56,827 nucleotides of DNA from an uncultured Bdellovibrionales bacterium (GTDB lineage Bacteria > Bdellovibrionota > Bdellovibrionia > Bdellovibrionales > Bdellovibrionaceae), in the NCBI GenBank assembly GCA_903926205.1, contig CAIYID010000046.1:1-56827 (forward strand). The letters are read 5' to 3'. Below the pieces are notes generated by a model, which saw only the letters and a list, made by a program, of their open reading frames with translations, had not been told where the DNA came from and did not search any database. Shown here one piece after another: positions 1 through 56,827 of the stretch. The translations under genes and the position numbers were made by a program. Position 1 is the first letter of the stretch; every line of letters begins with the position of its first letter.

Positions 1-609
1 GGCGCAGGAATGGGAATGGGCATGGGCTCACCATTTGGAATGGGTGCAGGAATGGGAATGGGCATGGGCTCACCATTTGGAATGGGTGCAGGAATGGGAA
101 TGGGCATGGGCTCACCATTTGGAATGGGTGCAGGAATGATGTCACCATACGGAATCGGTTCTGGAATGGGAATGATGCCATACTCACCTTATGGAATGAT
201 GAATGGTGCAGGCTTGGGTATGATGTCCCCATTTTCTCCTTATGGTATGAGCGGAATGTCACCATTTGGAATGGGTGGAATGGGTGGAATGGGTGGAATG
301 GGAATGGGCGGCAATATGCAGATGCAAATGCAACAAATGCAAATGCAAATGCAACAAGCTCAGTCCTATATGCAATACCAGCAGAGACAACAGCAAAACT
401 ACATGGCTTCTCAACAAGTTATGTCGAATCTGTACAGTCAACTCAATCAGTTGATGTCACAAATTCAGCAAGTCCAATTGGGTGCTTCAATGGGTGGCTC
501 ATACACTGGGGGCTACTACATGGGACCTTACTCAACAGGAACGTCAACCCTTCCTGGGGTAGGAACAGGCACAGGTACGTCATCAGGTGCGACACCTACA
601 GTTAGATAA
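1..609 (+). CDS. Gly/Met-rich repeat protein, 5'-truncated by the window edge
   Basis: The frame is open from base 1, so the true start lies upstream; the first in-frame ATG is at 10. The visible part (about 200 residues) begins with Met-Gly repeats of the type GMGMGSPFGMGAG, continues with MSPYG/MSPFG units, then a Gln/Met stretch (about residues 100-160) with a possible short coiled coil, and ends in a Gly/Thr/Ser tail. There is no enzymatic motif. Low-complexity Met/Gly/Gln composition would suit a secreted, surface or aggregation-prone structural protein, but that is inference; a signal peptide, if any, is outside the window. A terminator follows 25 bases after the stop. Function unknown. 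Confidence 0.7.
   Translation, partial: GAGMGMGMGSPFGMGAGMGMGMGSPFGMGAGMGMGMGSPFGMGAGMMSPYGIGSGMGMMPYSPYGMMNGAGLGMMSPFSPYGMSGMSPFGMGGMGGMGGMGMGGNMQMQMQQMQMQMQQAQSYMQYQQRQQQNYMASQQVMSNLYSQLNQLMSQIQQVQLGASMGGSYTGGYYMGPYSTGTSTLPGVGTGTGTSSGATPTVR
10..135 (+). repeat. Three perfect 42-bp in-frame tandem repeats
   Basis: Units at 10-51, 52-93 and 94-135 are identical at the base level, each encoding 14 residues with the core GMGMGSPFGMGAG. Bases 1-9 are the end of a preceding, slightly different unit (GGC instead of GGT for one glycine), so the array continues upstream of the window. Degenerate Met-Ser-Pro units and a run of GAATGGGTG nonamers near 268-300 follow. Confidence 0.9.
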
Positions 610-634
610 CTTAAATTTCAATGACAAAGACGAG

Positions 635-667
635 GGCCCTCTATAAATGAGGGCCTATGTTTTTTTT
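635..667 (+). terminator. Rho-independent terminator after the repeat protein gene
   Basis: A 7-bp GC-rich stem (GGCCCTC at 635-641, GAGGGCC at 649-655) with a TATAAAT loop is followed by TATG and eight T residues. It ends the repeat protein transcript. The right arm also contains a GAGGG sequence that could serve as ribosome-binding site for the ATG at 657. Confidence 0.75.
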
Positions 668-1997
668 GATACCTCGTTGCTGGGACAGTCATGCGCATCT
701 TATGTACACCGGAATGGAAAAATATGCGCTTAATTTAGGCTCAATTTCTGACCCTAGTAATTTAAAATATCTTAAAGTAGAGACTCATCATTTTCGCGGT
801 AAATGGTTGGTAGGATTTGGATGGGATCAGTTCTTTTTTAAAAAACAAACAATGCCAACTCGACAAGAATTGGATTTGGCTTTTCCAGATTTCCCAGTGT
901 TTTTCACGCGCAAAGACGGACACGCGGCGTGGGTAAATACTCGCGCATTTGAAGTGGTTGGAGATCTTCCTCCCACAATTGAAGGCGGAGATGTTTACAG
1001 AGAGGCTTCGGGTGAACCCACAGGAATTCTGTTAGATCGAGCGATGACTTTGTTTGAGGAAAAAATTCCGCCTTACTCCTTGTCATCAGAAAAAATTTTT
1101 ATTGAAGAGGGTTTGAAAATTTTTAATCGAGCTGGATTCACACACCTTCGTGATATGGGCGGTACAGAGTCTCAATGGTGTATTTTAGAAGAATTAGATG
1201 CACAAAAAAAATTAAATCTCTATGTTGAGCAAAATTTTTTTTTCAATTCCATGAAAGAATTTGATCATGCGATTCAAGCGGCTGAGAGATGTCGAGCCTC
1301 TTCTCGCGCTCAAGATTCTCATCTGAGGTTCGCTGGTTTAAAGTTTTTTTTAGATGGAGCCTTGGGCTCAGAGGGCGCATGGCTTAGTCAAGAATATCCG
1401 GGATCTGGCACAAAGGGCTTGAGCCTTTGGTCGTCTGAGCAGTTAGAAGAAATTCTCAGGCGAGCTTGGAAAAAAGGTTTTGCATTGGCGGTCCATGCAC
1501 TTGGCGACGCGGCTATTGAACAAATTGCACAAGTGGCATCAAAACTATACTTGATGGGGATAGTTGGAGAACTCAACATTGAGCATGCTGAAGTGGCACG
1601 ACTTGAGAGCATTGAAAAACTTGCGTATCTGAAGGCTCGAGTGCACATGCAGCCTTGTCATTTTTTAGGTGATAGGTTATTTTTAAAACCAAAACTGGAC
1701 TCACTTTACTCTTACGCTTTTCCATGGAGAGCTTTAGAAAATTCAGGAATTAAAATTTCGTGGGGTAGTGATGCTCCAATTGAAAAGCCATCGGTAAAAA
1801 ATAATTTATTGGCTTTAAAGGAAGCGCAACTTGAAGGAATTCAAAACATTCAAAGTAAACCAGAAGCGGGTCACTCACATCCCGATCTTTCTTGGGGATG
1901 CGACTGTTACACACGCTTTGATTTTGAAAAATCAGAGGATCCAATTGAAGTAATCTTCGACGGAAAACCCCTTTGTTTAGATTTTTCTAAAACTTAA
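657..1997 (+). CDS. Amidohydrolase, YtcJ-like (Amidohydro_3) metal-dependent hydrolase
   Basis: The protein (446 residues) carries the landmarks of the YtcJ/amidohydrolase-3 TIM-barrel family: an HxH metal motif near the N-terminus (DSHAHL, about residues 10-15), GLKFFLDGALGSEGAW, AVHALGDAAIEQ, an IEHAE histidine motif and SWGSDAP with the late catalytic Asp. Known relatives hydrolyse amide or formamide-type bonds; the substrate here cannot be told. It begins almost at the HxH motif, so the usual N-terminal beta-sandwich strand segment is missing and it is shorter than typical members (about 540). ATG 657 has GAGGG about 5 bases upstream, inside the preceding terminator hairpin. The 3' end overlaps the convergent gene by 11 bp. 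Confidence 0.8.
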   Translation: MFFLIPRCWDSHAHLMYTGMEKYALNLGSISDPSNLKYLKVETHHFRGKWLVGFGWDQFFFKKQTMPTRQELDLAFPDFPVFFTRKDGHAAWVNTRAFEVVGDLPPTIEGGDVYREASGEPTGILLDRAMTLFEEKIPPYSLSSEKIFIEEGLKIFNRAGFTHLRDMGGTESQWCILEELDAQKKLNLYVEQNFFFNSMKEFDHAIQAAERCRASSRAQDSHLRFAGLKFFLDGALGSEGAWLSQEYPGSGTKGLSLWSSEQLEEILRRAWKKGFALAVHALGDAAIEQIAQVASKLYLMGIVGELNIEHAEVARLESIEKLAYLKARVHMQPCHFLGDRLFLKPKLDSLYSYAFPWRALENSGIKISWGSDAPIEKPSVKNNLLALKEAQLEGIQNIQSKPEAGHSHPDLSWGCDCYTRFDFEKSEDPIEVIFDGKPLCLDFSKT

Positions 1998-2886
1998 AAG
2001 TAGGTAAATGAAGACTGACTTGCTTATTTTTAAAATAAGAAAGTGTTAACCCCCCGGCGATAATAGCTACAGGTACAGTCCATAGATAAGTTTTTTCTTT
2101 TTCAAAGATTTGTCTATTTTCTACAAGAATAGCATTTTCATCGCAATCGCCGTGGACTCCCAAGTTTTTTAATTTTAGTTCTGGTAATGATGGCCAGGGA
2201 ATGATGACTTCTCCGCAACGGTCGTTGAAAGATTTAAAATTAGTAAGTGCAGACAAGAAGTCGGAAAAATATCCTACAACCAAAATTGGATAAGCTGTAT
2301 TTGAAATATAAACCCACTGATGTGGCCATGAAGATATTTTTTGTTCCAAAGATTGAATTGGTGAGCCATCTACAAAAACAGCAGCGTCATCTGAAGATAA
2401 ATAATATTTCAAAGAATCAATCTCGTTTTGCGAAAGCCGGTCGTTCGTTGAAGGAACGACAAAGGTGGAAAGATCTTTTTTTACTTTTTTTATTAATTCA
2501 CTATTTTTTTCCTCAGAATTTTCATCAGCAGTCAAGAGACCTAAAAATCGATTTTTTTCGGGTGCCGAAAGGTTTTCAATGCCCAATTTTTCAAAAAGAA
2601 ATACAGCACTTTCTACTTCCATTGATCGAAGTGGAAGTTGATCAAGCAGATATAAAGAATGTCTCAAAGAACTAGGGTCTGAATTAATAGTAAGCCTATC
2701 AAGATTTTGCAAAAGATGTTTTTTAAAAAAAGCATTTGCAAAGCTAATTCGTTTCGATTTTTCGACAAAGCTTTTGAACTCTGAAGTTTTCATTTGAAGT
2801 GCGTGAACTGAAAATTCCTCGCCCACGGCTTGATTTTCTACGAATGAAATAAGTAAAGAAACTAACGTTGTCATCCAAAAAATCAT
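1987..2886 (-). CDS. Exported hypothetical protein, last gene of the pilin operon
   Basis: The product is about 299 residues. I chose the ATG at 2886, one base after the stop of the upstream gene, because GGGGG lies just ahead of it; an in-frame ATG at 2913 would overlap that gene. There is a hydrophobic N-terminus (MIFWMTTLVSLLISF) resembling a signal peptide, a mainly helical middle, and a late hydrophobic segment (TYLWTVPVAIIAGGLTLSYF) that could anchor the C-terminus. Two cysteines occur near the end of the soluble part (FNDRCGEV, HGDCDEN). No family recognised. Position in the Flp/TadE operon suggests a pilus or envelope role, but this is only context. Confidence 0.6.
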   Translation of the reverse strand: MIFWMTTLVSLLISFVENQAVGEEFSVHALQMKTSEFKSFVEKSKRISFANAFFKKHLLQNLDRLTINSDPSSLRHSLYLLDQLPLRSMEVESAVFLFEKLGIENLSAPEKNRFLGLLTADENSEEKNSELIKKVKKDLSTFVVPSTNDRLSQNEIDSLKYYLSSDDAAVFVDGSPIQSLEQKISSWPHQWVYISNTAYPILVVGYFSDFLSALTNFKSFNDRCGEVIIPWPSLPELKLKNLGVHGDCDENAILVENRQIFEKEKTYLWTVPVAIIAGGLTLSYFKNKQVSLHLPTFKF

Positions 2887-2887
2887 T

Positions 2888-3391
2888 TTAACCCCCGATA
2901 TAGTATTGAACATGACTCAATTTTTTTTGATTTTTTTCCATAGATCCGTGACCAGATTGATCTCGGTTTTGAATAACCGCAAATAAAGGCCCATTTCCGT
3001 TGATCAATCTACTCGCTTCGCCGTCCGGAACTAACACCGCAAAGGTGTTTGGATTTAGGGGAGCACGAAGCAACCTTAAATGATGGCCTACTTTTTGACC
3101 TTTTGCTTTACTAGAGAGAGAGGCAATGTATAGATCAACAATGGCAAAATTTTCTATTAGTGCAGATAACGATTCTGCATTTTTTAATTCAATAGGAACC
3201 AATACGAATCCTTTTGGGATAATCGTATCCGGACTTTCATTTACGGGTCCTGATTGTTTTTTTTCTTCAGATGGCTGCGTCCTTGTATTAAAAAATGAAG
3301 CAAGCAAAAAAACAATCAATCCAATTACAGAAAAAATCTGTGATTTCTTGAAGAAAAATTCTTTTAATTTGGAAATATCAATTTTTTTCAT
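2888..3391 (-). CDS. Membrane-anchored protein, possibly CpaB/RcpC-like
   Basis: The product is 167 residues: a basic N-terminus, one transmembrane helix (IFSVIGLIVFLLASFF, about 18-33), a linker with acidic and polar residues, then a beta-rich domain. The pattern PKGFVLVPIELKNAESLSAL followed by VDLYIAS and FAVLVPDGEASRLI resembles the beta-clip/SAF part of Flp pilus assembly proteins CpaB/RcpC, which sit at the secretin. The similarity is weak and judged by eye; the protein is shorter than true CpaB (about 270). A good ribosome-binding site (AAAGGTGA) precedes ATG 3391, and it lies between TadE-like genes and the exported protein at 1987-2886. Confidence 0.55.
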   Translation of the reverse strand: MKKIDISKLKEFFFKKSQIFSVIGLIVFLLASFFNTRTQPSEEKKQSGPVNESPDTIIPKGFVLVPIELKNAESLSALIENFAIVDLYIASLSSKAKGQKVGHHLRLLRAPLNPNTFAVLVPDGEASRLINGNGPLFAVIQNRDQSGHGSMEKNQKKLSHVQYYIGG

Positions 3392-3394
3392 TTA

Positions 3395-3619
3395 TCACCT
3401 TTGGTGAAGGTTTGCTGATTTAAACCGATCTTGACTGGTAGATTTTAAAAACTCAGTAGAAAAATTTTGAGCAAAACAGAAGAAAATAAAAATTACGGAC
3501 ACCATGAGCACGAGCTCAATGAAAATTTGTCCGCTAGCAGAATAGGCTGGAAACCGACGAGAGTCTGTTTTAGGCTGCCAGTACATCCGTTCGGTTGATA
3601 AAGTGGTGAGAGTTTCCAT
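3395..3619 (-). CDS. Small TadE-like pseudopilin, overlaps the preceding gene
   Basis: The product is 74 residues with a class III (prepilin-type) signature: a basic leader ending in SASG, then QIFIELVLMVSVIFIFF, with Glu at +5 after the predicted cleavage, as in TadE/Flp prepilins. The start at 3619 is set by a strong AAAGGAG site 7 bases upstream. The first 127 bp overlap, in another frame, the 3' end of the 3493-4248 gene. The mature part after the membrane helix is very short (about 30 residues), so it would be a minor pseudopilin at most. It is followed after 3 bases by the next gene, consistent with an operon. Confidence 0.65.
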   Translation of the reverse strand: METLTTLSTERMYWQPKTDSRRFPAYSASGQIFIELVLMVSVIFIFFCFAQNFSTEFLKSTSQDRFKSANLHQR

Positions 3620-4248
3620 ATTGATTCTCCTTTTAATTTCGAGTGGATTTGCTCATTCCAAGATATGTGCAAAGCCTGAACTTGCGAAAAATTCTCCATA
3701 AGAACGTAAGTCGGAGGTCCCAAGTCCGGAGCCGTCATCGCCCGGACGGCAAGCCTTACAGGGCTAGAAAATTTTATATGTCCTCGGTAATCAAAATTTT
3801 CTTGTGTCTGCAGAGTCCAGCGGCGCTGTTCGGTTGCAATTTTCTCTTCAATTAGCCGCTGCAAGGATCGTAAATCTAGGGTGAGTTTTTGTTTCGCTAG
3901 ATTCTGTTGAGCTCGAAGGGCTTCCTGCTGAGCAATCACACTTTGGAGTTCAATTTCTGCAATGACGGCCGCTTCTTCTTGATTTGAGGCAATGGCAATT
4001 TTCAAAGCCATTTCGGCATTAGCTCGGAGCTCGCGAAGGCTAAAGACTTCAACATTGAGCTCTATGAATTTTTTAAGTTCACTGGAAATAGGTGAGAGAT
4101 TTTTTAAAAGCATTGAGCGGCAAATTTGTAAATTTCGTTCTTGAGGCGTAAGCCAAGCTTTTAAATAGAAAACACAACTTATCGCTAGTAGTGCGATGGG
4201 AATCCAAAAAACTAGCCAAATTAAGGCAAATCCTGACTGATTTTTCAT
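3493..4248 (-). CDS. Pilin-operon protein with prepilin-like N-terminus and coiled coil
   Basis: The product is 251 residues: MKNQSGFALIWLVFWIPIAL gives a short basic/polar leader and a hydrophobic helix like TadE/TadG-type or prepilin-like proteins, followed by a long helical, Gln/Glu/Ala-rich stretch (about residues 60-150, likely coiled coil) and a beta-rich tail. The start overlaps the stop of the TadE gene by 4 bp (ATGA), so the two are translationally coupled. The last 42 codons overlap the next gene in another frame. Role inferred from context: pseudopilin or assembly factor of a Flp-type pilus. Confidence 0.6.
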   Translation of the reverse strand: MKNQSGFALIWLVFWIPIALLAISCVFYLKAWLTPQERNLQICRSMLLKNLSPISSELKKFIELNVEVFSLRELRANAEMALKIAIASNQEEAAVIAEIELQSVIAQQEALRAQQNLAKQKLTLDLRSLQRLIEEKIATEQRRWTLQTQENFDYRGHIKFSSPVRLAVRAMTAPDLGPPTYVLMENFSQVQALHISWNEQIHSKLKGESIWKLSPLYQPNGCTGSLKQTLVGFQPILLADKFSLSSCSWCP

Positions 4249-4595
4249 GGAGACACTGATGACAATGGCAGGGTGAGGCTTTCCTTCAAATCAAGGTGAA
4301 GATGAAAGGGCATTTTGACTTTTGCCGTTGCCAACGATTGGCTGGAGTCACGTTGATATTCGATCGTCTCCAGCTGGCCGAAGAGTAAAACTTGTTGGAT
4401 TTTTGTTTTAGCTAATTGTCGACAGTCCGGTGGTGGTGGAAAGAGTTCATTGCAAATCAACATTTCATACAAAGTGTGATGTGCAATGAGAGAAATGCTC
4501 AAATTCCAGATAAGTGCAAAAAATGATGTAATACCGATAATTGCAATTGGCATCGCTATGGCGGACTCAATCAAAGACTGGCCTTTTTCGCTCAT
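4245..4595 (-). CDS. TadE-like pseudopilin
   Basis: The product is 116 residues and opens with MSEKGQSLIESAIAMPIAI: a very short leader, Gly before the cleavage point, Gln at +1 and Glu at +5, followed by a hydrophobic helix. This is the TadE/TadF minor pseudopilin pattern; such proteins are processed by a TadV/CpaA prepilin peptidase and assist Flp pilus biogenesis. The soluble part contains two cysteines (ICNELFPPPPDC) that could pair. It overlaps the flp stop by 4 bp (ATGA) and the next gene by 4 bp, so it belongs to a tightly coupled operon. Confidence 0.75.
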   Translation of the reverse strand: MSEKGQSLIESAIAMPIAIIGITSFFALIWNLSISLIAHHTLYEMLICNELFPPPPDCRQLAKTKIQQVLLFGQLETIEYQRDSSQSLATAKVKMPFHLHLDLKESLTLPLSSVSP

Positions 4596-4873
4596 GATCC
4601 ATCCTCCCCTTCTGTTGAATCTTTTTTTGTTTCACTTCCATTCATAAAATTACGTAAATTCTTTTTTGAGTAGTAACTCGATTTAACATCAGCATTTTCG
4701 ATCTTTCCTTCGACTGAGGCGCCGAGTGACTTAGCGACACGAGCGAAGCTGACGTTGATGCTTTGGCCAACGACTCTCATGATTCCGATACCGCCAACAG
4801 CGACAAGTGCAACGATCACTAAATATTCAACGAGCGACTGCCCTCTTTGTGAGTTTTTCTTTTGAATGTCCAT
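4592..4873 (-). CDS. flp: Flp-type (type IVb) pilin
   Basis: The product is 93 residues. SQRGQSLVEYLVIVALVAVG is the classical Flp prepilin motif: basic leader, Gly at -1, Glu at +5 and Tyr at +6 of the mature protein, then a hydrophobic helix; GQSINVSFARVAKSLG follows as in Flp pilins. The mature protein has a Ser/Lys/Glu-rich tail of about 40 residues, longer than the smallest Flp pilins. A strong GGGAGG site precedes the ATG. It is the first gene of a minus-strand operon running to 1987. The peptidase, ATPase and secretin of the Tad machine are not in this window. Confidence 0.85.
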   Translation of the reverse strand: MDIQKKNSQRGQSLVEYLVIVALVAVGGIGIMRVVGQSINVSFARVAKSLGASVEGKIENADVKSSYYSKKNLRNFMNGSETKKDSTEGEDGS

Positions 4874-4892
4874 GAATGACCTCCCTATAGGC

Positions 4893-4929
4893 CAAAAAGC
4901 AAAACGAGAGCCAGTAAGGGCTCTCGTTT
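4893..4929 (-). terminator. Terminator of the H1-like gene, just upstream of flp
   Basis: An 11-bp perfect stem (AAACGAGAGCC at 4902-4912, GGCTCTCGTTT at 4919-4929) with a 6-base loop is followed on the minus strand by TTGCTTTTTGG. It lies 44 bp after the stop of the H1-like gene and only 28 bp before the flp start codon, so it separates the two genes, or limits read-through into the pilin operon. Confidence 0.75.
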
Positions 4930-4973
4930 ATTGCGTACTCATGGATTTTTTGTCCGGTGATTCTTTTAGTGAA

Positions 4974-5666
4974 TTATCTCTTCTTGCCTTTTTTTGCAGA
5001 CTTAGAAGTTTTTGTTGGTTTTGCTGGCTTCGAAGGCTTTTTAGCAATTTTTGAAACAGCTTTAACTACCTTTTTAGGAGCTTTGGCAGGTTTAACTTTT
5101 GCTTTCGCTTTTGCCGATGTAGCTGCAATTTTTTTCTGTTTCTCCAGCTCTTTTTTTGCAGCCAATTTTGCTTGTTCGGCTTCTTTTTTTGCAGCGTCTT
5201 TTGTTTTTTTCTCAACTAGTTTTTGTAGTAGTTTAGCTTTAGCTATTGCTTGTTTGTCTTTGTCTTTGAGTTTGTCCAGACGTGCTTTTTCTTTTGCAGC
5301 AATAGCTGCGTGTTTTGCGGCATTTTTTGAATCACGAGCTTTTTGTTTTTCGGCTTCTTTTTCAGCTTTTGCCGCGGCTTTGAGGGAGTCCTTTTCTGCA
5401 CGAGCAGCTGCTTTGATGGCTTCTCGTTCTTCACGTTCTTTTTCTTTTACAGCCGTTTTTTCAGCGATTTTTTTGGCTTTGCGTCCCACAACTATACGGT
5501 CAAGAATGTCAAAAGCCTCGGAGCGAAGATCATTTTCGAAGACGAAGCGATAAAACCCTTCAATTTCAGGGCTTTGACGGAATTTTTTTAACGAGGTGGG
5601 TAGACTGTCTGATTGTATAAAGTCAATCGACGATCCATCTTTAGATAGCTTTACCTTTTCAGACAT
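4974..5666 (-). CDS. Lys/Ala-rich histone H1-like protein
   Basis: The product is 230 residues. The first 70 residues form an ordinary, probably folded part (including IEGFYRFVFENDLRSEAFDI), and the rest is Lys/Ala/Glu-rich, first as a long charged helix and finally as KAKAKVKPAKAPKKV-type repeats ending in KKGKKR, like eukaryotic H1 tails and bacterial H1-like nucleoid proteins. DNA or RNA binding by the basic tail is inferred. A strong AGGAGG site precedes the ATG at 5666. It is divergent from folD with a 138-bp shared upstream region, and has its own terminator. A membrane-linked TolA-like function is unlikely because no transmembrane segment is present. Confidence 0.7.
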   Translation of the reverse strand: MSEKVKLSKDGSSIDFIQSDSLPTSLKKFRQSPEIEGFYRFVFENDLRSEAFDILDRIVVGRKAKKIAEKTAVKEKEREEREAIKAAARAEKDSLKAAAKAEKEAEKQKARDSKNAAKHAAIAAKEKARLDKLKDKDKQAIAKAKLLQKLVEKKTKDAAKKEAEQAKLAAKKELEKQKKIAATSAKAKAKVKPAKAPKKVVKAVSKIAKKPSKPAKPTKTSKSAKKGKKR

Positions 5667-5804
5667 GGATAGCCTCCTACAAGTTTGTTGGTGAACTTAA
5701 TGCATGGCCTTTGAAGGGTCAAGCGTTGAATTTATTGCGTAAATTTGCGAAAAGAAGCTTTAATTTAAAATTTGCATTCATGTGCTCTTTGAGAGGAGTC
5801 CACC

Positions 5805-6674
5805 TTGATTATTCTAGACGGTAAGCTGGTATCGGTCACTCGCAGGGAACAGCTCAAATTACGAGTGAAAAAGTTTATTGAGAGTTATCGTCGATCACCA
5901 CAATTGGTGGTGGTCATTGTCGGTGAAAATTCTGCAAGCCAGATTTACGTGCGTAATAAAATCATCGCCTGTGAGGCTGTGGGCATCAAGTCGACTAAAA
6001 TTGAGCTTCCTGCGACCTGTCAGCAGCACGAACTCAATGTGGTGATAGATCGTTTAAACTTAGATCAAGAAGTCGATGGAGTTTTAGTTCAGCTTCCTCT
6101 ACCAAAAGGCTTGAATGAAAATGAAATCAACACTCGCTTAAGTCCCTACAAAGACGCGGATGGTTTTACTTTCAATTCCCTTGGACATTTGTGGGCCGGG
6201 CAACCGATCATCAAACCTTGTACGCCTCAGGGAGTGATGAATTTACTTGAGCACTTTAAAATTCCAGTTGCGGGTAAACATGCCGTGGTTGTAGGACGCA
6301 GCACGATTGTCGGAAAACCCATGGCACATCTCTTGACCATGGCCGATGCCACTGTGACCTTGTGTCATTCCAAAACTCCTCATTTGCGAGAACATACTTT
6401 GCGGGCGGATATTGTGGTTGTCGCCGCAGGCCAAAAGCATTTGCTCGGAAAAGACGATTTCAAAAAAGGAGCAGTGGTGGTAGATGTGGGAATGCATGGA
6501 TCGGGTCAGGGAAAGGGTGTTACCGGCGATGTTCGAGTCCATGAGCTTCAAGACTGGGCTTACGCCGCAACTCCAGTCCCTGGGGGGGTTGGTCCAATGA
6601 CCATTGCGACTCTTTTAGAAAATACTTTAATTCTTGCAGAAATATCACAACAAAAAAAGCAGCAAAAAAAATGA
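5805..6674 (+). CDS. folD: FolD, methylenetetrahydrofolate dehydrogenase/cyclohydrolase
   Basis: The enzyme (289 residues) interconverts 5,10-methylene-, 5,10-methenyl- and 10-formyl-tetrahydrofolate in the cytosol using NADP. It has all family landmarks: SASQIYVRNK with the catalytic Tyr48/Lys52 pair, DGVLVQLPLP with Gln96, KDADGF (Asp119), KPCTPQGVM, the Rossmann motif VVGRSTIVGKPMAHLL and the C-terminal TPVPGGVGPMTIATLL. The start is TTG at 5805, supported by GAGAGGAG 6 bases upstream and by the family's usual N-terminus. The stop overlaps the next ATG by 4 bp, coupling it to the methyltransferase gene. Confidence 0.97.
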   Translation: MIILDGKLVSVTRREQLKLRVKKFIESYRRSPQLVVVIVGENSASQIYVRNKIIACEAVGIKSTKIELPATCQQHELNVVIDRLNLDQEVDGVLVQLPLPKGLNENEINTRLSPYKDADGFTFNSLGHLWAGQPIIKPCTPQGVMNLLEHFKIPVAGKHAVVVGRSTIVGKPMAHLLTMADATVTLCHSKTPHLREHTLRADIVVVAAGQKHLLGKDDFKKGAVVVDVGMHGSGQGKGVTGDVRVHELQDWAYAATPVPGGVGPMTIATLLENTLILAEISQQKKQQKK

Positions 6675-7981
6675 GTACAAAATCAACTGTCTGGAAATTG
6701 AATCAAGGCGCTGATCGTCGAATTCGCGCTCATCATCCCTGGATTTTTTCGAATGAACTTTCTCAAAGCCCGAAAGGACATGCCCCTGGCGGGCCTGTTC
6801 GTCTGCTCGACGTAAAAGGTAATTTTGTTGCGAGTGGTTACGGTAATCCTCACTCACTGATTGCTTTTCGGGCGCTCAGTTTTGATCCTCATGTGGAAAA
6901 TCCCTGCGGCTTTGAAGAGCTTGTCTCCCAAGTGGTTTCTTGTTGGGGACATCGCGCGGTTCTTGGGTACCATAAGAGTTTTCGTTTGGTTTATGGAGAA
7001 GGTGATTTTTTACCCGGCTTGGTGATTGATCGTTATTTGTGCGAACAAGGAAAGACCCTACAAGTCTTTGCCGTACAAATTTTAACAGCGGGGATGCAAG
7101 TCGCCATTGGAGATCAGTTAGAAAATTTTATTCGGAGAGTGGTGGAAGAGGCAACACAAGGCCAGCTTTGTCTTATTTCTTGGGAACACACAGCGATTGT
7201 ATCTCGCAATGATGTGAATATCCGTCGTTTAGAAGGTTTGGAAATTGAAGCACCTAAGATCATCAAAGCGGTTGAAGGTGCAAAACTTGAAGACATCGAT
7301 ATTTTACTTTCTCCGGTCGCGGGTGAAGAGCCTGTGAAAATGGCCTGTGATTTATTTGAAGGGCAAAAGACAGGATTCTTTTTGGATCAGGCCCACAATA
7401 TCGCACTTTTATGTGAGCAGTTGAAAAAATCAAACTCCTGGGAAAAACCGATCCGAGTTTTGGATCTTTGTTGCTACGTAGGCCAGTGGTCAACACAGAT
7501 TGCACGCACTCTTAAGTCCATGGGCTTTATTGTTGAAGTGACAGCGGTGGATGTTTCTGCTGATGCTCTTAAATTCGCGAAGAAAAATATTGAGCGCGAG
7601 GGAGCCTTGGCATTGATTCAAAAATTAGATGTCCTTGAGCAGCTTTCGACTTTGCCAGATAAACATTTTGATATCGTGATTGCAGATCCTCCGGCCTTTA
7701 TCAAAGCGAAAAAAGATATTCCAACAGGACGACATGCTTATCTGAAACTTAATACGAGTGCCTTTCGCCTTGTTCAAAGGGGTGGTTGGGTGGTGAGTTG
7801 TTCTTGTTCAGGTCTTTTTGAGGAACAAGAACTTATGGAAGTCGTTGGTAAGGCCATTCGGCGGATGGATCTTCAGGCACGCTGTCTCGTACGCGGGGGG
7901 CATGCTGCCGATCACCCAAATGTCATGGCTTTTCCCGAAGGTTTTTATTTAAAAATGTTTTTGCATCAAGTGGTGTATTAA
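6671..7981 (+). CDS. rlmI: Class I SAM-dependent rRNA methyltransferase, RlmI-like
   Basis: The protein has 436 residues. An N-terminal PUA-like domain (RRIRAHHPWIFSNEL, VASGYGNPHSLIAFRAL) is followed by an EEHEA-type middle domain and a Rossmann methyltransferase domain: VLDLCCYVGQWSTQIAR binds S-adenosylmethionine, IADPPAFIKAKKD is the DPPxF motif and SCSCSG carries the nucleophilic cysteine region of m5C enzymes. This matches the RlmI/YccW family, which methylates C1962 of 23S rRNA in E. coli; the exact target here is inferred. It is coupled to folD by an ATGA overlap, and its stop abuts the convergent stop of the next gene with no spacer. Confidence 0.85.
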   Translation: MSTKSTVWKLNQGADRRIRAHHPWIFSNELSQSPKGHAPGGPVRLLDVKGNFVASGYGNPHSLIAFRALSFDPHVENPCGFEELVSQVVSCWGHRAVLGYHKSFRLVYGEGDFLPGLVIDRYLCEQGKTLQVFAVQILTAGMQVAIGDQLENFIRRVVEEATQGQLCLISWEHTAIVSRNDVNIRRLEGLEIEAPKIIKAVEGAKLEDIDILLSPVAGEEPVKMACDLFEGQKTGFFLDQAHNIALLCEQLKKSNSWEKPIRVLDLCCYVGQWSTQIARTLKSMGFIVEVTAVDVSADALKFAKKNIEREGALALIQKLDVLEQLSTLPDKHFDIVIADPPAFIKAKKDIPTGRHAYLKLNTSAFRLVQRGGWVVSCSCSGLFEEQELMEVVGKAIRRMDLQARCLVRGGHAADHPNVMAFPEGFYLKMFLHQVVY

Positions 7982-9010
7982 TTAATGATTTACTGAAACG
8001 GTCTGCGCAGCTTGTGCGTTCTGCGCATTTTGATGCAAAGCTGTGAGTTTTCCGATGTACTCTTTGAGTGCTTGATTTTCTTGCCGCAAAATTGAAACTT
8101 GGCTGAGCGCTTGTTGTAAATGACTGTAGTAGTCTTGTGCTTCCGCAGTCTTTTTGTCCCAGCCCACTTTAAGCTCGATGATTTTTTTCTCCGCTACATC
8201 ACTCAAACCTTTGATCAAGCCCTGCTGTTGCTGCGAATGAGCTTCAAATTGAGAAAGTGATTCGGAAAACTTTTCAATTTCCTCTTCTTTGAATTTAAGA
8301 TCAGCAGAAAGAGCGTCAACATCAGCTTGACGACGTTCTGCGAGTTCTCGAAGTTCATTGGTCATGGCGGTTAAAGTGGTTCTTTCTGAAGACCATTGCG
8401 TTTGGTCCATTTGAAATTTATCCCGTGCTTTTCCGAGTTCCAGTCGTGTGTCCTGGCAAAGCGCCTGAGATAATTCTAGTTCATGAGATAAAGATTTATT
8501 TTTTTCGAGTAAATATTGATTGTGTTTTTTTTCTTCAGCCAAAATTTGATTGGCTTTTGCTCTGATTTCTTCAATCTCAAATTGTAACTTGAGATTGAGC
8601 TCAAGAGCCTTGGCTAAATCGCCATTGAGTTTTGAATTTGTCTGACGCTCTTGCTCGAGTTGGCCGCTCAGGCGACTGACTTCGGTGCTCAAGTCATTGT
8701 CGTGAACAGAAAGATTTTCTAAATTACCGATTTTATTTTGCAGGGACTCTTGCGCTGACATGAGTTCATCCTGCGACTTCTTAATCTGATTTTGCATTTT
8801 TTCTAGTCGCTCGGACCATCCTGCTGTTGCCATTTCATCCTCCGAATCATGTTGTGAACCGTGTTGTAAATCTAGGTGTGCTTGCTGAGTGGGACCGCGA
8901 TGTTTTTGACTGAGCTCCGCCAGTTTTCCGCAAATTTCATCAAAAAGTCGTTCGTGATCTGAGGTCGATTTCATTTGTGAAATGTTACGAGGCGACCGGA
9001 CCAAAGTCAT
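7982..9010 (-). CDS. Long coiled-coil protein of unknown function
   Basis: The product is 342 residues, nearly all heptad-like and rich in Glu, Gln, Leu and Ser from about residue 65 to 325, predicting a long rod. The N-terminal 60 residues are polar with a short helix (HERLFDEICGKLAELSQKH). There is no signal peptide and no transmembrane helix, so it is probably cytoplasmic. An alternative start (Met13, base 8974) is possible; neither has a good ribosome-binding site. Coiled-coil similarity to myosin-like or SMC-like proteins is not informative. Cytoskeletal or scaffold roles are conceivable but not shown. Confidence 0.65.
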   Translation of the reverse strand: MTLVRSPRNISQMKSTSDHERLFDEICGKLAELSQKHRGPTQQAHLDLQHGSQHDSEDEMATAGWSERLEKMQNQIKKSQDELMSAQESLQNKIGNLENLSVHDNDLSTEVSRLSGQLEQERQTNSKLNGDLAKALELNLKLQFEIEEIRAKANQILAEEKKHNQYLLEKNKSLSHELELSQALCQDTRLELGKARDKFQMDQTQWSSERTTLTAMTNELRELAERRQADVDALSADLKFKEEEIEKFSESLSQFEAHSQQQQGLIKGLSDVAEKKIIELKVGWDKKTAEAQDYYSHLQQALSQVSILRQENQALKEYIGKLTALHQNAQNAQAAQTVSVNH

Positions 9011-9109
9011 CCAGCTTGTTGAATGTATTCAATTTCCATTTCAATTTACGGACTAGATTTTGGTCCAGGAGAGTGTTAACAGTGAAACTTGGAAGAATAG
9101 GTTTACTTG

Positions 9110-9481
9110 ATGAAAACTGATAAAGATAAGCCGTGGACATGGGTTCGTTACAAGCTGGGAATGTGCCAAGGTTGCTTTGGCTGTTGTTGTACGATGCCAG
9201 TGGAAGTGAGAGCAGAAGATTTGGTTCGCTTGCAAGTGGCGACCCTTGATGAAGTGGAGCGTTCTCCCAAAAAAATGGCTAAGCGATTGATGAAAGAGGG
9301 AATTTTGATTTCATATCGTGAGAGCACTGGGCTTTTCACGATAACATCAAGGCCTAATGGGGACTGTTTCTACTTGAATGAAAAAACCCGATTGTGCTCA
9401 AAATATGAGCTTCGACCTGAGGTCTGTCGAAAATTTCCAGAAATTGGACCGCGTCCAGGATTTTGTCCTGTCTCAAAATGA
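9110..9481 (+). CDS. YkgJ-family cysteine-cluster protein
   Basis: The product is 123 residues. The cysteine spacing CQGCFGCCC near the N-terminus and the later CFYL, LCSKYELRPEVCRKFP and FCPV cysteines match the YkgJ/UPF0153 family (putative zinc or iron-sulfur chelating proteins), whose hallmark is a CxxC-CC cluster followed by CxxY..RPxxCRxFP. The biochemical role of the family is not established. I take ATG 9110 rather than the TTG three bases earlier. It stands alone between a minus-strand coiled-coil gene and the next plus-strand gene. Confidence 0.8.
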   Translation: MKTDKDKPWTWVRYKLGMCQGCFGCCCTMPVEVRAEDLVRLQVATLDEVERSPKKMAKRLMKEGILISYRESTGLFTITSRPNGDCFYLNEKTRLCSKYELRPEVCRKFPEIGPRPGFCPVSK

Positions 9482-9623
9482 GAAATCTCAAAATGAATGT
9501 TTAGTGTTTGATCAGCTGGCTACCGTCAACTGACTTCCTTGAATAAATTCAATTTATAAATCAATAGGTTGGTCCTCGTACGGCACAGTCAGTGAATTAG
9601 TGTTTGGTAACGAGGAGTCTCTT

Positions 9624-10685
9624 ATGGAGCAAACATTATCCAGAAATGGCCTTTCAATATTAATGGGACTCACTTTAATTTTTGGTCTTCGTTGGATGAG
9701 CCAACACTGGTTTAACGGAGGCTCTGACGTCATTCGTTCTAGCTCTTATTCTTATGAGATGCCGAGACCTAAATCATACACTGGTGGTTTTGATCTTTCC
9801 GGAAGAGAAATTGATCGCGAAGTATTGAGTGATGAAGAAATTTTAGCTAAAGCGACAGATCCAAAAGCTGTAGAAGCTGCAAAGAAAGCAATGGATGCGA
9901 AAAAAAATGTACCTATGAAACCGACGATGGCCAATCAAAAACAACACAAACTCGATCATGCAAAACTTTCTGTGAATACAACAGATACTTCTAGGCACTC
10001 AAGTATGAGCACAAGTGAAGAGGAGAGTTCCTACAAAAAAACTACAGAAATTTCGAACGGCGCTATTGCTCAAGTCTCCGCACCAGCAGTGGCACCGGCA
10101 AATAATCAGAACAACCAGGATCAAAACAAAAGAACGGCAGCAGAGTGGTTGTCCCTTTTGACGACTCATTCAACCATGCAATTGATAGGAGAATTTGAGA
10201 GCGCTCATGCTCAAGGTGATGTGAGTGACGCTGATTTTTACAGCATTGCATTTCAATTTTTCAATAGTTCAAGTCAGCAAAATCAGCAAACTGGAACCGA
10301 AATTTTAACAAATGATAATTCTCAGTCAGGTTTTTTGTACATATCTCAACAATACGCCAAGGCCTCTACCACTAATCAAGCGACCTTGTGGACCTTGATG
10401 CTCACTTTTGCTCAATCGACCAAATTTACGGGTCTGAATAGAGCCTTATCTACAAATAACTCAACGGTGATTCCTTTGGCTTTAAAAGTTCTTGCCGTGG
10501 CCGTTCAAAAAGCTCAGCAACAGGTGACGAGTCAAGGTGGCGTTGCTCGAGGTGTTGCCGGTACAATTCAACCTTCAGCGCTAAAATTGTTTTTGGTGGA
10601 TTTGTCGCAAATCGCCAAAGCCGGTGGTTCAAATGCGTCGGAAGCGCAGTCTTTACTTAGTCAAATTCAAGCCTTGAATCCTTAA
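9624..10685 (+). CDS. Membrane-anchored hypothetical protein
   Basis: The product is about 353 residues. ATG 9624 is chosen over an upstream GTG because GAGGAG lies 7 bases ahead. There is one transmembrane helix near the N-terminus (GLSILMGLTLIFGLRWM), then a region of charged repeats (EILAKATDPKAVEAAKKAMD), a Ser/Thr/Gln-rich disordered linker to about residue 170, and a Gln/Ser/Ala-rich helical C-terminal domain. No family recognised. Topology suggests most of the protein is in the periplasm, with the disordered linker spanning away from the membrane; this is inference. The next gene follows after 43 bp and may be co-transcribed. Confidence 0.65.
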   Translation: MEQTLSRNGLSILMGLTLIFGLRWMSQHWFNGGSDVIRSSSYSYEMPRPKSYTGGFDLSGREIDREVLSDEEILAKATDPKAVEAAKKAMDAKKNVPMKPTMANQKQHKLDHAKLSVNTTDTSRHSSMSTSEEESSYKKTTEISNGAIAQVSAPAVAPANNQNNQDQNKRTAAEWLSLLTTHSTMQLIGEFESAHAQGDVSDADFYSIAFQFFNSSSQQNQQTGTEILTNDNSQSGFLYISQQYAKASTTNQATLWTLMLTFAQSTKFTGLNRALSTNNSTVIPLALKVLAVAVQKAQQQVTSQGGVARGVAGTIQPSALKLFLVDLSQIAKAGGSNASEAQSLLSQIQALNP

Positions 10686-10728
10686 TGCGAGCTGGATTTT
10701 TAGTCCAGAGTTAAGCTAAATTCAATTT

Positions 10729-11475
10729 GTGATAAAAATACCGTTTGGTTTTATTTATTTGATTTTATTCAGTGGAATGCTTGCCGCCTCAAAGGCTCAA
10801 GCGGTTTTGCCAATTCCCGGACAGCTTGCCAGCGGAGATCGCAGTAAAATCATGCAGGTTCTTGGCTATGGAAGTTCTACAAAAATTTTGGGAGATCCTT
10901 ATCCACTTGGTGGATATGACGGTTTAGAAGTTGGTATTTCCACTGAAGTTTTGCAAACAGATCAGATCGCGGCACTTGGAACTCACGCTCAGCCGCAGGC
11001 TCAAACTTCTTATAATACGATCACTGTCGGAAAAGGGATTTACAACAATATCGATTCTTTTGTGACCTTCTCTTTGATGGGGCAGTCTGAAAACGTAACA
11101 AATTTGGGTGGACAAATCCGTTGGGGCTTTTTTCAAGCAAGCTATTTACCAATTTATCTGTCTGCAATTTTGCACGCCAACTCTTTTAATTGCGAGAATC
11201 TCATTGTCACCAATACATTAGGTATGGATTTGATCGCAGGGTTTAAAGAGGGCGATGTGACTTTGTATTTCGGAGGAGGGCCCATCCGCGCACAAGGGGT
11301 TTTTTCTGGTGGCCTTGGCGGAATAACGGATAGCGGGCAGGCCACGGGTGCGGGAATCATGGATAGCCGATTTCTTGCTGGTTTGAATTTAAAGTTTGGA
11401 AAATATTTTATAGCTGGAGAAATGGACAATTATGCCAGTGCCGCCTATGCCGTAAAGCTCGGCTATCGGTTTTAA
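10729..11475 (+). CDS. Exported, probable outer-membrane beta-barrel protein
   Basis: The product is 248 residues and starts with GTG. It has a clear signal peptide (IYLILFSGMLAASKAQA) and then alternating amphipathic strands rich in Gly, Tyr and Ser, ending in KLGYRF with a terminal Phe preceded by aromatic residues, the usual signal for the BAM complex. This supports a small outer-membrane barrel of roughly 8-10 strands; ligand or transport role unknown. It lies 43 bp after the membrane-anchored gene and overlaps the stop of the convergent rfaE2 gene by 4 bp. Confidence 0.65.
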   Translation: MIKIPFGFIYLILFSGMLAASKAQAVLPIPGQLASGDRSKIMQVLGYGSSTKILGDPYPLGGYDGLEVGISTEVLQTDQIAALGTHAQPQAQTSYNTITVGKGIYNNIDSFVTFSLMGQSENVTNLGGQIRWGFFQASYLPIYLSAILHANSFNCENLIVTNTLGMDLIAGFKEGDVTLYFGGGPIRAQGVFSGGLGGITDSGQATGAGIMDSRFLAGLNLKFGKYFIAGEMDNYASAAYAVKLGYRF

Positions 11476-11936
11476 GTCTTCGCTTTATTGATTAAGCTTG
11501 TCGTCGATTTTCCTTCAACAAACTGTAGAGACAACACTTTTCCTCCATAACTTTGGACAATATCGCTGCCAACGATTTGCTCAGGTCTCCAATCACCGCC
11601 TTTGACCAGGATGTCGGGGCGGACGACTCTGATGAGCTCATAAGGAGTGTCTTGTGAAAAAAGGACAGAAAAGTTCACACAAGAAAGTGCTGCTAAAATT
11701 TCTGCGCGGTCAGCCTCGTTTTGTACAGGCCGTGTTGACCCCTTCAGTTTTCTTACGCTCTCATCAGTATTAACTCCGACCACAAGTAAATCACCGAGAG
11801 CTTGCGCTTCTTGCAAATAACGAACATGACCAACATGAAGCCAATCAAAACAACCATTAGTAAAGACGATTTTTTTCTTACCACGAAAAGGGGCGAGTTG
11901 ATTTTCGAGTTCTAACCATGAACAAACAAGCCCCAT
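11472..11936 (-). CDS. rfaE2: D-glycero-beta-D-manno-heptose 1-phosphate adenylyltransferase
   Basis: The protein (154 residues) corresponds to the C-terminal cytidylyltransferase-like domain of HldE/RfaE, here as a stand-alone enzyme. It would transfer AMP to heptose 1-phosphate to make ADP-heptose for the LPS core. Motifs: FTNGCFDWLHVGHVRYL (the HxGH nucleotidyltransferase site), LKGSTRPV, LVKGGDW and the C-terminal EGKSTTSLI, which matches the STT(K/S) motif. The kinase domain (RfaE1) is not in this window. The upstream RDD gene ends 6 bp before, so an operon is likely. Supports an LPS-bearing organism. Confidence 0.9.
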   Translation of the reverse strand: MGLVCSWLELENQLAPFRGKKKIVFTNGCFDWLHVGHVRYLQEAQALGDLLVVGVNTDESVRKLKGSTRPVQNEADRAEILAALSCVNFSVLFSQDTPYELIRVVRPDILVKGGDWRPEQIVGSDIVQSYGGKVLSLQFVEGKSTTSLINKAKT

Positions 11937-11942
11937 TGATGA

Positions 11943-12719
11943 TTAAACTTTCTTGACGAGTTCAACACCCATCATTTTTCCAAGCCAATCACGGCGGGAA
12001 ATCATGGAAGTTAAAGGAATAAGAATAAATCCAGTTGCTAGAACGAGCAAAGAGCGCAGTGCCACTTTCAAGCTGTAGGCTGCGGTTCCAAATTGTTCTG
12101 GACGACCAAGGCGTTGATCAAAAACCCACTCACCAGGAGTGAAACCCAGAAATAGGCGATTCGCGACAAGATAGATCCATGTAACCATCGCAAACATTCC
12201 AAACAGTCCAAAGTAAATCATTCCTTCTTCATCGGCGTTGAGCAGATTGCCAAATAAATCCACTTTCGTTACAACCAATAAAATAATCATTGTGGCTAAA
12301 TAGGTGGCGATAACGAGCATTCCATCTAAAAGCGCTGCTGAAAACTCGAAGGTCGAAGCGACGAAAGTTTCTTTGGTTGGAGTATGATAGAGATTTTGCG
12401 CAGTTTCTTTCTCTTCAAAATCATATTTGCGGCGTTCACCCAAAGTTTTTAAAATTTCATCCACTGTCGAAACAGTGGGACTCTTCGGCGCTTGTTTGGT
12501 CGTTGATTTATTATCAGTCTTCGAATCCTTGCGGGGCAGAGCCGGTTGGATTTGCGGAGTCGATAAATTTTCCACGATATCTGGAGCCATCATTTCAAGT
12601 GCAAAATCAATCTTTGGAGTTTGGCCGTTAGTATTGTTTGTCTTTTCTGGTTGAGTTCGATTGTGAAAACCCAAACCATCCGTGAGCGGTTTAAATTCGA
12701 ATTCTTCAAATGGATCCAT
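11943..12719 (-). CDS. RDD-family membrane protein with long cytoplasmic N-terminus
   Basis: The product is 258 residues. The first 120 are polar and charged, probably disordered (Lys, Thr, Pro, Ser). The rest is an RDD domain: a first helix with ALLDGMLVIATYLATMIIL, a second with YFGLFGMFAMVTWIYLVA, the conserved GFTPGEWVFDQRL, a third helix, and the Arg-Arg-Asp motif SRRDWLGKMMGVELVKK. RDD proteins are small inner-membrane proteins, some linked to ion exchange or stress; function here is unknown. GAGGAGG precedes ATG 12719. The N-terminal extension of over 100 residues is longer than in typical family members. Confidence 0.8.
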   Translation of the reverse strand: MDPFEEFEFKPLTDGLGFHNRTQPEKTNNTNGQTPKIDFALEMMAPDIVENLSTPQIQPALPRKDSKTDNKSTTKQAPKSPTVSTVDEILKTLGERRKYDFEEKETAQNLYHTPTKETFVASTFEFSAALLDGMLVIATYLATMIILLVVTKVDLFGNLLNADEEGMIYFGLFGMFAMVTWIYLVANRLFLGFTPGEWVFDQRLGRPEQFGTAAYSLKVALRSLLVLATGFILIPLTSMISRRDWLGKMMGVELVKKV

Positions 12720-12747
12720 CGACCCTCCTCTTTCTAGCGATCCGACG

Positions 12748-13497
12748 CTAGAGCATTACGAATTCATACTTTAGGATGGCGCTCAAAGTGATGCAAGCCG
12801 TTTCGACCCGCAAAACTTGTTCACCCAAAGTCACCGGCTCCATCCTAAGTGCCTGAAATTTAGAGACTTCTTGGGTGGAGAAGCCTCCCTCGCTGCCAAC
12901 AAAAACCCAGACTTCGGTCAAGCCCTCCCTTGGAATGGCTTGTAGGTACTCGCGAATTGTCTTTTTCGCGTCCCCTTCATAGGAAAACAGACCCAGACGG
13001 CCTTTGGTCCGGTTAAATTCAGACAAAATATTTTCTAAGTCCACGGGTTCTTGGACGGACATAAGTTCTCCACGTCCACATTGTTGGGTCGCGGAGATGA
13101 CAATTTTTTTCCAACGGTCTTGTTTGTTATCGGGAACATTAGCGTTTTTTCGAACAAAGCTGTAGTCAGAAAAAAAAGGATGAATGGAGTGTACTCCCAT
13201 TTCAACAGCTTTTTCCACAACGGCATCCATGACAGGAAATCTTGGAATCGAGAGCGCTAAATGAATATGGGGTAAGGGGAGCTCTGGAATTTGTCGTGAT
13301 TCTAGGACCTTGGCCTGAGCTGATTTTTTCCCCACTTGAATCACTTCGACAAAATGAGCCAGAGATTTTTCGGTGATGAGCTCAAACTTGCTGCCAACCT
13401 CTTGGCGACAAACTTCGAAAATATGATGAAAAACCTCACCCGCGATTTGTGCGGTTTCGCCTTGAATGCTTGCGGAGGGAACCCAGTATCTTCTCAT
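12748..13497 (-). CDS. rsmE: RsmE, 16S rRNA m3U1498 methyltransferase
   Basis: The protein (249 residues from Met at 13497) is a SPOUT-class, trefoil-knot methyltransferase. It has the PUA-like N-terminal barrel (FHHIFEVCRQEVGSKFELI), the EKAVEMGV helix, KKIVISATQQCGRGE, and the knot motifs VFVGSEGGFSTQE and LGEQVLRVETACITLSAIL that bind S-adenosylmethionine. Family members methylate N3 of U1498 in the 30S decoding centre. The start is placed 10 bp after the prmA stop, with GAGG upstream; an earlier in-frame Met at 13539 would overlap prmA. prmA-rsmE adjacency is common and supports both calls. Confidence 0.93.
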   Translation of the reverse strand: MRRYWVPSASIQGETAQIAGEVFHHIFEVCRQEVGSKFELITEKSLAHFVEVIQVGKKSAQAKVLESRQIPELPLPHIHLALSIPRFPVMDAVVEKAVEMGVHSIHPFFSDYSFVRKNANVPDNKQDRWKKIVISATQQCGRGELMSVQEPVDLENILSEFNRTKGRLGLFSYEGDAKKTIREYLQAIPREGLTEVWVFVGSEGGFSTQEVSKFQALRMEPVTLGEQVLRVETACITLSAILKYEFVML

Positions 13498-13507
13498 TTT
13501 TTCAACC

Positions 13508-14407
13508 TCAGGCTTGCACCCAGTAACCCACCCACTCATCTTCTTCGATGCGACGGATGATTTTTAAACCGCTATTTTCCAAAAAGCCTTTGAAGAAGGT
13601 TTCTTCGCGCTCTAGCAAAATTCCAGTGAGAAAAAGTTGTCCACCAGGATTTAAAACTTTCAATAAGTCGTTTTTAATTTGAATCAGCACTCCATCAATA
13701 ATATTAGCTACGATGATATCAAAAGTTTCATGAACTTCCTCTAAAAGTAAATCTGGTACTTCGATAGAGGGCAAGTTATTGAGTTTAATATTTTCCCGTG
13801 AAACACGACGGGCTTCTGGATCAATTTCAATTCCAATCACGTGTCCCACGCCGAGTTTTTTTGCAAGCATGGCCAAAATTCCCGTGCCTGTGCCCACATC
13901 TATAAGACTGGTGCTAGATGGATTTTCGAGTTTCGAACAAAGTTTATGAACAAAGTAAGAGGCCATTTTTGTTGTGGCATGAGTGCCTGTCCCGAAAGCC
14001 ATGCCAGGGTCAATCGTGATAGCGAGCTCTGCCGCCACAGGAGATTCGATCCAAGACGGAACAATCCAATAAGGACCAGCAAGTTGAAAAGGCACAAAGC
14101 CTTTTTTCCACTCAGAAAGCCAGTCTTTGTGCTCTTCTTCTTTTACTTCCCATTGAATTTGGGAAGCCAGCGCCGTGAGTCCTGTGAAGAAGCTGCTTGG
14201 TGGAGTCTCTTCAAAATACACATCGAGATCATGAGCTCGCTTGGGAATGATGTCTGCTTCGTAAGTTAAATTTGATTGGGAGTAAGCCAAAGCCTCACTA
14301 AGGCCGGTGGCTCCATTTTGCATACAGAACTGAGTGACTTCATCGTCTTTCGCTGTCGGAACATAAAAAAGTCGGACACGAAAATAGGATTTACTTTTTT
14401 CTGACAT
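13508..14407 (-). CDS. prmA: PrmA, ribosomal protein L11 methyltransferase
   Basis: The protein (299 residues) would trimethylate lysines and the N-terminus of ribosomal protein L11. The N-terminal substrate-recognition domain ends in DWLSEWKKGFVPF; the catalytic part has the signature IDPGMAFGTGTHATTKM, the SAM-binding loop DVGTGTGILAM, IGIEIDPEARRVSREN and the NPPY-equivalent VANIIDG, all typical of PrmA. It lies 36 bp downstream of the exported protein gene at 14444-15124 and directly upstream of rsmE on the same strand, forming a small ribosome-modification unit. Confidence 0.93.
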   Translation of the reverse strand: MSEKSKSYFRVRLFYVPTAKDDEVTQFCMQNGATGLSEALAYSQSNLTYEADIIPKRAHDLDVYFEETPPSSFFTGLTALASQIQWEVKEEEHKDWLSEWKKGFVPFQLAGPYWIVPSWIESPVAAELAITIDPGMAFGTGTHATTKMASYFVHKLCSKLENPSSTSLIDVGTGTGILAMLAKKLGVGHVIGIEIDPEARRVSRENIKLNNLPSIEVPDLLLEEVHETFDIIVANIIDGVLIQIKNDLLKVLNPGGQLFLTGILLEREETFFKGFLENSGLKIIRRIEEDEWVGYWVQA

Positions 14408-14443
14408 TATTTTTTTGTCTCCAATTGGCTTTTTAAAAAAGCT

Positions 14444-15124
14444 TCAAATGGAGGAGTCGTCTGCAGATGCCGTCTTTTCAATTTCGTCCTCAGGCTTTCC
14501 ACTTTGTTTTTCAACGGATGGAAGATCCACGGGCTCAGAAATTGTTGGTGCGACGGCCGTCGCTGTCGCAGCGGTTTTAGCTGTGGCAGCCGTCGGCGAG
14601 GTCGTTGCGGCCTGAACGGCCGCTGTTGCGTCCGTCGGTACTGCGGGAGGTTCTGCTCTCACTTGCGCTTTTTCAGCGGATTTTTGACTTGGAATCTTGC
14701 GATTGTCAACGAAAGAGCCCTTGAGCTCCACTTTGTCGCCAATCATGATTCCAGTTTGCTCCAACATGGGCTGATCCTCACGGGAAATCAATTTGACCTC
14801 GCGGGCGACGGCAAATTTTTCACCCACAAAAATGATCTTGAGTTGCCCGACAGGAGTCATCATTTCGCCATAAGTTTGCGTGCCAGTGGCATCACGAACC
14901 GTGATTTTACGAGTGGCCGTTACAACCAAATGTGGCTTAAGACCCTGATTGCTGCCAGAGTTAATGTAGTAATCGTGATAGACGGAGTCTTTCTCTGCCA
15001 GCGGAATATTGCTGCGAACTTCTACCACCGTTAAATCTTCAGGTTTTGCTTCCCAAGCCCAAAGAATACCTAGGAGCAGAACTCCAATAAGAAGAAACAC
15101 TCGTCCAACTATTTTCGTTGTCAT
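14444..15124 (-). CDS. Exported hypothetical protein with Ala/Thr-rich tail
   Basis: The product is 226 residues. The N-terminal hydrophobic helix (GRVFLLIGVLLLGILWAW) is a signal peptide or anchor. Residues 33-135 form a beta-rich domain with VYHDYYINSGSNQGLKP and repeated short strands, reminiscent by eye of the small beta-barrel at the end of FlgT-like or similar periplasmic proteins, but not firmly assignable. The tail (about 145-226) is Ala/Thr/Pro-rich and probably disordered. GAGGG precedes the ATG. Located upstream of prmA on the same strand; no functional link is evident. Confidence 0.6.
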   Translation of the reverse strand: MTTKIVGRVFLLIGVLLLGILWAWEAKPEDLTVVEVRSNIPLAEKDSVYHDYYINSGSNQGLKPHLVVTATRKITVRDATGTQTYGEMMTPVGQLKIIFVGEKFAVAREVKLISREDQPMLEQTGIMIGDKVELKGSFVDNRKIPSQKSAEKAQVRAEPPAVPTDATAAVQAATTSPTAATAKTAATATAVAPTISEPVDLPSVEKQSGKPEDEIEKTASADDSSI

Positions 15125-15340
15125 GACAATCCCTCGTCAGTTGAATTGGGACCATCCTGGTTTTATTACGGCAGCCATCCTGGCTACTCAAAGAATGTTT
15201 CGGAAAGATACAAACGGAACTTAAGGTATTAAGTCCCTGTTCAAAGTCTGGATTTGATTTTTATTAGGCAGGATTTATTTGTTTCGAAGTGAGCTGACTC
15301 CTCTTTGGCAGAGGAGCCAAAATGAATTAGGACTAATGGC
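15125..15340. other. Intergenic region with a small hairpin
   Basis: These 216 bp lie between the cytochrome gene and the next minus-strand gene and should hold the promoter of the latter. A 7-bp inverted repeat (CTCCTCT at 15298-15304, AGAGGAG at 15310-15316) sits 25 bp after the cytochrome stop, but no T tract follows on either strand, so it is at best a weak terminator. No ORF of note. Confidence 0.4.
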
Positions 15341-15922
15341 TTAGGGTAAGGATTGAAGATAAGTGGCAACGGCATCCATTTGCTCGTCAGAAAGTTGTGA
15401 CGAGTAGGTGCTCATGCGTTTTTGATTATCAACCAAACCATTTTTATAGTTTTGTAATTGTTCGACGACGAAATCATGAAGTTGGCTTGCTAAGCGAGGG
15501 CTTGTGCCAAGTCCTTCGGCTTTGTCACCATGGCAAATAATACAAGCGACAACGGCTTGAGCAGGGACACCATTTTCATAGATATCCTTACCGGTCACAA
15601 TCAAAGCCGGATCCCCATCAGTTGGAGCCGCGGCAGGTTGCTGATTGAAGTAATTGGCAAGACCTAGAAGAGTGAGATCATCAATCGCTTGAACTCGTTT
15701 GTACATCAGCGTTGTTGCATTATCGCTGTGTCGAAGACCGCCTTGATAATCTTTCAGAGAGCGAAAAAGATAGTCGGGTGTTTGTGCGCTAAGATTTGGG
15801 AAGCCAGAGCTTTCATCGTGACATTTAACACAATTTTTATTGGCAAAATCCGCAATGTCATCGGCGAAAGAAATTGAGCTCACAGACAGAACTAATCCCA
15901 GAATTAAAGCCATTGTTTTCAT
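15341..15922 (-). CDS. Di-heme cytochrome c, c4-like
   Basis: The protein (193 residues) has a signal peptide (MALILGLVLSVSSISFA) and two c-type heme motifs, CVKCH (about residue 31) and CIICH (about 127), one in each of two similar halves. Methionines in TLMYK and RMSTYS are plausible distal ligands. This is the cytochrome c4 architecture: a periplasmic electron carrier to a terminal oxidase. The spacing LTLLGLANYFNQQP and MDAVATYLQSLP at the ends of the halves supports internal duplication. It lies alone; 216 bp separate it from the next minus gene and 146 bp from the EamA gene upstream. Confidence 0.88.
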   Translation of the reverse strand: MKTMALILGLVLSVSSISFADDIADFANKNCVKCHDESSGFPNLSAQTPDYLFRSLKDYQGGLRHSDNATTLMYKRVQAIDDLTLLGLANYFNQQPAAAPTDGDPALIVTGKDIYENGVPAQAVVACIICHGDKAEGLGTSPRLASQLHDFVVEQLQNYKNGLVDNQKRMSTYSSQLSDEQMDAVATYLQSLP

Positions 15923-16068
15923 AGAAAGACCCCCATAAATGAAAAGAGCTAACCTTAATTAATTACTACGCCCGATTTTAGTTCACGGCAAATGGAATAA
16001 AATTCTTAAGAAGAACACGTCTTAAGCTTTATAGCCGATGGTCGCGCCGGATTGGGCAAATTTACAAA

Positions 16069-16944
16069 TTAAGAATGCTCTAACCGATAAAAAGCATCTA
16101 TTAGAACACCACTGAGGGCGAGCACTCCACCAAGCATTTGAATGGGACTAAATATCTCATGTAAAAAATAAGCGGCAGCAATGGACGCGGTGACGGGCTC
16201 GATCATGACAATAATGGAGGCCTTTGCACTTTTCATTTTTTGGAGGCCAGATAAAAAAAGCGTGATCGGTGCAATGGTAGAGACCATCGCGATTCCAAGT
16301 ACGATCAGCCATCCTCGTGAACTTAAGGTCATCAAATGACTTGGACTTGGTTGATGAAAAAGACAAAGCGTCATGGCCGTGGCAGAGATCACATAAAGAG
16401 TGGAGGAAAGGGGTAGTACCTTCGATTGGGCACGGCCTGAAACTAAAACATAAATCGCGTAGGTGATTCCGGAACCTAAACCAAAAAAAACCGCCGTCGT
16501 TTTTTGCACCGAAATGCCGCCCCAAAGTAAAAGTACTAATCCGAGGCTTGCTAGCATCAGACAAAAAAACTGCAGCTTAGTCATGCGCTCGCCCAAAATA
16601 AAATGCGCCCCTAAATTAACAAAGAGTGGAAAAGTATTGAGTAGCATGGCGGCCAAAGGGACGGAAATTCCTTCGATAGATTTAAAATACAAAGTAGAGA
16701 AAACGGTGTAGCCAAAAATTCCTAAAAGCATCGAAATACAAATTTGTTTTAAACTCAGTCGAATGACTTTAGGTTTTAAAAAAAGAAGGCCTAGCCACAA
16801 CAGAATCGATGCAAACACGAATCGCCAGGACAAGAGCTCGCCGACGGAGAGTCCTTCTTGCTGACCCCAGCGAGCAAAAATGCCCAGGAATCCAAAGCAG
16901 ATTCCCGCGGCTAAAACTTGTAAAACTCCTATGAAATATTTCAT
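16069..16944 (-). CDS. EamA/DMT-superfamily transporter
   Basis: The protein (291 residues) has ten predicted transmembrane helices in two five-helix halves, each an EamA repeat: the first from FIGVLQVLAAGICFGFLGIF to GLVLLLWGG and the second from TAVFFGLGSGITYAIYVLVS to LSGVLIDAFY. Conserved EamA features include ARWGQ..SVGELLSWRF, a Pro-containing helix SVPLAAMLLNTFPLF and MIEPVTASIAAAYFLHE near the end. Such proteins export or exchange metabolites in the inner membrane; the substrate cannot be inferred. The downstream pseudouridine synthase gene is upstream on the same strand with only 23 bp between them. Confidence 0.85.
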   Translation of the reverse strand: MKYFIGVLQVLAAGICFGFLGIFARWGQQEGLSVGELLSWRFVFASILLWLGLLFLKPKVIRLSLKQICISMLLGIFGYTVFSTLYFKSIEGISVPLAAMLLNTFPLFVNLGAHFILGERMTKLQFFCLMLASLGLVLLLWGGISVQKTTAVFFGLGSGITYAIYVLVSGRAQSKVLPLSSTLYVISATAMTLCLFHQPSPSHLMTLSSRGWLIVLGIAMVSTIAPITLFLSGLQKMKSAKASIIVMIEPVTASIAAAYFLHEIFSPIQMLGGVLALSGVLIDAFYRLEHS

Positions 16945-16967
16945 GTTAGTTGTGTTGAGCCTATAAG

Positions 16968-17822
16968 CTAGAGATGTTTTTTTGCGTTTCGGGGCGCTTG
17001 TTTTGTCGACTTGGTTTTAGCGTTTTTATAGCTTTTTTTGAATTTCACATTTTCGGGCTCGTCCGCCATAAAGACTCGTTGAGCCGCCACATCATTCAAA
17101 AAAACCAGTTCTCCTCTTTTGAGCGCTCCCAAACGTAATCGTCCAATGGCGACTCGCTGAAGTTTAATCACGTCCATTCCGATTTTTAGAAACATCTGTC
17201 GGATTTGGCGGTTTTTACCTTCGGAGATAATGATTTTCAACCAAGGATGTTCTCCGCGACCACGGGGCACAGTCTCGATATGATTGGCTTTCACTCGACC
17301 ACCAACGATAGGAACACCATGAAGAAGTTTTTGAAGTTGTTCTGGTCGGGGCTGTTTATCCACTTTAACCAAGTAGGTTTTTGTGACTTCTTCTTTCGGA
17401 TGCATGACTTGGTTGGCGTACTCACCATCATTCGTTAGCAGCAAGAGCCCCTCTGAATCCCAATCGAGACGACCAATTGGAAAGACGCGTGCGGGAAGAT
17501 GTTCGATGAAATGTTTGATCGTGGGACGTTCGAGCGGATCATGAAGCGTCGTCAAAACACCACGGGGTTTATGGAACATGATATAGAGATGCTCGAATTT
17601 TTTACGGAGAGGTTTACCGTCAATCACGACGCGATCATTTTGAGGATCAATTTTGATTCCCATTTCGTAAACTTTTTTTCCATTCACTTGAACTCGACCC
17701 TCTTCAATGAGTCGATCGGCTTTACGACGTGAAACAAGACCGCTGTCTGCAATTAATTTGTTAAGTCGGACTCTCGCGGACGATGAAACCTTGTCCGATC
17801 CTGATTTTTGTTCGGTGACCAT
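16968..17822 (-). CDS. rluB: RsuA/RluB-family rRNA pseudouridine synthase
   Basis: The protein (284 residues) has an N-terminal S4 domain (RLNKLIADSGLVSRRKADRL) for RNA binding, then the RsuA/RluB catalytic domain with FPIGRLDWDSEGLLLLTND, where the Asp of the GRLD motif is the nucleophile, and later motifs KTYLV, SEGKNRQIRQMF and LQRVAIGRLRLG. A Lys-rich tail of 30 residues follows. RluB modifies U2605 of 23S rRNA; RsuA or RluE specificity cannot be excluded. The start at 17822, with AAGGAAG upstream, lies 70 bp inside the 3' end of the previous gene, suggesting translational coupling. Confidence 0.87.
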   Translation of the reverse strand: MVTEQKSGSDKVSSSARVRLNKLIADSGLVSRRKADRLIEEGRVQVNGKKVYEMGIKIDPQNDRVVIDGKPLRKKFEHLYIMFHKPRGVLTTLHDPLERPTIKHFIEHLPARVFPIGRLDWDSEGLLLLTNDGEYANQVMHPKEEVTKTYLVKVDKQPRPEQLQKLLHGVPIVGGRVKANHIETVPRGRGEHPWLKIIISEGKNRQIRQMFLKIGMDVIKLQRVAIGRLRLGALKRGELVFLNDVAAQRVFMADEPENVKFKKSYKNAKTKSTKQAPRNAKKHL

Positions 17823-18859
17823 ATTTGCTCTTCCTTCTGCTTCACAGCAGTAGTTTTTGGTAAGGCCGTGACTGGTTTGATGGATTGCAATTCCTGCGAT
17901 CGTCCAGCCATGGTGTATTGCAGGTCTCTTACCAAGAGAGACAAAAGCTTGTCACCGATAAAGACGTATTCAAGAGCATTTTGCGCGTGAGAGAGCACAT
18001 CGGGCGCTTTTTGGATGTATTCATCATCACCAATTTTCAACATGCGGACACAGTGTTCAGTGCTATCCACGGTGGCCTGGTAGAAGGGATCGCTCTCACG
18101 CTTGATGAAGTGCTGTTCCAGCCGACGGATGGTATAAAAAAGCTTCGGAGTGGAGGTGAGTTCAATACCACTGAAAGAGTTCATCTTTTGAAAAAAATAC
18201 CCACGGGCAATGGTTCCAAAAAGCTGTTGGTTCTGGACTAAAAACCTCGCCGTGGTGAACGGAGCTGTTTCAATTTTTTGTGGAACATCATTGCGGAGCT
18301 CGAGATGAGAGCTGTAGTGAAGCTCAAGATCTTCACGTAAAGGAATCAGAGCTCCATCCCGAATAAAAAATTTGCGATTGAATTGCCGAACGGAGAGCTC
18401 TCCGTTATTTTTCAAAACCAGGGCGATCAGTTTTTGGGTGCTTTCGTCATGGATCAGACGAAACTTTTCTTGAGTCCGATATTGCGCAGTTAAATATGAG
18501 CTAACGGCATCAGTCCAATCAGGGAGCTGTTCGATTTCAATAATTTGTATCCGTGTGGGCCAAAGAACTTCGGAAAAATTAAAAAGTTCATCTTGTTGTA
18601 AGCAGATGGCCTCTAAAAAATGCCGCACCTCTTCACTGAGGGGTTTTCTTTGTTGCTGCCAGTGGGGATACTCCAAGCATTCTTGAAAAAATTGACTCAA
18701 TAGCTCTGGAGTCAGCAGATCCTCAGGATCGCAAGAATAGGCTAACCAGCTCAAAAATGCGGCAACGGAACCAAGATCTGAAGTCGCTTCCGGAGAAGTT
18801 TGAGAATATTGGTACGATGTTTGTGAAATTGACTTTAAAATTCGTCCTGCATTAAGCAT
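17753..18859 (-). CDS. Conserved-looking protein of unknown function
   Basis: The product is 368 residues, soluble and without signal peptide. The N-terminal 110 residues are helical; the centre (about 110-215) looks alpha/beta with EKFRLIHDESTQKLIALVLK, NRKFFIRDGALIPLREDLEL; the C-terminal third is helical and polar with a Gln/Lys-rich end. No catalytic motif or family recognised. It overlaps the pseudouridine synthase gene by 70 bp. Its ATG at 18859 is only 36 bp from the divergent gene start at 18896, so the promoters of both must lie within or very near the coding regions. Confidence 0.6.
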   Translation of the reverse strand: MLNAGRILKSISQTSYQYSQTSPEATSDLGSVAAFLSWLAYSCDPEDLLTPELLSQFFQECLEYPHWQQQRKPLSEEVRHFLEAICLQQDELFNFSEVLWPTRIQIIEIEQLPDWTDAVSSYLTAQYRTQEKFRLIHDESTQKLIALVLKNNGELSVRQFNRKFFIRDGALIPLREDLELHYSSHLELRNDVPQKIETAPFTTARFLVQNQQLFGTIARGYFFQKMNSFSGIELTSTPKLFYTIRRLEQHFIKRESDPFYQATVDSTEHCVRMLKIGDDEYIQKAPDVLSHAQNALEYVFIGDKLLSLLVRDLQYTMAGRSQELQSIKPVTALPKTTAVKQKEEQIWSPNKNQDRTRFHRPRESDLTN

Positions 18860-18895
18860 AATAATACGATAACAAAGTTCGCTTAGGGGGAGTCA

Positions 18896-19393
18896 ATGCA
18901 AAAGGAGCTCAATCCAGAATTGTTCGGAACCGGAGCGATTGGATCAATGCGCTTTCGTGAGGATGAGACAAATACAAGCCAGCGGCAAACTCTGCAACTA
19001 GAGGAAAAAATTGCTGAAAATAGGTCTCAAGTGAAATTTACGATGGATCAGATGGCAAGTTTGGTGACGCAGGTGAATGAATACATAAAAACCTCTCATG
19101 CCAAGTTTGACCGGCTGCAGGCCTCTATCCGGGCTATTGAAGGATCAGAAAAAACGAATTATTCGGAAGTGGGTCAGCGCTTATCCCAGGTTCATCAGCG
19201 TTTGAACGAAAGAAAATCATGGGACGCGAAGGTTCAGGAGATGATTGACCGGCAGAATGGAATTCTTCGAAGCTATGAAGTTCGAATGAATCATTTGCAA
19301 AAACTTTTATCCGAAAAAGATGCGCAGATGGTTTCGGCCCAAGCTGCGCTCAATGATGCTAAAATGGAAATTTCTCGTCTCAAAAGATTGTGA
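18896..19393 (+). CDS. Small coiled-coil protein
   Basis: The product is 165 residues with GGGGGAG 5 bases before the ATG. Residues 35-165 are strongly heptad-patterned (LEEKIAENRSQVKFTMDQM, QVHQRLNERKSWDAKVQEMI, KLLSEKDAQMVSAQAALNDA) and rich in Gln, Glu and Lys. No signal peptide or membrane helix. The N-terminal 25 residues contain FGTGAIGSMRFRED, a possible short conserved tail. Function unknown; divergent arrangement with the unknown gene at 17753-18859 hints at co-regulation only. Confidence 0.65.
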   Translation: MQKELNPELFGTGAIGSMRFREDETNTSQRQTLQLEEKIAENRSQVKFTMDQMASLVTQVNEYIKTSHAKFDRLQASIRAIEGSEKTNYSEVGQRLSQVHQRLNERKSWDAKVQEMIDRQNGILRSYEVRMNHLQKLLSEKDAQMVSAQAALNDAKMEISRLKRL

Positions 19394-19413
19394 GAGTCAC
19401 CTCTCTCTTCTAT

Positions 19414-20595
19414 TTATTGGTGCGCTGATAACGGAGTATAAACGATGCTGATGGTCGCAGAGGCCGCAGGCACCGCGGTGCCATGGAATGAAACAGTGTT
19501 GCTGGCGGCATCGTAAGTCCAACCATTTGTTGCGCTATTTGGAACAATCGCTCCATTCACAGTGACTTGAATGGTTGTTGGGTTTGCTATGGACTCTAAA
19601 GCGAAGGAGCTAGCTAACTCCACGACTGATTGAGAAATGCTGTTCAAAGTCAGCGCAAAATTTCCACAAAGACTTCCGGCGACACCTCTTGTTTGGGCTG
19701 CGATTTGCGGATATCGAGTGGCGATGATTCTCGAGCTACTAGGTGCGGCAGCATTAAGTGTGCTGAGGCAAGACGCCGAATCGGTGTACATGGTTGATAC
19801 GGAATAATTTGAGTGACCTCCAGCAAAAGTGTCTAACCAACCTGTATAATAAGAAACTGGCTGCAATATTGGGGCTGCAGCATTGTAATTATGATCTCCG
19901 ACGTATTGGTTTGAACAGCTGGATTGAAAGTGGTCGCAAAAAGAAGCGTTGCCAGAGAAGTCGTCCTCGTCGCTTAAAATAATGATTGAAAGAAAAGCGT
20001 CCGAGCGACGAAAGCCGGAAGCGATATTTGTGGGATCGCTCAATGCCTGAACAAAGCTAGAAAAAGCTCGTTCGTCACCACTGCCACTGGTTCCTTCAGA
20101 CATATTTTTTTGAAAAATTGTAGCGGTCGTGTTTGCGGGAGTCATCACAAAGACTCCAGAATGTCCTAAACCATAGGTGCCAGTGAAGCCATCACGAAAT
20201 TGAGCGGCAGTGGGAGAATAGTTTGAGTAAGCATTGTTAAAATAAGAACCTGCTAAATAAGCTTCGGATGTGACGACTGCCATATGATAATCAAGACCTA
20301 GAGTTTGAAGTCTTGAAATAAAAGCCGTGAAGTTGCTGGCTAAGTTTGCTTGTGAGGTTTCCATAGAAGCGGAATTGTCTATCACCCAAAGAATATCCAC
20401 TTTTTTCTGAACGACGGTGCTGGATGTTTGTTGAAATGACTGGGAAGTTCCTAAAATTGAAAACGAAGGCGTTGGTTTATTACATCCCACAGACACGGCG
20501 GCAACAATAGACAAAAATGCGGTCAGGCTTTTTGCTTTCATGGTGTTCGTCTTTTTGTTTTTTGTTTCCTGTTGTCTAGAAGTATTGAAGTTCAT
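19414..20595 (-). CDS. Lipoprotein with von Willebrand factor A domain
   Basis: The product is about 393 residues. I use ATG 20595 because GGAGG lies just ahead, within an in-frame earlier ATG context (20607). A lipoprotein signal follows a long basic N-region: SLTAFLSIVAAVSVGC with Cys as the lipidation site. Residues about 70-280 form a vWA domain: VDILWVIDNSASMETSQ contains the MIDAS DxSxS motif, and LSIIILSDEDDF a later metal-site Asp. A C-terminal beta domain (ESIANPTTIQVTVNG...IVYTP) may be Ig-like. Likely an envelope-attached metal-dependent adhesion or scaffold protein; the partner is unknown. Confidence 0.82.
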   Translation of the reverse strand: MNFNTSRQQETKNKKTNTMKAKSLTAFLSIVAAVSVGCNKPTPSFSILGTSQSFQQTSSTVVQKKVDILWVIDNSASMETSQANLASNFTAFISRLQTLGLDYHMAVVTSEAYLAGSYFNNAYSNYSPTAAQFRDGFTGTYGLGHSGVFVMTPANTTATIFQKNMSEGTSGSGDERAFSSFVQALSDPTNIASGFRRSDAFLSIIILSDEDDFSGNASFCDHFQSSCSNQYVGDHNYNAAAPILQPVSYYTGWLDTFAGGHSNYSVSTMYTDSASCLSTLNAAAPSSSRIIATRYPQIAAQTRGVAGSLCGNFALTLNSISQSVVELASSFALESIANPTTIQVTVNGAIVPNSATNGWTYDAASNTVSFHGTAVPAASATISIVYTPLSAHQ

Positions 20596-20927
20596 CGTAG
20601 CCTCCATATCGTGTTGCCGAATTCAAATAACTGTTCACTTCATTAGAATATGCTGAATACAAAATAATTTTTTGAAATGATCTAACTTGTTGTTTCCACT
20701 AGAAAGATAATAAATTTTTCCCAAACTGATACTCTCAACTACCTGATATATTTAAGTATTCTAAAAATCGCTAAGATTCATTTTTTTTTGTGAGCAGATA
20801 ACTTTAACAATTTTTTCTGACTTTTTTGAAAGGTCATTTTTTTGTCAAAATTTTTATAATCATTGTGAGTAACAGATTGACAGAGAAGTGGAGTTAGCGA
20901 TTTCATCTGCCCAGGAGAGATAATCTG
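20596..20927. other. AT-rich intergenic region between divergent genes
   Basis: About 330 bp with many T and A runs separate the vWA lipoprotein (minus) and ZrgA-like (plus) genes and should carry both promoters. An exact TATAAT occurs at 20855-20860 on the plus strand, 68 bp before the ATG, but the sequence 16-18 bases upstream (around GGTCAT) is a poor -35. A minus-strand ORF (20778-21104) overlaps here, but has no supporting features. Confidence 0.45.
20832..20860 (+). promoter_or_regulatory. Candidate promoter of the zrgA-like gene
   Basis: A perfect -10 TATAAT at 20855-20860 has only a weak -35 (GGTCAT at 20832-20837, 17-base spacing). Its position upstream of the 20928 ATG and its strongly AT-rich surroundings make it plausible. 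I see no convincing Zur-type palindrome. Confidence 0.35.
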
Positions 20928-21434
20928 ATGAAATATTTTTTTGCACTCATTGTCTTTGGATTTTCGATAACTGTTATGGCTTCTGATCATCGTGAGCAAG
21001 GTGCCCACGTTCACGGTTCGGCAAAAATGAATATTGCTTTTGATGGTCTTAACGGCGAAGTTGAATTGAATGGACCGGGCGACAGTATTGTCGGTTTTGA
21101 GCACAAGCCGACGTCTGAATCTGATAAAAAAACACAGGCCGAGGCCTTAGAAAAATTAGAAAAACAAATAGGTGAAATGGTTTTTTTTGATTCTTCACTT
21201 TCTTGTGAATGGAAGAAAGAAAAAATTGATATCCACCACGAGACAAACAATCACAGTAACATAGAAGCAAGTTGGAAAGTCCGATGTAAAAAATCGGTGA
21301 TAGGAAGTCAATTAATTATGAATATTCAAAGTTTTTTTCCAAAGGTGAAAGATTTGGATGTGCAGATTTTGGTCGATACGATTCAAATAAGTGCGGAAGC
21401 AAAAAAAAGTAAGACGAGTATAAAAATAAAGTAA
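20928..21434 (+). CDS. ZrgA-like (DUF2796) periplasmic zinc protein
   Basis: The product is 168 residues with a signal peptide (FFALIVFGFSITVMA). The start of the mature protein, HREQGAHVHGSAKMNIAFDG, then VELNGPGDSIVGFEHKP, is the signature of the ZrgA/DUF2796 family: proteins induced by zinc limitation that help zinc uptake, often near ZnuABC. Members usually have a His-rich zinc-binding segment in the middle; here only a short HHETNNHS is seen, so zinc capacity may be low. A pair of cysteines (LSCEW, RCKK) is present. CAGGAGAG lies upstream of the ATG. No zinc ABC transporter is in the window. Confidence 0.75.
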   Translation: MKYFFALIVFGFSITVMASDHREQGAHVHGSAKMNIAFDGLNGEVELNGPGDSIVGFEHKPTSESDKKTQAEALEKLEKQIGEMVFFDSSLSCEWKKEKIDIHHETNNHSNIEASWKVRCKKSVIGSQLIMNIQSFFPKVKDLDVQILVDTIQISAEAKKSKTSIKIK

Positions 21435-21533
21435 AAACTTGATAGAAACACGACCATTTTTAACTTATTTTTTCTAAGATCTGGACTTATTAACAGTCTA
21501 TTTTATTTATTGTCGGCCCGATAAAAGTGCCAT

Positions 21534-23261
21534 ATGGATAAACTTCATTTGGGCATTTTTTTTGATCCTCGACATCGCGTAATTATGTTTTCAACAATAT
21601 TTTTGGGGTTATTTTCTGCCCTTGTTGTTGCCTACGGAAGCTATGACTATTATCGATTAGAGCTGGGTGATGCGCAGGATGAAGTTAAGAATGTCAGTTT
21701 GATACTTGAGCATCAAGTCGAAGAAACTCTGAAAAATATCGATCTGGTTTTGTGTGACATGAAAGAGCGAGTGGAAGCCGGGAATGGTTATCCTCACTGG
21801 ACTAAGGAAGAGCTGAACAGGCTAGCTAAAGCAAAGTCACATCAATTTTTTCCTGATTATTTTATGATCAATTTTTTTGATTCTCAAGGTCGGCTGACTG
21901 GTGGCGAAGGTGATGAGGTCCAATACGTTAGCGTAAAAGACCAAGAATATTTTCAGGAACAGATCCATCATTCAGAGACGGGATTATATATTTCAAAACC
22001 CATTGTTAATGAAGCTTCTGGAGAAGTTACGGTTGTCGTGAGTCGGAGAATTACAAAACAAAATGGTGAGTTTGCAGGTGTCGTTTCTGCAGAAATTCCT
22101 GCTGAACAATTTTCAAAAGGTGAATCACTGCTGAACATGGATTTTTCCGAAGAAATTAGTGTCTTCAAATTGGACGGGCATTTATTGCTAGCCAAATTTC
22201 CTTCTAAGTCAAAGGAGCTTCTGGGGAAATCTTTTGCAGAATCTCCTTTGCACAAGATAATTTCAACAAGTGGAGTCTCTGACGGGCTCAGTGTTCAAAA
22301 GTCAGAGTCCGAAAAATCACAAACTATTTTTGGATATCGAGTGATGCATAAATATGGATTACTAATTGTTGCCAGCAAACCGACGGAGTCGGTGTGGCAC
22401 CTCTGGGTGGAGAGAGCAAAAGTCGTTTTTTCTTTTTATATTTTGTGTTGTGGTGTATTTATGTTTCTTCTTTATCGATATTTATATGGTGAACACCTTT
22501 TAGAAATGCAAAAGGTCCAATTAGTTCAGAATTCGAAAATGTCAGTACTCGGTGAAATGGCTGGTGGTATTGCTCATGAGATTAACAATCCTCTGACTAT
22601 CATTAAAGGTCGCTCGGAACAGCTGGAACGAATGCTTCAGAGAGAAGATTTCGAAAAAGAAAAGGCTTTGACTCTTGTTAAGGGAATCGAAAAAACAACC
22701 TTGAGAATTTCAAATATAGTAAAGGGCCTTAAAATGTTCTCCCGGAGCGGAGAAATGGATCCGATGACGGTTTCTTATTTGACTGATGTGATTAATTCAG
22801 GAATCGAGTTGTGTCAGGAAAAATTCAAAAATGGCAATGTTGAATTAAAAATCGCAGAAACCCCTTCCGTGGCCTTGTACTGCAGGGAAACTCAGATCTC
22901 TCAGGTGGTGCTCAATTTACTCAGTAATGCTTTTGATGCCGTGGTGGGCGCAGATAATGCTTGGGTTGAATTAAGCTACAAAGAATATGCTAAGAATATA
23001 GAGATCATTGTCACCGATAGCGGACGCGGAATTTCTGCCGAAATAGAAGAAAAAATCATGCAGCCGTTTTTTACCACAAAGCCGGTCGGTAAAGGAACGG
23101 GGCTTGGTTTGAGTATTTCAAAAGGAATTATTGAAGCGCATGATGGAAAACTATTTTTAAACCATAATTGTGAGAATACTCAGTTTGTTATTTCTCTTGG
23201 AAAGGCTGATTCTATCGCATTAGCGACGGAGGCTTCTAAAAAAATACCAAATGTGGCCTAA
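21534..23261 (+). CDS. Membrane sensor histidine kinase with double-Cache-like sensor
   Basis: The protein (575 residues) has TM1 (about 17-36), an extracytoplasmic domain of about 255 residues with Cache landmarks ([25 protein letters not shown]), TM2 (about 297-315), and a cytoplasmic kinase core. The H box [18 protein letters not shown] carries phospho-His348; the N box is [15 protein letters not shown]1 DSGRGIS, F box PFFTTKP and G2 [11 protein letters not shown]. No HAMP or receiver domain is fused and no response regulator gene is adjacent, so it is an orphan kinase. The HEINNPL form is shared with NtrB/DctB-like kinases that often activate sigma-54 regulators. Confidence 0.9.
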
Positions 23262-23270
23262 ATATATTAA

Positions 23271-25121
23271 TTAGAATTTCAACTGATCCATTTTTTGAAG
23301 TAAGGCCGAACTTTCAATGAACCCTGTGGTGGTCAGTTCTTTTTTTAGCTCACCTTTTTCATTGTAAAAAATAAGTGTAGGTAAGCCCACAATTGAATAT
23401 TTTTCGCGCAGTAATTGAAGTTCATTTGATTCATTGGTGGCATCAAATTTCATTAAAACGAAATTTATGGCGGCGAGTTTAAAAGCGTCTGAACTAAAAG
23501 TGTATTGATCAAGTTCTTTACAGGCCCCACACCAGTCAGCCCAGAAATCGATTAAAACAGGCTTTCCTTGTTCTTTGGCTTTCACGAGCTCGGCTTCGGA
23601 GTAGGAAATCCAGTGAGCGTCTTGAATTAAAGGAGAGGAATTGTTGCTTAATTTTTCAATTTTTAAAAAAGGACGCAAATCAAAAATACCAATGGTGATG
23701 AAGGCTGCTCCGACAAAAATCAAAGATTGGCAAATTCCTTTTCGCAGTTGACCGATGGTGGATAAATTTTTAAGCGGGACAAAGGCGCCGAAGTAGCTGC
23801 CGCCGATGACTAAGGTCAAACCAAGAAGGATATCCCACCAGCGTTGTGGTACTAAAAGCGCTAGATAATAAAAACTTGCAGAGAGCATCATAAGGCCAAA
23901 AAAATGTTTAATTGTTTCCATCCAAGCGCCTGATTTTGGAAGGAGTTTAGTGATCTGACTGGAAAAACCGATAGCCAAAAACAATAGGCCCATGCCTATC
24001 GCAAAATCGAAAAGCAACCAAAAGCCGAGCCATAAGTTTTGTGATTTGGCGACAAAAGTCAGCACCCCAACAAGCACTGGGCCGACACAGGGGCCAGCGA
24101 CCACTCCCGCAATCACGCCATAAATAAAAGCGCTGTGATATCCATGGACGTGAAGGTCGCCGGACAATCTTCGTCGAATAAATTCTGGAGCTTGCAATTC
24201 AAAAAGACCAAACATACTGAGAGACATCGTTAAAAAAACAAAACAGATGATCGATAAAACGATGGGGTGACTCATAAAAGTACCGAACATGGCGCCAGTC
24301 CCTGCGGCAAAGACGCCCAGCGCGGCATAGGTCATCGCAATTCCTAATACATAAAGGAGAGAAAGTGCAAAATTCTTTTTCTTACTATGCAAGTGAGCAT
24401 GTCTTCCGAGTACGGCAATAGTGATGGGAATGATAGGAAAAATACAAGGAGTGAGACTGGTTAAGAAACCTGCAACAAAGACCACCAAAAAAGTCCAAAA
24501 GAGTCCTTTTTTCATGGCTTGTTCAAAATTCAATCCCAGATCCTGCGTCGAGGAGTTTTTAATGTCATTCTTCGCTAGGATCTCTTCTGAAAAAGAAAAA
24601 GGAATTTCAAGATGAAGTTTTGCAGGAAAAAGACAGTAGGATTTGGTGCAAGCTTGATAGGAAATGGCAATTTTTAATTTGTGATCTCCGCTGGGAAAAT
24701 GCAAAGGGGCTTCCATTGGTGCGGTGAGAGTGGCCGCACCAATAAGTCCGACTTTTTTCATTTTGGTATTTTCATCAAAAAATTTTTGGAGCGGCTCAAC
24801 TTTAATATTACTGTAGGAAAAGCCTTCGGGCTCTTCCACTTCTAACTTCAATTTGTCACCATAGGCTCGGTAACCTTCGGCAAGAAATAATTGAATAGTA
24901 AGGGTAAAAGGTTTTTGGGGAACAAGTTGAAATGAGGAAAGGCTGCCGTTTCCGTGAAGTGGATTTTCTTCTTCATTTGATGTTTGCTTCGCGTGAGTTT
25001 CCTCTGTGTGAGTTGCTCCTGCACGACTGAAGTCCGGTCGAGCCAATAGGAGTAAGGCAAAAATTAGAAAAACAAGACCACTCGCAGGTTTTTTAAGGTG
25101 CAAATACTTCGTCATGATCAA
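23271..25121 (-). CDS. dsbD: DsbD, thiol:disulfide interchange protein
   Basis: The protein (616 residues) transfers reducing power from cytosolic thioredoxin to the periplasm. It has a signal peptide, an N-terminal alpha domain with the cysteine pair YQACTKSYCLFP, a membrane beta domain of eight helices with the redox cysteines in LTPCIFPIIPI and AGPCVGPVLVG, and a C-terminal thioredoxin-like gamma domain with DFWADWCGACKEL. All three cysteine pairs are present. A His-rich loop (GRHAHLHSKKK) follows the first membrane cysteine. Possible clients are cytochrome c maturation (the c4-like cytochrome at 15.3 kb) and DsbC. It converges with the histidine kinase gene 9 bp away. Confidence 0.93.
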   Translation of the reverse strand: MIMTKYLHLKKPASGLVFLIFALLLLARPDFSRAGATHTEETHAKQTSNEEENPLHGNGSLSSFQLVPQKPFTLTIQLFLAEGYRAYGDKLKLEVEEPEGFSYSNIKVEPLQKFFDENTKMKKVGLIGAATLTAPMEAPLHFPSGDHKLKIAISYQACTKSYCLFPAKLHLEIPFSFSEEILAKNDIKNSSTQDLGLNFEQAMKKGLFWTFLVVFVAGFLTSLTPCIFPIIPITIAVLGRHAHLHSKKKNFALSLLYVLGIAMTYAALGVFAAGTGAMFGTFMSHPIVLSIICFVFLTMSLSMFGLFELQAPEFIRRRLSGDLHVHGYHSAFIYGVIAGVVAGPCVGPVLVGVLTFVAKSQNLWLGFWLLFDFAIGMGLLFLAIGFSSQITKLLPKSGAWMETIKHFFGLMMLSASFYYLALLVPQRWWDILLGLTLVIGGSYFGAFVPLKNLSTIGQLRKGICQSLIFVGAAFITIGIFDLRPFLKIEKLSNNSSPLIQDAHWISYSEAELVKAKEQGKPVLIDFWADWCGACKELDQYTFSSDAFKLAAINFVLMKFDATNESNELQLLREKYSIVGLPTLIFYNEKGELKKELTTTGFIESSALLQKMDQLKF

Positions 25122-25214
25122 TTTGTACTCGCAAGGTAGGTGCTGAGCAATCTGATTTTCGTCTAGGTTGAAGTGAAAAAAGAGAATAAGGAAAAAAGTA
25201 TAAGGTAAAATGAT

Positions 25215-25241
25215 TAAGTCTTTGAAGTATGTTGCCGATGT
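25215..25241 (+). promoter_or_regulatory. Sigma-28 (FliA)-type promoter of motAB
   Basis: TAAGTCTT at 25215-25222, exactly 11 bases, then GCCGATGT at 25234-25241, close to the flagellar sigma-28 consensus (TAAAGTTT - N11 - GCCGATAA; about 5/8 and 6/8 matches). It lies about 20 bp upstream of the motA ATG at 25263, with AGAGGTG as ribosome-binding site, giving a very short leader. Confidence 0.7.
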
Positions 25242-25262
25242 CTCTTCTGAAGAGGTGCAATC

Positions 25263-26129
25263 ATGGGATTTGTCGGATTAGTAATTGTATTCGGCATGGT
25301 GTTCGGTGGATATATCATCCATGGAGGACAATTTAAGGTCTTCGCGCATTCTGCGCCAGTGGAGTTGATGATTATTTTGGGCGCGGCCTTTGGTGGTTAT
25401 GTGATCGCCAACCCGATGAAAACGATCAAAATGGGTATCAAAGCCGGACTACATGGTCTTACGGCGAAGGGTCCTCAAAAAAGAGACTACGTTGAGCTCA
25501 TTCAAATGATGTTTCAACTTTTTCAGCTTTTGAGAAAAGAAGGCCCGCAGTCTGTAGAAAAGCATATTGAAACTCCGGATAAGAGTGAAATTTTTACGGC
25601 CTATCCAACTTTTATGAAGAATCATCACGCAGTTGAGTTTATTTGCGACACAATGAAAATAACTTTGTCTGCGGATTTGTCGCCCTATGATGTCGATGAT
25701 TTATTGGATGGAGATATTAAAGCCATTCACTCAGAAGAACATTTAGCGCAACATGCGGTGCAAACAGTGGCAGATGGAATTCCTGGATTAGGAATTGTGG
25801 CTGCGGTTCTTGGTATCGTGATCACCATGGGTCATTTAAGTGAGGGAACTGAAGTCATCGGGGAATCTGTTGCGGGCGCCTTGGTTGGAACAATGTTAGG
25901 GGTGTTTTTGGCCTACGGTATTGTGGGCCCTATTGCTACAAAGATGGCCGCAGACATTGATGAACAGGGTCGTTACTTGAGTGTGATCAAGGCCGGAATG
26001 GTGGCTTTGCAAAGAGGAGCGCCGCCGATCGTTTGTGTCGAGTATGCTCGTAGAAGTATTCAACCGACGGAACGTCCAAGTTTTGAAGAAATGGATAAAG
26101 CGACTAAAGAAGCTAAAAAAGCAGCTTAA
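25263..26129 (+). CDS. motA: MotA, flagellar stator subunit
   Basis: The protein (288 residues) has four membrane helices: two near the N-terminus (VGLVIVFGMVFGGYIIHGG, PVELMIILGAAFGGYVIA), a large cytoplasmic loop (about 55-195) that contacts FliG, and two near the end. The third helix PGLGIVAAVLGIVITMG and fourth MLGVFLAYGIVGPIATK carry the conserved prolines of MotA that shape the ion path. Together with the next gene it forms the inner-membrane stator that converts ion flow to torque. The sigma-28-like promoter lies just upstream; motB follows 9 bp after the stop. Confidence 0.93.
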   Translation: MGFVGLVIVFGMVFGGYIIHGGQFKVFAHSAPVELMIILGAAFGGYVIANPMKTIKMGIKAGLHGLTAKGPQKRDYVELIQMMFQLFQLLRKEGPQSVEKHIETPDKSEIFTAYPTFMKNHHAVEFICDTMKITLSADLSPYDVDDLLDGDIKAIHSEEHLAQHAVQTVADGIPGLGIVAAVLGIVITMGHLSEGTEVIGESVAGALVGTMLGVFLAYGIVGPIATKMAADIDEQGRYLSVIKAGMVALQRGAPPIVCVEYARRSIQPTERPSFEEMDKATKEAKKAA

Positions 26130-26138
26130 GGAATTTAA

Positions 26139-27041
26139 ATGGCAGCAGAGAAAAAAGGTCAGACCATTGTTATTAAAAAGATCACCATCGTGGCGGGCGG
26201 TCATGGTGGCTCTTGGAAGGTGGCACTGGCGGATTTTATGACCGCTCTGATGTGTTTTTTCCTTGTGATGTGGCTCCTAGGCCAGTCTGCAGAGACCAAA
26301 AAAGCGGTGTCAGATTATTTTTCTTCACCAAGTATCATTGAATATAATTTCCAAAATTTTGGAGTGGAAATCACTCTAGAAAAACTCTTTTTAGATCTTG
26401 TGAATGAGCCTTTAAAAGCTTTTCAACAATTCATGGAGCCCGTGGATAAAACTCCAAATGTGATGGACTTTGGCTCTGCCGCAGTTGTCACAAAATTTGT
26501 GGCAGACAAAATCGGTGACGCCGCCAAAGATTTCAAAGTGAGTTCGGATGGAATGGAATTTGATATTCTAGACAATGTCTTGTTCGTACCAGGAACAGCA
26601 AATCCAAATGATCAATATGTAACGGTCATGGAGCGAATTAAAACGGTGACGACAGGTTTGCAAGATTCGATCGTCGAAATTGAATCACGACTGTTTAGCC
26701 AATCCGTTCGTGACAGCAGTCCAGAGACAGCCAATAAAGTGGCGCAAGAAAGATTGGATCTTGTCTTAAAAAGAGTAGAAGCTTCCTTTGCTCATCCAAC
26801 GAATAATATTGATGGCAAAGTTGCGATTAGTAGCAAGAAGAATTTTGTGGAAGGTCAGGCGCAACGACCTCCCGGAATGATTCATTTCTCCATTCGACAA
26901 AAACCAGAGCGAGCTGATGGTAAAAAATTCCGTTCTTTAGATCGAGCCTTTGGAAAATCGGATACTGATATGTCGGTCTACGATAGCTTTGTTAAGCAAG
27001 CTGTTGATAATCACCGAACAACGAACAAGAAAAAAGAATAG
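26139..27041 (+). CDS. motB: MotB, flagellar stator subunit with atypical OmpA-like domain
   Basis: The protein (300 residues) has the MotB N-terminus: WKVALADFMTALMCFFLVMW, in which the Asp of ADF is the ion-binding residue, inside a single membrane helix, followed by a plug-like helix. The periplasmic part keeps an alternating strand/helix OmpA-like layout (FDILDNVLFVPGTA, TVMERIKTVTTGL, SIVEIESRLF, KVAQERLDLVLKRV), but the usual GHTD and N..LS..RA signatures that hold peptidoglycan are not visible. A basic Lys-rich tail ends the protein. It may anchor to a different wall structure or be a specialised stator; this is inference. Confidence 0.85.
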   Translation: MAAEKKGQTIVIKKITIVAGGHGGSWKVALADFMTALMCFFLVMWLLGQSAETKKAVSDYFSSPSIIEYNFQNFGVEITLEKLFLDLVNEPLKAFQQFMEPVDKTPNVMDFGSAAVVTKFVADKIGDAAKDFKVSSDGMEFDILDNVLFVPGTANPNDQYVTVMERIKTVTTGLQDSIVEIESRLFSQSVRDSSPETANKVAQERLDLVLKRVEASFAHPTNNIDGKVAISSKKNFVEGQAQRPPGMIHFSIRQKPERADGKKFRSLDRAFGKSDTDMSVYDSFVKQAVDNHRTTNKKKE

Positions 27042-27054
27042 AACAACGAACAAG
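27016..27054 (+). repeat. 14-bp direct repeat spanning the motB stop codon
   Basis: GAACAACGAACAAG occurs at 27016-27029 and again at 27041-27054, 25 bases apart, with a degenerate third copy at about 27060-27072. The first copy is in motB codons, the second begins at the stop codon region. It looks like a small slippage duplication at the gene end. Confidence 0.7.
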
Positions 27055-27081
27055 CGTAAGACAATGAGCAAGCGATATCTG

Positions 27082-27107
27082 AACTGGCCAGTTTTCGGTG
27101 GCCAGTT
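27082..27107. terminator. Hairpin between convergent motB and porin-like gene
   Basis: A perfect 9-bp inverted repeat (AACTGGCCA at 27082-27090, TGGCCAGTT at 27099-27107) with an 8-base loop sits between the motB stop and the stop of the convergent gene at 27106. No T tract follows on either strand, so it may be a weak bidirectional terminator or only an mRNA 3' stabiliser. Confidence 0.45.
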
Positions 27108-27825
27108 AAAACTTAGTAGAAATTTCGAGCCAAATTGCTGGATCGGCCATATGGCTGAATTGATCAGCGTTTGAATTGAAGCTGCCAAGTAACTCGTAAT
27201 AAAAGTCACCGTATTTATATCCAAAACCATTTTGAATTCCAAAATAACTACTATAGTTAGTGGCGTTTCCCATGAGATAACCCGCTTCTAATTTGTATTC
27301 AATGCCCCAAGGCGTTGGCCAAGAGTGACCGTAGGCAAGCCAATAAGCAGCGGTGCCAGTGCCATACCAGTTGGAATTATTTTCAACAATCAAATGATGC
27401 GTGAATAGATTTAAATCAGCACGAAAAATATCTCCGTTTCTTGAGTTAGAGGCAAAGTACATATTTAAATCATAACGAACTTTCAAGTCGACGGATGCTG
27501 CAAAAATAAATTGGTACCAAGCATAGGGTCGGAGATTCAGACTTTCCCCATTGTCGGGAAATTGCACATTGGAACTACGGATACCGATTTGGGCTGTCGG
27601 CCACTGGTATCCCAAAGCTGGTTGAACAGCATAGGAATTGTTTGAATTCGAAATCGCCTGTTCCATGTAATTTGTTGTGAAAGTGAACTCACCAAAAATT
27701 TTAGGTCCACTGGCTGAAGAGCTTTCCTTGCTGGCCTCTTGAGCTTGAAGACTTTTGGCCGCAAATAGACTCAAACAGAGAAAAATTGTTGCGGTGAAAT
27801 TTAAAAAACATCCAGAGATCTTCAT
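27106..27825 (-). CDS. TorF-like putative outer-membrane porin
   Basis: The product is about 239 residues from Met at 27825; an earlier in-frame ATG at 27873 would overlap the divergent exonuclease region. It has a signal peptide (FTATIFLCLSLFAAKSLQA) and a beta-barrel with alternating aromatic strands, ending in LEISTKF. The segment TTNYMEQAISNSNNSYAVQP, then GYQW, resembles the TorF/Gcw_chp family of putative porins, whose motif is TSNYVFRGISQTxNxPA. Family assignment is moderate. Located at the end of the motAB region, convergent with motB. Confidence 0.65.
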   Translation of the reverse strand: MKISGCFLNFTATIFLCLSLFAAKSLQAQEASKESSSASGPKIFGEFTFTTNYMEQAISNSNNSYAVQPALGYQWPTAQIGIRSSNVQFPDNGESLNLRPYAWYQFIFAASVDLKVRYDLNMYFASNSRNGDIFRADLNLFTHHLIVENNSNWYGTGTAAYWLAYGHSWPTPWGIEYKLEAGYLMGNATNYSSYFGIQNGFGYKYGDFYYELLGSFNSNADQFSHMADPAIWLEISTKF

Positions 27826-27914
27826 TTCATCATCATACTTAAAATATTTCAGAAATGGTAAATGAGCCTGCAAGGTCTCTGGACTTTAATCTTGTGAGGT
27901 GTTATCTCCTGCCT

Positions 27915-28751
27915 ATGAGTGAAATGATTCCTGAACGTCCCTGGACTGAGTATACTTTTGTGGCTTTCGATACGGAGACGAGTGGGGCCTACCCTTTGGG
28001 GGCCGATGTTGTCGAGTTTGGAGCCGTCAAATGGCAGGGGGGCAAAATAATTGATGAAATGCAGACTCTGCTTAAACCTTCCACGCTAATGTCGGACTTT
28101 ATTATTGGAATTCATGGAATCACTAATGAAATGGTGGAGTCGGCCCCACTCATGAAAGATAAAATTAGCGAAATATCTGAGTTTTTTAAGGGTGCAGTCG
28201 TGATGGCTCACCATGCGCCTTTCGATTTGGGTTTTATGACCGTGGAGTTTGAGAAATATCATATTCCCTTACCTCAAGACGCGGTTTTATGTACCAGTTT
28301 GCTTTCTCGGCAATTAATCAAAGAGAGCCCCAATCATAAATTACAAACCCTGATTAAATTTTTGAATCTGCCTCAAGGCACAGCTCATCGAGCGATGGAC
28401 GATGCAAAAGCTTGTTTGTCTGTGGGATTAGAGTGCATGAATCGCGTGGGAACTTGGGCACCGCTTTCTGTTATAAGTAGTAAAATGGGAAAAACTCTTG
28501 ATTGGAAAAAGTACGAACTACTTTTTTATAGACAGCCGAAATATCAAACCGTGGTGGAATCGCTGCTAACTCAGAAAGACCTAGATATTGTTTATGAAGG
28601 TGGAAGCGTCAAAGGCAAACCACGCCGAATTTCACCCATCGGCATTGTCAGAAATCCTGATGGAGACTATGTCATGGCTGTCTGTCATCTTGATCGAGCT
28701 CAAAAACGTTTTTATTTTGATAAAATTTCAGATCTTTCCATCGTCTTTTAG
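27915..28751 (+). CDS. DnaQ-like (DEDDh) 3'-5' exonuclease
   Basis: The product is 278 residues from ATG 27915 (an earlier Met at 27855 lies in the divergent gene's start). Exonuclease motifs: VAFDTETSGAYPLG (Exo I, DxE), IIGIHGITNEMV, HHAPFDLGFM (Exo II, HxAxFD) and HRAMDDAKA (Exo III, HxxxxD), the DEDDh set. Such domains proofread in PolIII epsilon, or occur in other nucleic-acid enzymes. The C-terminal 100 residues (KKYELLFYRQPKYQ... KGKPRRISPIGI) form an extra domain related by eye to WYL/BRCT-less extensions; its role is unclear. It overlaps the convergent LspA-HAMP gene by 24 bp. Confidence 0.87.
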   Translation: MSEMIPERPWTEYTFVAFDTETSGAYPLGADVVEFGAVKWQGGKIIDEMQTLLKPSTLMSDFIIGIHGITNEMVESAPLMKDKISEISEFFKGAVVMAHHAPFDLGFMTVEFEKYHIPLPQDAVLCTSLLSRQLIKESPNHKLQTLIKFLNLPQGTAHRAMDDAKACLSVGLECMNRVGTWAPLSVISSKMGKTLDWKKYELLFYRQPKYQTVVESLLTQKDLDIVYEGGSVKGKPRRISPIGIVRNPDGDYVMAVCHLDRAQKRFYFDKISDLSIVF

Positions 28752-29771
28752 CTGGATATTTTTTGCAGTCTCAATATTCAATGAATCGATGTTTAATGGA
28801 ACAGGCTCTTTTTTCTCTGGCTCATTTTTTAAGAGATCCGTTCTTACTGGACTGATAAGATTTTCGACGACATCAGCGGCTAACTTAGTTTTTACAGAAT
28901 GCGCAAGAGCCTCTAACTCGTGAAATTCATCATGTTCCCTCAATTTGAAAGGACGAAGACTTGTGTTTTTTTCTTTCGCTTCGACGAGATCATTCATATA
29001 TTTTTCAAAGGCATAGATTGGGCCGGCAATTTTGTGTGAAATGATTTTTCCGACAGTGAAGAGTCCAATGCAAAAGCCAATACAAACGAGAGTGAAGGTA
29101 ATGATATAAGGAATTAAAAATTTATTGATGACTTGTGCGTTAGGTCCGACCATTTCAACCATAGCCACTTTAAAATAGGTGTAGGAAAAAACCATTGCGA
29201 TCAAACTGATGCTCAGGCCCACTCCAGTCAGTAGATAACAATATTTAAGTTGAAAATGACGGTTGATCCAGTATTTGCGTCGAGAATTTTTTTCTGGCCA
29301 AATTTTTTCTCCCTCTTTGGCGATGGAATAAACAACCATGAAATAACCGATCCATTGAACAGCATCAGCGATATTAAATGCCGGCGATAGATAAGAGTCT
29401 TTCATTCCAAGAATGATAAAGTCTGTCACTTGTCCATAAACAATACGATCTGTGACGTTCCCAAGAATCCCGCCGAGTAAAACAGACATTCCACTTCTTA
29501 AGATCATTGATTTGATTGGTAATAAATATTGAAAAAGAGCATAGATAACGACGAGAAAAGCACCACTGGTGGAAAGAGTAACCACTCGAAGAAGAGGCGG
29601 AAGATCCGCAAATAATCCAAGCATGGCTCCAGGATTGTGATGCAAAGAAAAATGGACCACACCTATTGAGTGATAGCCCTGAAGTGTTTCCGCCCAGGTT
29701 TTAGAGATTCGATCCAGGTACCACACAATCACGAGTGGTAAGAAGACTATTAACCATTCTTTTCGTTTCAT
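28728..29771 (-). CDS. lspA: Signal peptidase II (LspA) fused to a HAMP domain
   Basis: The product is 347 residues from Met at 29771, which follows the previous stop by 10 bp. Residues 1-155 are LspA: four membrane helices, HHNPGAMLGLF, GNVTDRIVYGQVTDFI and SPAFNIADAVQW. The catalytic Asp pair is D117 and D136, spaced 19 as in known LspA. Two further helices follow (about 177-199 and 220-240), then a HAMP-like domain: GKIISHKIAGPIYAFEKYM and LREHDEFHELEALAHSVKTK. The tail is polar. LspA cleaves lipidated prolipoproteins; regulation by HAMP signalling is inferred. LspA proteins are usually 160-200 residues and end after the last helix. Confidence 0.88.
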   Translation of the reverse strand: MKRKEWLIVFLPLVIVWYLDRISKTWAETLQGYHSIGVVHFSLHHNPGAMLGLFADLPPLLRVVTLSTSGAFLVVIYALFQYLLPIKSMILRSGMSVLLGGILGNVTDRIVYGQVTDFIILGMKDSYLSPAFNIADAVQWIGYFMVVYSIAKEGEKIWPEKNSRRKYWINRHFQLKYCYLLTGVGLSISLIAMVFSYTYFKVAMVEMVGPNAQVINKFLIPYIITFTLVCIGFCIGLFTVGKIISHKIAGPIYAFEKYMNDLVEAKEKNTSLRPFKLREHDEFHELEALAHSVKTKLAADVVENLISPVRTDLLKNEPEKKEPVPLNIDSLNIETAKNIQLKDDGKI

Positions 29772-29781
29772 AAAGAAAAGC

Positions 29782-30693
29782 TTAAGGGATGTTTGACGTA
29801 TCGGCAACGACCGTCTGATTTTTGCCATTCCTTTTTGCATGATAAAGGGCTTGGTCAGCCGATTCTATCAGAAGTCTAGTATCATTTATTTTTCCCTCTA
29901 AGGTGCTAACGCCAAGACTTAAGGTGATGCCACTCAACAAAGGAGACGTCGATTGATTGCAGGCAATACGAATTTTCTCAGCGAGTTCTTTCGCACCCTG
30001 TGCGTCTGTATGTGGCAAAATAATTGCAAATTCATCGCCACCATATCTACAAACAACGTCTGTGGTTCGGACTCCATTTTTGAGGAGTTCTGCGACCTCT
30101 TTCAAGACTTGGTCACCCATGGGATGACCCTTGCTATCGTTTACGTTTTTTAAAAAATCCACGTCAATTAAGGCGAGGGAGACCAAGTGAGAATAACGAA
30201 GCGCTCGGGCTACTTCATTTTGTATGCTGGCTTGAAAATGCCGATGGTTAAAGAGGCCCGTAATAGAGTCTGTAATTGCTAATTTTTTTAGCTGGTGTTT
30301 TTCTTTAAAAACTTCGTGAAGAACTAAAATCTCCTGCATTTGAAACAATAAGAGATCGTTCTCCCAAGGTTTCATGAGTACGCGGTGAAGGATTTGTTCA
30401 TGCATGGCTTTAGTTAAATCTTGAATGGCAAGATGACCTGTCAAAATGATTCTCATTGAGCTTGGTGAAAGCACCATTGCTTCTTGCAGGAATTCCAAGC
30501 CAGACATTTCTGGCATAATGTAATCACTAAAAATAATAGAGGGAATGAGCCCATTTCTGAGTAATTCGAGTGCCTGCTTCGGTGATTCAGCAGCGATGAC
30601 TTCAAATTCAGACCGAAAAAGTCTGGCCAAGGCCGCTTGAGTGGAGGGGTTGTCTTCGACCAAGAGTAGTGAATGTTTTCGTTCTGACCACAT
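29782..30693 (-). CDS. Receiver-GGDEF response regulator, diguanylate cyclase
   Basis: The product is about 303 residues from Met at 30693 (Met at 30729 is possible). A receiver domain starts with SLLLVEDNPST and has the phospho-acceptor Asp in IIFSDYIMPEMSG (about residue 57) and the conserved Lys in LMKPWEND. A GGDEF domain follows after a short helix: DSITGLFNHRHF, DVDFLKNVNDSKGHPMGD and CRYGGDEFAIILP. The intact GGDEF suggests c-di-GMP synthesis, and RTTD five residues before it is an I-site for product inhibition. It is directly upstream of the LspA-HAMP gene (10 bp) on the same strand. No EAL domain. Confidence 0.92.
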   Translation of the reverse strand: MWSERKHSLLLVEDNPSTQAALARLFRSEFEVIAAESPKQALELLRNGLIPSIIFSDYIMPEMSGLEFLQEAMVLSPSSMRIILTGHLAIQDLTKAMHEQILHRVLMKPWENDLLLFQMQEILVLHEVFKEKHQLKKLAITDSITGLFNHRHFQASIQNEVARALRYSHLVSLALIDVDFLKNVNDSKGHPMGDQVLKEVAELLKNGVRTTDVVCRYGGDEFAIILPHTDAQGAKELAEKIRIACNQSTSPLLSGITLSLGVSTLEGKINDTRLLIESADQALYHAKRNGKNQTVVADTSNIP

Positions 30694-30768
30694 TATATTA
30701 TTGTGACTTGGAGCGGGTTCATTACACAAGGGTTTGCCTGTTAAATAATGCAGTGTTTTAATTCAGAA

Positions 30769-32238
30769 ATGAAAAATTTCAGTAAATTGGTAAAAAAACA
30801 CAGCCTATTGATTCCCTTTTTAGTTTTCTTCATCTTATTTGTTCTAACACTGAGCTTAAAAGCTAGTACAGATAAACAAATCTCAGACTGGCAGAGCCGG
30901 ATAAATAAAATTCTTTATTCTTCAAAAATTTCAAAAGCCCATTTAGGAATCTTTATCAGTGATGATTCTTCTGGGGAAAAACCGATTTTTTCTTTGAATG
31001 CCTCAGCGAAGATTATTCCGGCTTCAGTGACAAAATTAGTCACTTCTGCAGTGGTACTTGAAGAACTTCCTCCGGGTACCAAATTCAAAACTGGACTTTG
31101 GTCAAAAGCGAAAGTTGAGAAGTCACATCTTAAGGGTGATCTTTATTTGAAAGGCGGAGGTGATCCATCTTTTGTGTCAGAAAACATGTGGTTTTTAGTG
31201 AATTCATTTTTACGTACCCGAGTGAATACAATCGAGGGCGATATTATTGTTGATGATAGTCTTTTTGATCAAAGTCGATTCGACTCCAGTCGCCAAGAGG
31301 AAAGAGTTGATCGTGCTTATGATGCGCCAACAGGAGCAATGTCTTTTAATTGGAATTCAGTAAATATTTTTATTCGACCCGGGACTTCTTCGGGCGAGGC
31401 CGCCGTGGTCTTCGCGGATCCCGAAAATGATTATATTCAATTAAAAGCGCAAGTGAAAACCTCTTCGGCGGGCTCGTCCAACTCAATCTTGGTTGAAAGA
31501 GAGGCTCGCCCGGGCAATGAGGGTGACTTGGTGATTGTGAAAGGAAAAATTGCTGCAGACTCGAAAGAGGTCACTGTTTATAAAAACATCACCCATCCTG
31601 ATCTTTGGTCTGGGTTTAACTTACGAAGTTTTTTGAAACAAAGGGGAATTGAGGTTCTTGGAAAAATCCGCTCTGGCATAATCCCTGCGGGTGCTAATCT
31701 TTTGGCAGAATCTGAAAGTAAACCGGTAGAGCTTATCCTGGCAGATATGAATAAGTTTTCGAATAATTTTGTGGCAGAAATGTTGGCAAAAAGTGCGGCA
31801 GCCAAAATTTCTGTGCCAGGTAATATTTCTCGGGCGATGGAGATGTCTAGGGACTATATGAAAAAACTCGGAATTAAAGAATCAGATTTTGAGTTACAAA
31901 ACCCATCAGGTTTAACGCGCGACAATCGACTGACCGCGTTTGGACTGTGGAAGGTTCTTAGTGACCTTGAAAAACGTTTTCAAATTCAGCCAGAACTTAT
32001 GACCTCTTTGCCGATTGGTGGAGTTGATGGCACTCTAAAAAAGCGCTTTAAAGAAAGCGCAGGCCTGCGCCAAGTAAGAGCAAAGACGGGATCTTTAACG
32101 GGCGTTGTATCAATGGCAGGATATCTGTCTGGACCTGAAGGACATCCGATTCCCTTTGTAATGATGTACAATGGATCGGATGATGAAAGCGCGGTTCGAG
32201 TCTTGTTTGATAAATTGTGTTTGGCTGTGATTGAATAG
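30769..32238 (+). CDS. dacB: D-alanyl-D-alanine carboxypeptidase/endopeptidase, PBP4-type
   Basis: The product is about 489 residues (start at 30769; ATG 30748 also possible). It has a hydrophobic signal/anchor (SLLIPFLVFFILFVLTLSLKA) and peptidase S13 motifs: SxxK in IPASVTKLVT (Ser near residue 86), SxN in MNKFSNNFVAEML and KTG in VRAKTGSLTGVVSMAGYL. PBP4 enzymes trim the last D-Ala and cut cross-links in periplasmic peptidoglycan. The large insert between the first two motifs, with beta strands of domains II and III, is as in DacB. Divergent from the response regulator gene; the transglycosylase follows 15 bp after its stop. Confidence 0.9.
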   Translation: MKNFSKLVKKHSLLIPFLVFFILFVLTLSLKASTDKQISDWQSRINKILYSSKISKAHLGIFISDDSSGEKPIFSLNASAKIIPASVTKLVTSAVVLEELPPGTKFKTGLWSKAKVEKSHLKGDLYLKGGGDPSFVSENMWFLVNSFLRTRVNTIEGDIIVDDSLFDQSRFDSSRQEERVDRAYDAPTGAMSFNWNSVNIFIRPGTSSGEAAVVFADPENDYIQLKAQVKTSSAGSSNSILVEREARPGNEGDLVIVKGKIAADSKEVTVYKNITHPDLWSGFNLRSFLKQRGIEVLGKIRSGIIPAGANLLAESESKPVELILADMNKFSNNFVAEMLAKSAAAKISVPGNISRAMEMSRDYMKKLGIKESDFELQNPSGLTRDNRLTAFGLWKVLSDLEKRFQIQPELMTSLPIGGVDGTLKKRFKESAGLRQVRAKTGSLTGVVSMAGYLSGPEGHPIPFVMMYNGSDDESAVRVLFDKLCLAVIE

Positions 32239-32253
32239 AAATTGTTGGGACTG

Positions 32254-33780
32254 ATGCGAAATGTTTATGTTTGTTTTTTTATTTTGTCTATTTCACTGTC
32301 TTCCTTATTTTCCATCTCGGCTGGCGCTGAAGAAGAAGCTGGAAGCGGCAGTGATGATACGCCTGTAGTTCTTGATGAAATTGCAGGGGATCGCAATCTC
32401 ACGGGAGCCAGAAATTGGAGATCGCCGGAATACTCCAATCAGCAAGGTGCATTGGGCTGGAGCCCTGGAGTTTTTAATGTGCCTAAGGGTTTGGAGATTA
32501 ATTATCAATTTTGGGTGGATATATATACAAAATATACGACGGATCAGGGGCTGTTGCATGATGCTGAATATATTGATTTAATTTATGAGGTTTTAGATTT
32601 TACCCACATTTCCGCGCGGACAGATTTAACAGACATACAAAAAAGTAAATTTCGTACGAAAGCTGTTAAGGAAGGCAAAAAAAGAATTGTAGCTCTTCTC
32701 AAAAAACTACAGACAATCACGGATGATTCCAAATTAAACGCGGATGAAAAACGAATCTGGGACTACTTTCAAAAAATACAAGAAAAAAAGAAATTTTTAG
32801 CAGCAACCACGAAAGCTCGCTTGCGATTTCAATTAGGTCAGCGTGATCGAATGGTTCAAGGAATTTTTTATGCCGGAAGATATTTAGAAGATTTTGAGCG
32901 AATTTTTCATGAAGCCGGTCTCCCGGTTGAGCTGACGCGTTTACCTTTTGTGGAAAGTTCTTTCAATGTGTTGGCTCGTTCTAAGGTGGGAGCCAGTGGA
33001 TTATGGCAAATCATGCGTTACACCGGACGACCCTACATGATGATTAACAACACAATTGATAAGAGAAATTTTCCAAATGATGCCGCTAAGCTAGCGGCAA
33101 AATTATTTCGATTTAATTACAATATGTTGGAATCATGGCCTCTCGCGATCACTGGTTATAATCATGGTCCTGCAGGAGTTCAGAAGTTAACTAAACTCTA
33201 TAAAAGTCGTGAACTCGGAGACTTGCTTTTAAGCAATGGACAGAAACGACGGCTGGGTTTCGCTTCTAGAAATTTCTACGCTAGTTTTCTCGCCGTATTA
33301 GAAATTGAACAAAATGCACCTAAGTATTTTGGACCAGTATTCTGGTCTAAGCCTTTGACTAGTGTTGAGTTCACATTGGGTAAACCAATTCGTTGGAAAG
33401 ACATCGTTCGGTGGTTTGACGGGAATGACCAAATCGCACAAATTTACAATCCTCACATTACTGCAGCGGCTCGAAAATTTGGAAATTTAATTCCCAAGAA
33501 TGCTCTTATTAATATTTTAAAAGAAAAAAAAGATTTAGTCCAAAATGAATTTTCTCCGCCTCCGACAAAGTGGCCTTCGCCCAAAACAGAAGATGGCGAC
33601 TTGGAGCGCGTGGAGTCTCCGGCTAAGGCGGAAGGGCCCCATGTTTACACGGTCGTTCGTGGTGATACGATCTATTCAGTCGCAAGAGATTTTGGAGTGA
33701 GCGTTCAAGAGCTTTTAACGGCGAATAAGCTTGAAGCTACGGAAGAATTAAAAACAGGTCAGGAAATAAAAATTCCGTGA
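32254..33780 (+). CDS. MltD-like lytic transglycosylase with LysM
   Basis: The product is about 508 residues from ATG 32254. It has a signal peptide (VYVCFFILSISLSSLFSISAGA), a helical N-terminal part, and an SLT catalytic domain: ELTRLPFVESSFNVLARSKV with the catalytic Glu, GASGLWQIM, and ITGYNHGPAGVQKL. At the C-terminus a LysM domain (HVYTVVRGDTIYSVARDFGV) binds peptidoglycan. It would cleave the MurNAc-GlcNAc bond with formation of anhydro-muropeptides in the periplasm. Downstream of dacB by 15 bp and likely co-transcribed, forming a wall-remodelling pair. The next gene begins 13 bp after its stop. Confidence 0.9.
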   Translation: MRNVYVCFFILSISLSSLFSISAGAEEEAGSGSDDTPVVLDEIAGDRNLTGARNWRSPEYSNQQGALGWSPGVFNVPKGLEINYQFWVDIYTKYTTDQGLLHDAEYIDLIYEVLDFTHISARTDLTDIQKSKFRTKAVKEGKKRIVALLKKLQTITDDSKLNADEKRIWDYFQKIQEKKKFLAATTKARLRFQLGQRDRMVQGIFYAGRYLEDFERIFHEAGLPVELTRLPFVESSFNVLARSKVGASGLWQIMRYTGRPYMMINNTIDKRNFPNDAAKLAAKLFRFNYNMLESWPLAITGYNHGPAGVQKLTKLYKSRELGDLLLSNGQKRRLGFASRNFYASFLAVLEIEQNAPKYFGPVFWSKPLTSVEFTLGKPIRWKDIVRWFDGNDQIAQIYNPHITAAARKFGNLIPKNALINILKEKKDLVQNEFSPPPTKWPSPKTEDGDLERVESPAKAEGPHVYTVVRGDTIYSVARDFGVSVQELLTANKLEATEELKTGQEIKIP

Positions 33781-33793
33781 ACGTGAGGTTAGT

Positions 33794-34588
33794 ATGATTC
33801 AGGAGTTTTGGGACTTTTTAACGACGTCTTCTTCGAAACAAGCGCGTGAAAATGGGTATCTTTATCAAAGCATTGCTTTAGCGCATCGTGCTCGCCGATG
33901 CCATCGTCATTGGTTAAAACATCTAGAAGAGTGTCATGATTTTTTGAATACAAGGTTACCTAAAATAAAGAAAGACTCTCGAGTTGCAATTTTAGGGAGT
34001 GGCTTGATGTTAGAGACTCCTCCAGAGATTTTGATTCAGCATTTTGAACACATTGATCTCGTCGATGTTGTGCATACTAAAAATGTGCGTGATTTGATTT
34101 CGAGATTTAGTTTGAGCCACAATCAAAATCATCGTTTTCATTTTATTGAAATTGATCTCAATCAATCCGAATTAAAGGGTGATTATGATTTTGTAATCTC
34201 TGCAAACTTATTGTCACAGTTGCCGCAAGTCATGATTGATCGCGAGCGAAAGCAAAGATTGAAAAGACAAAGATCATTGCTCCGCTCGAAGGACCTTATG
34301 GAAGGATGTATGGAGAATGACTTTGAGGAGGGGATTTCTTTTCTTATTCAAAAGCTTCAGTTAAGGCACTTGGAGCAAGTGAAATCCTTGTCAAAAAAAC
34401 ACCTTATATTTTCTGACTTTGAGTTGAATATTCGTGATTTAAAAAATTCTTTGATAGAGACAAGTGCTACCGTCGATCCTCAATTGAATATAAAATGGGA
34501 AAAAAATTGGAGCTGGAATTTAGCTCCAGCTCCTGAGATTTCTAAGAATCATTCGGTCGAATTGATCGTCGGCGCTTATTTTAGTTAA
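33794..34588 (+). CDS. Probable SAM-dependent methyltransferase-like protein
   Basis: The product is 264 residues without signal peptide. A Rossmann-like pattern is visible: SRVAILGSGLMLETPPEILI (glycine loop), HIDLVDVVHT (acidic end of strand 2), HFIEIDLN and DFVISANLLSQLP (strand 4 with following loop). This fits a class I methyltransferase fold but the glycine loop is short and the substrate unknown. The N-terminal 35 residues contain clustered basic residues and His/Cys (HRARRCHRHWLKHLEECHDF). It is 13 bp after the transglycosylase gene and likely in its operon. It overlaps the convergent hpt gene by 8 bp. Confidence 0.6.
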   Translation: MIQEFWDFLTTSSSKQARENGYLYQSIALAHRARRCHRHWLKHLEECHDFLNTRLPKIKKDSRVAILGSGLMLETPPEILIQHFEHIDLVDVVHTKNVRDLISRFSLSHNQNHRFHFIEIDLNQSELKGDYDFVISANLLSQLPQVMIDRERKQRLKRQRSLLRSKDLMEGCMENDFEEGISFLIQKLQLRHLEQVKSLSKKHLIFSDFELNIRDLKNSLIETSATVDPQLNIKWEKNWSWNLAPAPEISKNHSVELIVGAYFS

Positions 34589-35111
34589 GGCTTTGGACTT
34601 GAGCAATATAAGGTAAATTTCGGTACAAGCCTTGATAGTCCAAACCATATCCAACAACAAAATCATTTTTAATTTTGAAGCCGACGTAGTCCACTTCACA
34701 AGGAACTTTTAAGGCATCTGGTTTTTCTAACAAAGTGACCGTGATCAATGATTTTGGTTTGCGTGAGAGCATGGCCGCTTTTAAATAATTCATGGTTAAA
34801 CCGGTGTCGACGATATCTTCAACAAGGAGCACGTCTTTGCCTTCAATCGGGTGGGCAAGATCAAGCGTCACTTTAACCTCACCAGAAGACGACATTCCGC
34901 CGTGGTAACTTGAAACACCAAAGAACTCACACTGAACATCAGAGTCAATGTGGCGAATCAGGTCGGAGAAAAACACAAACGAGCCTTTAAGAATACAAAC
35001 TGCAACAAGATCTTTTCCTTTGTATTTAGCGCTGATCGCTTGACCAAGTTCCTTCACCTTTTTTTGAATATTTTCTTCAGAAATATAAGTTGAAAGTTTA
35101 AGATTACTCAT
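34581..35111 (-). CDS. hpt: Hypoxanthine phosphoribosyltransferase
   Basis: The enzyme (176 residues) converts hypoxanthine or guanine with PRPP to IMP or GMP in purine salvage. It has the N-terminal flexible region, AVCILKGSFVFFSDLIRHID, the PRPP-binding loop VLLVEDIVDTGLTMNYL (Glu-Asp, Thr-Gly) and the purine-contacting VDYVGFKIKNDFVVGYGLDY. Length is standard. AAGGAG lies 7 bases before the ATG. It is 51 bp downstream of the upp gene on the same strand, so a nucleobase-salvage pair is likely co-transcribed. Confidence 0.95.
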   Translation of the reverse strand: MSNLKLSTYISEENIQKKVKELGQAISAKYKGKDLVAVCILKGSFVFFSDLIRHIDSDVQCEFFGVSSYHGGMSSSGEVKVTLDLAHPIEGKDVLLVEDIVDTGLTMNYLKAAMLSRKPKSLITVTLLEKPDALKVPCEVDYVGFKIKNDFVVGYGLDYQGLYRNLPYIAQVQSLN

Positions 35112-35162
35112 TGTTTTACTCCTTCAGTTTGCATTCCCAATATTTGCTCGATCATGTTTACA

Positions 35163-35981
35163 TTAAACGAACGAATTATTCATAATTTCGCCAAAACCAC
35201 CACCACCGGGAACAATGTATTGCTTATCATTGAGTCCGCGCTCTTGGTCCCAATGTGTTCCTGGTGGAGTACTAATTACTGCCTCAGAGGAAAGTCCTCG
35301 GTCAAGTCTCAAAGCATAGATGAAAAGATCAGGATGAGCTGCCAAGACGGCTTTCAGGTATTCGGGCGTCACAATTAAGTGCAAAGCGATCATTTTTTTT
35401 GCAGTGCCGGCCACTCTGTTTTTGTAGTGTGCCACAGCCGAGATAATTGTATTTCCAGTGGCGCCCATAGGGTCTGGAAAGAGCACCATGGAAGAGTCTT
35501 TATCTCCACCGATTTTTGTCGCTCCAAGTTCTGCACCAGTGACATGGTTTTTTCCATCAACTGTTCGAGCGGCAAAAATATGATCTTGGCGCAACACTTC
35601 GTAATGAAGTGCATAGTGAAGAGTATCAAAACAGACATGGGAAGGATAGGTGCCGGCTCGCGCAAGATTTACTACAATGGCACGCTGATCATGCTTGAGC
35701 CTTTTTCCCGAGAGCAGGCACTCAGGATGGATTTCAACCATTCGGGTGGCAGATTCAAAGTTTTCTGTTGGAAACTCTTCATTCATTACTGTCATTAAAA
35801 GTTGACTGTAGAGCAGTTGAACGAGGTGGTTGATTTCAGGCTGGTAGGTTTCTGGTGAGCACAACCTTGCCAGTAATCCTGAAAGAAACTTATTATCTAG
35901 AATATGAACCTGTGATCCATATTTATGTTGGACCTCAGAGTTGAGATTCGAACTATTGATGTTTGCCTTTGGCTCGGTCAT
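35163..35981 (-). CDS. upp: Uracil phosphoribosyltransferase-like protein
   Basis: The protein (272 residues) carries the UPRTase hallmarks near its end: LFPDPMGATGNTIISA (PRPP loop, DPMxATG) and GLNDKQYIVPGGGGFGEIMN (uracil loop, like YIVPGLGDAGDR). The N-terminal part is longer than in the 208-residue bacterial enzyme and includes ARAGTYPSHV, similar to the LRAG(x)G region. It may use uracil or a different base; the extended N-terminus makes exact substrate uncertain. It overlaps the upstream zinc-ribbon gene by 4 bp (ATGA) and lies upstream of hpt on the same strand. Confidence 0.82.
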   Translation of the reverse strand: MTEPKANINSSNLNSEVQHKYGSQVHILDNKFLSGLLARLCSPETYQPEINHLVQLLYSQLLMTVMNEEFPTENFESATRMVEIHPECLLSGKRLKHDQRAIVVNLARAGTYPSHVCFDTLHYALHYEVLRQDHIFAARTVDGKNHVTGAELGATKIGGDKDSSMVLFPDPMGATGNTIISAVAHYKNRVAGTAKKMIALHLIVTPEYLKAVLAAHPDLFIYALRLDRGLSSEAVISTPPGTHWDQERGLNDKQYIVPGGGGFGEIMNNSFV

Positions 35982-37006
35982 TGAGAATTTTTCCCAGCGT
36001 TTTGATTCACCGCTGGTCTATCAAACTCAAAGAACAAAGTAAACTCTGTCTGCTTGGATTTGTATTGGGGAGACTGAAATATTCTCATGATCCCTTCAGC
36101 AGAAGCGCTGTCAGGCTCCTCTTGAGGGAACGATGGGAGATTTAGGCTTACCATCCAGCTTTGCCCCGTCGTCAATTCGAAGGTGGTCGATGGGTAGGTT
36201 CTTCGCACTGGTGGGTCGTTTAGATCGGTCGATTCGTGAAAATTTTGCAAGACTTCGATTTCGCCTCTGATTGTGTTCCCGTCAATTTGAGTGAGAAGTA
36301 CGCTATACGTGACGCCCAAAAATGAGCCATCCGTTTTTGCCTCGCCGATGTTAGCTGAAGCACTCATGTGCTCACGATCTAATTTTTCATCAGCCTTCTG
36401 GAGGATTCGCACGCCTCGTTCAGAGGTTGCTTTTTTGCCGGAGGGAATTGCGCCAGCTTTAAAATCACCAAATTCAGTGAACTGTCCCGTTGAACGACTT
36501 TCCTGGCGCAAACTTTCCATTATTTGGTGGTCGACTTCAGCAAAAGAGAGATGCATGCGAACAGAGTCTCCAAATCCTTTTTTTCCTTCATCGAGGGATT
36601 CATTTTTTTCCGCTCCTGAAGCCAAAGCCATTGCTGGGAGGTGTGAAGGAGAAGTCGGAGGAGGCGGCATTTGTTGTGAACTCGGCCCGGGCGGCGGCGG
36701 TGGCGGTAAGTTAGTTGTTTTTGCTAAACCAGTTTGTCCATTCCCGCGCGATACTAAGGTTGGTCCGCCTTTTAAAAATTGCACGCGATTGGCAATTTCT
36801 TCCTTTGAGTGTAATCTTACAAAAATGATAACGACACAGACTAAAATAAACGCCAAAAATAAGTGCAGTAAAGGATTTGATAAAATCCTCTGAGCCATCG
36901 AAGGAGCACTTGGCTTAAAACTTTCCATGTCCACGCCACACTTCGCGCAATAACGATCCTGTGGCTGTGAGAATCCACACTTTGGGCAAACAATCATCAT
37001 TTGCAA
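35978..37006 (-). CDS. Zinc-ribbon membrane protein with Pro-rich linker
   Basis: The product is 342 residues. A zinc-ribbon opens the protein (IVCPKCGFSQPQDRYCAKCG, two CxxC pairs), then one transmembrane helix (LLHLFLAFILVCVVIIFVRL, about 48-67), a Pro/Gly linker with NLPPPPPPGPSS, and an extracytoplasmic beta-rich domain (about 150-320). So the metal-binding end faces the cytosol and the large domain the periplasm. The Pro-rich linker could act like TonB-type spacers, but no TonB motif is seen. Start could be Met at 37006, 37000 or 36997. Coupled by an ATGA overlap to upp; function unknown. Confidence 0.62.
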   Translation of the reverse strand: MQMMIVCPKCGFSQPQDRYCAKCGVDMESFKPSAPSMAQRILSNPLLHLFLAFILVCVVIIFVRLHSKEEIANRVQFLKGGPTLVSRGNGQTGLAKTTNLPPPPPPGPSSQQMPPPPTSPSHLPAMALASGAEKNESLDEGKKGFGDSVRMHLSFAEVDHQIMESLRQESRSTGQFTEFGDFKAGAIPSGKKATSERGVRILQKADEKLDREHMSASANIGEAKTDGSFLGVTYSVLLTQIDGNTIRGEIEVLQNFHESTDLNDPPVRRTYPSTTFELTTGQSWMVSLNLPSFPQEEPDSASAEGIMRIFQSPQYKSKQTEFTLFFEFDRPAVNQNAGKNSQ

Positions 37007-37132
37007 AGTCTAACATGTGAAATTCCTGAATGTTGATGCTAATATTGACCGGACCTGGACTTTTGTCCTTGCGAAAGTAAAAAAGAAATATCAGTTGGTG
37101 TCACTGACTTGAAATTTCGCTTCAATGTGAGG

Positions 37133-38041
37133 ATGACACAACAGCCACTGCACATTCCGGTGATGAAAGATCAAATCATCGAACAACTTTCTCCGGTGAT
37201 CGAGCGATCTGAAAATCCAAGATACTTTGATGGCACCTTTGGGCGCGGTGGACATTTGCGTGAAATTTTACGTCAATTTCCAAAACTAACGGCTGTGGCG
37301 GTTGATCAAGATTTAGAAGCGATCGAATATGGTCGCAAAGAATTTTCTACCGAAATTCAAGAAGGCCGTTTGCTCATTGAACATCTTAATTTCGCGAATT
37401 TTACAGAAGAGAAGTTTGGAAAATTTGATGCCATGCTTGTTGATTTAGGTGTGAGCTCTCCTCAACTTGACGAGGGTCGAAGAGGTTTTAGTTTTTATCA
37501 CGATGGACCTCTAGATATGCGCATGGATGCGACAAAGGGAATGACCGCCGCTGAACTCATTGCGACCGCGAGCGAAGAAGAGCTCAATGAAATTTTTCAT
37601 CAACTTGGTGAAATTCAAAAACCTTATCGTGTCACTCGTGCCATTGTTCATGATCGTGAAAAAGAAGCCTTTTTGACGACTCGACAGTTGGCTTCTTTAG
37701 TTGAGCGAGTGGAAGGCTGGCGCAGAAAGGGATTTCATCCCGCCACCCAATACTTTATGGCTTTGAGGTTATCAGTAAATCGAGAATTAGAAGTGGTACA
37801 AAACTCGATGATTCCATTAATACACGGACTAACAGCTAGGGGTCGACTTGCGGTACTGACCTTTCATTCTTTAGAGGATAGAATTGTAAAGAATCTATTT
37901 AAGGAACAGACCGAATTGGGCACTCCCTTGTTCAAAAAAGTCATTCAACCAGAATGGGCTGAACAAAAAAAGAACCCACGGTCGAGAAGTGCAAAGCTAA
38001 GGATTTTTGAAAGGTCAGGAAATGAACCTCCGACATATTAA
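37133..38041 (+). CDS. rsmH: RsmH (MraW), 16S rRNA m4C1402 methyltransferase
   Basis: The protein (302 residues) opens the dcw cluster. Motifs: HIPVMKDQIIEQL at the N-terminus, DGTFGRGGHLREIL (SAM loop), AVAVDQDLEAIEY, DLGVSSPQLDEGRRGFSFY and DGPLDMRMD, and TFHSLEDRIVK near the end. Family members methylate C1402 of 16S rRNA. ATG 37133 gives the usual MTQQPLHIPVM start, though no good ribosome-binding site is placed correctly. Upstream 126 bp to the divergent zinc-ribbon gene contain no mraZ and only a weak possible promoter. ftsL overlaps its 3' end by 20 bp. Confidence 0.95.
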   Translation: MTQQPLHIPVMKDQIIEQLSPVIERSENPRYFDGTFGRGGHLREILRQFPKLTAVAVDQDLEAIEYGRKEFSTEIQEGRLLIEHLNFANFTEEKFGKFDAMLVDLGVSSPQLDEGRRGFSFYHDGPLDMRMDATKGMTAAELIATASEEELNEIFHQLGEIQKPYRVTRAIVHDREKEAFLTTRQLASLVERVEGWRRKGFHPATQYFMALRLSVNRELEVVQNSMIPLIHGLTARGRLAVLTFHSLEDRIVKNLFKEQTELGTPLFKKVIQPEWAEQKKNPRSRSAKLRIFERSGNEPPTY

Positions 38042-38360
38042 TAAGGATGAATTAGCACCGCTCAGACCTTTTTTGAGCGTTTTCCTCATTGTTATTTCCA
38101 TGTTTGTGGTGGTGTTTGCAAAAATGGAAGAACGCCGGATTGGTTATATTGTTTTAAAATTAACGCATGAACAAAGAAAAGCCATCGAAGAAAAACGTGC
38201 AAAGATTTTTCAATTGGCAAAGTTGATTCGACCAGAGCATGTCGAAAAAGTTGCTCAAGATCGATTTACTCTCAAAAAAGTTCAGACAAAACAAATTATT
38301 CATCTTTCAGGAAGTACGGTGAATTCGCCGATGGCTGAAATTCGTGCGAAGGAGTTTTAA
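38022..38360 (+). CDS. ftsL: FtsL-like division protein
   Basis: The product is 112 residues from ATG 38022 (AGGAA just ahead), overlapping rsmH by 20 bp. It is a bitopic protein: short cytoplasmic N-terminus, one membrane helix (FLSVFLIVISMFVVVFA), then a periplasmic helix with heptad leucines (YIVLKLTHEQRKAIEEKRA, IFQLAKLIRPEHVEKVAQDR). This and its place between rsmH and ftsI identify it as FtsL, which with FtsQ and FtsB links the septal synthase to the division ring. FtsL sequences diverge strongly, so the call rests on topology and context. Confidence 0.85.
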   Translation: MNLRHINKDELAPLRPFLSVFLIVISMFVVVFAKMEERRIGYIVLKLTHEQRKAIEEKRAKIFQLAKLIRPEHVEKVAQDRFTLKKVQTKQIIHLSGSTVNSPMAEIRAKEF

Positions 38361-40427
38361 TTGAAATCACGCGTTCTTCTTATTTTCGCGGGATTGATAG
38401 GCTTGTGGTTAGTGGTCTTATTTAGAGCGGCCTATTTGCAAACTTTTCCCAATGAAAGATTAAAAGCTCTTCAAGAGAGACAATTTCAAACCGTGATCAC
38501 TTTGCAATCGCGAAGAGGCGCAATCATTGATCGAAAGGGACGAGAACTGGCTCTTTCGACGACGGCTTATTCGTTGTACGCGGATCCTAAACTGCTTGCT
38601 GGCAAAAAAGCTTTGGCAAAAAAATTGGCTAAAGAATTAGCTTTGTCCTCGGAATTTATTTATTCGAAAATTAAAGATAAAGATAAACGCTTCAATTGGA
38701 TTGCTCGACTCATTCCGAAAGAGAAAGCAGACATTATCAAAGCTTGGGATATTCATGGCTTGTCATTTGTTGAAGAATTTAAACGCGTGTATCCTAATGA
38801 TCATTTATTGGCTCATACCTTAGGAGTCATTGGTGCTGAGGGGCAAGGGTTAGAAGGATTAGAGCTTCAGTATGACCAGCTACTTCGAGGGAACAAAAAA
38901 AAGGTATCTCTTCGCCGCGACGCTCGAGGTCGCCCACTCATTGTTGATGGGATGATGTTCGCAGATAATCCTGATGGCTCTGAAGTTCGGCTTACAATTG
39001 ATTCTGAAATGCAGCACATGCTCGAAGGAGAATTGGTTCATGCCGTTTCTGAGTTTGATGCAACTCAAGCTTTTGGAGTTATCTTAGATGTGCAGACTTC
39101 GGCGATTTTAGCCATGGTCAACACGCCTTCCTTTGATGCCAATCAAGCTGGAAAGGTCCCGGCAGAAATTCGTCGTAACCGAGTGGTGACCGATACCTTT
39201 GAACCTGGCAGTACACTAAAAACGTTTGCTATCGCCGCGGCGCTCAAAGAAAAAATAATTGCACCAAACACCAAATATAATACCGAAAATGGACGGATGC
39301 GAATTGGTGACCGAGTGATTAGAGAGTCAGAGACTTCTCACTCTTGGTCAACATTGACGGTGAGTGAAATATTAGCCTATTCCTCAAACATTGGTGTGAC
39401 AAAAATTGCTTTTGATCTCGGCGCTGAGTCTTTGCGTAAAGGATTGATGGAGTTTGGATTCGGTTTAAAATCCGGAATGGATCTTCCAGGAGAATCAAAA
39501 GGAAATTTACAAAATCTTCCTTGGAATCAACATTTATTGAGTAATATTTCTTTTGGTCAGGGGATCGCGGTAACACCTTTGCAAGTGGCCAATGCCTATG
39601 CAGTGATTGCAAACGGAGGCGTTCTGAATTCTCCGTTTATCGTAGGAAGTGTTCGCGACCCAGAAACCGGTGAAATTCAAGAAACGAAAGTGAAGCCGAT
39701 ACATCGAGTGCTGACCCCGGAAGTAGCGGAGTCTATGCGCATGATGCTCATGGGGGTCACTGGCCAAGGCGGAACCGGAACAAATGCCAATGTGGATGGT
39801 TTTTTGGTTGGTGGGAAAACCGGAACGGCGCAAAAAGCAAATCCTAACGGACGAGGTTATTTGCCAGGAGCCTATATTTCTAGTTTCGCAGGTTTTATTC
39901 CTGCTGGAGATCCTCGTTTCGTCATTTATATAGCGGTTGATCATCCGAAAAAAACTTCTTACTACGGTGCTGCTGTCGCGGCTCCGGTTTTCTCTCGCGT
40001 TGCTAGTTATGCTGTTCGTATGGAAGGCTTGGCTCCGATGCTTTTGAGTGAGAAAAATCTTTTGCCAGGGCCTGGTTTTAAATCAACTGAATCCTCGCAC
40101 AAGTTGAAAGCTAATTCTAAAAAGAAGGGTGTAAAAAAAGTTGAGCTCATGGCAAAAATGAAAAACATGATGCCGACGAAGGGTCGAAATCCAGCAGTGG
40201 AAACTCCAACTCTTTTAACTGCGACAGATTTAGTTAATCAAGGCGCTCCCGGAGCAATGAAGACGATGCCAGATTTAAGGAATCAAAGCCTCAGAGAAGT
40301 TCTTCATCGATTAGCAGGACAAGATTTGGCCATTAGAATTGTGGGCTCTGGTGTGGTTTCAGAAACAGAGCCTTCAGCAGGAAATGATGTGCCTGATTCT
40401 AAGACGGTGATCATTCATCTAAAATAA
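38361..40427 (+). CDS. ftsI: FtsI/PBP3, septal transpeptidase with C-terminal PASTA-like domain
   Basis: The protein (688 residues) is a class B penicillin-binding protein cross-linking septal peptidoglycan. One N-terminal membrane helix, then the dimerisation/pedestal part (RRGAIIDRKGRELA), then the transpeptidase: EPGSTLKTF with active Ser284, SSN at 341-343 and KTGTAQ at 486. After the catalytic domain comes a Lys-rich linker and a PASTA-like domain (MPDLRNQSLREVLHRL, VVSETEPSAGNDV). TTG is the start, with AAGGAG 6 bases ahead. The murE gene is separated by an antisense esterase, so ftsI may end a transcription unit. Confidence 0.95.
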   Translation: MKSRVLLIFAGLIGLWLVVLFRAAYLQTFPNERLKALQERQFQTVITLQSRRGAIIDRKGRELALSTTAYSLYADPKLLAGKKALAKKLAKELALSSEFIYSKIKDKDKRFNWIARLIPKEKADIIKAWDIHGLSFVEEFKRVYPNDHLLAHTLGVIGAEGQGLEGLELQYDQLLRGNKKKVSLRRDARGRPLIVDGMMFADNPDGSEVRLTIDSEMQHMLEGELVHAVSEFDATQAFGVILDVQTSAILAMVNTPSFDANQAGKVPAEIRRNRVVTDTFEPGSTLKTFAIAAALKEKIIAPNTKYNTENGRMRIGDRVIRESETSHSWSTLTVSEILAYSSNIGVTKIAFDLGAESLRKGLMEFGFGLKSGMDLPGESKGNLQNLPWNQHLLSNISFGQGIAVTPLQVANAYAVIANGGVLNSPFIVGSVRDPETGEIQETKVKPIHRVLTPEVAESMRMMLMGVTGQGGTGTNANVDGFLVGGKTGTAQKANPNGRGYLPGAYISSFAGFIPAGDPRFVIYIAVDHPKKTSYYGAAVAAPVFSRVASYAVRMEGLAPMLLSEKNLLPGPGFKSTESSHKLKANSKKKGVKKVELMAKMKNMMPTKGRNPAVETPTLLTATDLVNQGAPGAMKTMPDLRNQSLREVLHRLAGQDLAIRIVGSGVVSETEPSAGNDVPDSKTVIIHLK

Positions 40428-40502
40428 TCTAACTCATCAGCCTTCGGCAGCTTAAATCAATTAATATCTGGTCAAATAAATCCTAAACACATTTTGTAGC
40501 GA

Positions 40503-41189
40503 TTAAATTTGTTTTAAATACTGATCGGCTTTTTGAATAATTTGAAGTGGAATTTCGTGACCTCCGGAAAAAGGAATCAACTTTCCTTTCATTCCCCCTT
40601 GAGTCAGCAAAGTTTCCAATTGTTGGGCATTTCTAAAGCTCAATACGGCATCTCCCTGCCCATGGCTTTGAAAAAACTGAGAGCCTTTGCGATTAGCGAT
40701 CAATGGTTTCCATTCGTCTTGGGAAACCAAGGCGCCGGAGAAAATGATCAAACCTTTTGGAGTTTCAGGAGCATTTAAAAAAATATCCGTAGCAAGCATT
40801 GCTCCCTGACTAAAGCCACCAAGAATGACTTTGTTCCAAGGAATACGAGCTTCTTTGATCATTTTTAAAATTTGCGGTCTAATTTTTTTCAAGCCTTCAG
40901 GATATTCATTGCCCAACTCTCGTGCAGAATTTTTTGCATTGGCTTCTTGAAGAGCTGCCATATTGATATTCCACCAGGCGCGACCGGTCCATCCTGGGCC
41001 AATGGGGACTTCCAAGGGGCCTTGAGGAAAAAGAAAATCAGTTGGTCGAGGGGGGTGCAAAGCCTCCGACAAAGTTTGTAAATCATAAGCATCAGCACCA
41101 TAGCCATGAAACAAAATAAGCAAATCTTGATTATTGCTTGGGTCGTCAGCGGTCACTTCAAGGCAATTAATATTAGCTAGTCTTCGCAT
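40503..41189 (-). CDS. Carboxylesterase/phospholipase-like alpha/beta hydrolase, antisense in dcw cluster
   Basis: The product is 228 residues. ATG 41189 is preferred because AGAGGA lies 7 bases ahead; an ATG at 41237 would add 16 residues. It belongs to the abhydrolase_2 family: LLILFHGYGADAYDLQTLSE, the nucleophile elbow GGFSQGAMLA with catalytic Ser, a late Asp (GQGDAVLSF) and His (SGGHEIPLQ). Such enzymes hydrolyse short esters or lysophospholipids. It lies between ftsI and murE on the opposite strand, interrupting the dcw cluster. It is convergent with ftsI (75 bp) and divergent from murE (79 bp). Confidence 0.85.
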   Translation of the reverse strand: MRRLANINCLEVTADDPSNNQDLLILFHGYGADAYDLQTLSEALHPPRPTDFLFPQGPLEVPIGPGWTGRAWWNINMAALQEANAKNSARELGNEYPEGLKKIRPQILKMIKEARIPWNKVILGGFSQGAMLATDIFLNAPETPKGLIIFSGALVSQDEWKPLIANRKGSQFFQSHGQGDAVLSFRNAQQLETLLTQGGMKGKLIPFSGGHEIPLQIIQKADQYLKQI

Positions 41190-41268
41190 CTTTTTTCCTC
41201 TAGCTGAAGGCTTAGCATCAAAATGGACCAGAGGCATTTATTTTTACATCTGACACTGTGGTTTTTTT

Positions 41269-42780
41269 ATGGCAGACTTTGATTGCATGAATTCAATTGA
41301 ACTTTTATCCATTTTGCCGGAGTTTTCACGAGAGAAAATGTCCACAGGCTTATTGGACCGCAGCGTTTCACGAATCAGTACGGATTCACGTCATGTGGAT
41401 GATTCAACCATATTTATAGCTATTCGTGGCACAAAAGTAGATTCTCATCAATTTTTGAGTGAAGTTGAAAAGCAAAAACCCGTCGTGATGATCGTTGAAA
41501 GTCGAAAAGGAATTTCTATTGGTTATTCTGGACTAGTGATTGAAGTTAAAAATTCACGCGAAGCTTTAGACCTGCTATCGAGTCGTTTTTTTGGAGATCC
41601 TTCTCATCGTTTGTTGATGTTTGGAGTGACTGGTACCAACGGAAAAACTTCCTGCACTTATTTATTTGAACATATTTTCAATGCCCTCGGTTTTCCTACC
41701 GGAGTCATCGGCACCATTAATCATCATTTGGGAGAGCAAGTTTGGTCCACAAGTACAACAACTCCAGGATCCTTGGAATTGCAGAGTCGCTTAGCAGAAA
41801 TGCGAAATTTAGGAGCCAAATCAGTGGCGATGGAAATTTCCAGTCATGCCCTTGATCAACATCGTGCGGATAGTGTGCATTTTAACACCGTTTTATTTAC
41901 GAATTTGACTCGTGATCATTTGGATTACCATCAAGACATGCAGAAATATTTTTTGGCCAAACAAAAATTATTTCGAGACCTATTATGGAAATCGAATAAA
42001 ATTCCTCAATTTGCGATTGTGAATATCGATGATGCTTACGGGAAAAAATTAAGAGTCGCCGGACATGCGGGACTCTGGACCTACGGACAAAGTCCATTAG
42101 CTGATTTTCAATTCAAAGTGACCGGTGGGGATTTTGCCTCGACTCAGTTTCATCTTAAATCTCCTTTGGGCGATATTGAAGCAACCGTGCCGCTCTGCGG
42201 ACTCCATAATATTTATAATGTTGTAGGAGTTCTTGCCTCCGCGGCGAGTTTAGGAATTGCCGTGCCTTACGGTTTGAAAGCATTGCAAAATTTTGGAGGA
42301 GTTCCTGGTCGTTTACAGCGAGTGCAAACACAAAAAGATCTACATGTTTTCGTCGATTATGCCCATACTCCAGACGCGCTTGAAAATGTACTCCGAGCGC
42401 TTTTCCAAATTCGAGATCATCAGACAAAAGAGCAGCATCGAATCATCACGGTCTTCGGTTGTGGCGGAGATCGGGACAAAGGTAAACGCGCCGAAATGGC
42501 GTCGATTGCTGAAAAATTTTCTGATCAAGTGATTGTGACCTCGGACAACCCACGTTCGGAAGATCCCATGAATATTATTTCAGATATTTTGGCGGGCTTT
42601 AAAAACTCTAAACCTTTTATCGAGCCAGATCGTCGTGCTGCCATTTCCTTAGCTCTTCAGCACGCAATGGCCGGCGATGTAATTCTTATCGCAGGCAAAG
42701 GGCATGAGAATTATCAAATTATTGGAACCGAAAAAATTCATTTTAGCGACCTAGAGGTCGTGCAGGAGATTTTGTCGTGA
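41269..42780 (+). CDS. murE: MurE, UDP-MurNAc-L-Ala-D-Glu:meso-DAP ligase
   Basis: The protein (503 residues) adds the third amino acid to the UDP-MurNAc peptide in the cytosol. Motifs: ISTDSRHVDDSTIFIAI (uridine-binding N-domain), FGVTGTNGKTSCTYL (ATP loop), STTTPGSLEL, and VTSDNPRSEDPMNII. The DNPR form is the known hallmark of enzymes that use meso-diaminopimelate rather than lysine, so the wall is inferred to be DAP-type. Alternative starts exist at 41287; neither has a clear ribosome-binding site. GTGA overlap couples it to murF. Confidence 0.96.
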   Translation: MADFDCMNSIELLSILPEFSREKMSTGLLDRSVSRISTDSRHVDDSTIFIAIRGTKVDSHQFLSEVEKQKPVVMIVESRKGISIGYSGLVIEVKNSREALDLLSSRFFGDPSHRLLMFGVTGTNGKTSCTYLFEHIFNALGFPTGVIGTINHHLGEQVWSTSTTTPGSLELQSRLAEMRNLGAKSVAMEISSHALDQHRADSVHFNTVLFTNLTRDHLDYHQDMQKYFLAKQKLFRDLLWKSNKIPQFAIVNIDDAYGKKLRVAGHAGLWTYGQSPLADFQFKVTGGDFASTQFHLKSPLGDIEATVPLCGLHNIYNVVGVLASAASLGIAVPYGLKALQNFGGVPGRLQRVQTQKDLHVFVDYAHTPDALENVLRALFQIRDHQTKEQHRIITVFGCGGDRDKGKRAEMASIAEKFSDQVIVTSDNPRSEDPMNIISDILAGFKNSKPFIEPDRRAAISLALQHAMAGDVILIAGKGHENYQIIGTEKIHFSDLEVVQEILS

Positions 42781-44195
42781 TTTCTTTCAGTCTTGATTTT
42801 GTTTTAGCTTCTGTGAAGGGAAAACTACTCAGTCGTCATCAAGAAATATTCGAAGGTTTAGGTTCTGACACCAGAAAGCCCTTGAATCATCAACTCTTCA
42901 TTGCCTTGAAAGGCGACGCCTTTGATGCTCATCAGTTTTTAGCGGCAGCCACTCAACAAGGAGCCGGTGCACTCGTGATTCACGATGAATCTAAAATTAC
43001 GACTGAATTGTTAGAGCGTGTAACAATTATTAAAGTGGAGAACACCCTCACAGCTTTGCAGAGCTTAGCGCGAGCCTATCGAAGAAAAAATATTGGAAAA
43101 ATTGTGGGTATTGCTGGCTCCAACGGCAAAACGACGAGCAAGGAGTTTTGTGCCGCTCTCTTAGGGGCAACCAGAACCATTCACTATTCTAAAGGGAGTT
43201 TCAACAATCATTGGGGCGTGCCGTTGACATTGCTGGCGCAGCCTGAAGACGCACAAATCGCTGTGGTGGAAATGGGAATGAATCATGCGGGAGAACTCGC
43301 ACTTTTGGCCGAAGTGGCAGAGCCTGATATTTGCGTTTGTACTTATGTCGGCGTTGAACACATTGAGCATTTCGGTAGTTTAGAGAAAATTGCCGAGGCC
43401 GAAGAGGAAATTTATCTGCACTCGCCACCTCAAGCGGTGCGTATTTTTAATTTAGATAATTTGTACACGCGTGAAATGAAGGCGCATTCGCAAAATAAAT
43501 TTCCGCAAAGCATGACTCTGACTTTTTCGGAAACAGCTAAAGCCGATGTGAATTTACACATCAAAGAAGTGACGATGGAGTCCCTCACGGTGGCCGGACA
43601 AATCGGAGGAATTTCGGGGTTGGTGAGCGTGCCTGTTTTTGGAAAACACAATATCACAAATTTGATGGTAGCGGCGACAGTGGGACTTGCGTGTGAATTA
43701 AGTCCGCAGCAGATTTGGAATGCCTTGCCTCTTTGTCGAACCACCTGGGGACGAAACCAACTCATAGCAACTGATTCTGGAGCGCAGATTCTTTTTGATG
43801 GATATAATTCTAATCCTGATAGTATGAAGGCTTTGGTCGAAAATATGTCGTTAGTGAAGACGAGCGGAAAAAAAGTGGGCATCTTTGCTGAAATGCGAGA
43901 GCTGGGTGATTTGGCGCCTCAACTTCATCAAGAAACGGGCGAAGCCGTGGGTCATTCACCACTGGATTTGGTTTGGTTTTATGGCGCTCACGCAGAAGAT
44001 TTCGCACGAGGGCTTCGTCGTGCTCATTTTCGTGGTGAAATAATTATTCATGTTGATTTTGATTCTGCCACGTCCAAAAAAATCGCCGGAGAGCTTCGTG
44101 CAGGAGACATTGCCATTGTGAAGGGGAGTCGCGGAATGGCTCTCGAGCGATTCGTGCTTGACTCCAAACCGCTCGATTTTACCACTAAGGTTTGA
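42777..44195 (+). CDS. murF: MurF, UDP-MurNAc-tripeptide:D-Ala-D-Ala ligase
   Basis: The protein (472 residues) completes the UDP-MurNAc-pentapeptide. Starts with GTG overlapping the murE stop by 4 bp. N-domain GSDTRKPLNHQLFIALKG; ATP-binding loop GIAGSNGKTTSKEF; the YSKGSFNNHWGVPLTLL motif and EMGMNHAGELALL are typical of MurF; C-domain with DGYNSNPDSMKALVENM. The ddl gene for its substrate D-Ala-D-Ala is not in the cluster and must lie elsewhere. Confidence 0.96.
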   Translation: MISFSLDFVLASVKGKLLSRHQEIFEGLGSDTRKPLNHQLFIALKGDAFDAHQFLAAATQQGAGALVIHDESKITTELLERVTIIKVENTLTALQSLARAYRRKNIGKIVGIAGSNGKTTSKEFCAALLGATRTIHYSKGSFNNHWGVPLTLLAQPEDAQIAVVEMGMNHAGELALLAEVAEPDICVCTYVGVEHIEHFGSLEKIAEAEEEIYLHSPPQAVRIFNLDNLYTREMKAHSQNKFPQSMTLTFSETAKADVNLHIKEVTMESLTVAGQIGGISGLVSVPVFGKHNITNLMVAATVGLACELSPQQIWNALPLCRTTWGRNQLIATDSGAQILFDGYNSNPDSMKALVENMSLVKTSGKKVGIFAEMRELGDLAPQLHQETGEAVGHSPLDLVWFYGAHAEDFARGLRRAHFRGEIIIHVDFDSATSKKIAGELRAGDIAIVKGSRGMALERFVLDSKPLDFTTKV

Positions 44196-44220
44196 TGCGG
44201 AGATTAAAGCGAGGTTTGTT

Positions 44221-44556
44221 ATGTTTAAAATTCAAGAATTTTCTAAAAAAACAGTGGTGAGTAAAAGAAGGCTTCGGTATCTGGAAGACCAAAGCTTATT
44301 AATTCCAGATCGAAGTGATAATGAATATCGGATTTATCTGGCTCATCATTTAGACGAAATAAAATGAATTCAATTTTGGCAGCGTTTGGTACGGACATTG
44401 AAAGTGGACAAATAATTTCTGCTCATAGATGATGACGCTTCTAGTGTAATTTTATGGCTTCGACAAGGAGAGAACTCTATTTTTGGAGTGGGACCTCCTT
44501 CGCTTGGCATGAACCAATGGGCCTTGGCTCTGAATTGTTCTCCGATTAATAAATAA
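44221..44556 (+). pseudogene. Broken MerR-family regulator gene between murF and mraY
   Basis: From ATG 44221 (GCGAGG 7 bases ahead) 48 codons encode MFKIQEFSKKTVVSKRRLRY, then LEDQSLLIPDRSDNEYRIY, matching the N-terminal winged helix-turn-helix of MerR regulators. A TGA at 44365 ends it, but the same frame continues with coding-like sequence (IQFWQRLVRTLKV), another stop TAA at 44413, then FLLIDDDASSVILWLRQ and GVGPPSLGMNQWALALN up to TAA at 44554. Two in-frame stops in an otherwise continuous reading frame suggest a decayed gene; a short 48-residue protein could still be made. Confidence 0.6.
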
Positions 44557-44602
44557 AAATCCATCAATTACAAATAGTTACAAACATTCTCTTGCATCGT
44601 GG

Positions 44603-44624
44603 AATCGTTTTGTGCTAAACGATT
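44603..44624. promoter_or_regulatory. Perfect 8-bp palindrome directly upstream of mraY
   Basis: AATCGTTT (44603-44610) and AAACGATT (44617-44624) form an exact dyad with a TGTGCT loop, ending 6 bases before the mraY ATG, where a ribosome-binding site would be expected but none is seen. As RNA it is a hairpin next to the start codon; as DNA it could be an operator. A possible -35 (TTGCAT, 44592) lies just upstream. Confidence 0.5.
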
Positions 44625-44630
44625 TAGTCT

Positions 44631-45707
44631 ATGCTTTATCAGCTTTTGTTTTCTCTTGCTGACCATATGTCGGCTCTTAATGTTTTTCGCTACATCACTG
44701 TAAGAACTTTCATTTCATTCTTCACGGCTTTTTTGCTTTGCTGGATGTGGGGACCTCATTTTATTCGACGCTTGAAAGACAAGCAATTAGGCCAATCGAT
44801 TCGAGAAGACGGTCCGCAGTCCCATAAGAAGAAAGCTGGAACACCAACAATGGGTGGGGGCTTGATTTTAATGTCCACGCTGATTCCGGTTTTGTTGTGG
44901 GTGGATATGCAAAATCCTTTGGTCTGGGGAACTCTGATTATCACTTGGGGTTTTGGTGCTATCGGTTATGCCGATGATTGGCTCAAGGTGAGCAAAAAAA
45001 ATTCTAAAGGTCTTTCCGGTAAAATTCGATTGGCCGGAGAGTTTTTAATTGCGGGTGGAGTGATTTTTGTTCTGATCCAATGGTTTGGTCTCTCCACAAA
45101 ATTGTATTTTCCATTCTTCAAGCATTTTAGTTTAGAGCTGGGATATTACTACGTGCTTTTTTCTGCTCTTGTCGTAGTGGGTACTGCCAATGCAGTCAAT
45201 TTGACAGATGGCTTGGATGGACTTGCGATTGTTCCAGTGATGATCACCGCGACCACTCTTGGTTTGTTTGCTTATGTCGCAGGACACTTTGCGATTTCTT
45301 CGTACTTACAAATTCCTCATGTTGCCGGAGCTGGCGAGTTGGCGCCGGTTGCTGCGGCGATTGTGGCTGGAGGTTTAGGTTTTCTTTGGTACAATACCTT
45401 TCCTGCACAAGTTTTTATGGGCGATGTTGGAAGTTTGAGCCTTGGCGGATTTTTGGGTGCGATGGCGGTTTTCACAAATAATGAGCTTTTGATGCTTGTG
45501 CTTGGTGGTGTTTTTGTGGTGGAAGCTTTGTCCGTGATCATGCAAGTGGTTTCTTTTAAACTCACCGGAAAACGAGTTTTTAAGATGGCACCGATTCATC
45601 ATCACTATGAGCTAAAAGGCCTTTCGGAGACTAAAATTATTGTTCGGTTTTGGATCATTTCTATTTTGTTGGCTATATTAAGTTTAGCGACATTGAAGTT
45701 GAGGTAA
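44631..45707 (+). CDS. mraY: MraY, phospho-MurNAc-pentapeptide translocase
   Basis: The protein (358 residues) transfers phospho-MurNAc-pentapeptide to undecaprenyl phosphate, making lipid I at the inner membrane. It has ten membrane helices and the family motifs [32 protein letters not shown] (the Asp-Asp pair), [13 protein letters not shown] and [10 protein letters not shown], plus [11 protein letters not shown] near the end (the HHH motif). The start fits the usual ML(Y)xL..NVFRYIT pattern. No ribosome-binding site is evident; a palindrome ends 6 bases upstream. murD follows after 3 bp. Confidence 0.96.
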
Positions 45708-45710
45708 ATT

Positions 45711-47099
45711 ATGTTCACGGATGTTTCAGAGTTAAAAGACAAAAAGATTCTCGTTGTGGGTCTTGGTAAAACGGGCGTTTCATTAGCGCATTTTTTGACC
45801 GAACACGGAGCTTTGGTGACTGTGACCGATCACAAATCAAAGCCAGAGTTAGCGGCTCAATTGGAGCTTTTGGGGCCTCTGCCGATCAAATTTGAATTGG
45901 GCGGTCACAGTCCAAAAATTTTCATGCAACAGGATCTTGTCATTTTGAGTCCCGGAATTCCGACTCATTTGAAAATTTTTGATTACGCACGTTCTCAGGG
46001 AATTAAAATCACAGGTGAGCTGGAGTTTGCATCGCAGTTTGTGAAAGAGCCCATGATTGCTCTCACCGGAACTAACGGTAAGACAACCGTTTGTGCTTTA
46101 ATTGAGGGAATGTTGAAAGCTTCTGGCGTTGAAGTTTGGTCCGGTGGTGCCAATGGTGTACCATTGACGGAATATTTACGTTTGGAAAAGAAAGCAAAAG
46201 TTGTGATCGTTGAGGTTTCTAGCTACATGTTAGAAACAGCAGAGACCTTCGGCCCTTCAAATATTGTATTTATGAACTTGGCAGAAAATCATTTGGATCG
46301 TTATCGTTCAATGGAAGATTACGTGAACGCAAAACGCCGAATTTTCCGAAACACCACACAAGCAACGACCAGCATTTTAAATGCTGACGACAATGCTGTG
46401 GTTGAATTGGCAAGAGATCCTGCGGTTCAACGCGGAAGAATTTTTTATTTCTCTCGTAAACCTGCGCTTGAGCCTCAGATCATGAATATCGGCGGTGCTG
46501 TTAATATTGGTAAAGAAATTCGGGTTCGCACAGGGCCGGAAATTGAGTATTTCAAAATTGATAAAATGAAAATGTTAGGTAAACACTCCATAGAAAATTT
46601 GATGTCATCAATGTTGGTGGCTCGGGAATATGGCGCCACGCATGATGCCATTCAAAGTGTGATTGATACCTTCAATGGTTTGCCACATCGTTTGGAATAT
46701 GTACGTAAAGTCGGCGGAGTTTTATTTTACAATGATTCAAAAGCTACCAATGTGCATGCGATGTTGCGAGCACTGGATTCTTTCGATGAAGGAATTATTT
46801 TGATTGCCGGAGGCAAAGACACGAACCTTTCTTTCGAAGCACTTCGAAATCCTGTGAAACGCAAAGTCAAGACTTTGATCCTGGTCGGAGAAGCCAAAGA
46901 AAGAATCAACCGAGATGTTGGTGATTTTAGTGAAACCTTTCTGATTGGAACTTTCGAAGAAGCGGTGCTGATTGCTTACCAAAAGTCTAGAATTGGGGAC
47001 ATCGTTCTTCTTTCTCCAGGCTGTCCGAGCTTTGATATGTTTGACAGCTACGAAGAGCGAGGAGATTATTTCAAGGAGATCATTCGCAAATTTAAATGA
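45711..47099 (+). CDS. murD: MurD, UDP-MurNAc-L-Ala:D-Glu ligase
   Basis: The protein (462 residues) adds D-glutamate to UDP-MurNAc-L-Ala. The N-domain begins KKILVVGLGKTGVSLAHFL, then SPGIPTH; the ATP loop is MIALTGTNGKTTVCAL; later NLAENHLDRYRSMEDYV, PHRLEYV, NDSKATN and LLSPGCPSFDMFDSYEERG, the MurD C-terminal signature. Only 3 bp after mraY, with GAGG ahead of the ATG. The following lipoprotein gene starts 26 bp beyond the stop. Confidence 0.96.
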   Translation: MFTDVSELKDKKILVVGLGKTGVSLAHFLTEHGALVTVTDHKSKPELAAQLELLGPLPIKFELGGHSPKIFMQQDLVILSPGIPTHLKIFDYARSQGIKITGELEFASQFVKEPMIALTGTNGKTTVCALIEGMLKASGVEVWSGGANGVPLTEYLRLEKKAKVVIVEVSSYMLETAETFGPSNIVFMNLAENHLDRYRSMEDYVNAKRRIFRNTTQATTSILNADDNAVVELARDPAVQRGRIFYFSRKPALEPQIMNIGGAVNIGKEIRVRTGPEIEYFKIDKMKMLGKHSIENLMSSMLVAREYGATHDAIQSVIDTFNGLPHRLEYVRKVGGVLFYNDSKATNVHAMLRALDSFDEGIILIAGGKDTNLSFEALRNPVKRKVKTLILVGEAKERINRDVGDFSETFLIGTFEEAVLIAYQKSRIGDIVLLSPGCPSFDMFDSYEERGDYFKEIIRKFK

Positions 47100-47125
47100 T
47101 AGATTTTGTTTTTCATGGAGGAAAC

Positions 47126-47467
47126 ATGTCGATAGTAAAAAAACTCACTTTGGTAATAACTGGCGTATTAGTCCTTTCGGCTTGTGCCTCAACTCAGATT
47201 AAAGCTCGCAAAGAGCAACGAGAAAAAGCGGTACAAAGCTCGCATCTTTATTGTGAGTTTATTAATGGTGAAGTTTATCCAGATGTTGATGTGGCTCTGA
47301 ATTTAGAGATGGCAAAACGTTGCGATCCCGATGGTCAAATGACCCTCACGGGCTATCGTTCTCCTTCTGAAGCCATCGGGCTCGTTTATTGTTGTAAAAC
47401 AAAAACCGAAGGCGCCGCTGCGGTTGAGACTACTGAGAAACCTGAAGTTAAAAAAGAAAAGAAATAG
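47126..47467 (+). CDS. Small lipoprotein inside the dcw cluster
   Basis: The product is 113 residues from ATG 47126, set by GGAGG 4 bases ahead. It has a lipoprotein signal peptide ending VLVLSACAS, with lipidation Cys. The mature protein has four more cysteines in a compact domain (HLYCEFINGEVYP, KRCDPDG, VYCCKTK), suggesting one or two disulfides, and a charged Lys/Glu tail. No family recognised. It lies between murD and ftsW, only 2 bp before ftsW, so it is co-expressed with wall synthesis genes; an envelope-anchored partner of the division machinery is possible but unproven. Confidence 0.72.
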   Translation: MSIVKKLTLVITGVLVLSACASTQIKARKEQREKAVQSSHLYCEFINGEVYPDVDVALNLEMAKRCDPDGQMTLTGYRSPSEAIGLVYCCKTKTEGAAAVETTEKPEVKKEKK

Positions 47468-47469
47468 AC

Positions 47470-48603
47470 ATGTTTCGACACCTTTCGAGCAGCCTATTGC
47501 TGGCGATCATGGCTTTGTTGGGTGTCGGATTGGTTCAAGTTTACTCTTCTAGTTTTGTTCTTGCGACAGAGTCCTATGGCGATGGGCTCTTTTTCTTTAA
47601 AAGGCAATTACTCTTTACGCTGATTGCTTTTGTCACTTTGCTATTTGCCGCACAAATTCCTTTAAAATGGGTAGAAAAGTGGGGCTGGTTGGTTTGGGTT
47701 TTTGGTAGCCTCGGTGTTTTAGCTACCTTTGTTCCAGGAATTGGAGTTCGAGTCGGAGGGGCCATTCGATGGTTGCAACTTCCTTTTGGGCTGCGCTTTG
47801 AACCTTCAGAAGTTCTTAAACTGTCCTTCAGTATTTTGTTTGCTAGTTTGCTTGTGCGCCAAGAAAATATTTTGGCGAAGATTAAGCCAGGTTATTTGGC
47901 ACTCCTGATCGCGCTGCCACTTCTGCTACTTCTTAAGCAACCTGATTTTGGAAGTTTCGCAATTATAGTTGTTGTGGGCGTGGCACTTCTTTTCGCCTTT
48001 GGTTTACGCTGGAAGTATATTCTCACAGCGTGGGCGATTGTGCTGCCTGCTTTTTATTACCTTGTGATGTTGAAAGATTATCGCAGAGCCCGTGTGATGG
48101 CCTTCTTGGACCCTTGGTCAGATCCAGAACAAAAAGGTTTTCAAGTGATTCAATCGATGTTGAGTTTTTCTAATGGTGGAGTCACCGGAGTTGGATTAGG
48201 GCAAGGACAGGGAAAACTTTTTTTCTTGCCGGAAGCTCATACCGATTTCACCATGGCCGTTCTTGGTGAAGAGGGTGGCTTTATGGGATTTTTTTTGGTG
48301 ATGAGTCTCTATGGCTTTGTTGTTTTGCGTGGATTTCAAATAGCTGTACGTTGTAAAAATAATTTTCAAAAAGCTCTGGCGCTCGGAATTTCCATCACTT
48401 TTGCGCTCAGCGTTTTTATTAACGTGGGTGTGGTGATGGGGCTTCTTCCTACGAAAGGGCTAACCCTACCATTTTTAAGTTATGGTGGAAGTTCTTTAGT
48501 GGTTTTTTGTCTTATGTTTGGTTTATTACTAAATATTGAGCGCGCAAGTGCCGAGAATCATCAATTTCCTTTTCAGAAGCCCTCCTCCGGTTTAAAGTTT
48601 TGA
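47470..48603 (+). CDS. ftsW: FtsW, septal peptidoglycan glycosyltransferase
   Basis: The protein (377 residues) is a SEDS-family membrane protein with about ten helices, which polymerises lipid II with FtsI at the septum. Motifs: LGVGLVQVYSSS in the first helix, GGAIRWLQLPFGLRFEPSE, LKQPDFGSFAIIV (the region with the catalytic Asp in the large loop), GGVTGVGLGQGQGKLFFLPE, HTDFTMAVLGEEGG, and GLTLPFLSYGGSS. Starts 2 bp after the lipoprotein stop. The next gene murG begins 4 bp after the stop. Distinguished from RodA by its place in the dcw cluster. Confidence 0.95.
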   Translation: MFRHLSSSLLLAIMALLGVGLVQVYSSSFVLATESYGDGLFFFKRQLLFTLIAFVTLLFAAQIPLKWVEKWGWLVWVFGSLGVLATFVPGIGVRVGGAIRWLQLPFGLRFEPSEVLKLSFSILFASLLVRQENILAKIKPGYLALLIALPLLLLLKQPDFGSFAIIVVVGVALLFAFGLRWKYILTAWAIVLPAFYYLVMLKDYRRARVMAFLDPWSDPEQKGFQVIQSMLSFSNGGVTGVGLGQGQGKLFFLPEAHTDFTMAVLGEEGGFMGFFLVMSLYGFVVLRGFQIAVRCKNNFQKALALGISITFALSVFINVGVVMGLLPTKGLTLPFLSYGGSSLVVFCLMFGLLLNIERASAENHQFPFQKPSSGLKF

Positions 48604-48607
48604 TGTG

Positions 48608-49696
48608 ATGAATTCAAAAATTATTTTTATCGCCGGTGGTGGTACCGGCGGGCATATCTATCCTGGTGTCGCTATCGCGAGAGCTCTCTTGGCCAAAGAT
48701 TCTCAGTTGGTCATTCGCTTTGTTGGCACAAAAACTGGCTTGGAAAATAAAATTGTGCCACGCGAAGGCTTTGCTTTGGATTTGATTCAGGGAGGTAAAC
48801 TGAATTTTTCCGGAGGAATTTTAGAAAAAATTAAAACTTTATTTAAAATGCCAGTTGGTTTTCTGCAGGCGGTCGCCTTGATTTGGAAGCACAAACCTCA
48901 TTTTGTTTTAGGAGTTGGTGGTTATGCCTCTGGGCCTTTTGTGATCGCGGCGGCAGTTCTGGGAATTCCCACAGCAATTTGGGAGCCCAATGCTCATCCC
49001 GGAATGGCTAACCGGTGGTTGTCGCGCTTTGTTGATCGCTGTTATATCGTTTTCCCTCAATCAAAAGATTGGCTGAAAAATAAAATGATTTTTCAATTTG
49101 GAATGCCAGTGAGAAAAGAAATTGAAGAGGCAAAAAAAGCAGAAAAAAACGATAAAAATTTTCATCTGCTTTCCTTTGGCGGAAGCCAAGGCTCGCGAGC
49201 GATTTCCACCGCTTTGAGTGATGCGATCATTGCCAAAGGGCCGTGGACTGAAAATCTTAAAGTGGTCCACCAAATTGGTGCTCTTGATTTTGAAAAACTA
49301 AAAAAAAAATATTCAGGCCACGAGAATTTAGTGACGCCTCTAGAGTTTATTTACGATATGCACAATTATTACGCTTGGGCAGATCTTGTCGTCGCTCGAG
49401 GAGGTGCTAGTACTATTTCCGAATTGGCAGCGTTCGGAGTGGTGCCCATCATCATTCCTTTGCCTGCGGCCGATAACCATCAGCAAAAGAATGCAGAGAG
49501 TTTGGTCTCATCCAATGCTGGAAAAATGCTTTTGCAGGAAAATTTAACTCCGCAAAAATTAATTGAAGAAATTGAAGTTTTAAGAAGAAATCCTGAGTTA
49601 ATGAAGGAAATGTCGAAAAACGTCTTTAATTTTTTTCAGCCGCAAGCTGCAGAAAAAATCGCGGAAGATATTTTGGAACAGGCGGGTTTGATATGA
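48608..49696 (+). CDS. murG: MurG, lipid II GlcNAc transferase
   Basis: The protein (362 residues) adds GlcNAc to lipid I at the inner face of the membrane. It shows the N-terminal glycine loop IFIAGGGTGGHIYPGVAIA, GVGGYASGPFVIAA, the second loop SFGGSQGSRAIS, and the UDP-GlcNAc site VARGGASTISELAAFG plus IPLPAADNHQQKNAE. ATG 48608 or a GTG three bases earlier may be the start. Its stop overlaps the murC ATG by 4 bp. Confidence 0.96.
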   Translation: MNSKIIFIAGGGTGGHIYPGVAIARALLAKDSQLVIRFVGTKTGLENKIVPREGFALDLIQGGKLNFSGGILEKIKTLFKMPVGFLQAVALIWKHKPHFVLGVGGYASGPFVIAAAVLGIPTAIWEPNAHPGMANRWLSRFVDRCYIVFPQSKDWLKNKMIFQFGMPVRKEIEEAKKAEKNDKNFHLLSFGGSQGSRAISTALSDAIIAKGPWTENLKVVHQIGALDFEKLKKKYSGHENLVTPLEFIYDMHNYYAWADLVVARGGASTISELAAFGVVPIIIPLPAADNHQQKNAESLVSSNAGKMLLQENLTPQKLIEEIEVLRRNPELMKEMSKNVFNFFQPQAAEKIAEDILEQAGLI

Positions 49697-51114
49697 CTAT
49701 TTCTAAACGTGGTGTTCAATTGCATGAATCCAGATTTCATTTCGTTGGAATTGGCGGAATTGGAATGTGTGGTTTGGCTGAACTTTTGCACAATATTGGC
49801 GCTAAAGTCACAGGCAGTGATCAAGGTGAAAATGCCAACACAGCTCATTTGAAAAAAATTGGAATTCAGATCTTCAAAGGTCATAGGCCTGAGCAAGTGG
49901 GTGATGTCGATGTGGTGGTTTACTCGAGTGCCATAAATTCTGAAAATCCTGAATTAAAGGAAGCCAGAGCAAGAAAAATTCCGCTCATCCCACGTGCGGA
50001 AGCTTTAGCGGAAATCATGCGGTTAAAACGAGGACTTGCGGTTGCAGGCACTCATGGAAAGACCACGACGACATCGATGGCCGCCGCGATCTTTTTGGAG
50101 GCAGGCTCTCAGCCGACGATTGTGGTGGGTGGGCGCTTGGACTTGATTCAGAGCACGGCTCTGCTTGGGCAAGGTGATTGGTTGATTGCGGAAGCCGATG
50201 AAAGCGATGGAAGTTTTAAGCGACTATCGCCGGAGATTGCGATCATTACCAACATTGACTCTGATCATTTAGATTATTTTAAGACTTTTGAAAATTTGCA
50301 AAAAGCATTTTTGTCTTTTGCTGAGAAAATCCCCTTTTATGGCGCAACCATCATTTGTGGTGATGATCAAATTTTAAAATCGCTTTTTGAAAATTACCCT
50401 AAGACGGTTTTTTGTTATGGATTTAATGAAAACAATGATTACGTGATTCGTGGGAGTAACGGAAAATACGAGCTCTTTTTTGATTCGAAAAAGCTCGGTG
50501 AATTTCAACTGCATGTACCGGGTACTCACAATGCATTGAATGCGGTGGCGGCTATTGTGGCCGGATTAAGAGCGGGATTTTCCTTTGAAGTTTGTCAGGA
50601 AGGTCTTTTGCGTTTTCAAGGAGTGGATCGACGCTTTCATTTTAAAGGCGAACTTAAAACTCCCACCAGAGATGAGTTAAAACAATCCGCTAAAGAACAA
50701 GCAAAAAATATTCTAATTTACGATGATTATGGCCATCACCCCACAGAGGTGAAAGCCACTTTGCAGGGATTCAGAGAAAAATTTCCGGATCGTCGAATTG
50801 TGGTTCTTTTTCAACCGCATCGCTATTCTAGAACGCAAAACTGCTGGCATGAATTCACGACCTGTTTTTCTCAGTGTGACGTTCTTTTTCTTACTGATAT
50901 TTATTCAGCGGGAGAAAAACCAATGGAAGGCATTACCTCGGAGCGCTTGGCTCACGAGATTAAACATGATCATGTTGAATATTTGCCAAAATCCGAAGAG
51001 CTTTCTCAGAGTCTCCTGAAGTCATTAAAATCTGGCGATGTTTTTTTAACATTAGGTGCAGGAGATGTATGGAAAGTGGGCATGGCGCTTTTGCAGTCTG
51101 AGAAAGGCTTGTAA
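49693..51114 (+). CDS. murC: MurC, UDP-MurNAc:L-Ala ligase
   Basis: The protein (473 residues) adds the first amino acid to UDP-MurNAc. It has HFVGIGGIGMCGLAELL (dinucleotide-like N-domain), VYSSAINSENPEL, the ATP loop AVAGTHGKTTTTSM, LIAEADESDGSFKRLSPEIA, NIDSDHLDYF, and later GVDRRFHFKGE and DYGHHPTEVKAT plus LFQPHRYSRT, all typical of MurC. ATG overlaps the murG stop (ATGA). murB begins 3 bp after its stop. Confidence 0.96.
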   Translation: MTISKRGVQLHESRFHFVGIGGIGMCGLAELLHNIGAKVTGSDQGENANTAHLKKIGIQIFKGHRPEQVGDVDVVVYSSAINSENPELKEARARKIPLIPRAEALAEIMRLKRGLAVAGTHGKTTTTSMAAAIFLEAGSQPTIVVGGRLDLIQSTALLGQGDWLIAEADESDGSFKRLSPEIAIITNIDSDHLDYFKTFENLQKAFLSFAEKIPFYGATIICGDDQILKSLFENYPKTVFCYGFNENNDYVIRGSNGKYELFFDSKKLGEFQLHVPGTHNALNAVAAIVAGLRAGFSFEVCQEGLLRFQGVDRRFHFKGELKTPTRDELKQSAKEQAKNILIYDDYGHHPTEVKATLQGFREKFPDRRIVVLFQPHRYSRTQNCWHEFTTCFSQCDVLFLTDIYSAGEKPMEGITSERLAHEIKHDHVEYLPKSEELSQSLLKSLKSGDVFLTLGAGDVWKVGMALLQSEKGL

Positions 51115-51117
51115 CCT

Positions 51118-52026
51118 TTGGAGCCATTAGAGATTCAAACACTAATTAAGAAAAATGTAATGTTAGCGCCCTACACTTCGTGGCAAGTCGGAGGCCCCGC
51201 CGAATATTTTTATTTGCCTGATAATTTAGAGCAACTTCGAGGGGCTTTGGCTTTTGTAAAGTCAAAAAAACTTCCGCTCACTATTATAGGCGGAGGTAGT
51301 AATCTTTTAATTTCCGATGCTGGAATTGAGGGGTTGACCATCTGTTTAAAAAATATTTCTGGAATATTAGTGAGTGAGGCTCGAGGTCATCGCTGGGTTG
51401 TCGAAGCTCTAGCGGGAACTTCAAAATCTGAATTATTAAAAATATTTTTAAAACAAAAACTTTCTCCATCGGTATTTTTAGCGGGCCTTCCTGGCGAAAT
51501 CGGCGGGGGTGTGGTGATGAACGCTGGGGTGGGTGAAAAAATCACGCCGAGGGAATTTGTCGAAATCACAGATTGGATCGAGGTCATGCGTTTTGATGGA
51601 GCCGTCGAAAGAATTTCATCTGAGAAATTAAAATGGAATTACCGACATTGTGAGGGTTGGCAGCCCGGAATTATTGTCAAAATAAGTTTAAGCTGGAAAA
51701 ATGAACCTGATGACTCGATCTTGGTCCAGGCAAAAGCTGCGAACCAAGTCAGGCTTTCACGTCAGCCCTTGGATTTTCCAAGCTGTGGATCTGTTTTCGT
51801 CAATCCAACTGGGCATAAAGCGGCATTGCTGATCGACACCTGCGGGCTCAAAGGATACACTTTTGGCAAAGCGCAGGTTTCGTTGAAGCATGCTAATTTT
51901 ATTGTGAATTTAGGCGGCGCAACGAGTGCGGAAATATTGGCTGTCATTCAGCATGTACAAAATGTGGTTAAGGAAAAAACGGATGTTGAATTGAACACAG
52001 AGGTGATTAAACTGGGAAGATGGTAA
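51118..52026 (+). CDS. murB: MurB, UDP-N-acetylenolpyruvoylglucosamine reductase
   Basis: The protein (302 residues) reduces UDP-GlcNAc-enolpyruvate to UDP-MurNAc with FAD and NADPH. It has the FAD-binding signatures APYTSWQVGGPAEYFYLPD, IIGGGSNLLISDAGIEGL and LAGLPGEIGGGVVMNAGVG, the catalytic SCGSVFVNP, and the C-terminal LIDTCGLKGYTFGKAQVS with HANFIVN and LNTEV. Start is TTG at 51118 (AGG nine bases ahead); an internal Met is an alternative but would cut into the conserved N-terminus. It overlaps ftsQ by 7 bp. Confidence 0.95.
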   Translation: MEPLEIQTLIKKNVMLAPYTSWQVGGPAEYFYLPDNLEQLRGALAFVKSKKLPLTIIGGGSNLLISDAGIEGLTICLKNISGILVSEARGHRWVVEALAGTSKSELLKIFLKQKLSPSVFLAGLPGEIGGGVVMNAGVGEKITPREFVEITDWIEVMRFDGAVERISSEKLKWNYRHCEGWQPGIIVKISLSWKNEPDDSILVQAKAANQVRLSRQPLDFPSCGSVFVNPTGHKAALLIDTCGLKGYTFGKAQVSLKHANFIVNLGGATSAEILAVIQHVQNVVKEKTDVELNTEVIKLGRW

Positions 52027-52769
52027 AAACAAAATTTATTTTAAAATTACTTATTGGATTGGTGATTTTACCGTCGGCTTTGATCGGAACCCTTTTTTAT
52101 TTCGAAAAAAATGGTTTTTTCAACATTGATAATATTCAAGTTGTTGTTGAAAACTCTGTGGATCAGTCGGTCTATCTTCAGCCTTTGGTGAAAAATCTGG
52201 ATGCGCAGTTAGAGTTTTTGCGAGGAGTTTCCCTTTGGAGAGTGAATCTGCCGGAGTTAAATTCGAATCTTACCCAGCTGTCTTGGATTGAAGATTTATC
52301 TTTATCTCGTCGTTGGCCTTCACAATTGCGTGTGAATGTTCGAGCGAAAGAAGTGAATCTTCTTTTAATGACTCGCTCAGGTCGTTTTGTTCCCATCGTC
52401 GAATCAGGAGAGTCCTTACCTCCTGTCGATTTAAAACAGTTGCCTGATGTGGCCGTGCTTCGAGGTGAAAATTTTGAAGCTCGCTCGGAACTGCGAAAGA
52501 AAGCAGTAAAAATGCTGAAAGAAATTCCTTCTAGCGGTGCTTTTTCTAAAAAAACAATTTCCGAAATTCATTTTGATGAGCGGGATGGTTTTTGGATGAC
52601 TCTTGTACGGGATGGAATTCGAGTGAAGATGGGTCAAGAGCAGATCTCCTTGAAGAGCGCGCGAGTCGGTCAAGTGATCGAGTATATTGACTCACGTAAA
52701 TTGGATGTTCGCGTCATCGACGCCAATCTTTCCAAGAAAGTCCTTGTCAGGCTGCGTAAGGAACCCTAA
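52020..52769 (+). CDS. ftsQ: FtsQ division protein with POTRA domain
   Basis: The protein (249 residues) is bitopic: a short cytoplasmic N-terminus, a membrane helix (ILKLLIGLVILPSALIGTLFYF), a POTRA-like domain (FFNIDNIQVVVENSVDQSV with SLWRVNLPELNSNLTQLSWI and RRWPSQLRVNVRAKE) and the FtsQ beta domain to the end. It recruits FtsL/FtsB and septal synthases. GGGAAG precedes the ATG, which lies within the murB 3' end. An 87-bp gap with a hairpin and direct repeats separates it from ftsA. Confidence 0.92.
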   Translation: MVKTKFILKLLIGLVILPSALIGTLFYFEKNGFFNIDNIQVVVENSVDQSVYLQPLVKNLDAQLEFLRGVSLWRVNLPELNSNLTQLSWIEDLSLSRRWPSQLRVNVRAKEVNLLLMTRSGRFVPIVESGESLPPVDLKQLPDVAVLRGENFEARSELRKKAVKMLKEIPSSGAFSKKTISEIHFDERDGFWMTLVRDGIRVKMGQEQISLKSARVGQVIEYIDSRKLDVRVIDANLSKKVLVRLRKEP

Positions 52770-52781
52770 GCTTTTTATAGA

Positions 52782-52838
52782 CGAAGGTCCCTGGATTGGG
52801 CCTTCGACTGAAACGAAGTCGTATAAAAAACGAAGTCG
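52782..52838 (+). promoter_or_regulatory. Hairpin and phased direct repeats upstream of ftsA
   Basis: A hairpin (CGAAGG-T-CCC at 52782-52791 pairing with GGGCCTTCG at 52798-52806; loop TGGATT) is followed by two exact 11-bp direct repeats AAACGAAGTCG at 52811-52821 and 52828-52838, 17 bp apart. No T tract follows the hairpin, so it is not a standard terminator. The arrangement could separate ftsAZ expression from the upstream mur genes or bind a regulator; ATG of ftsA is at 52857. Confidence 0.5.
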
Positions 52839-52856
52839 CAACTTAAGGACGAGTTT

Positions 52857-54098
52857 ATGAAAGACATAAGACCTGTATTTGCAGGACTCGACATTGGATC
52901 AACCAAAGTTTCTGTGGTTATCGGGGTGCCGAGTGCAGAAAATGAAATTGAAATTGTCGGAGTTGGAACTGCTCCAAACACTGGAATACGCCAAGGTGTC
53001 GTCGTAAATATTGAAGCCACGTCAGAGAGTATTAGCCGAGCTCGCGAAGAAGCGGAGCTGATGTCTGGTTACAAAATCAGCGAAGTTTGGGTCGGAGTGA
53101 GTGGTACTCACATAAAATCTTTTGATTCTAAAGGCATGGTCGCGATTAAAAATAAAGAGGTCACCGCTCAGGATGTACAACGAGTGATCGAAGCCGCAAA
53201 GGCTGTCGCTGTTCCTACAGATCGCACTGTTTTGCACGTGATTCCACGAGAATTCAAAGTGGACGGACAAGATGGAATTTTAGATCCAGTCGGAATGAAT
53301 GGAATTCGCTTAGAGGCCGCAGTTCACATTGTGACGGGTGGTGCGACCGCGATTGCAAATAATTTAAAATGCATTGAAAAATCAGGATTGAAAGTGGCAG
53401 GTTTGGTTTTAGACCAATTAGCCGCTTCAATGTCTGTAATCAGTGATGATGAAAAAAATCTTGGGGTGGTTGTTGTCGACATGGGTGGCGGCTGCAGCAA
53501 CATGGTTTATTTTGTTAACGGCAGTGTCGCGCACACGTCTGTAATTCCTGTCGGCGGCTCCCATTTCACACATGATGTTGCGGTGGGATTAAGAACTCCG
53601 CAAGTGGCTGCTGAGGAATTAAAAAAGAAATATGGCTGTGCAATGGCTTCCTTGGTTTCTGAAGAAGAAGTGATGGATGTCGAAGGAGTTGGCGGTCGTA
53701 AACCGCGAACAGTTTTGCGTCGTGAAATTGCTGAAGTTATCGAGCCTCGAGCCGAAGAAACTTTGCAATTGATTCAAAATGATCTGCGCATGAGTGGACT
53801 TTTACCTCTCATGGGATCAGGAGTCGTCTTTACGGGTGGAGCTAGTCAATTAGAAGGTTTGCTTGAAATGGGCGAATTTATTTTTGATGTTCCAGTACGA
53901 AGAGGTGCACCCGGAAAAATCGGTGGACTCACAGATGTGGTTAAGTCTCCTGCTTTTTCTACAGGAGTTGGTTTGATACTTTATGGGTGGAATCAAAAGA
54001 AGCATCTGCTTATGCATTCTCATTCCGAGGATGTTTTGGGGCGTTCGCTTCAATCTTGGACAGGTAAAATCAAAGGTTTTTTTGACAATCTATTTTGA
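52857..54098 (+). CDS. ftsA: FtsA, actin-like division protein
   Basis: The protein (413 residues) tethers FtsZ to the membrane. ATPase-fold motifs: PVFAGLDIGSTKVSVVIG (phosphate 1), VVVVDMGGGCSNMVYF (phosphate 2), PVGGSHFTHDVAVGLR, and VVFTGGASQLEGL (adenosine motif). The 1C domain lies in the region 80-160 with SGTHIKSFDSKGMVAI. The C-terminus ends with SWTGKIKGFFDNLF, an amphipathic membrane-targeting helix, as in FtsA. AAGGA precedes the ATG. ftsZ follows 15 bp after its stop, giving the conserved ftsA-ftsZ pair. Confidence 0.97.
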   Translation: MKDIRPVFAGLDIGSTKVSVVIGVPSAENEIEIVGVGTAPNTGIRQGVVVNIEATSESISRAREEAELMSGYKISEVWVGVSGTHIKSFDSKGMVAIKNKEVTAQDVQRVIEAAKAVAVPTDRTVLHVIPREFKVDGQDGILDPVGMNGIRLEAAVHIVTGGATAIANNLKCIEKSGLKVAGLVLDQLAASMSVISDDEKNLGVVVVDMGGGCSNMVYFVNGSVAHTSVIPVGGSHFTHDVAVGLRTPQVAAEELKKKYGCAMASLVSEEEVMDVEGVGGRKPRTVLRREIAEVIEPRAEETLQLIQNDLRMSGLLPLMGSGVVFTGGASQLEGLLEMGEFIFDVPVRRGAPGKIGGLTDVVKSPAFSTGVGLILYGWNQKKHLLMHSHSEDVLGRSLQSWTGKIKGFFDNLF

Positions 54099-54113
54099 TA
54101 GTTTGGGGGAACA

Positions 54114-55721
54114 ATGTTCGAATTAGAGGAAAATATCAGCATCGGGGCAAATATCAAAGTGGTCGGCGTCGGAGGCGGAGGCAGTAATGCCGTGAGCACG
54201 ATGATCGAATCAAGCATGGGCGGCGTGGAATTCATCGTAGCCAATACCGATATTCAGGCTCTTCACTCAAATAAAGCTCCTGTGAAAATTCAATTGGGAC
54301 TGGAGCTCACAAAAGGTCTTGGCGCTGGTGCAAATCCAGATATTGGTCGTCGTGCCGCTATCGAATCATACAATGAAATTGTTGAAAAACTTCAAGGTTC
54401 CGACATGGTTTTTGTCACAGCAGGAATGGGTGGCGGAACAGGAACTGGTGGCGCACCCATCGTAGCAAAAATTGCACGGGAATTAGGTTCTCTGACAGTG
54501 GGTGTGGTGACTCGTCCCTTCGTTTTTGAGGGAAAGAAACGCACAAAACATGCTGACCTGGGTTTACAAGAGCTCAAGGAAAATGTTGATACTCTGATTG
54601 TGATTCCAAATCAAAAATTGCTCGCCATTGCTGGAGAGAAAATGACTCTCTTGGATACTTTCCGACGAGCAGACGATGTGCTTCTCGAGGCAGTGAAGGG
54701 AATTTCAGATTTAATCAACAAAAGAGGTTTGATCAATTTGGATTTCGCAGACATTCGCACCGTCATGCAAGCCAAAGGCTTGGCATTGATGGGAACGGGA
54801 TGGGCTAAAGGTCAAAATCGAGCGGTGGAAGCTGCAACGATGGCGATCAGTTCGCCCCTTTTGGATAATATTAAAATCGATGGTGCGACAGGTATTATTA
54901 TCAATGTAACCGGTGGACCTGACATGAGCTTGTTCGAAGTGAATGAAGCTTCAAGTTTAATTACTCAAGCAGCGCATGAAGATGCTGAAATTATTTTCGG
55001 TGCGGTTGTTGATGAGGCAATGACAGATGAAATTAGAGTCACAGTTATTGCTACAGGTTTTCCCGATCCAGATCGTCGAATTGTTGCCGCAGATACGGTT
55101 TCTCGCATGAACGAAATTTTAGCTGGAACTCCATCCGCGATGCCACCAATGAATCATAATTCGCATTTTGCTCATGTGGTTCATCAACCTTCGCCGTCTC
55201 TAACACAAATGCAACCAATGCAGGCTCCGCAGTATGCGCAACCCATGTCAGTTCCGCAGTATGCGCTACCACCTCGGATTGAGATGCCACCGTTGCCGCC
55301 TTATCAGCCGATGCCACAATATGCTCCGGTTGAAATGGCACCAATGCCGCAAATGCCAGCAGCACCAATGCAGAATTCTCAATCTGTTCCTCCTGCGTAT
55401 CAACCAACCTCGTCAACTGTGGAGGCCGCTGATCCGTTAGCTCCAGTTCCTCCAGTGTTTATGCCAAGCACAGAAAGCATGCTGAGTTCTCGTGATAAAT
55501 TGATTGCGAAAGCAAAAGCGTACAAAGAAAGCCAAGATTTGCGCCAAAAACATGAACATCCTCAGCAACTTTCTATGAATGTTGATCCTTCGGAGCAACA
55601 GAGTTTGGAAGAGGCTCGCCGAATTGCTCGTGAAGTTTTGAGCTCTCCATTTGCTAATCAAAATTTGGAAGTTCCCGCTTTTATCCGTAAACGCCAAGCC
55701 ATGGAAACTTCGGATAAATAA
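54114..55721 (+). CDS. ftsZ: FtsZ, tubulin-like division GTPase with long disordered linker
   Basis: The protein (535 residues) polymerises into the Z-ring. GTPase domain: [18 protein letters not shown], the tubulin signature [15 protein letters not shown], and the T7 loop NLDFADI with catalytic Asp. The polymerisation domain ends near residue 335. A Pro/Met/Gln-rich linker of roughly 150 residues follows, including [15 protein letters not shown] repeats, then a short helical stretch and a conserved C-terminal peptide, [11 protein letters not shown], which binds FtsA and other partners. The linker makes it much longer than E. coli FtsZ (383). GGGGGAACA precedes the ATG. Confidence 0.97.
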
Positions 55722-55752
55722 TTTAAAGGCGTAAATCAAGAGGAGAAATCTT

Positions 55753-56490
55753 GTGAAAGCCTGGTTTATTTCAGATATACATCTGAAGGGACTCAACGAG
55801 CGCAATGGAAATGTTCTATTGCGCTTTTTAATTTCTCTTCGTGATCAAAAAAATCCGGCCACTCATTTATTCTTACTTGGGGATATTTTTGATTTTTGGG
55901 TAGGAGATCATGAATATTATTTTTCAAAATTTCTGCCTATTATTGAAGTGCTTTTGGATTTAAAAAATCACGGCATAAAAGTAATTTATGTCGAAGGTAA
56001 TCATGATGTGCATGTGAAAGATTTTTGGAGTCGTCATGGAATCGAGGCTTTCGTTGAAGATCGCTATTTTGACTTGGGTCCATGGAAAATTCGTGTGAGT
56101 CATGGCGATTTAATCAATCCTCAAGATACGAAATACGTCAAATATAGAAATTTCATTCGACATGAGATCATGGAAAAAGTGGCGCAGTGGTTACCAGCAA
56201 AACAGCTGAATGTCCTTGGAGACTGGGCTAGTCAGCTTTCACGAAAAAAGAGTTCCGTACGACGTCGAAACTCAGAACTTGAACTCAAAAACTTAATTCA
56301 TGAATATGCAAAAAAATCTTATGAGGAAAAGCCCTATAATTTTTTTATTTCCGGACATATGCACTTTCGGGACGAGTGGAGTTTTCGGGTTGGAGAGCAT
56401 CAGCCGGTGTCGATCAATCTTGGCAGCTGGTTTGAAAAACCAACTGCACTATATTTGGATTCTTCTGGATATAGCTGGTTGGAACTTTAA
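55753..56490 (+). CDS. lpxH: LpxH-like UDP-2,3-diacylglucosamine diphosphatase
   Basis: The protein (245 residues) is a calcineurin-like metallophosphoesterase that would cleave UDP-2,3-diacylglucosamine to lipid X and UMP in lipid A synthesis. Metal motifs: WFISDIHLKG (DxH), LLGDIFDFWVGD, EGNHDVH, VSHGDLINP and SGHMHF. Start is GTG at 55753 with GAGGAG about 8 bases ahead. It follows ftsZ by 31 bp without a visible terminator and may be co-transcribed. LpxH vs the related LpxH2 family cannot be separated by eye. Supports an outer membrane with lipid A. Confidence 0.88.
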   Translation: MKAWFISDIHLKGLNERNGNVLLRFLISLRDQKNPATHLFLLGDIFDFWVGDHEYYFSKFLPIIEVLLDLKNHGIKVIYVEGNHDVHVKDFWSRHGIEAFVEDRYFDLGPWKIRVSHGDLINPQDTKYVKYRNFIRHEIMEKVAQWLPAKQLNVLGDWASQLSRKKSSVRRRNSELELKNLIHEYAKKSYEEKPYNFFISGHMHFRDEWSFRVGEHQPVSINLGSWFEKPTALYLDSSGYSWLEL

Positions 56491-56827
56491 AATTTACAAA
56501 CTGGCCCCCTAACGTGGTGATGATTTAGAGCCTACTGAACCGCCCTCGTGAGGCTACAGTTTCATACGAGTTGTTTGGATTTGGGCTTCGGCTTATTAAT
56601 AAGTTCCACGAGAATAACTCAACAAGTTCGACCGAATACAAGAATCTGATTCCTGCTTCTTCGGTTGAAGTAATACTAAATTGTGGAATAAAGCATAGAT
56701 TGCGATGTGGTAACTTAAACGATCCTGAAGCTTTGTTGTGCACCAAGTTCGCCGAAATAAACGATTGATATTCGCACGAAGCATAGCGCAAGTATGATTC
56801 AAGCTAAAGAGCGGATCGAATCCACCA
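56491..56827. other. Non-coding tail of the window
   Basis: About 340 bp after lpxH. Short ORFs exist on both strands but none has a family signature, a convincing ribosome-binding site or a composition unlike random reading frames. No clear terminator with T tract after lpxH is visible. A gene starting beyond the window end cannot be excluded. Confidence 0.4.

Follow-up and report, generated by a model that had tools for sequence, protein, structure and literature searches.

To our knowledge, the signal peptidase II step of lipoprotein maturation has generally been described as the work of a single constitutive enzyme that follows one lipobox rule. HAMP modules, which usually relay signals, follow directly on a transmembrane helix in proteins such as WalK, BaeS and the chemoreceptors, and consist of a helix, a connector and a second helix. 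In an accepted lipobox, position -1 is G, A or S (PMC6952399; PMC8048626). The enzyme LspA displays 14 highly conserved residues, listed for the S. aureus protein (PMC6952399), and both of its termini are cytoplasmic (PMC8048626). Our literature search found no account of a Bdellovibrio lspA, of an LspA-HAMP fusion, or of non-canonical lipoboxes in these bacteria. Judged from its sequence, what the locus described here adds is another signal peptidase II, spread across the phylum and associated with an unusual lipobox.

An LspA fused to a HAMP-like module

The window, as we call the whole stretch of 56,827 nucleotides that was analysed (from an uncultured Bdellovibrionales bacterium, contig CAIYID010000046.1), carries a fusion gene that we name lspH. 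The gene and its parts are as follows:

28728..29771, minus strand: lspH, the LspA-HAMP fusion gene, an unbroken ORF of 347 aa
29307..29771, minus strand: LspA (signal peptidase II) part, residues 1-155, from the PF01252 and structure matches
29421..29423, minus strand: codon of catalytic Asp117, aligned to S. aureus Asp118 and invariant in 94/94 members
29364..29366, minus strand: codon of catalytic Asp136, aligned to S. aureus Asp136 and invariant in 94/94 members
29040..29306, minus strand: linker (R164...Q174 motif) and two extra transmembrane helices, residues 156-244, from AlphaFold and stand-alone homologues
28845..29039, minus strand: divergent HAMP-like segment, residues 245-309, from hhalign; G250, P251, R278 and D281 are invariant
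28728..28844, minus strand: variable C-terminal tail, residues 310-347 and stop codon; unconserved, with a low-confidence pLDDT of 50-61

The original prediction held that one reading frame joins LspA to later membrane helices, and this is borne out: the frame is continuous, and no stop lies between the parts in any relative read. The start at ATG 29771 is supported, because the relatives start at the identical residue. Nor is the fusion a product of chance, since it is matched in 57/60 relatives, over approximately residues 1-297 or more, with 40-77% identity over ~300 residues. The AlphaFold model of LspH (mean pLDDT 87) agrees with the two further membrane helices predicted after LspA, followed by a helix-connector-helix arrangement (helices at residues 171-208, 212-268 and 285-309).

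The N-terminal part is a complete LspA with both catalytic aspartates, as had been proposed. PF01252 (Peptidase_A8) matches residues 14-150 with E 3.6e-23 and 82.8 bits, against a Pfam cut-off of 25, and all 14/14 hallmark residues are present in the window's protein (list from PMC6952399). Across the 94 fusion proteins these residues are nearly all invariant, even at 25-30% identity, with Asp117 and Asp136 retained in every member. The AlphaFold model superimposes on solved LspA structures, namely 5dir with Z 15.9 and rmsd 2.4 over 137 residues and 6ryo with Z 15.1, and the fold matches to solved LspA span Z 13.7-15.9. LspH therefore shares with LspA the fold, the aspartyl dyad, the hallmark residues and a four-helix core with beta-cradle. 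By contrast, the lspA equivalog model TIGR00077 (NCBIfam) scores LspH at 48.8 bits, below its cut-off of 73.95, so the protein belongs to the LspA family and is not the housekeeping equivalog. It differs from LspA in the extracellular loop, which reads N-x-G-x-x-x-G in LspH and N-x-G-A-A-F-S in LspA, in forming a clade of its own, in its permanent two-helix and HAMP-like C-terminal module, and in its linkage to proteins with non-canonical lipoboxes. The loop that covers the substrate pocket includes position 52, which is Gly in 93/94 fusions and Ser in E. coli LspA.

The C-terminal module

The HAMP pattern claimed earlier is located in two segments, SHKIAGPIYAFEKYM at residues 245-259 and HDEFHEL at residues 280-286, and the evidence for a HAMP domain is divided. 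The Pfam HAMP profile (PF00672) does not match the window's LspH or any of 22 relatives (0/23). Profile-profile comparison does detect the similarity: hhalign aligns the module to a profile of 29 HAMPs of the same order with E 4.3e-5 for the HAMP segment alone and E 8.9e-7 with the preceding transmembrane helix included, against E 0.013 for the best among 30 column-shuffled controls. Intermediate sequences point the same way. The longer stand-alone relatives of the module give Pfam HAMP matches under the curated cut-off (E 2e-4 to 5e-4), and stand-alone relatives also align weakly with the TM2-HAMP region in models of WalK, BaeS and chemoreceptors. Given the absence of a Pfam HAMP match, the label rests on the profile-profile comparison and on these intermediates, by which the module is likely to be a divergent HAMP.

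The predicted arrangement of helices is consistent with this assignment. A transmembrane helix runs directly into the helix-connector-helix (helices 212-268 and 285-309), and does so likewise when the module is folded alone. A WalK model ranks first after LspA in a structural comparison of whole LspH (Z 8.5, rmsd 3.2, 143 aligned), and WalK ranks first when the module alone is compared with the PDB (Z 7.3, rmsd 6.2, 149 aligned), tied in both cases with unrelated helical proteins; the Aer2 HAMP 4i44 reaches Z 5.3 (rmsd 5.7, 86 aligned). The module shares with HAMP domains the position after a membrane helix, a first helix with the G-P motif and a DE(F) near the second, and G250, P251, R278 and D281 are invariant in 94/94 members. 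Unlike HAMP domains, it carries invariant motifs of its own (SHxxxGPxxAFE and LRxxDxF) and falls below Pfam detection. Also unlike HAMP proteins, it leads into no output part such as a kinase, receptor or cyclase; in nearly all members neither an output nor an input domain is present, which agrees with the original description of a HAMP part that leads to no output domain. As the termini of LspA are cytoplasmic (PMC8048626) and LspH adds two more helices, the HAMP-like part should lie in the cytoplasm.

The same module exists in Bdellovibrionota as free-standing proteins of 140-240 aa that lack the LspA part. These are homologous to LspH over the whole module, including its R-x-x-x-(L/W)-I-x-x-x-F-Q start; unlike LspH, they contain no LspA, and they match no Pfam family above cut-off. 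They constitute a phylum-wide family of small proteins without an output domain (L020:916-1425, minus strand; L034:1423-1962, plus strand; L207-L232), and the L020 copy lies directly downstream of lspH. One locus, L123:4421-5878 (minus strand), encodes a natural triple fusion of LspA, the HAMP-like module and an AhpC/TSA peroxiredoxin (485 aa), and adjoins genes for a DUF4331 protein with LQNC and for a HupE/UreJ protein. Several relatives (G013:C22, G010:C19, G001:C29, G038:C19 and G043:C17) also possess very long open frames, of 1,550-1,840 aa, in which HAMP domains are repeated in tandem many times.

Because HAMP modules are usually signal relays, LspH could be read as a receptor and not an enzyme, its LspA part binding a lipopeptide or prolipoprotein and its HAMP part reporting to the cytoplasm. 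The existence of stand-alone two-helix proteins of the same family is in keeping with such a role. The retention of the catalytic Asp pair in all 94 members, with nearly all other hallmark residues, at 25-30% identity would be needless in a pure receptor, and we hold this reading to be very improbable.

Genes around lspH

Three genes flank lspH in the window:

29782..30693, minus strand: receiver-GGDEF diguanylate cyclase gene, 10 bp upstream of lspH (Pfam domains)
30748..32238, plus strand: dacB-like (peptidase S13) gene, divergent neighbour (Pfam)
27855..28751, plus strand: exonuclease RNase_T-WYL gene, convergent, sharing 24 bp with the end of lspH (Pfam)

Two of these neighbours are persistent: dacB lies within 4.5 kb of lspH in 67/75 loci of the window's class, and the RNase_T-WYL gene, in which an RNase_T exonuclease is fused to a WYL domain (window 27855-28751), within 2.5 kb in 59/73 loci. 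The receiver-GGDEF gene is as first described, with its end at 29782 facing the lspH start at 29771, and with GGDEF and the I-site RxxD (RTTD, five residues before GGDEF) both intact. Among the 75 loci, it is found directly upstream of lspH in 18, on deep as well as shallow branches. It is not directly upstream of lspH in B. bacteriovorus, and no receiver-GGDEF gene was found beside lspH at 16 distant loci. The suggestion that c-di-GMP controls lipoprotein maturation thus survives as a possible link at the present locus, and is rejected as a general explanation, since a neighbour found in 18/75 loci is no property of the system.

These counts bear on a reading in which LspH has the ordinary lipobox preference of a signal peptidase II and is under signal control, its HAMP-like module turning lipoprotein maturation on or off in response to a cytoplasmic partner (for instance the receiver-GGDEF protein), and any link to unusual lipoboxes being secondary. 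The support for a HAMP-like module, the adjacent cyclase gene here and at the other loci, including early-branching loci such as L096, and the AhpC/TSA domain that follows the HAMP part in one relative are all in accord with it. However, most loci and B. bacteriovorus lack the GGDEF neighbour, the 16 distant loci lack it although many of them have odd-lipobox neighbours, and nearly all members are devoid of an output or input domain; we therefore regard signal control of this kind as unlikely.

A gene for a peptide-binding lipoprotein, SBP_bac_5-like by eye and not by profile, immediately precedes lspH, or else the GGDEF gene, in 29/75 loci (L060, L066, L067, L091 and 25 others). These lipoproteins were considered as a source of odd lipoboxes and rejected: the ones read carry the canonical motif, apart from a Q at -1 in L108.

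Distribution and paralogy

The fusion that the original prediction suggested seeking in related genomes is widespread. Besides the 57/60 relatives, 81/192 sampled genomes of the phylum match LspH at E 1e-20 or better, and the named fusion-bearing records, among them B. bacteriovorus strain kdesi, belong to Bdellovibrionales and other Bdellovibrionota. In 14 genomes without a strong match, a profile search recovered LspA-like and module-like matches separately and unfused, while the fusion was recovered from two positive controls. A scan of GTDB contigs, with search patterns built from the window's class, matched only Bdellovibrionota and two LspA of Lachnospiraceae, and a plasmid search returned ordinary LspA only. 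Two genomes without the fusion show two tandem LspA-like matches (G061:C65:509-1476 and G076:C56:21060-22032). A record titled Streptomyces griseus (L041, CALQIT020000013.1) contains a Bdellovibrionota locus with the same synteny, and its metagenome bin looks mislabelled.

LspH coexists with a normal LspA. The window's genome has, on another contig, an LspA of 167 aa in an ileS-lspA-lgt arrangement, and of 40 relatives 39 possess the fusion and 39 the short LspA, both exceptions being genomes that are ~80% complete. In an unrooted maximum likelihood tree of 72 LspA sequences, a single branch with 100/100 support divides the fusions from the short LspAs. We read LspH and the housekeeping LspA as ancient paralogues.

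The presence of a normal lspA in most genomes is also what would be seen if LspH were a redundant or inhibitor-tolerant spare LspA, with the C-terminal module acting as an anchor only. Extra lspA genes of the kind are found in Myxococcus antibiotic clusters. Against this, the fixed genomic context (dacB in 67/75 loci) and the invariant C-terminal motif are unlike a spare or mobile resistance copy, and the conserved residues grouped around LspA inhibitors are retained, which makes the spare copy a quite improbable explanation.

Odd lipoboxes beside lspH in distant classes

The neighbours of lspH in distant classes include proteins with the N-terminal sequences LLLVTYNHC, LLLLSYNHC, LLGLYNQC and GIFTVFQNC. 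These resemble canonical lipoproteins ([LVI][ASTVI][GAS]C) in having a positively charged n-region, an h-region and an invariant Cys, and differ from them in having F or Y at -3, mostly N, Q or T at -2, and N, H or Q at -1. With signal peptides called by regular expression on crude gene calls and not by a trained predictor, 11/148 genes at 16 distant loci displayed an h-region followed by a bulky polar residue at -1 and Cys. From these 16 loci we fixed a stricter motif, an h-region followed by [FY][NQTHS][NHQ]C, before scoring 19 further lspH loci. The strict motif appeared there in 17/234 genes, at 12/19 loci (7/19 had no such neighbour), compared with 2/1,899 genes outside lspH loci in four genomes (Fisher p 4e-15, a value that overstates independence because a single inherited cassette accounts for many linked cases, leaving about six unrelated families). 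Canonical lipoboxes were not enriched at lspH loci (9/234 vs 83/1,914 in the background), and at the loci of normal lspA the strict motif was found in 0/109 genes. When the Cys position was left free, Cys filled it in 20/24 cases at the test loci; no residue was prominent in the sample of the window's genome (G000) or at the loci of the window's class.

The linkage is also visible within single genomes. The only three cases among 385 genes (400 kb) of genome G128 all lie within 5 kb of lspH, and its congener G066, which does not have the fusion, shows no odd-lipobox case in 400 kb. The linked genes are often immediately adjacent to lspH on the same strand, and besides the inherited cassette they include several unrelated families: a 348 aa NHL-type protein, proteins of 384 aa, 1036 aa and 1203 aa, and a DUF4331 protein (LQNC). 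In the largest blast-linked group, 21 sequences, position -1 is H, Q or N and never G, A or S, although this pattern counts less than the linkage, because the sequences were picked by the motif. A 440-aa cassette protein with an odd lipobox is found at E <1e-70 in 16/192 genomes, and lspH is present in 16/16 of them.

The cassette itself is conserved and contains a Tat-type signal protein, a CxxCH-containing odd-lipobox protein, a second odd-lipobox protein and lspH (L122, L124, L126, L316, L319-L323, L326, L328 and L330); its tested members have no Pfam family.

A candidate second route of lipoprotein maturation

We propose that LspH is a further, catalytically competent signal peptidase II, reserved for pre-lipoproteins with non-canonical lipoboxes and dimerised or gated by its HAMP-like module, a proposal in which our credence and our doubt are about equal. 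The LspA part would lie in the inner membrane with its aspartyl dyad at the periplasmic face, and the helices of the permanently fused module would bring the chain back to the cytoplasm. Family membership and conserved residues suggest that the dyad cleaves prolipoproteins. The expected substrates would combine an aromatic residue at -3, a polar one at -2 and a bulky polar one (N, H or Q) at -1, and would be poor for the normal LspA; the altered loop that covers the pocket could leave space for a bulkier residue at -1. The normal enzyme may, for its part, tolerate odd lipoboxes. The HAMP-like part would most probably dimerise LspH, and it may couple activity to a cytoplasmic partner, although no partner is conserved.

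Extended to the phylum, the proposal becomes more tentative and falls somewhat short of an even chance: Bdellovibrionota would operate, beside the normal route, a second maturation route whose code [FY]-[NQT]-[HNQ]-C is read by an LspA paralogue with a HAMP-like switch. If so, a class of proteins is missing from the lipoproteins predicted for these predatory bacteria, lipoprotein maturation can be divided between enzymes, and an intramembrane protease can bear a HAMP module.

For the window's own genome the substrate claim is an extension from relatives, since the single strict case encountered there is unlinked to lspH. It is an FQNC protein (G000:C60:128997-129749), found in a census of ~780 genes, about a quarter of the genome, and an orthologue search among relatives returned only low-coverage matches in two other genomes. 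Odd-lipobox genes are rare throughout the window's class and unlinked to lspH; one example, from a genome of the same family (G007), is an FTNC protein with a subtilase domain. E. coli usually has one copy of Lgt, the enzyme preceding LspA. Four Lgt (PF01790) paralogues are present in the window's genome (G000:C78:21358-22089, C81:5384-6364, C91:68056-68718 and C83:42393-43088; L361-L364), none of them tied to an odd lipobox, and this number of copies leaves room for a parallel route.
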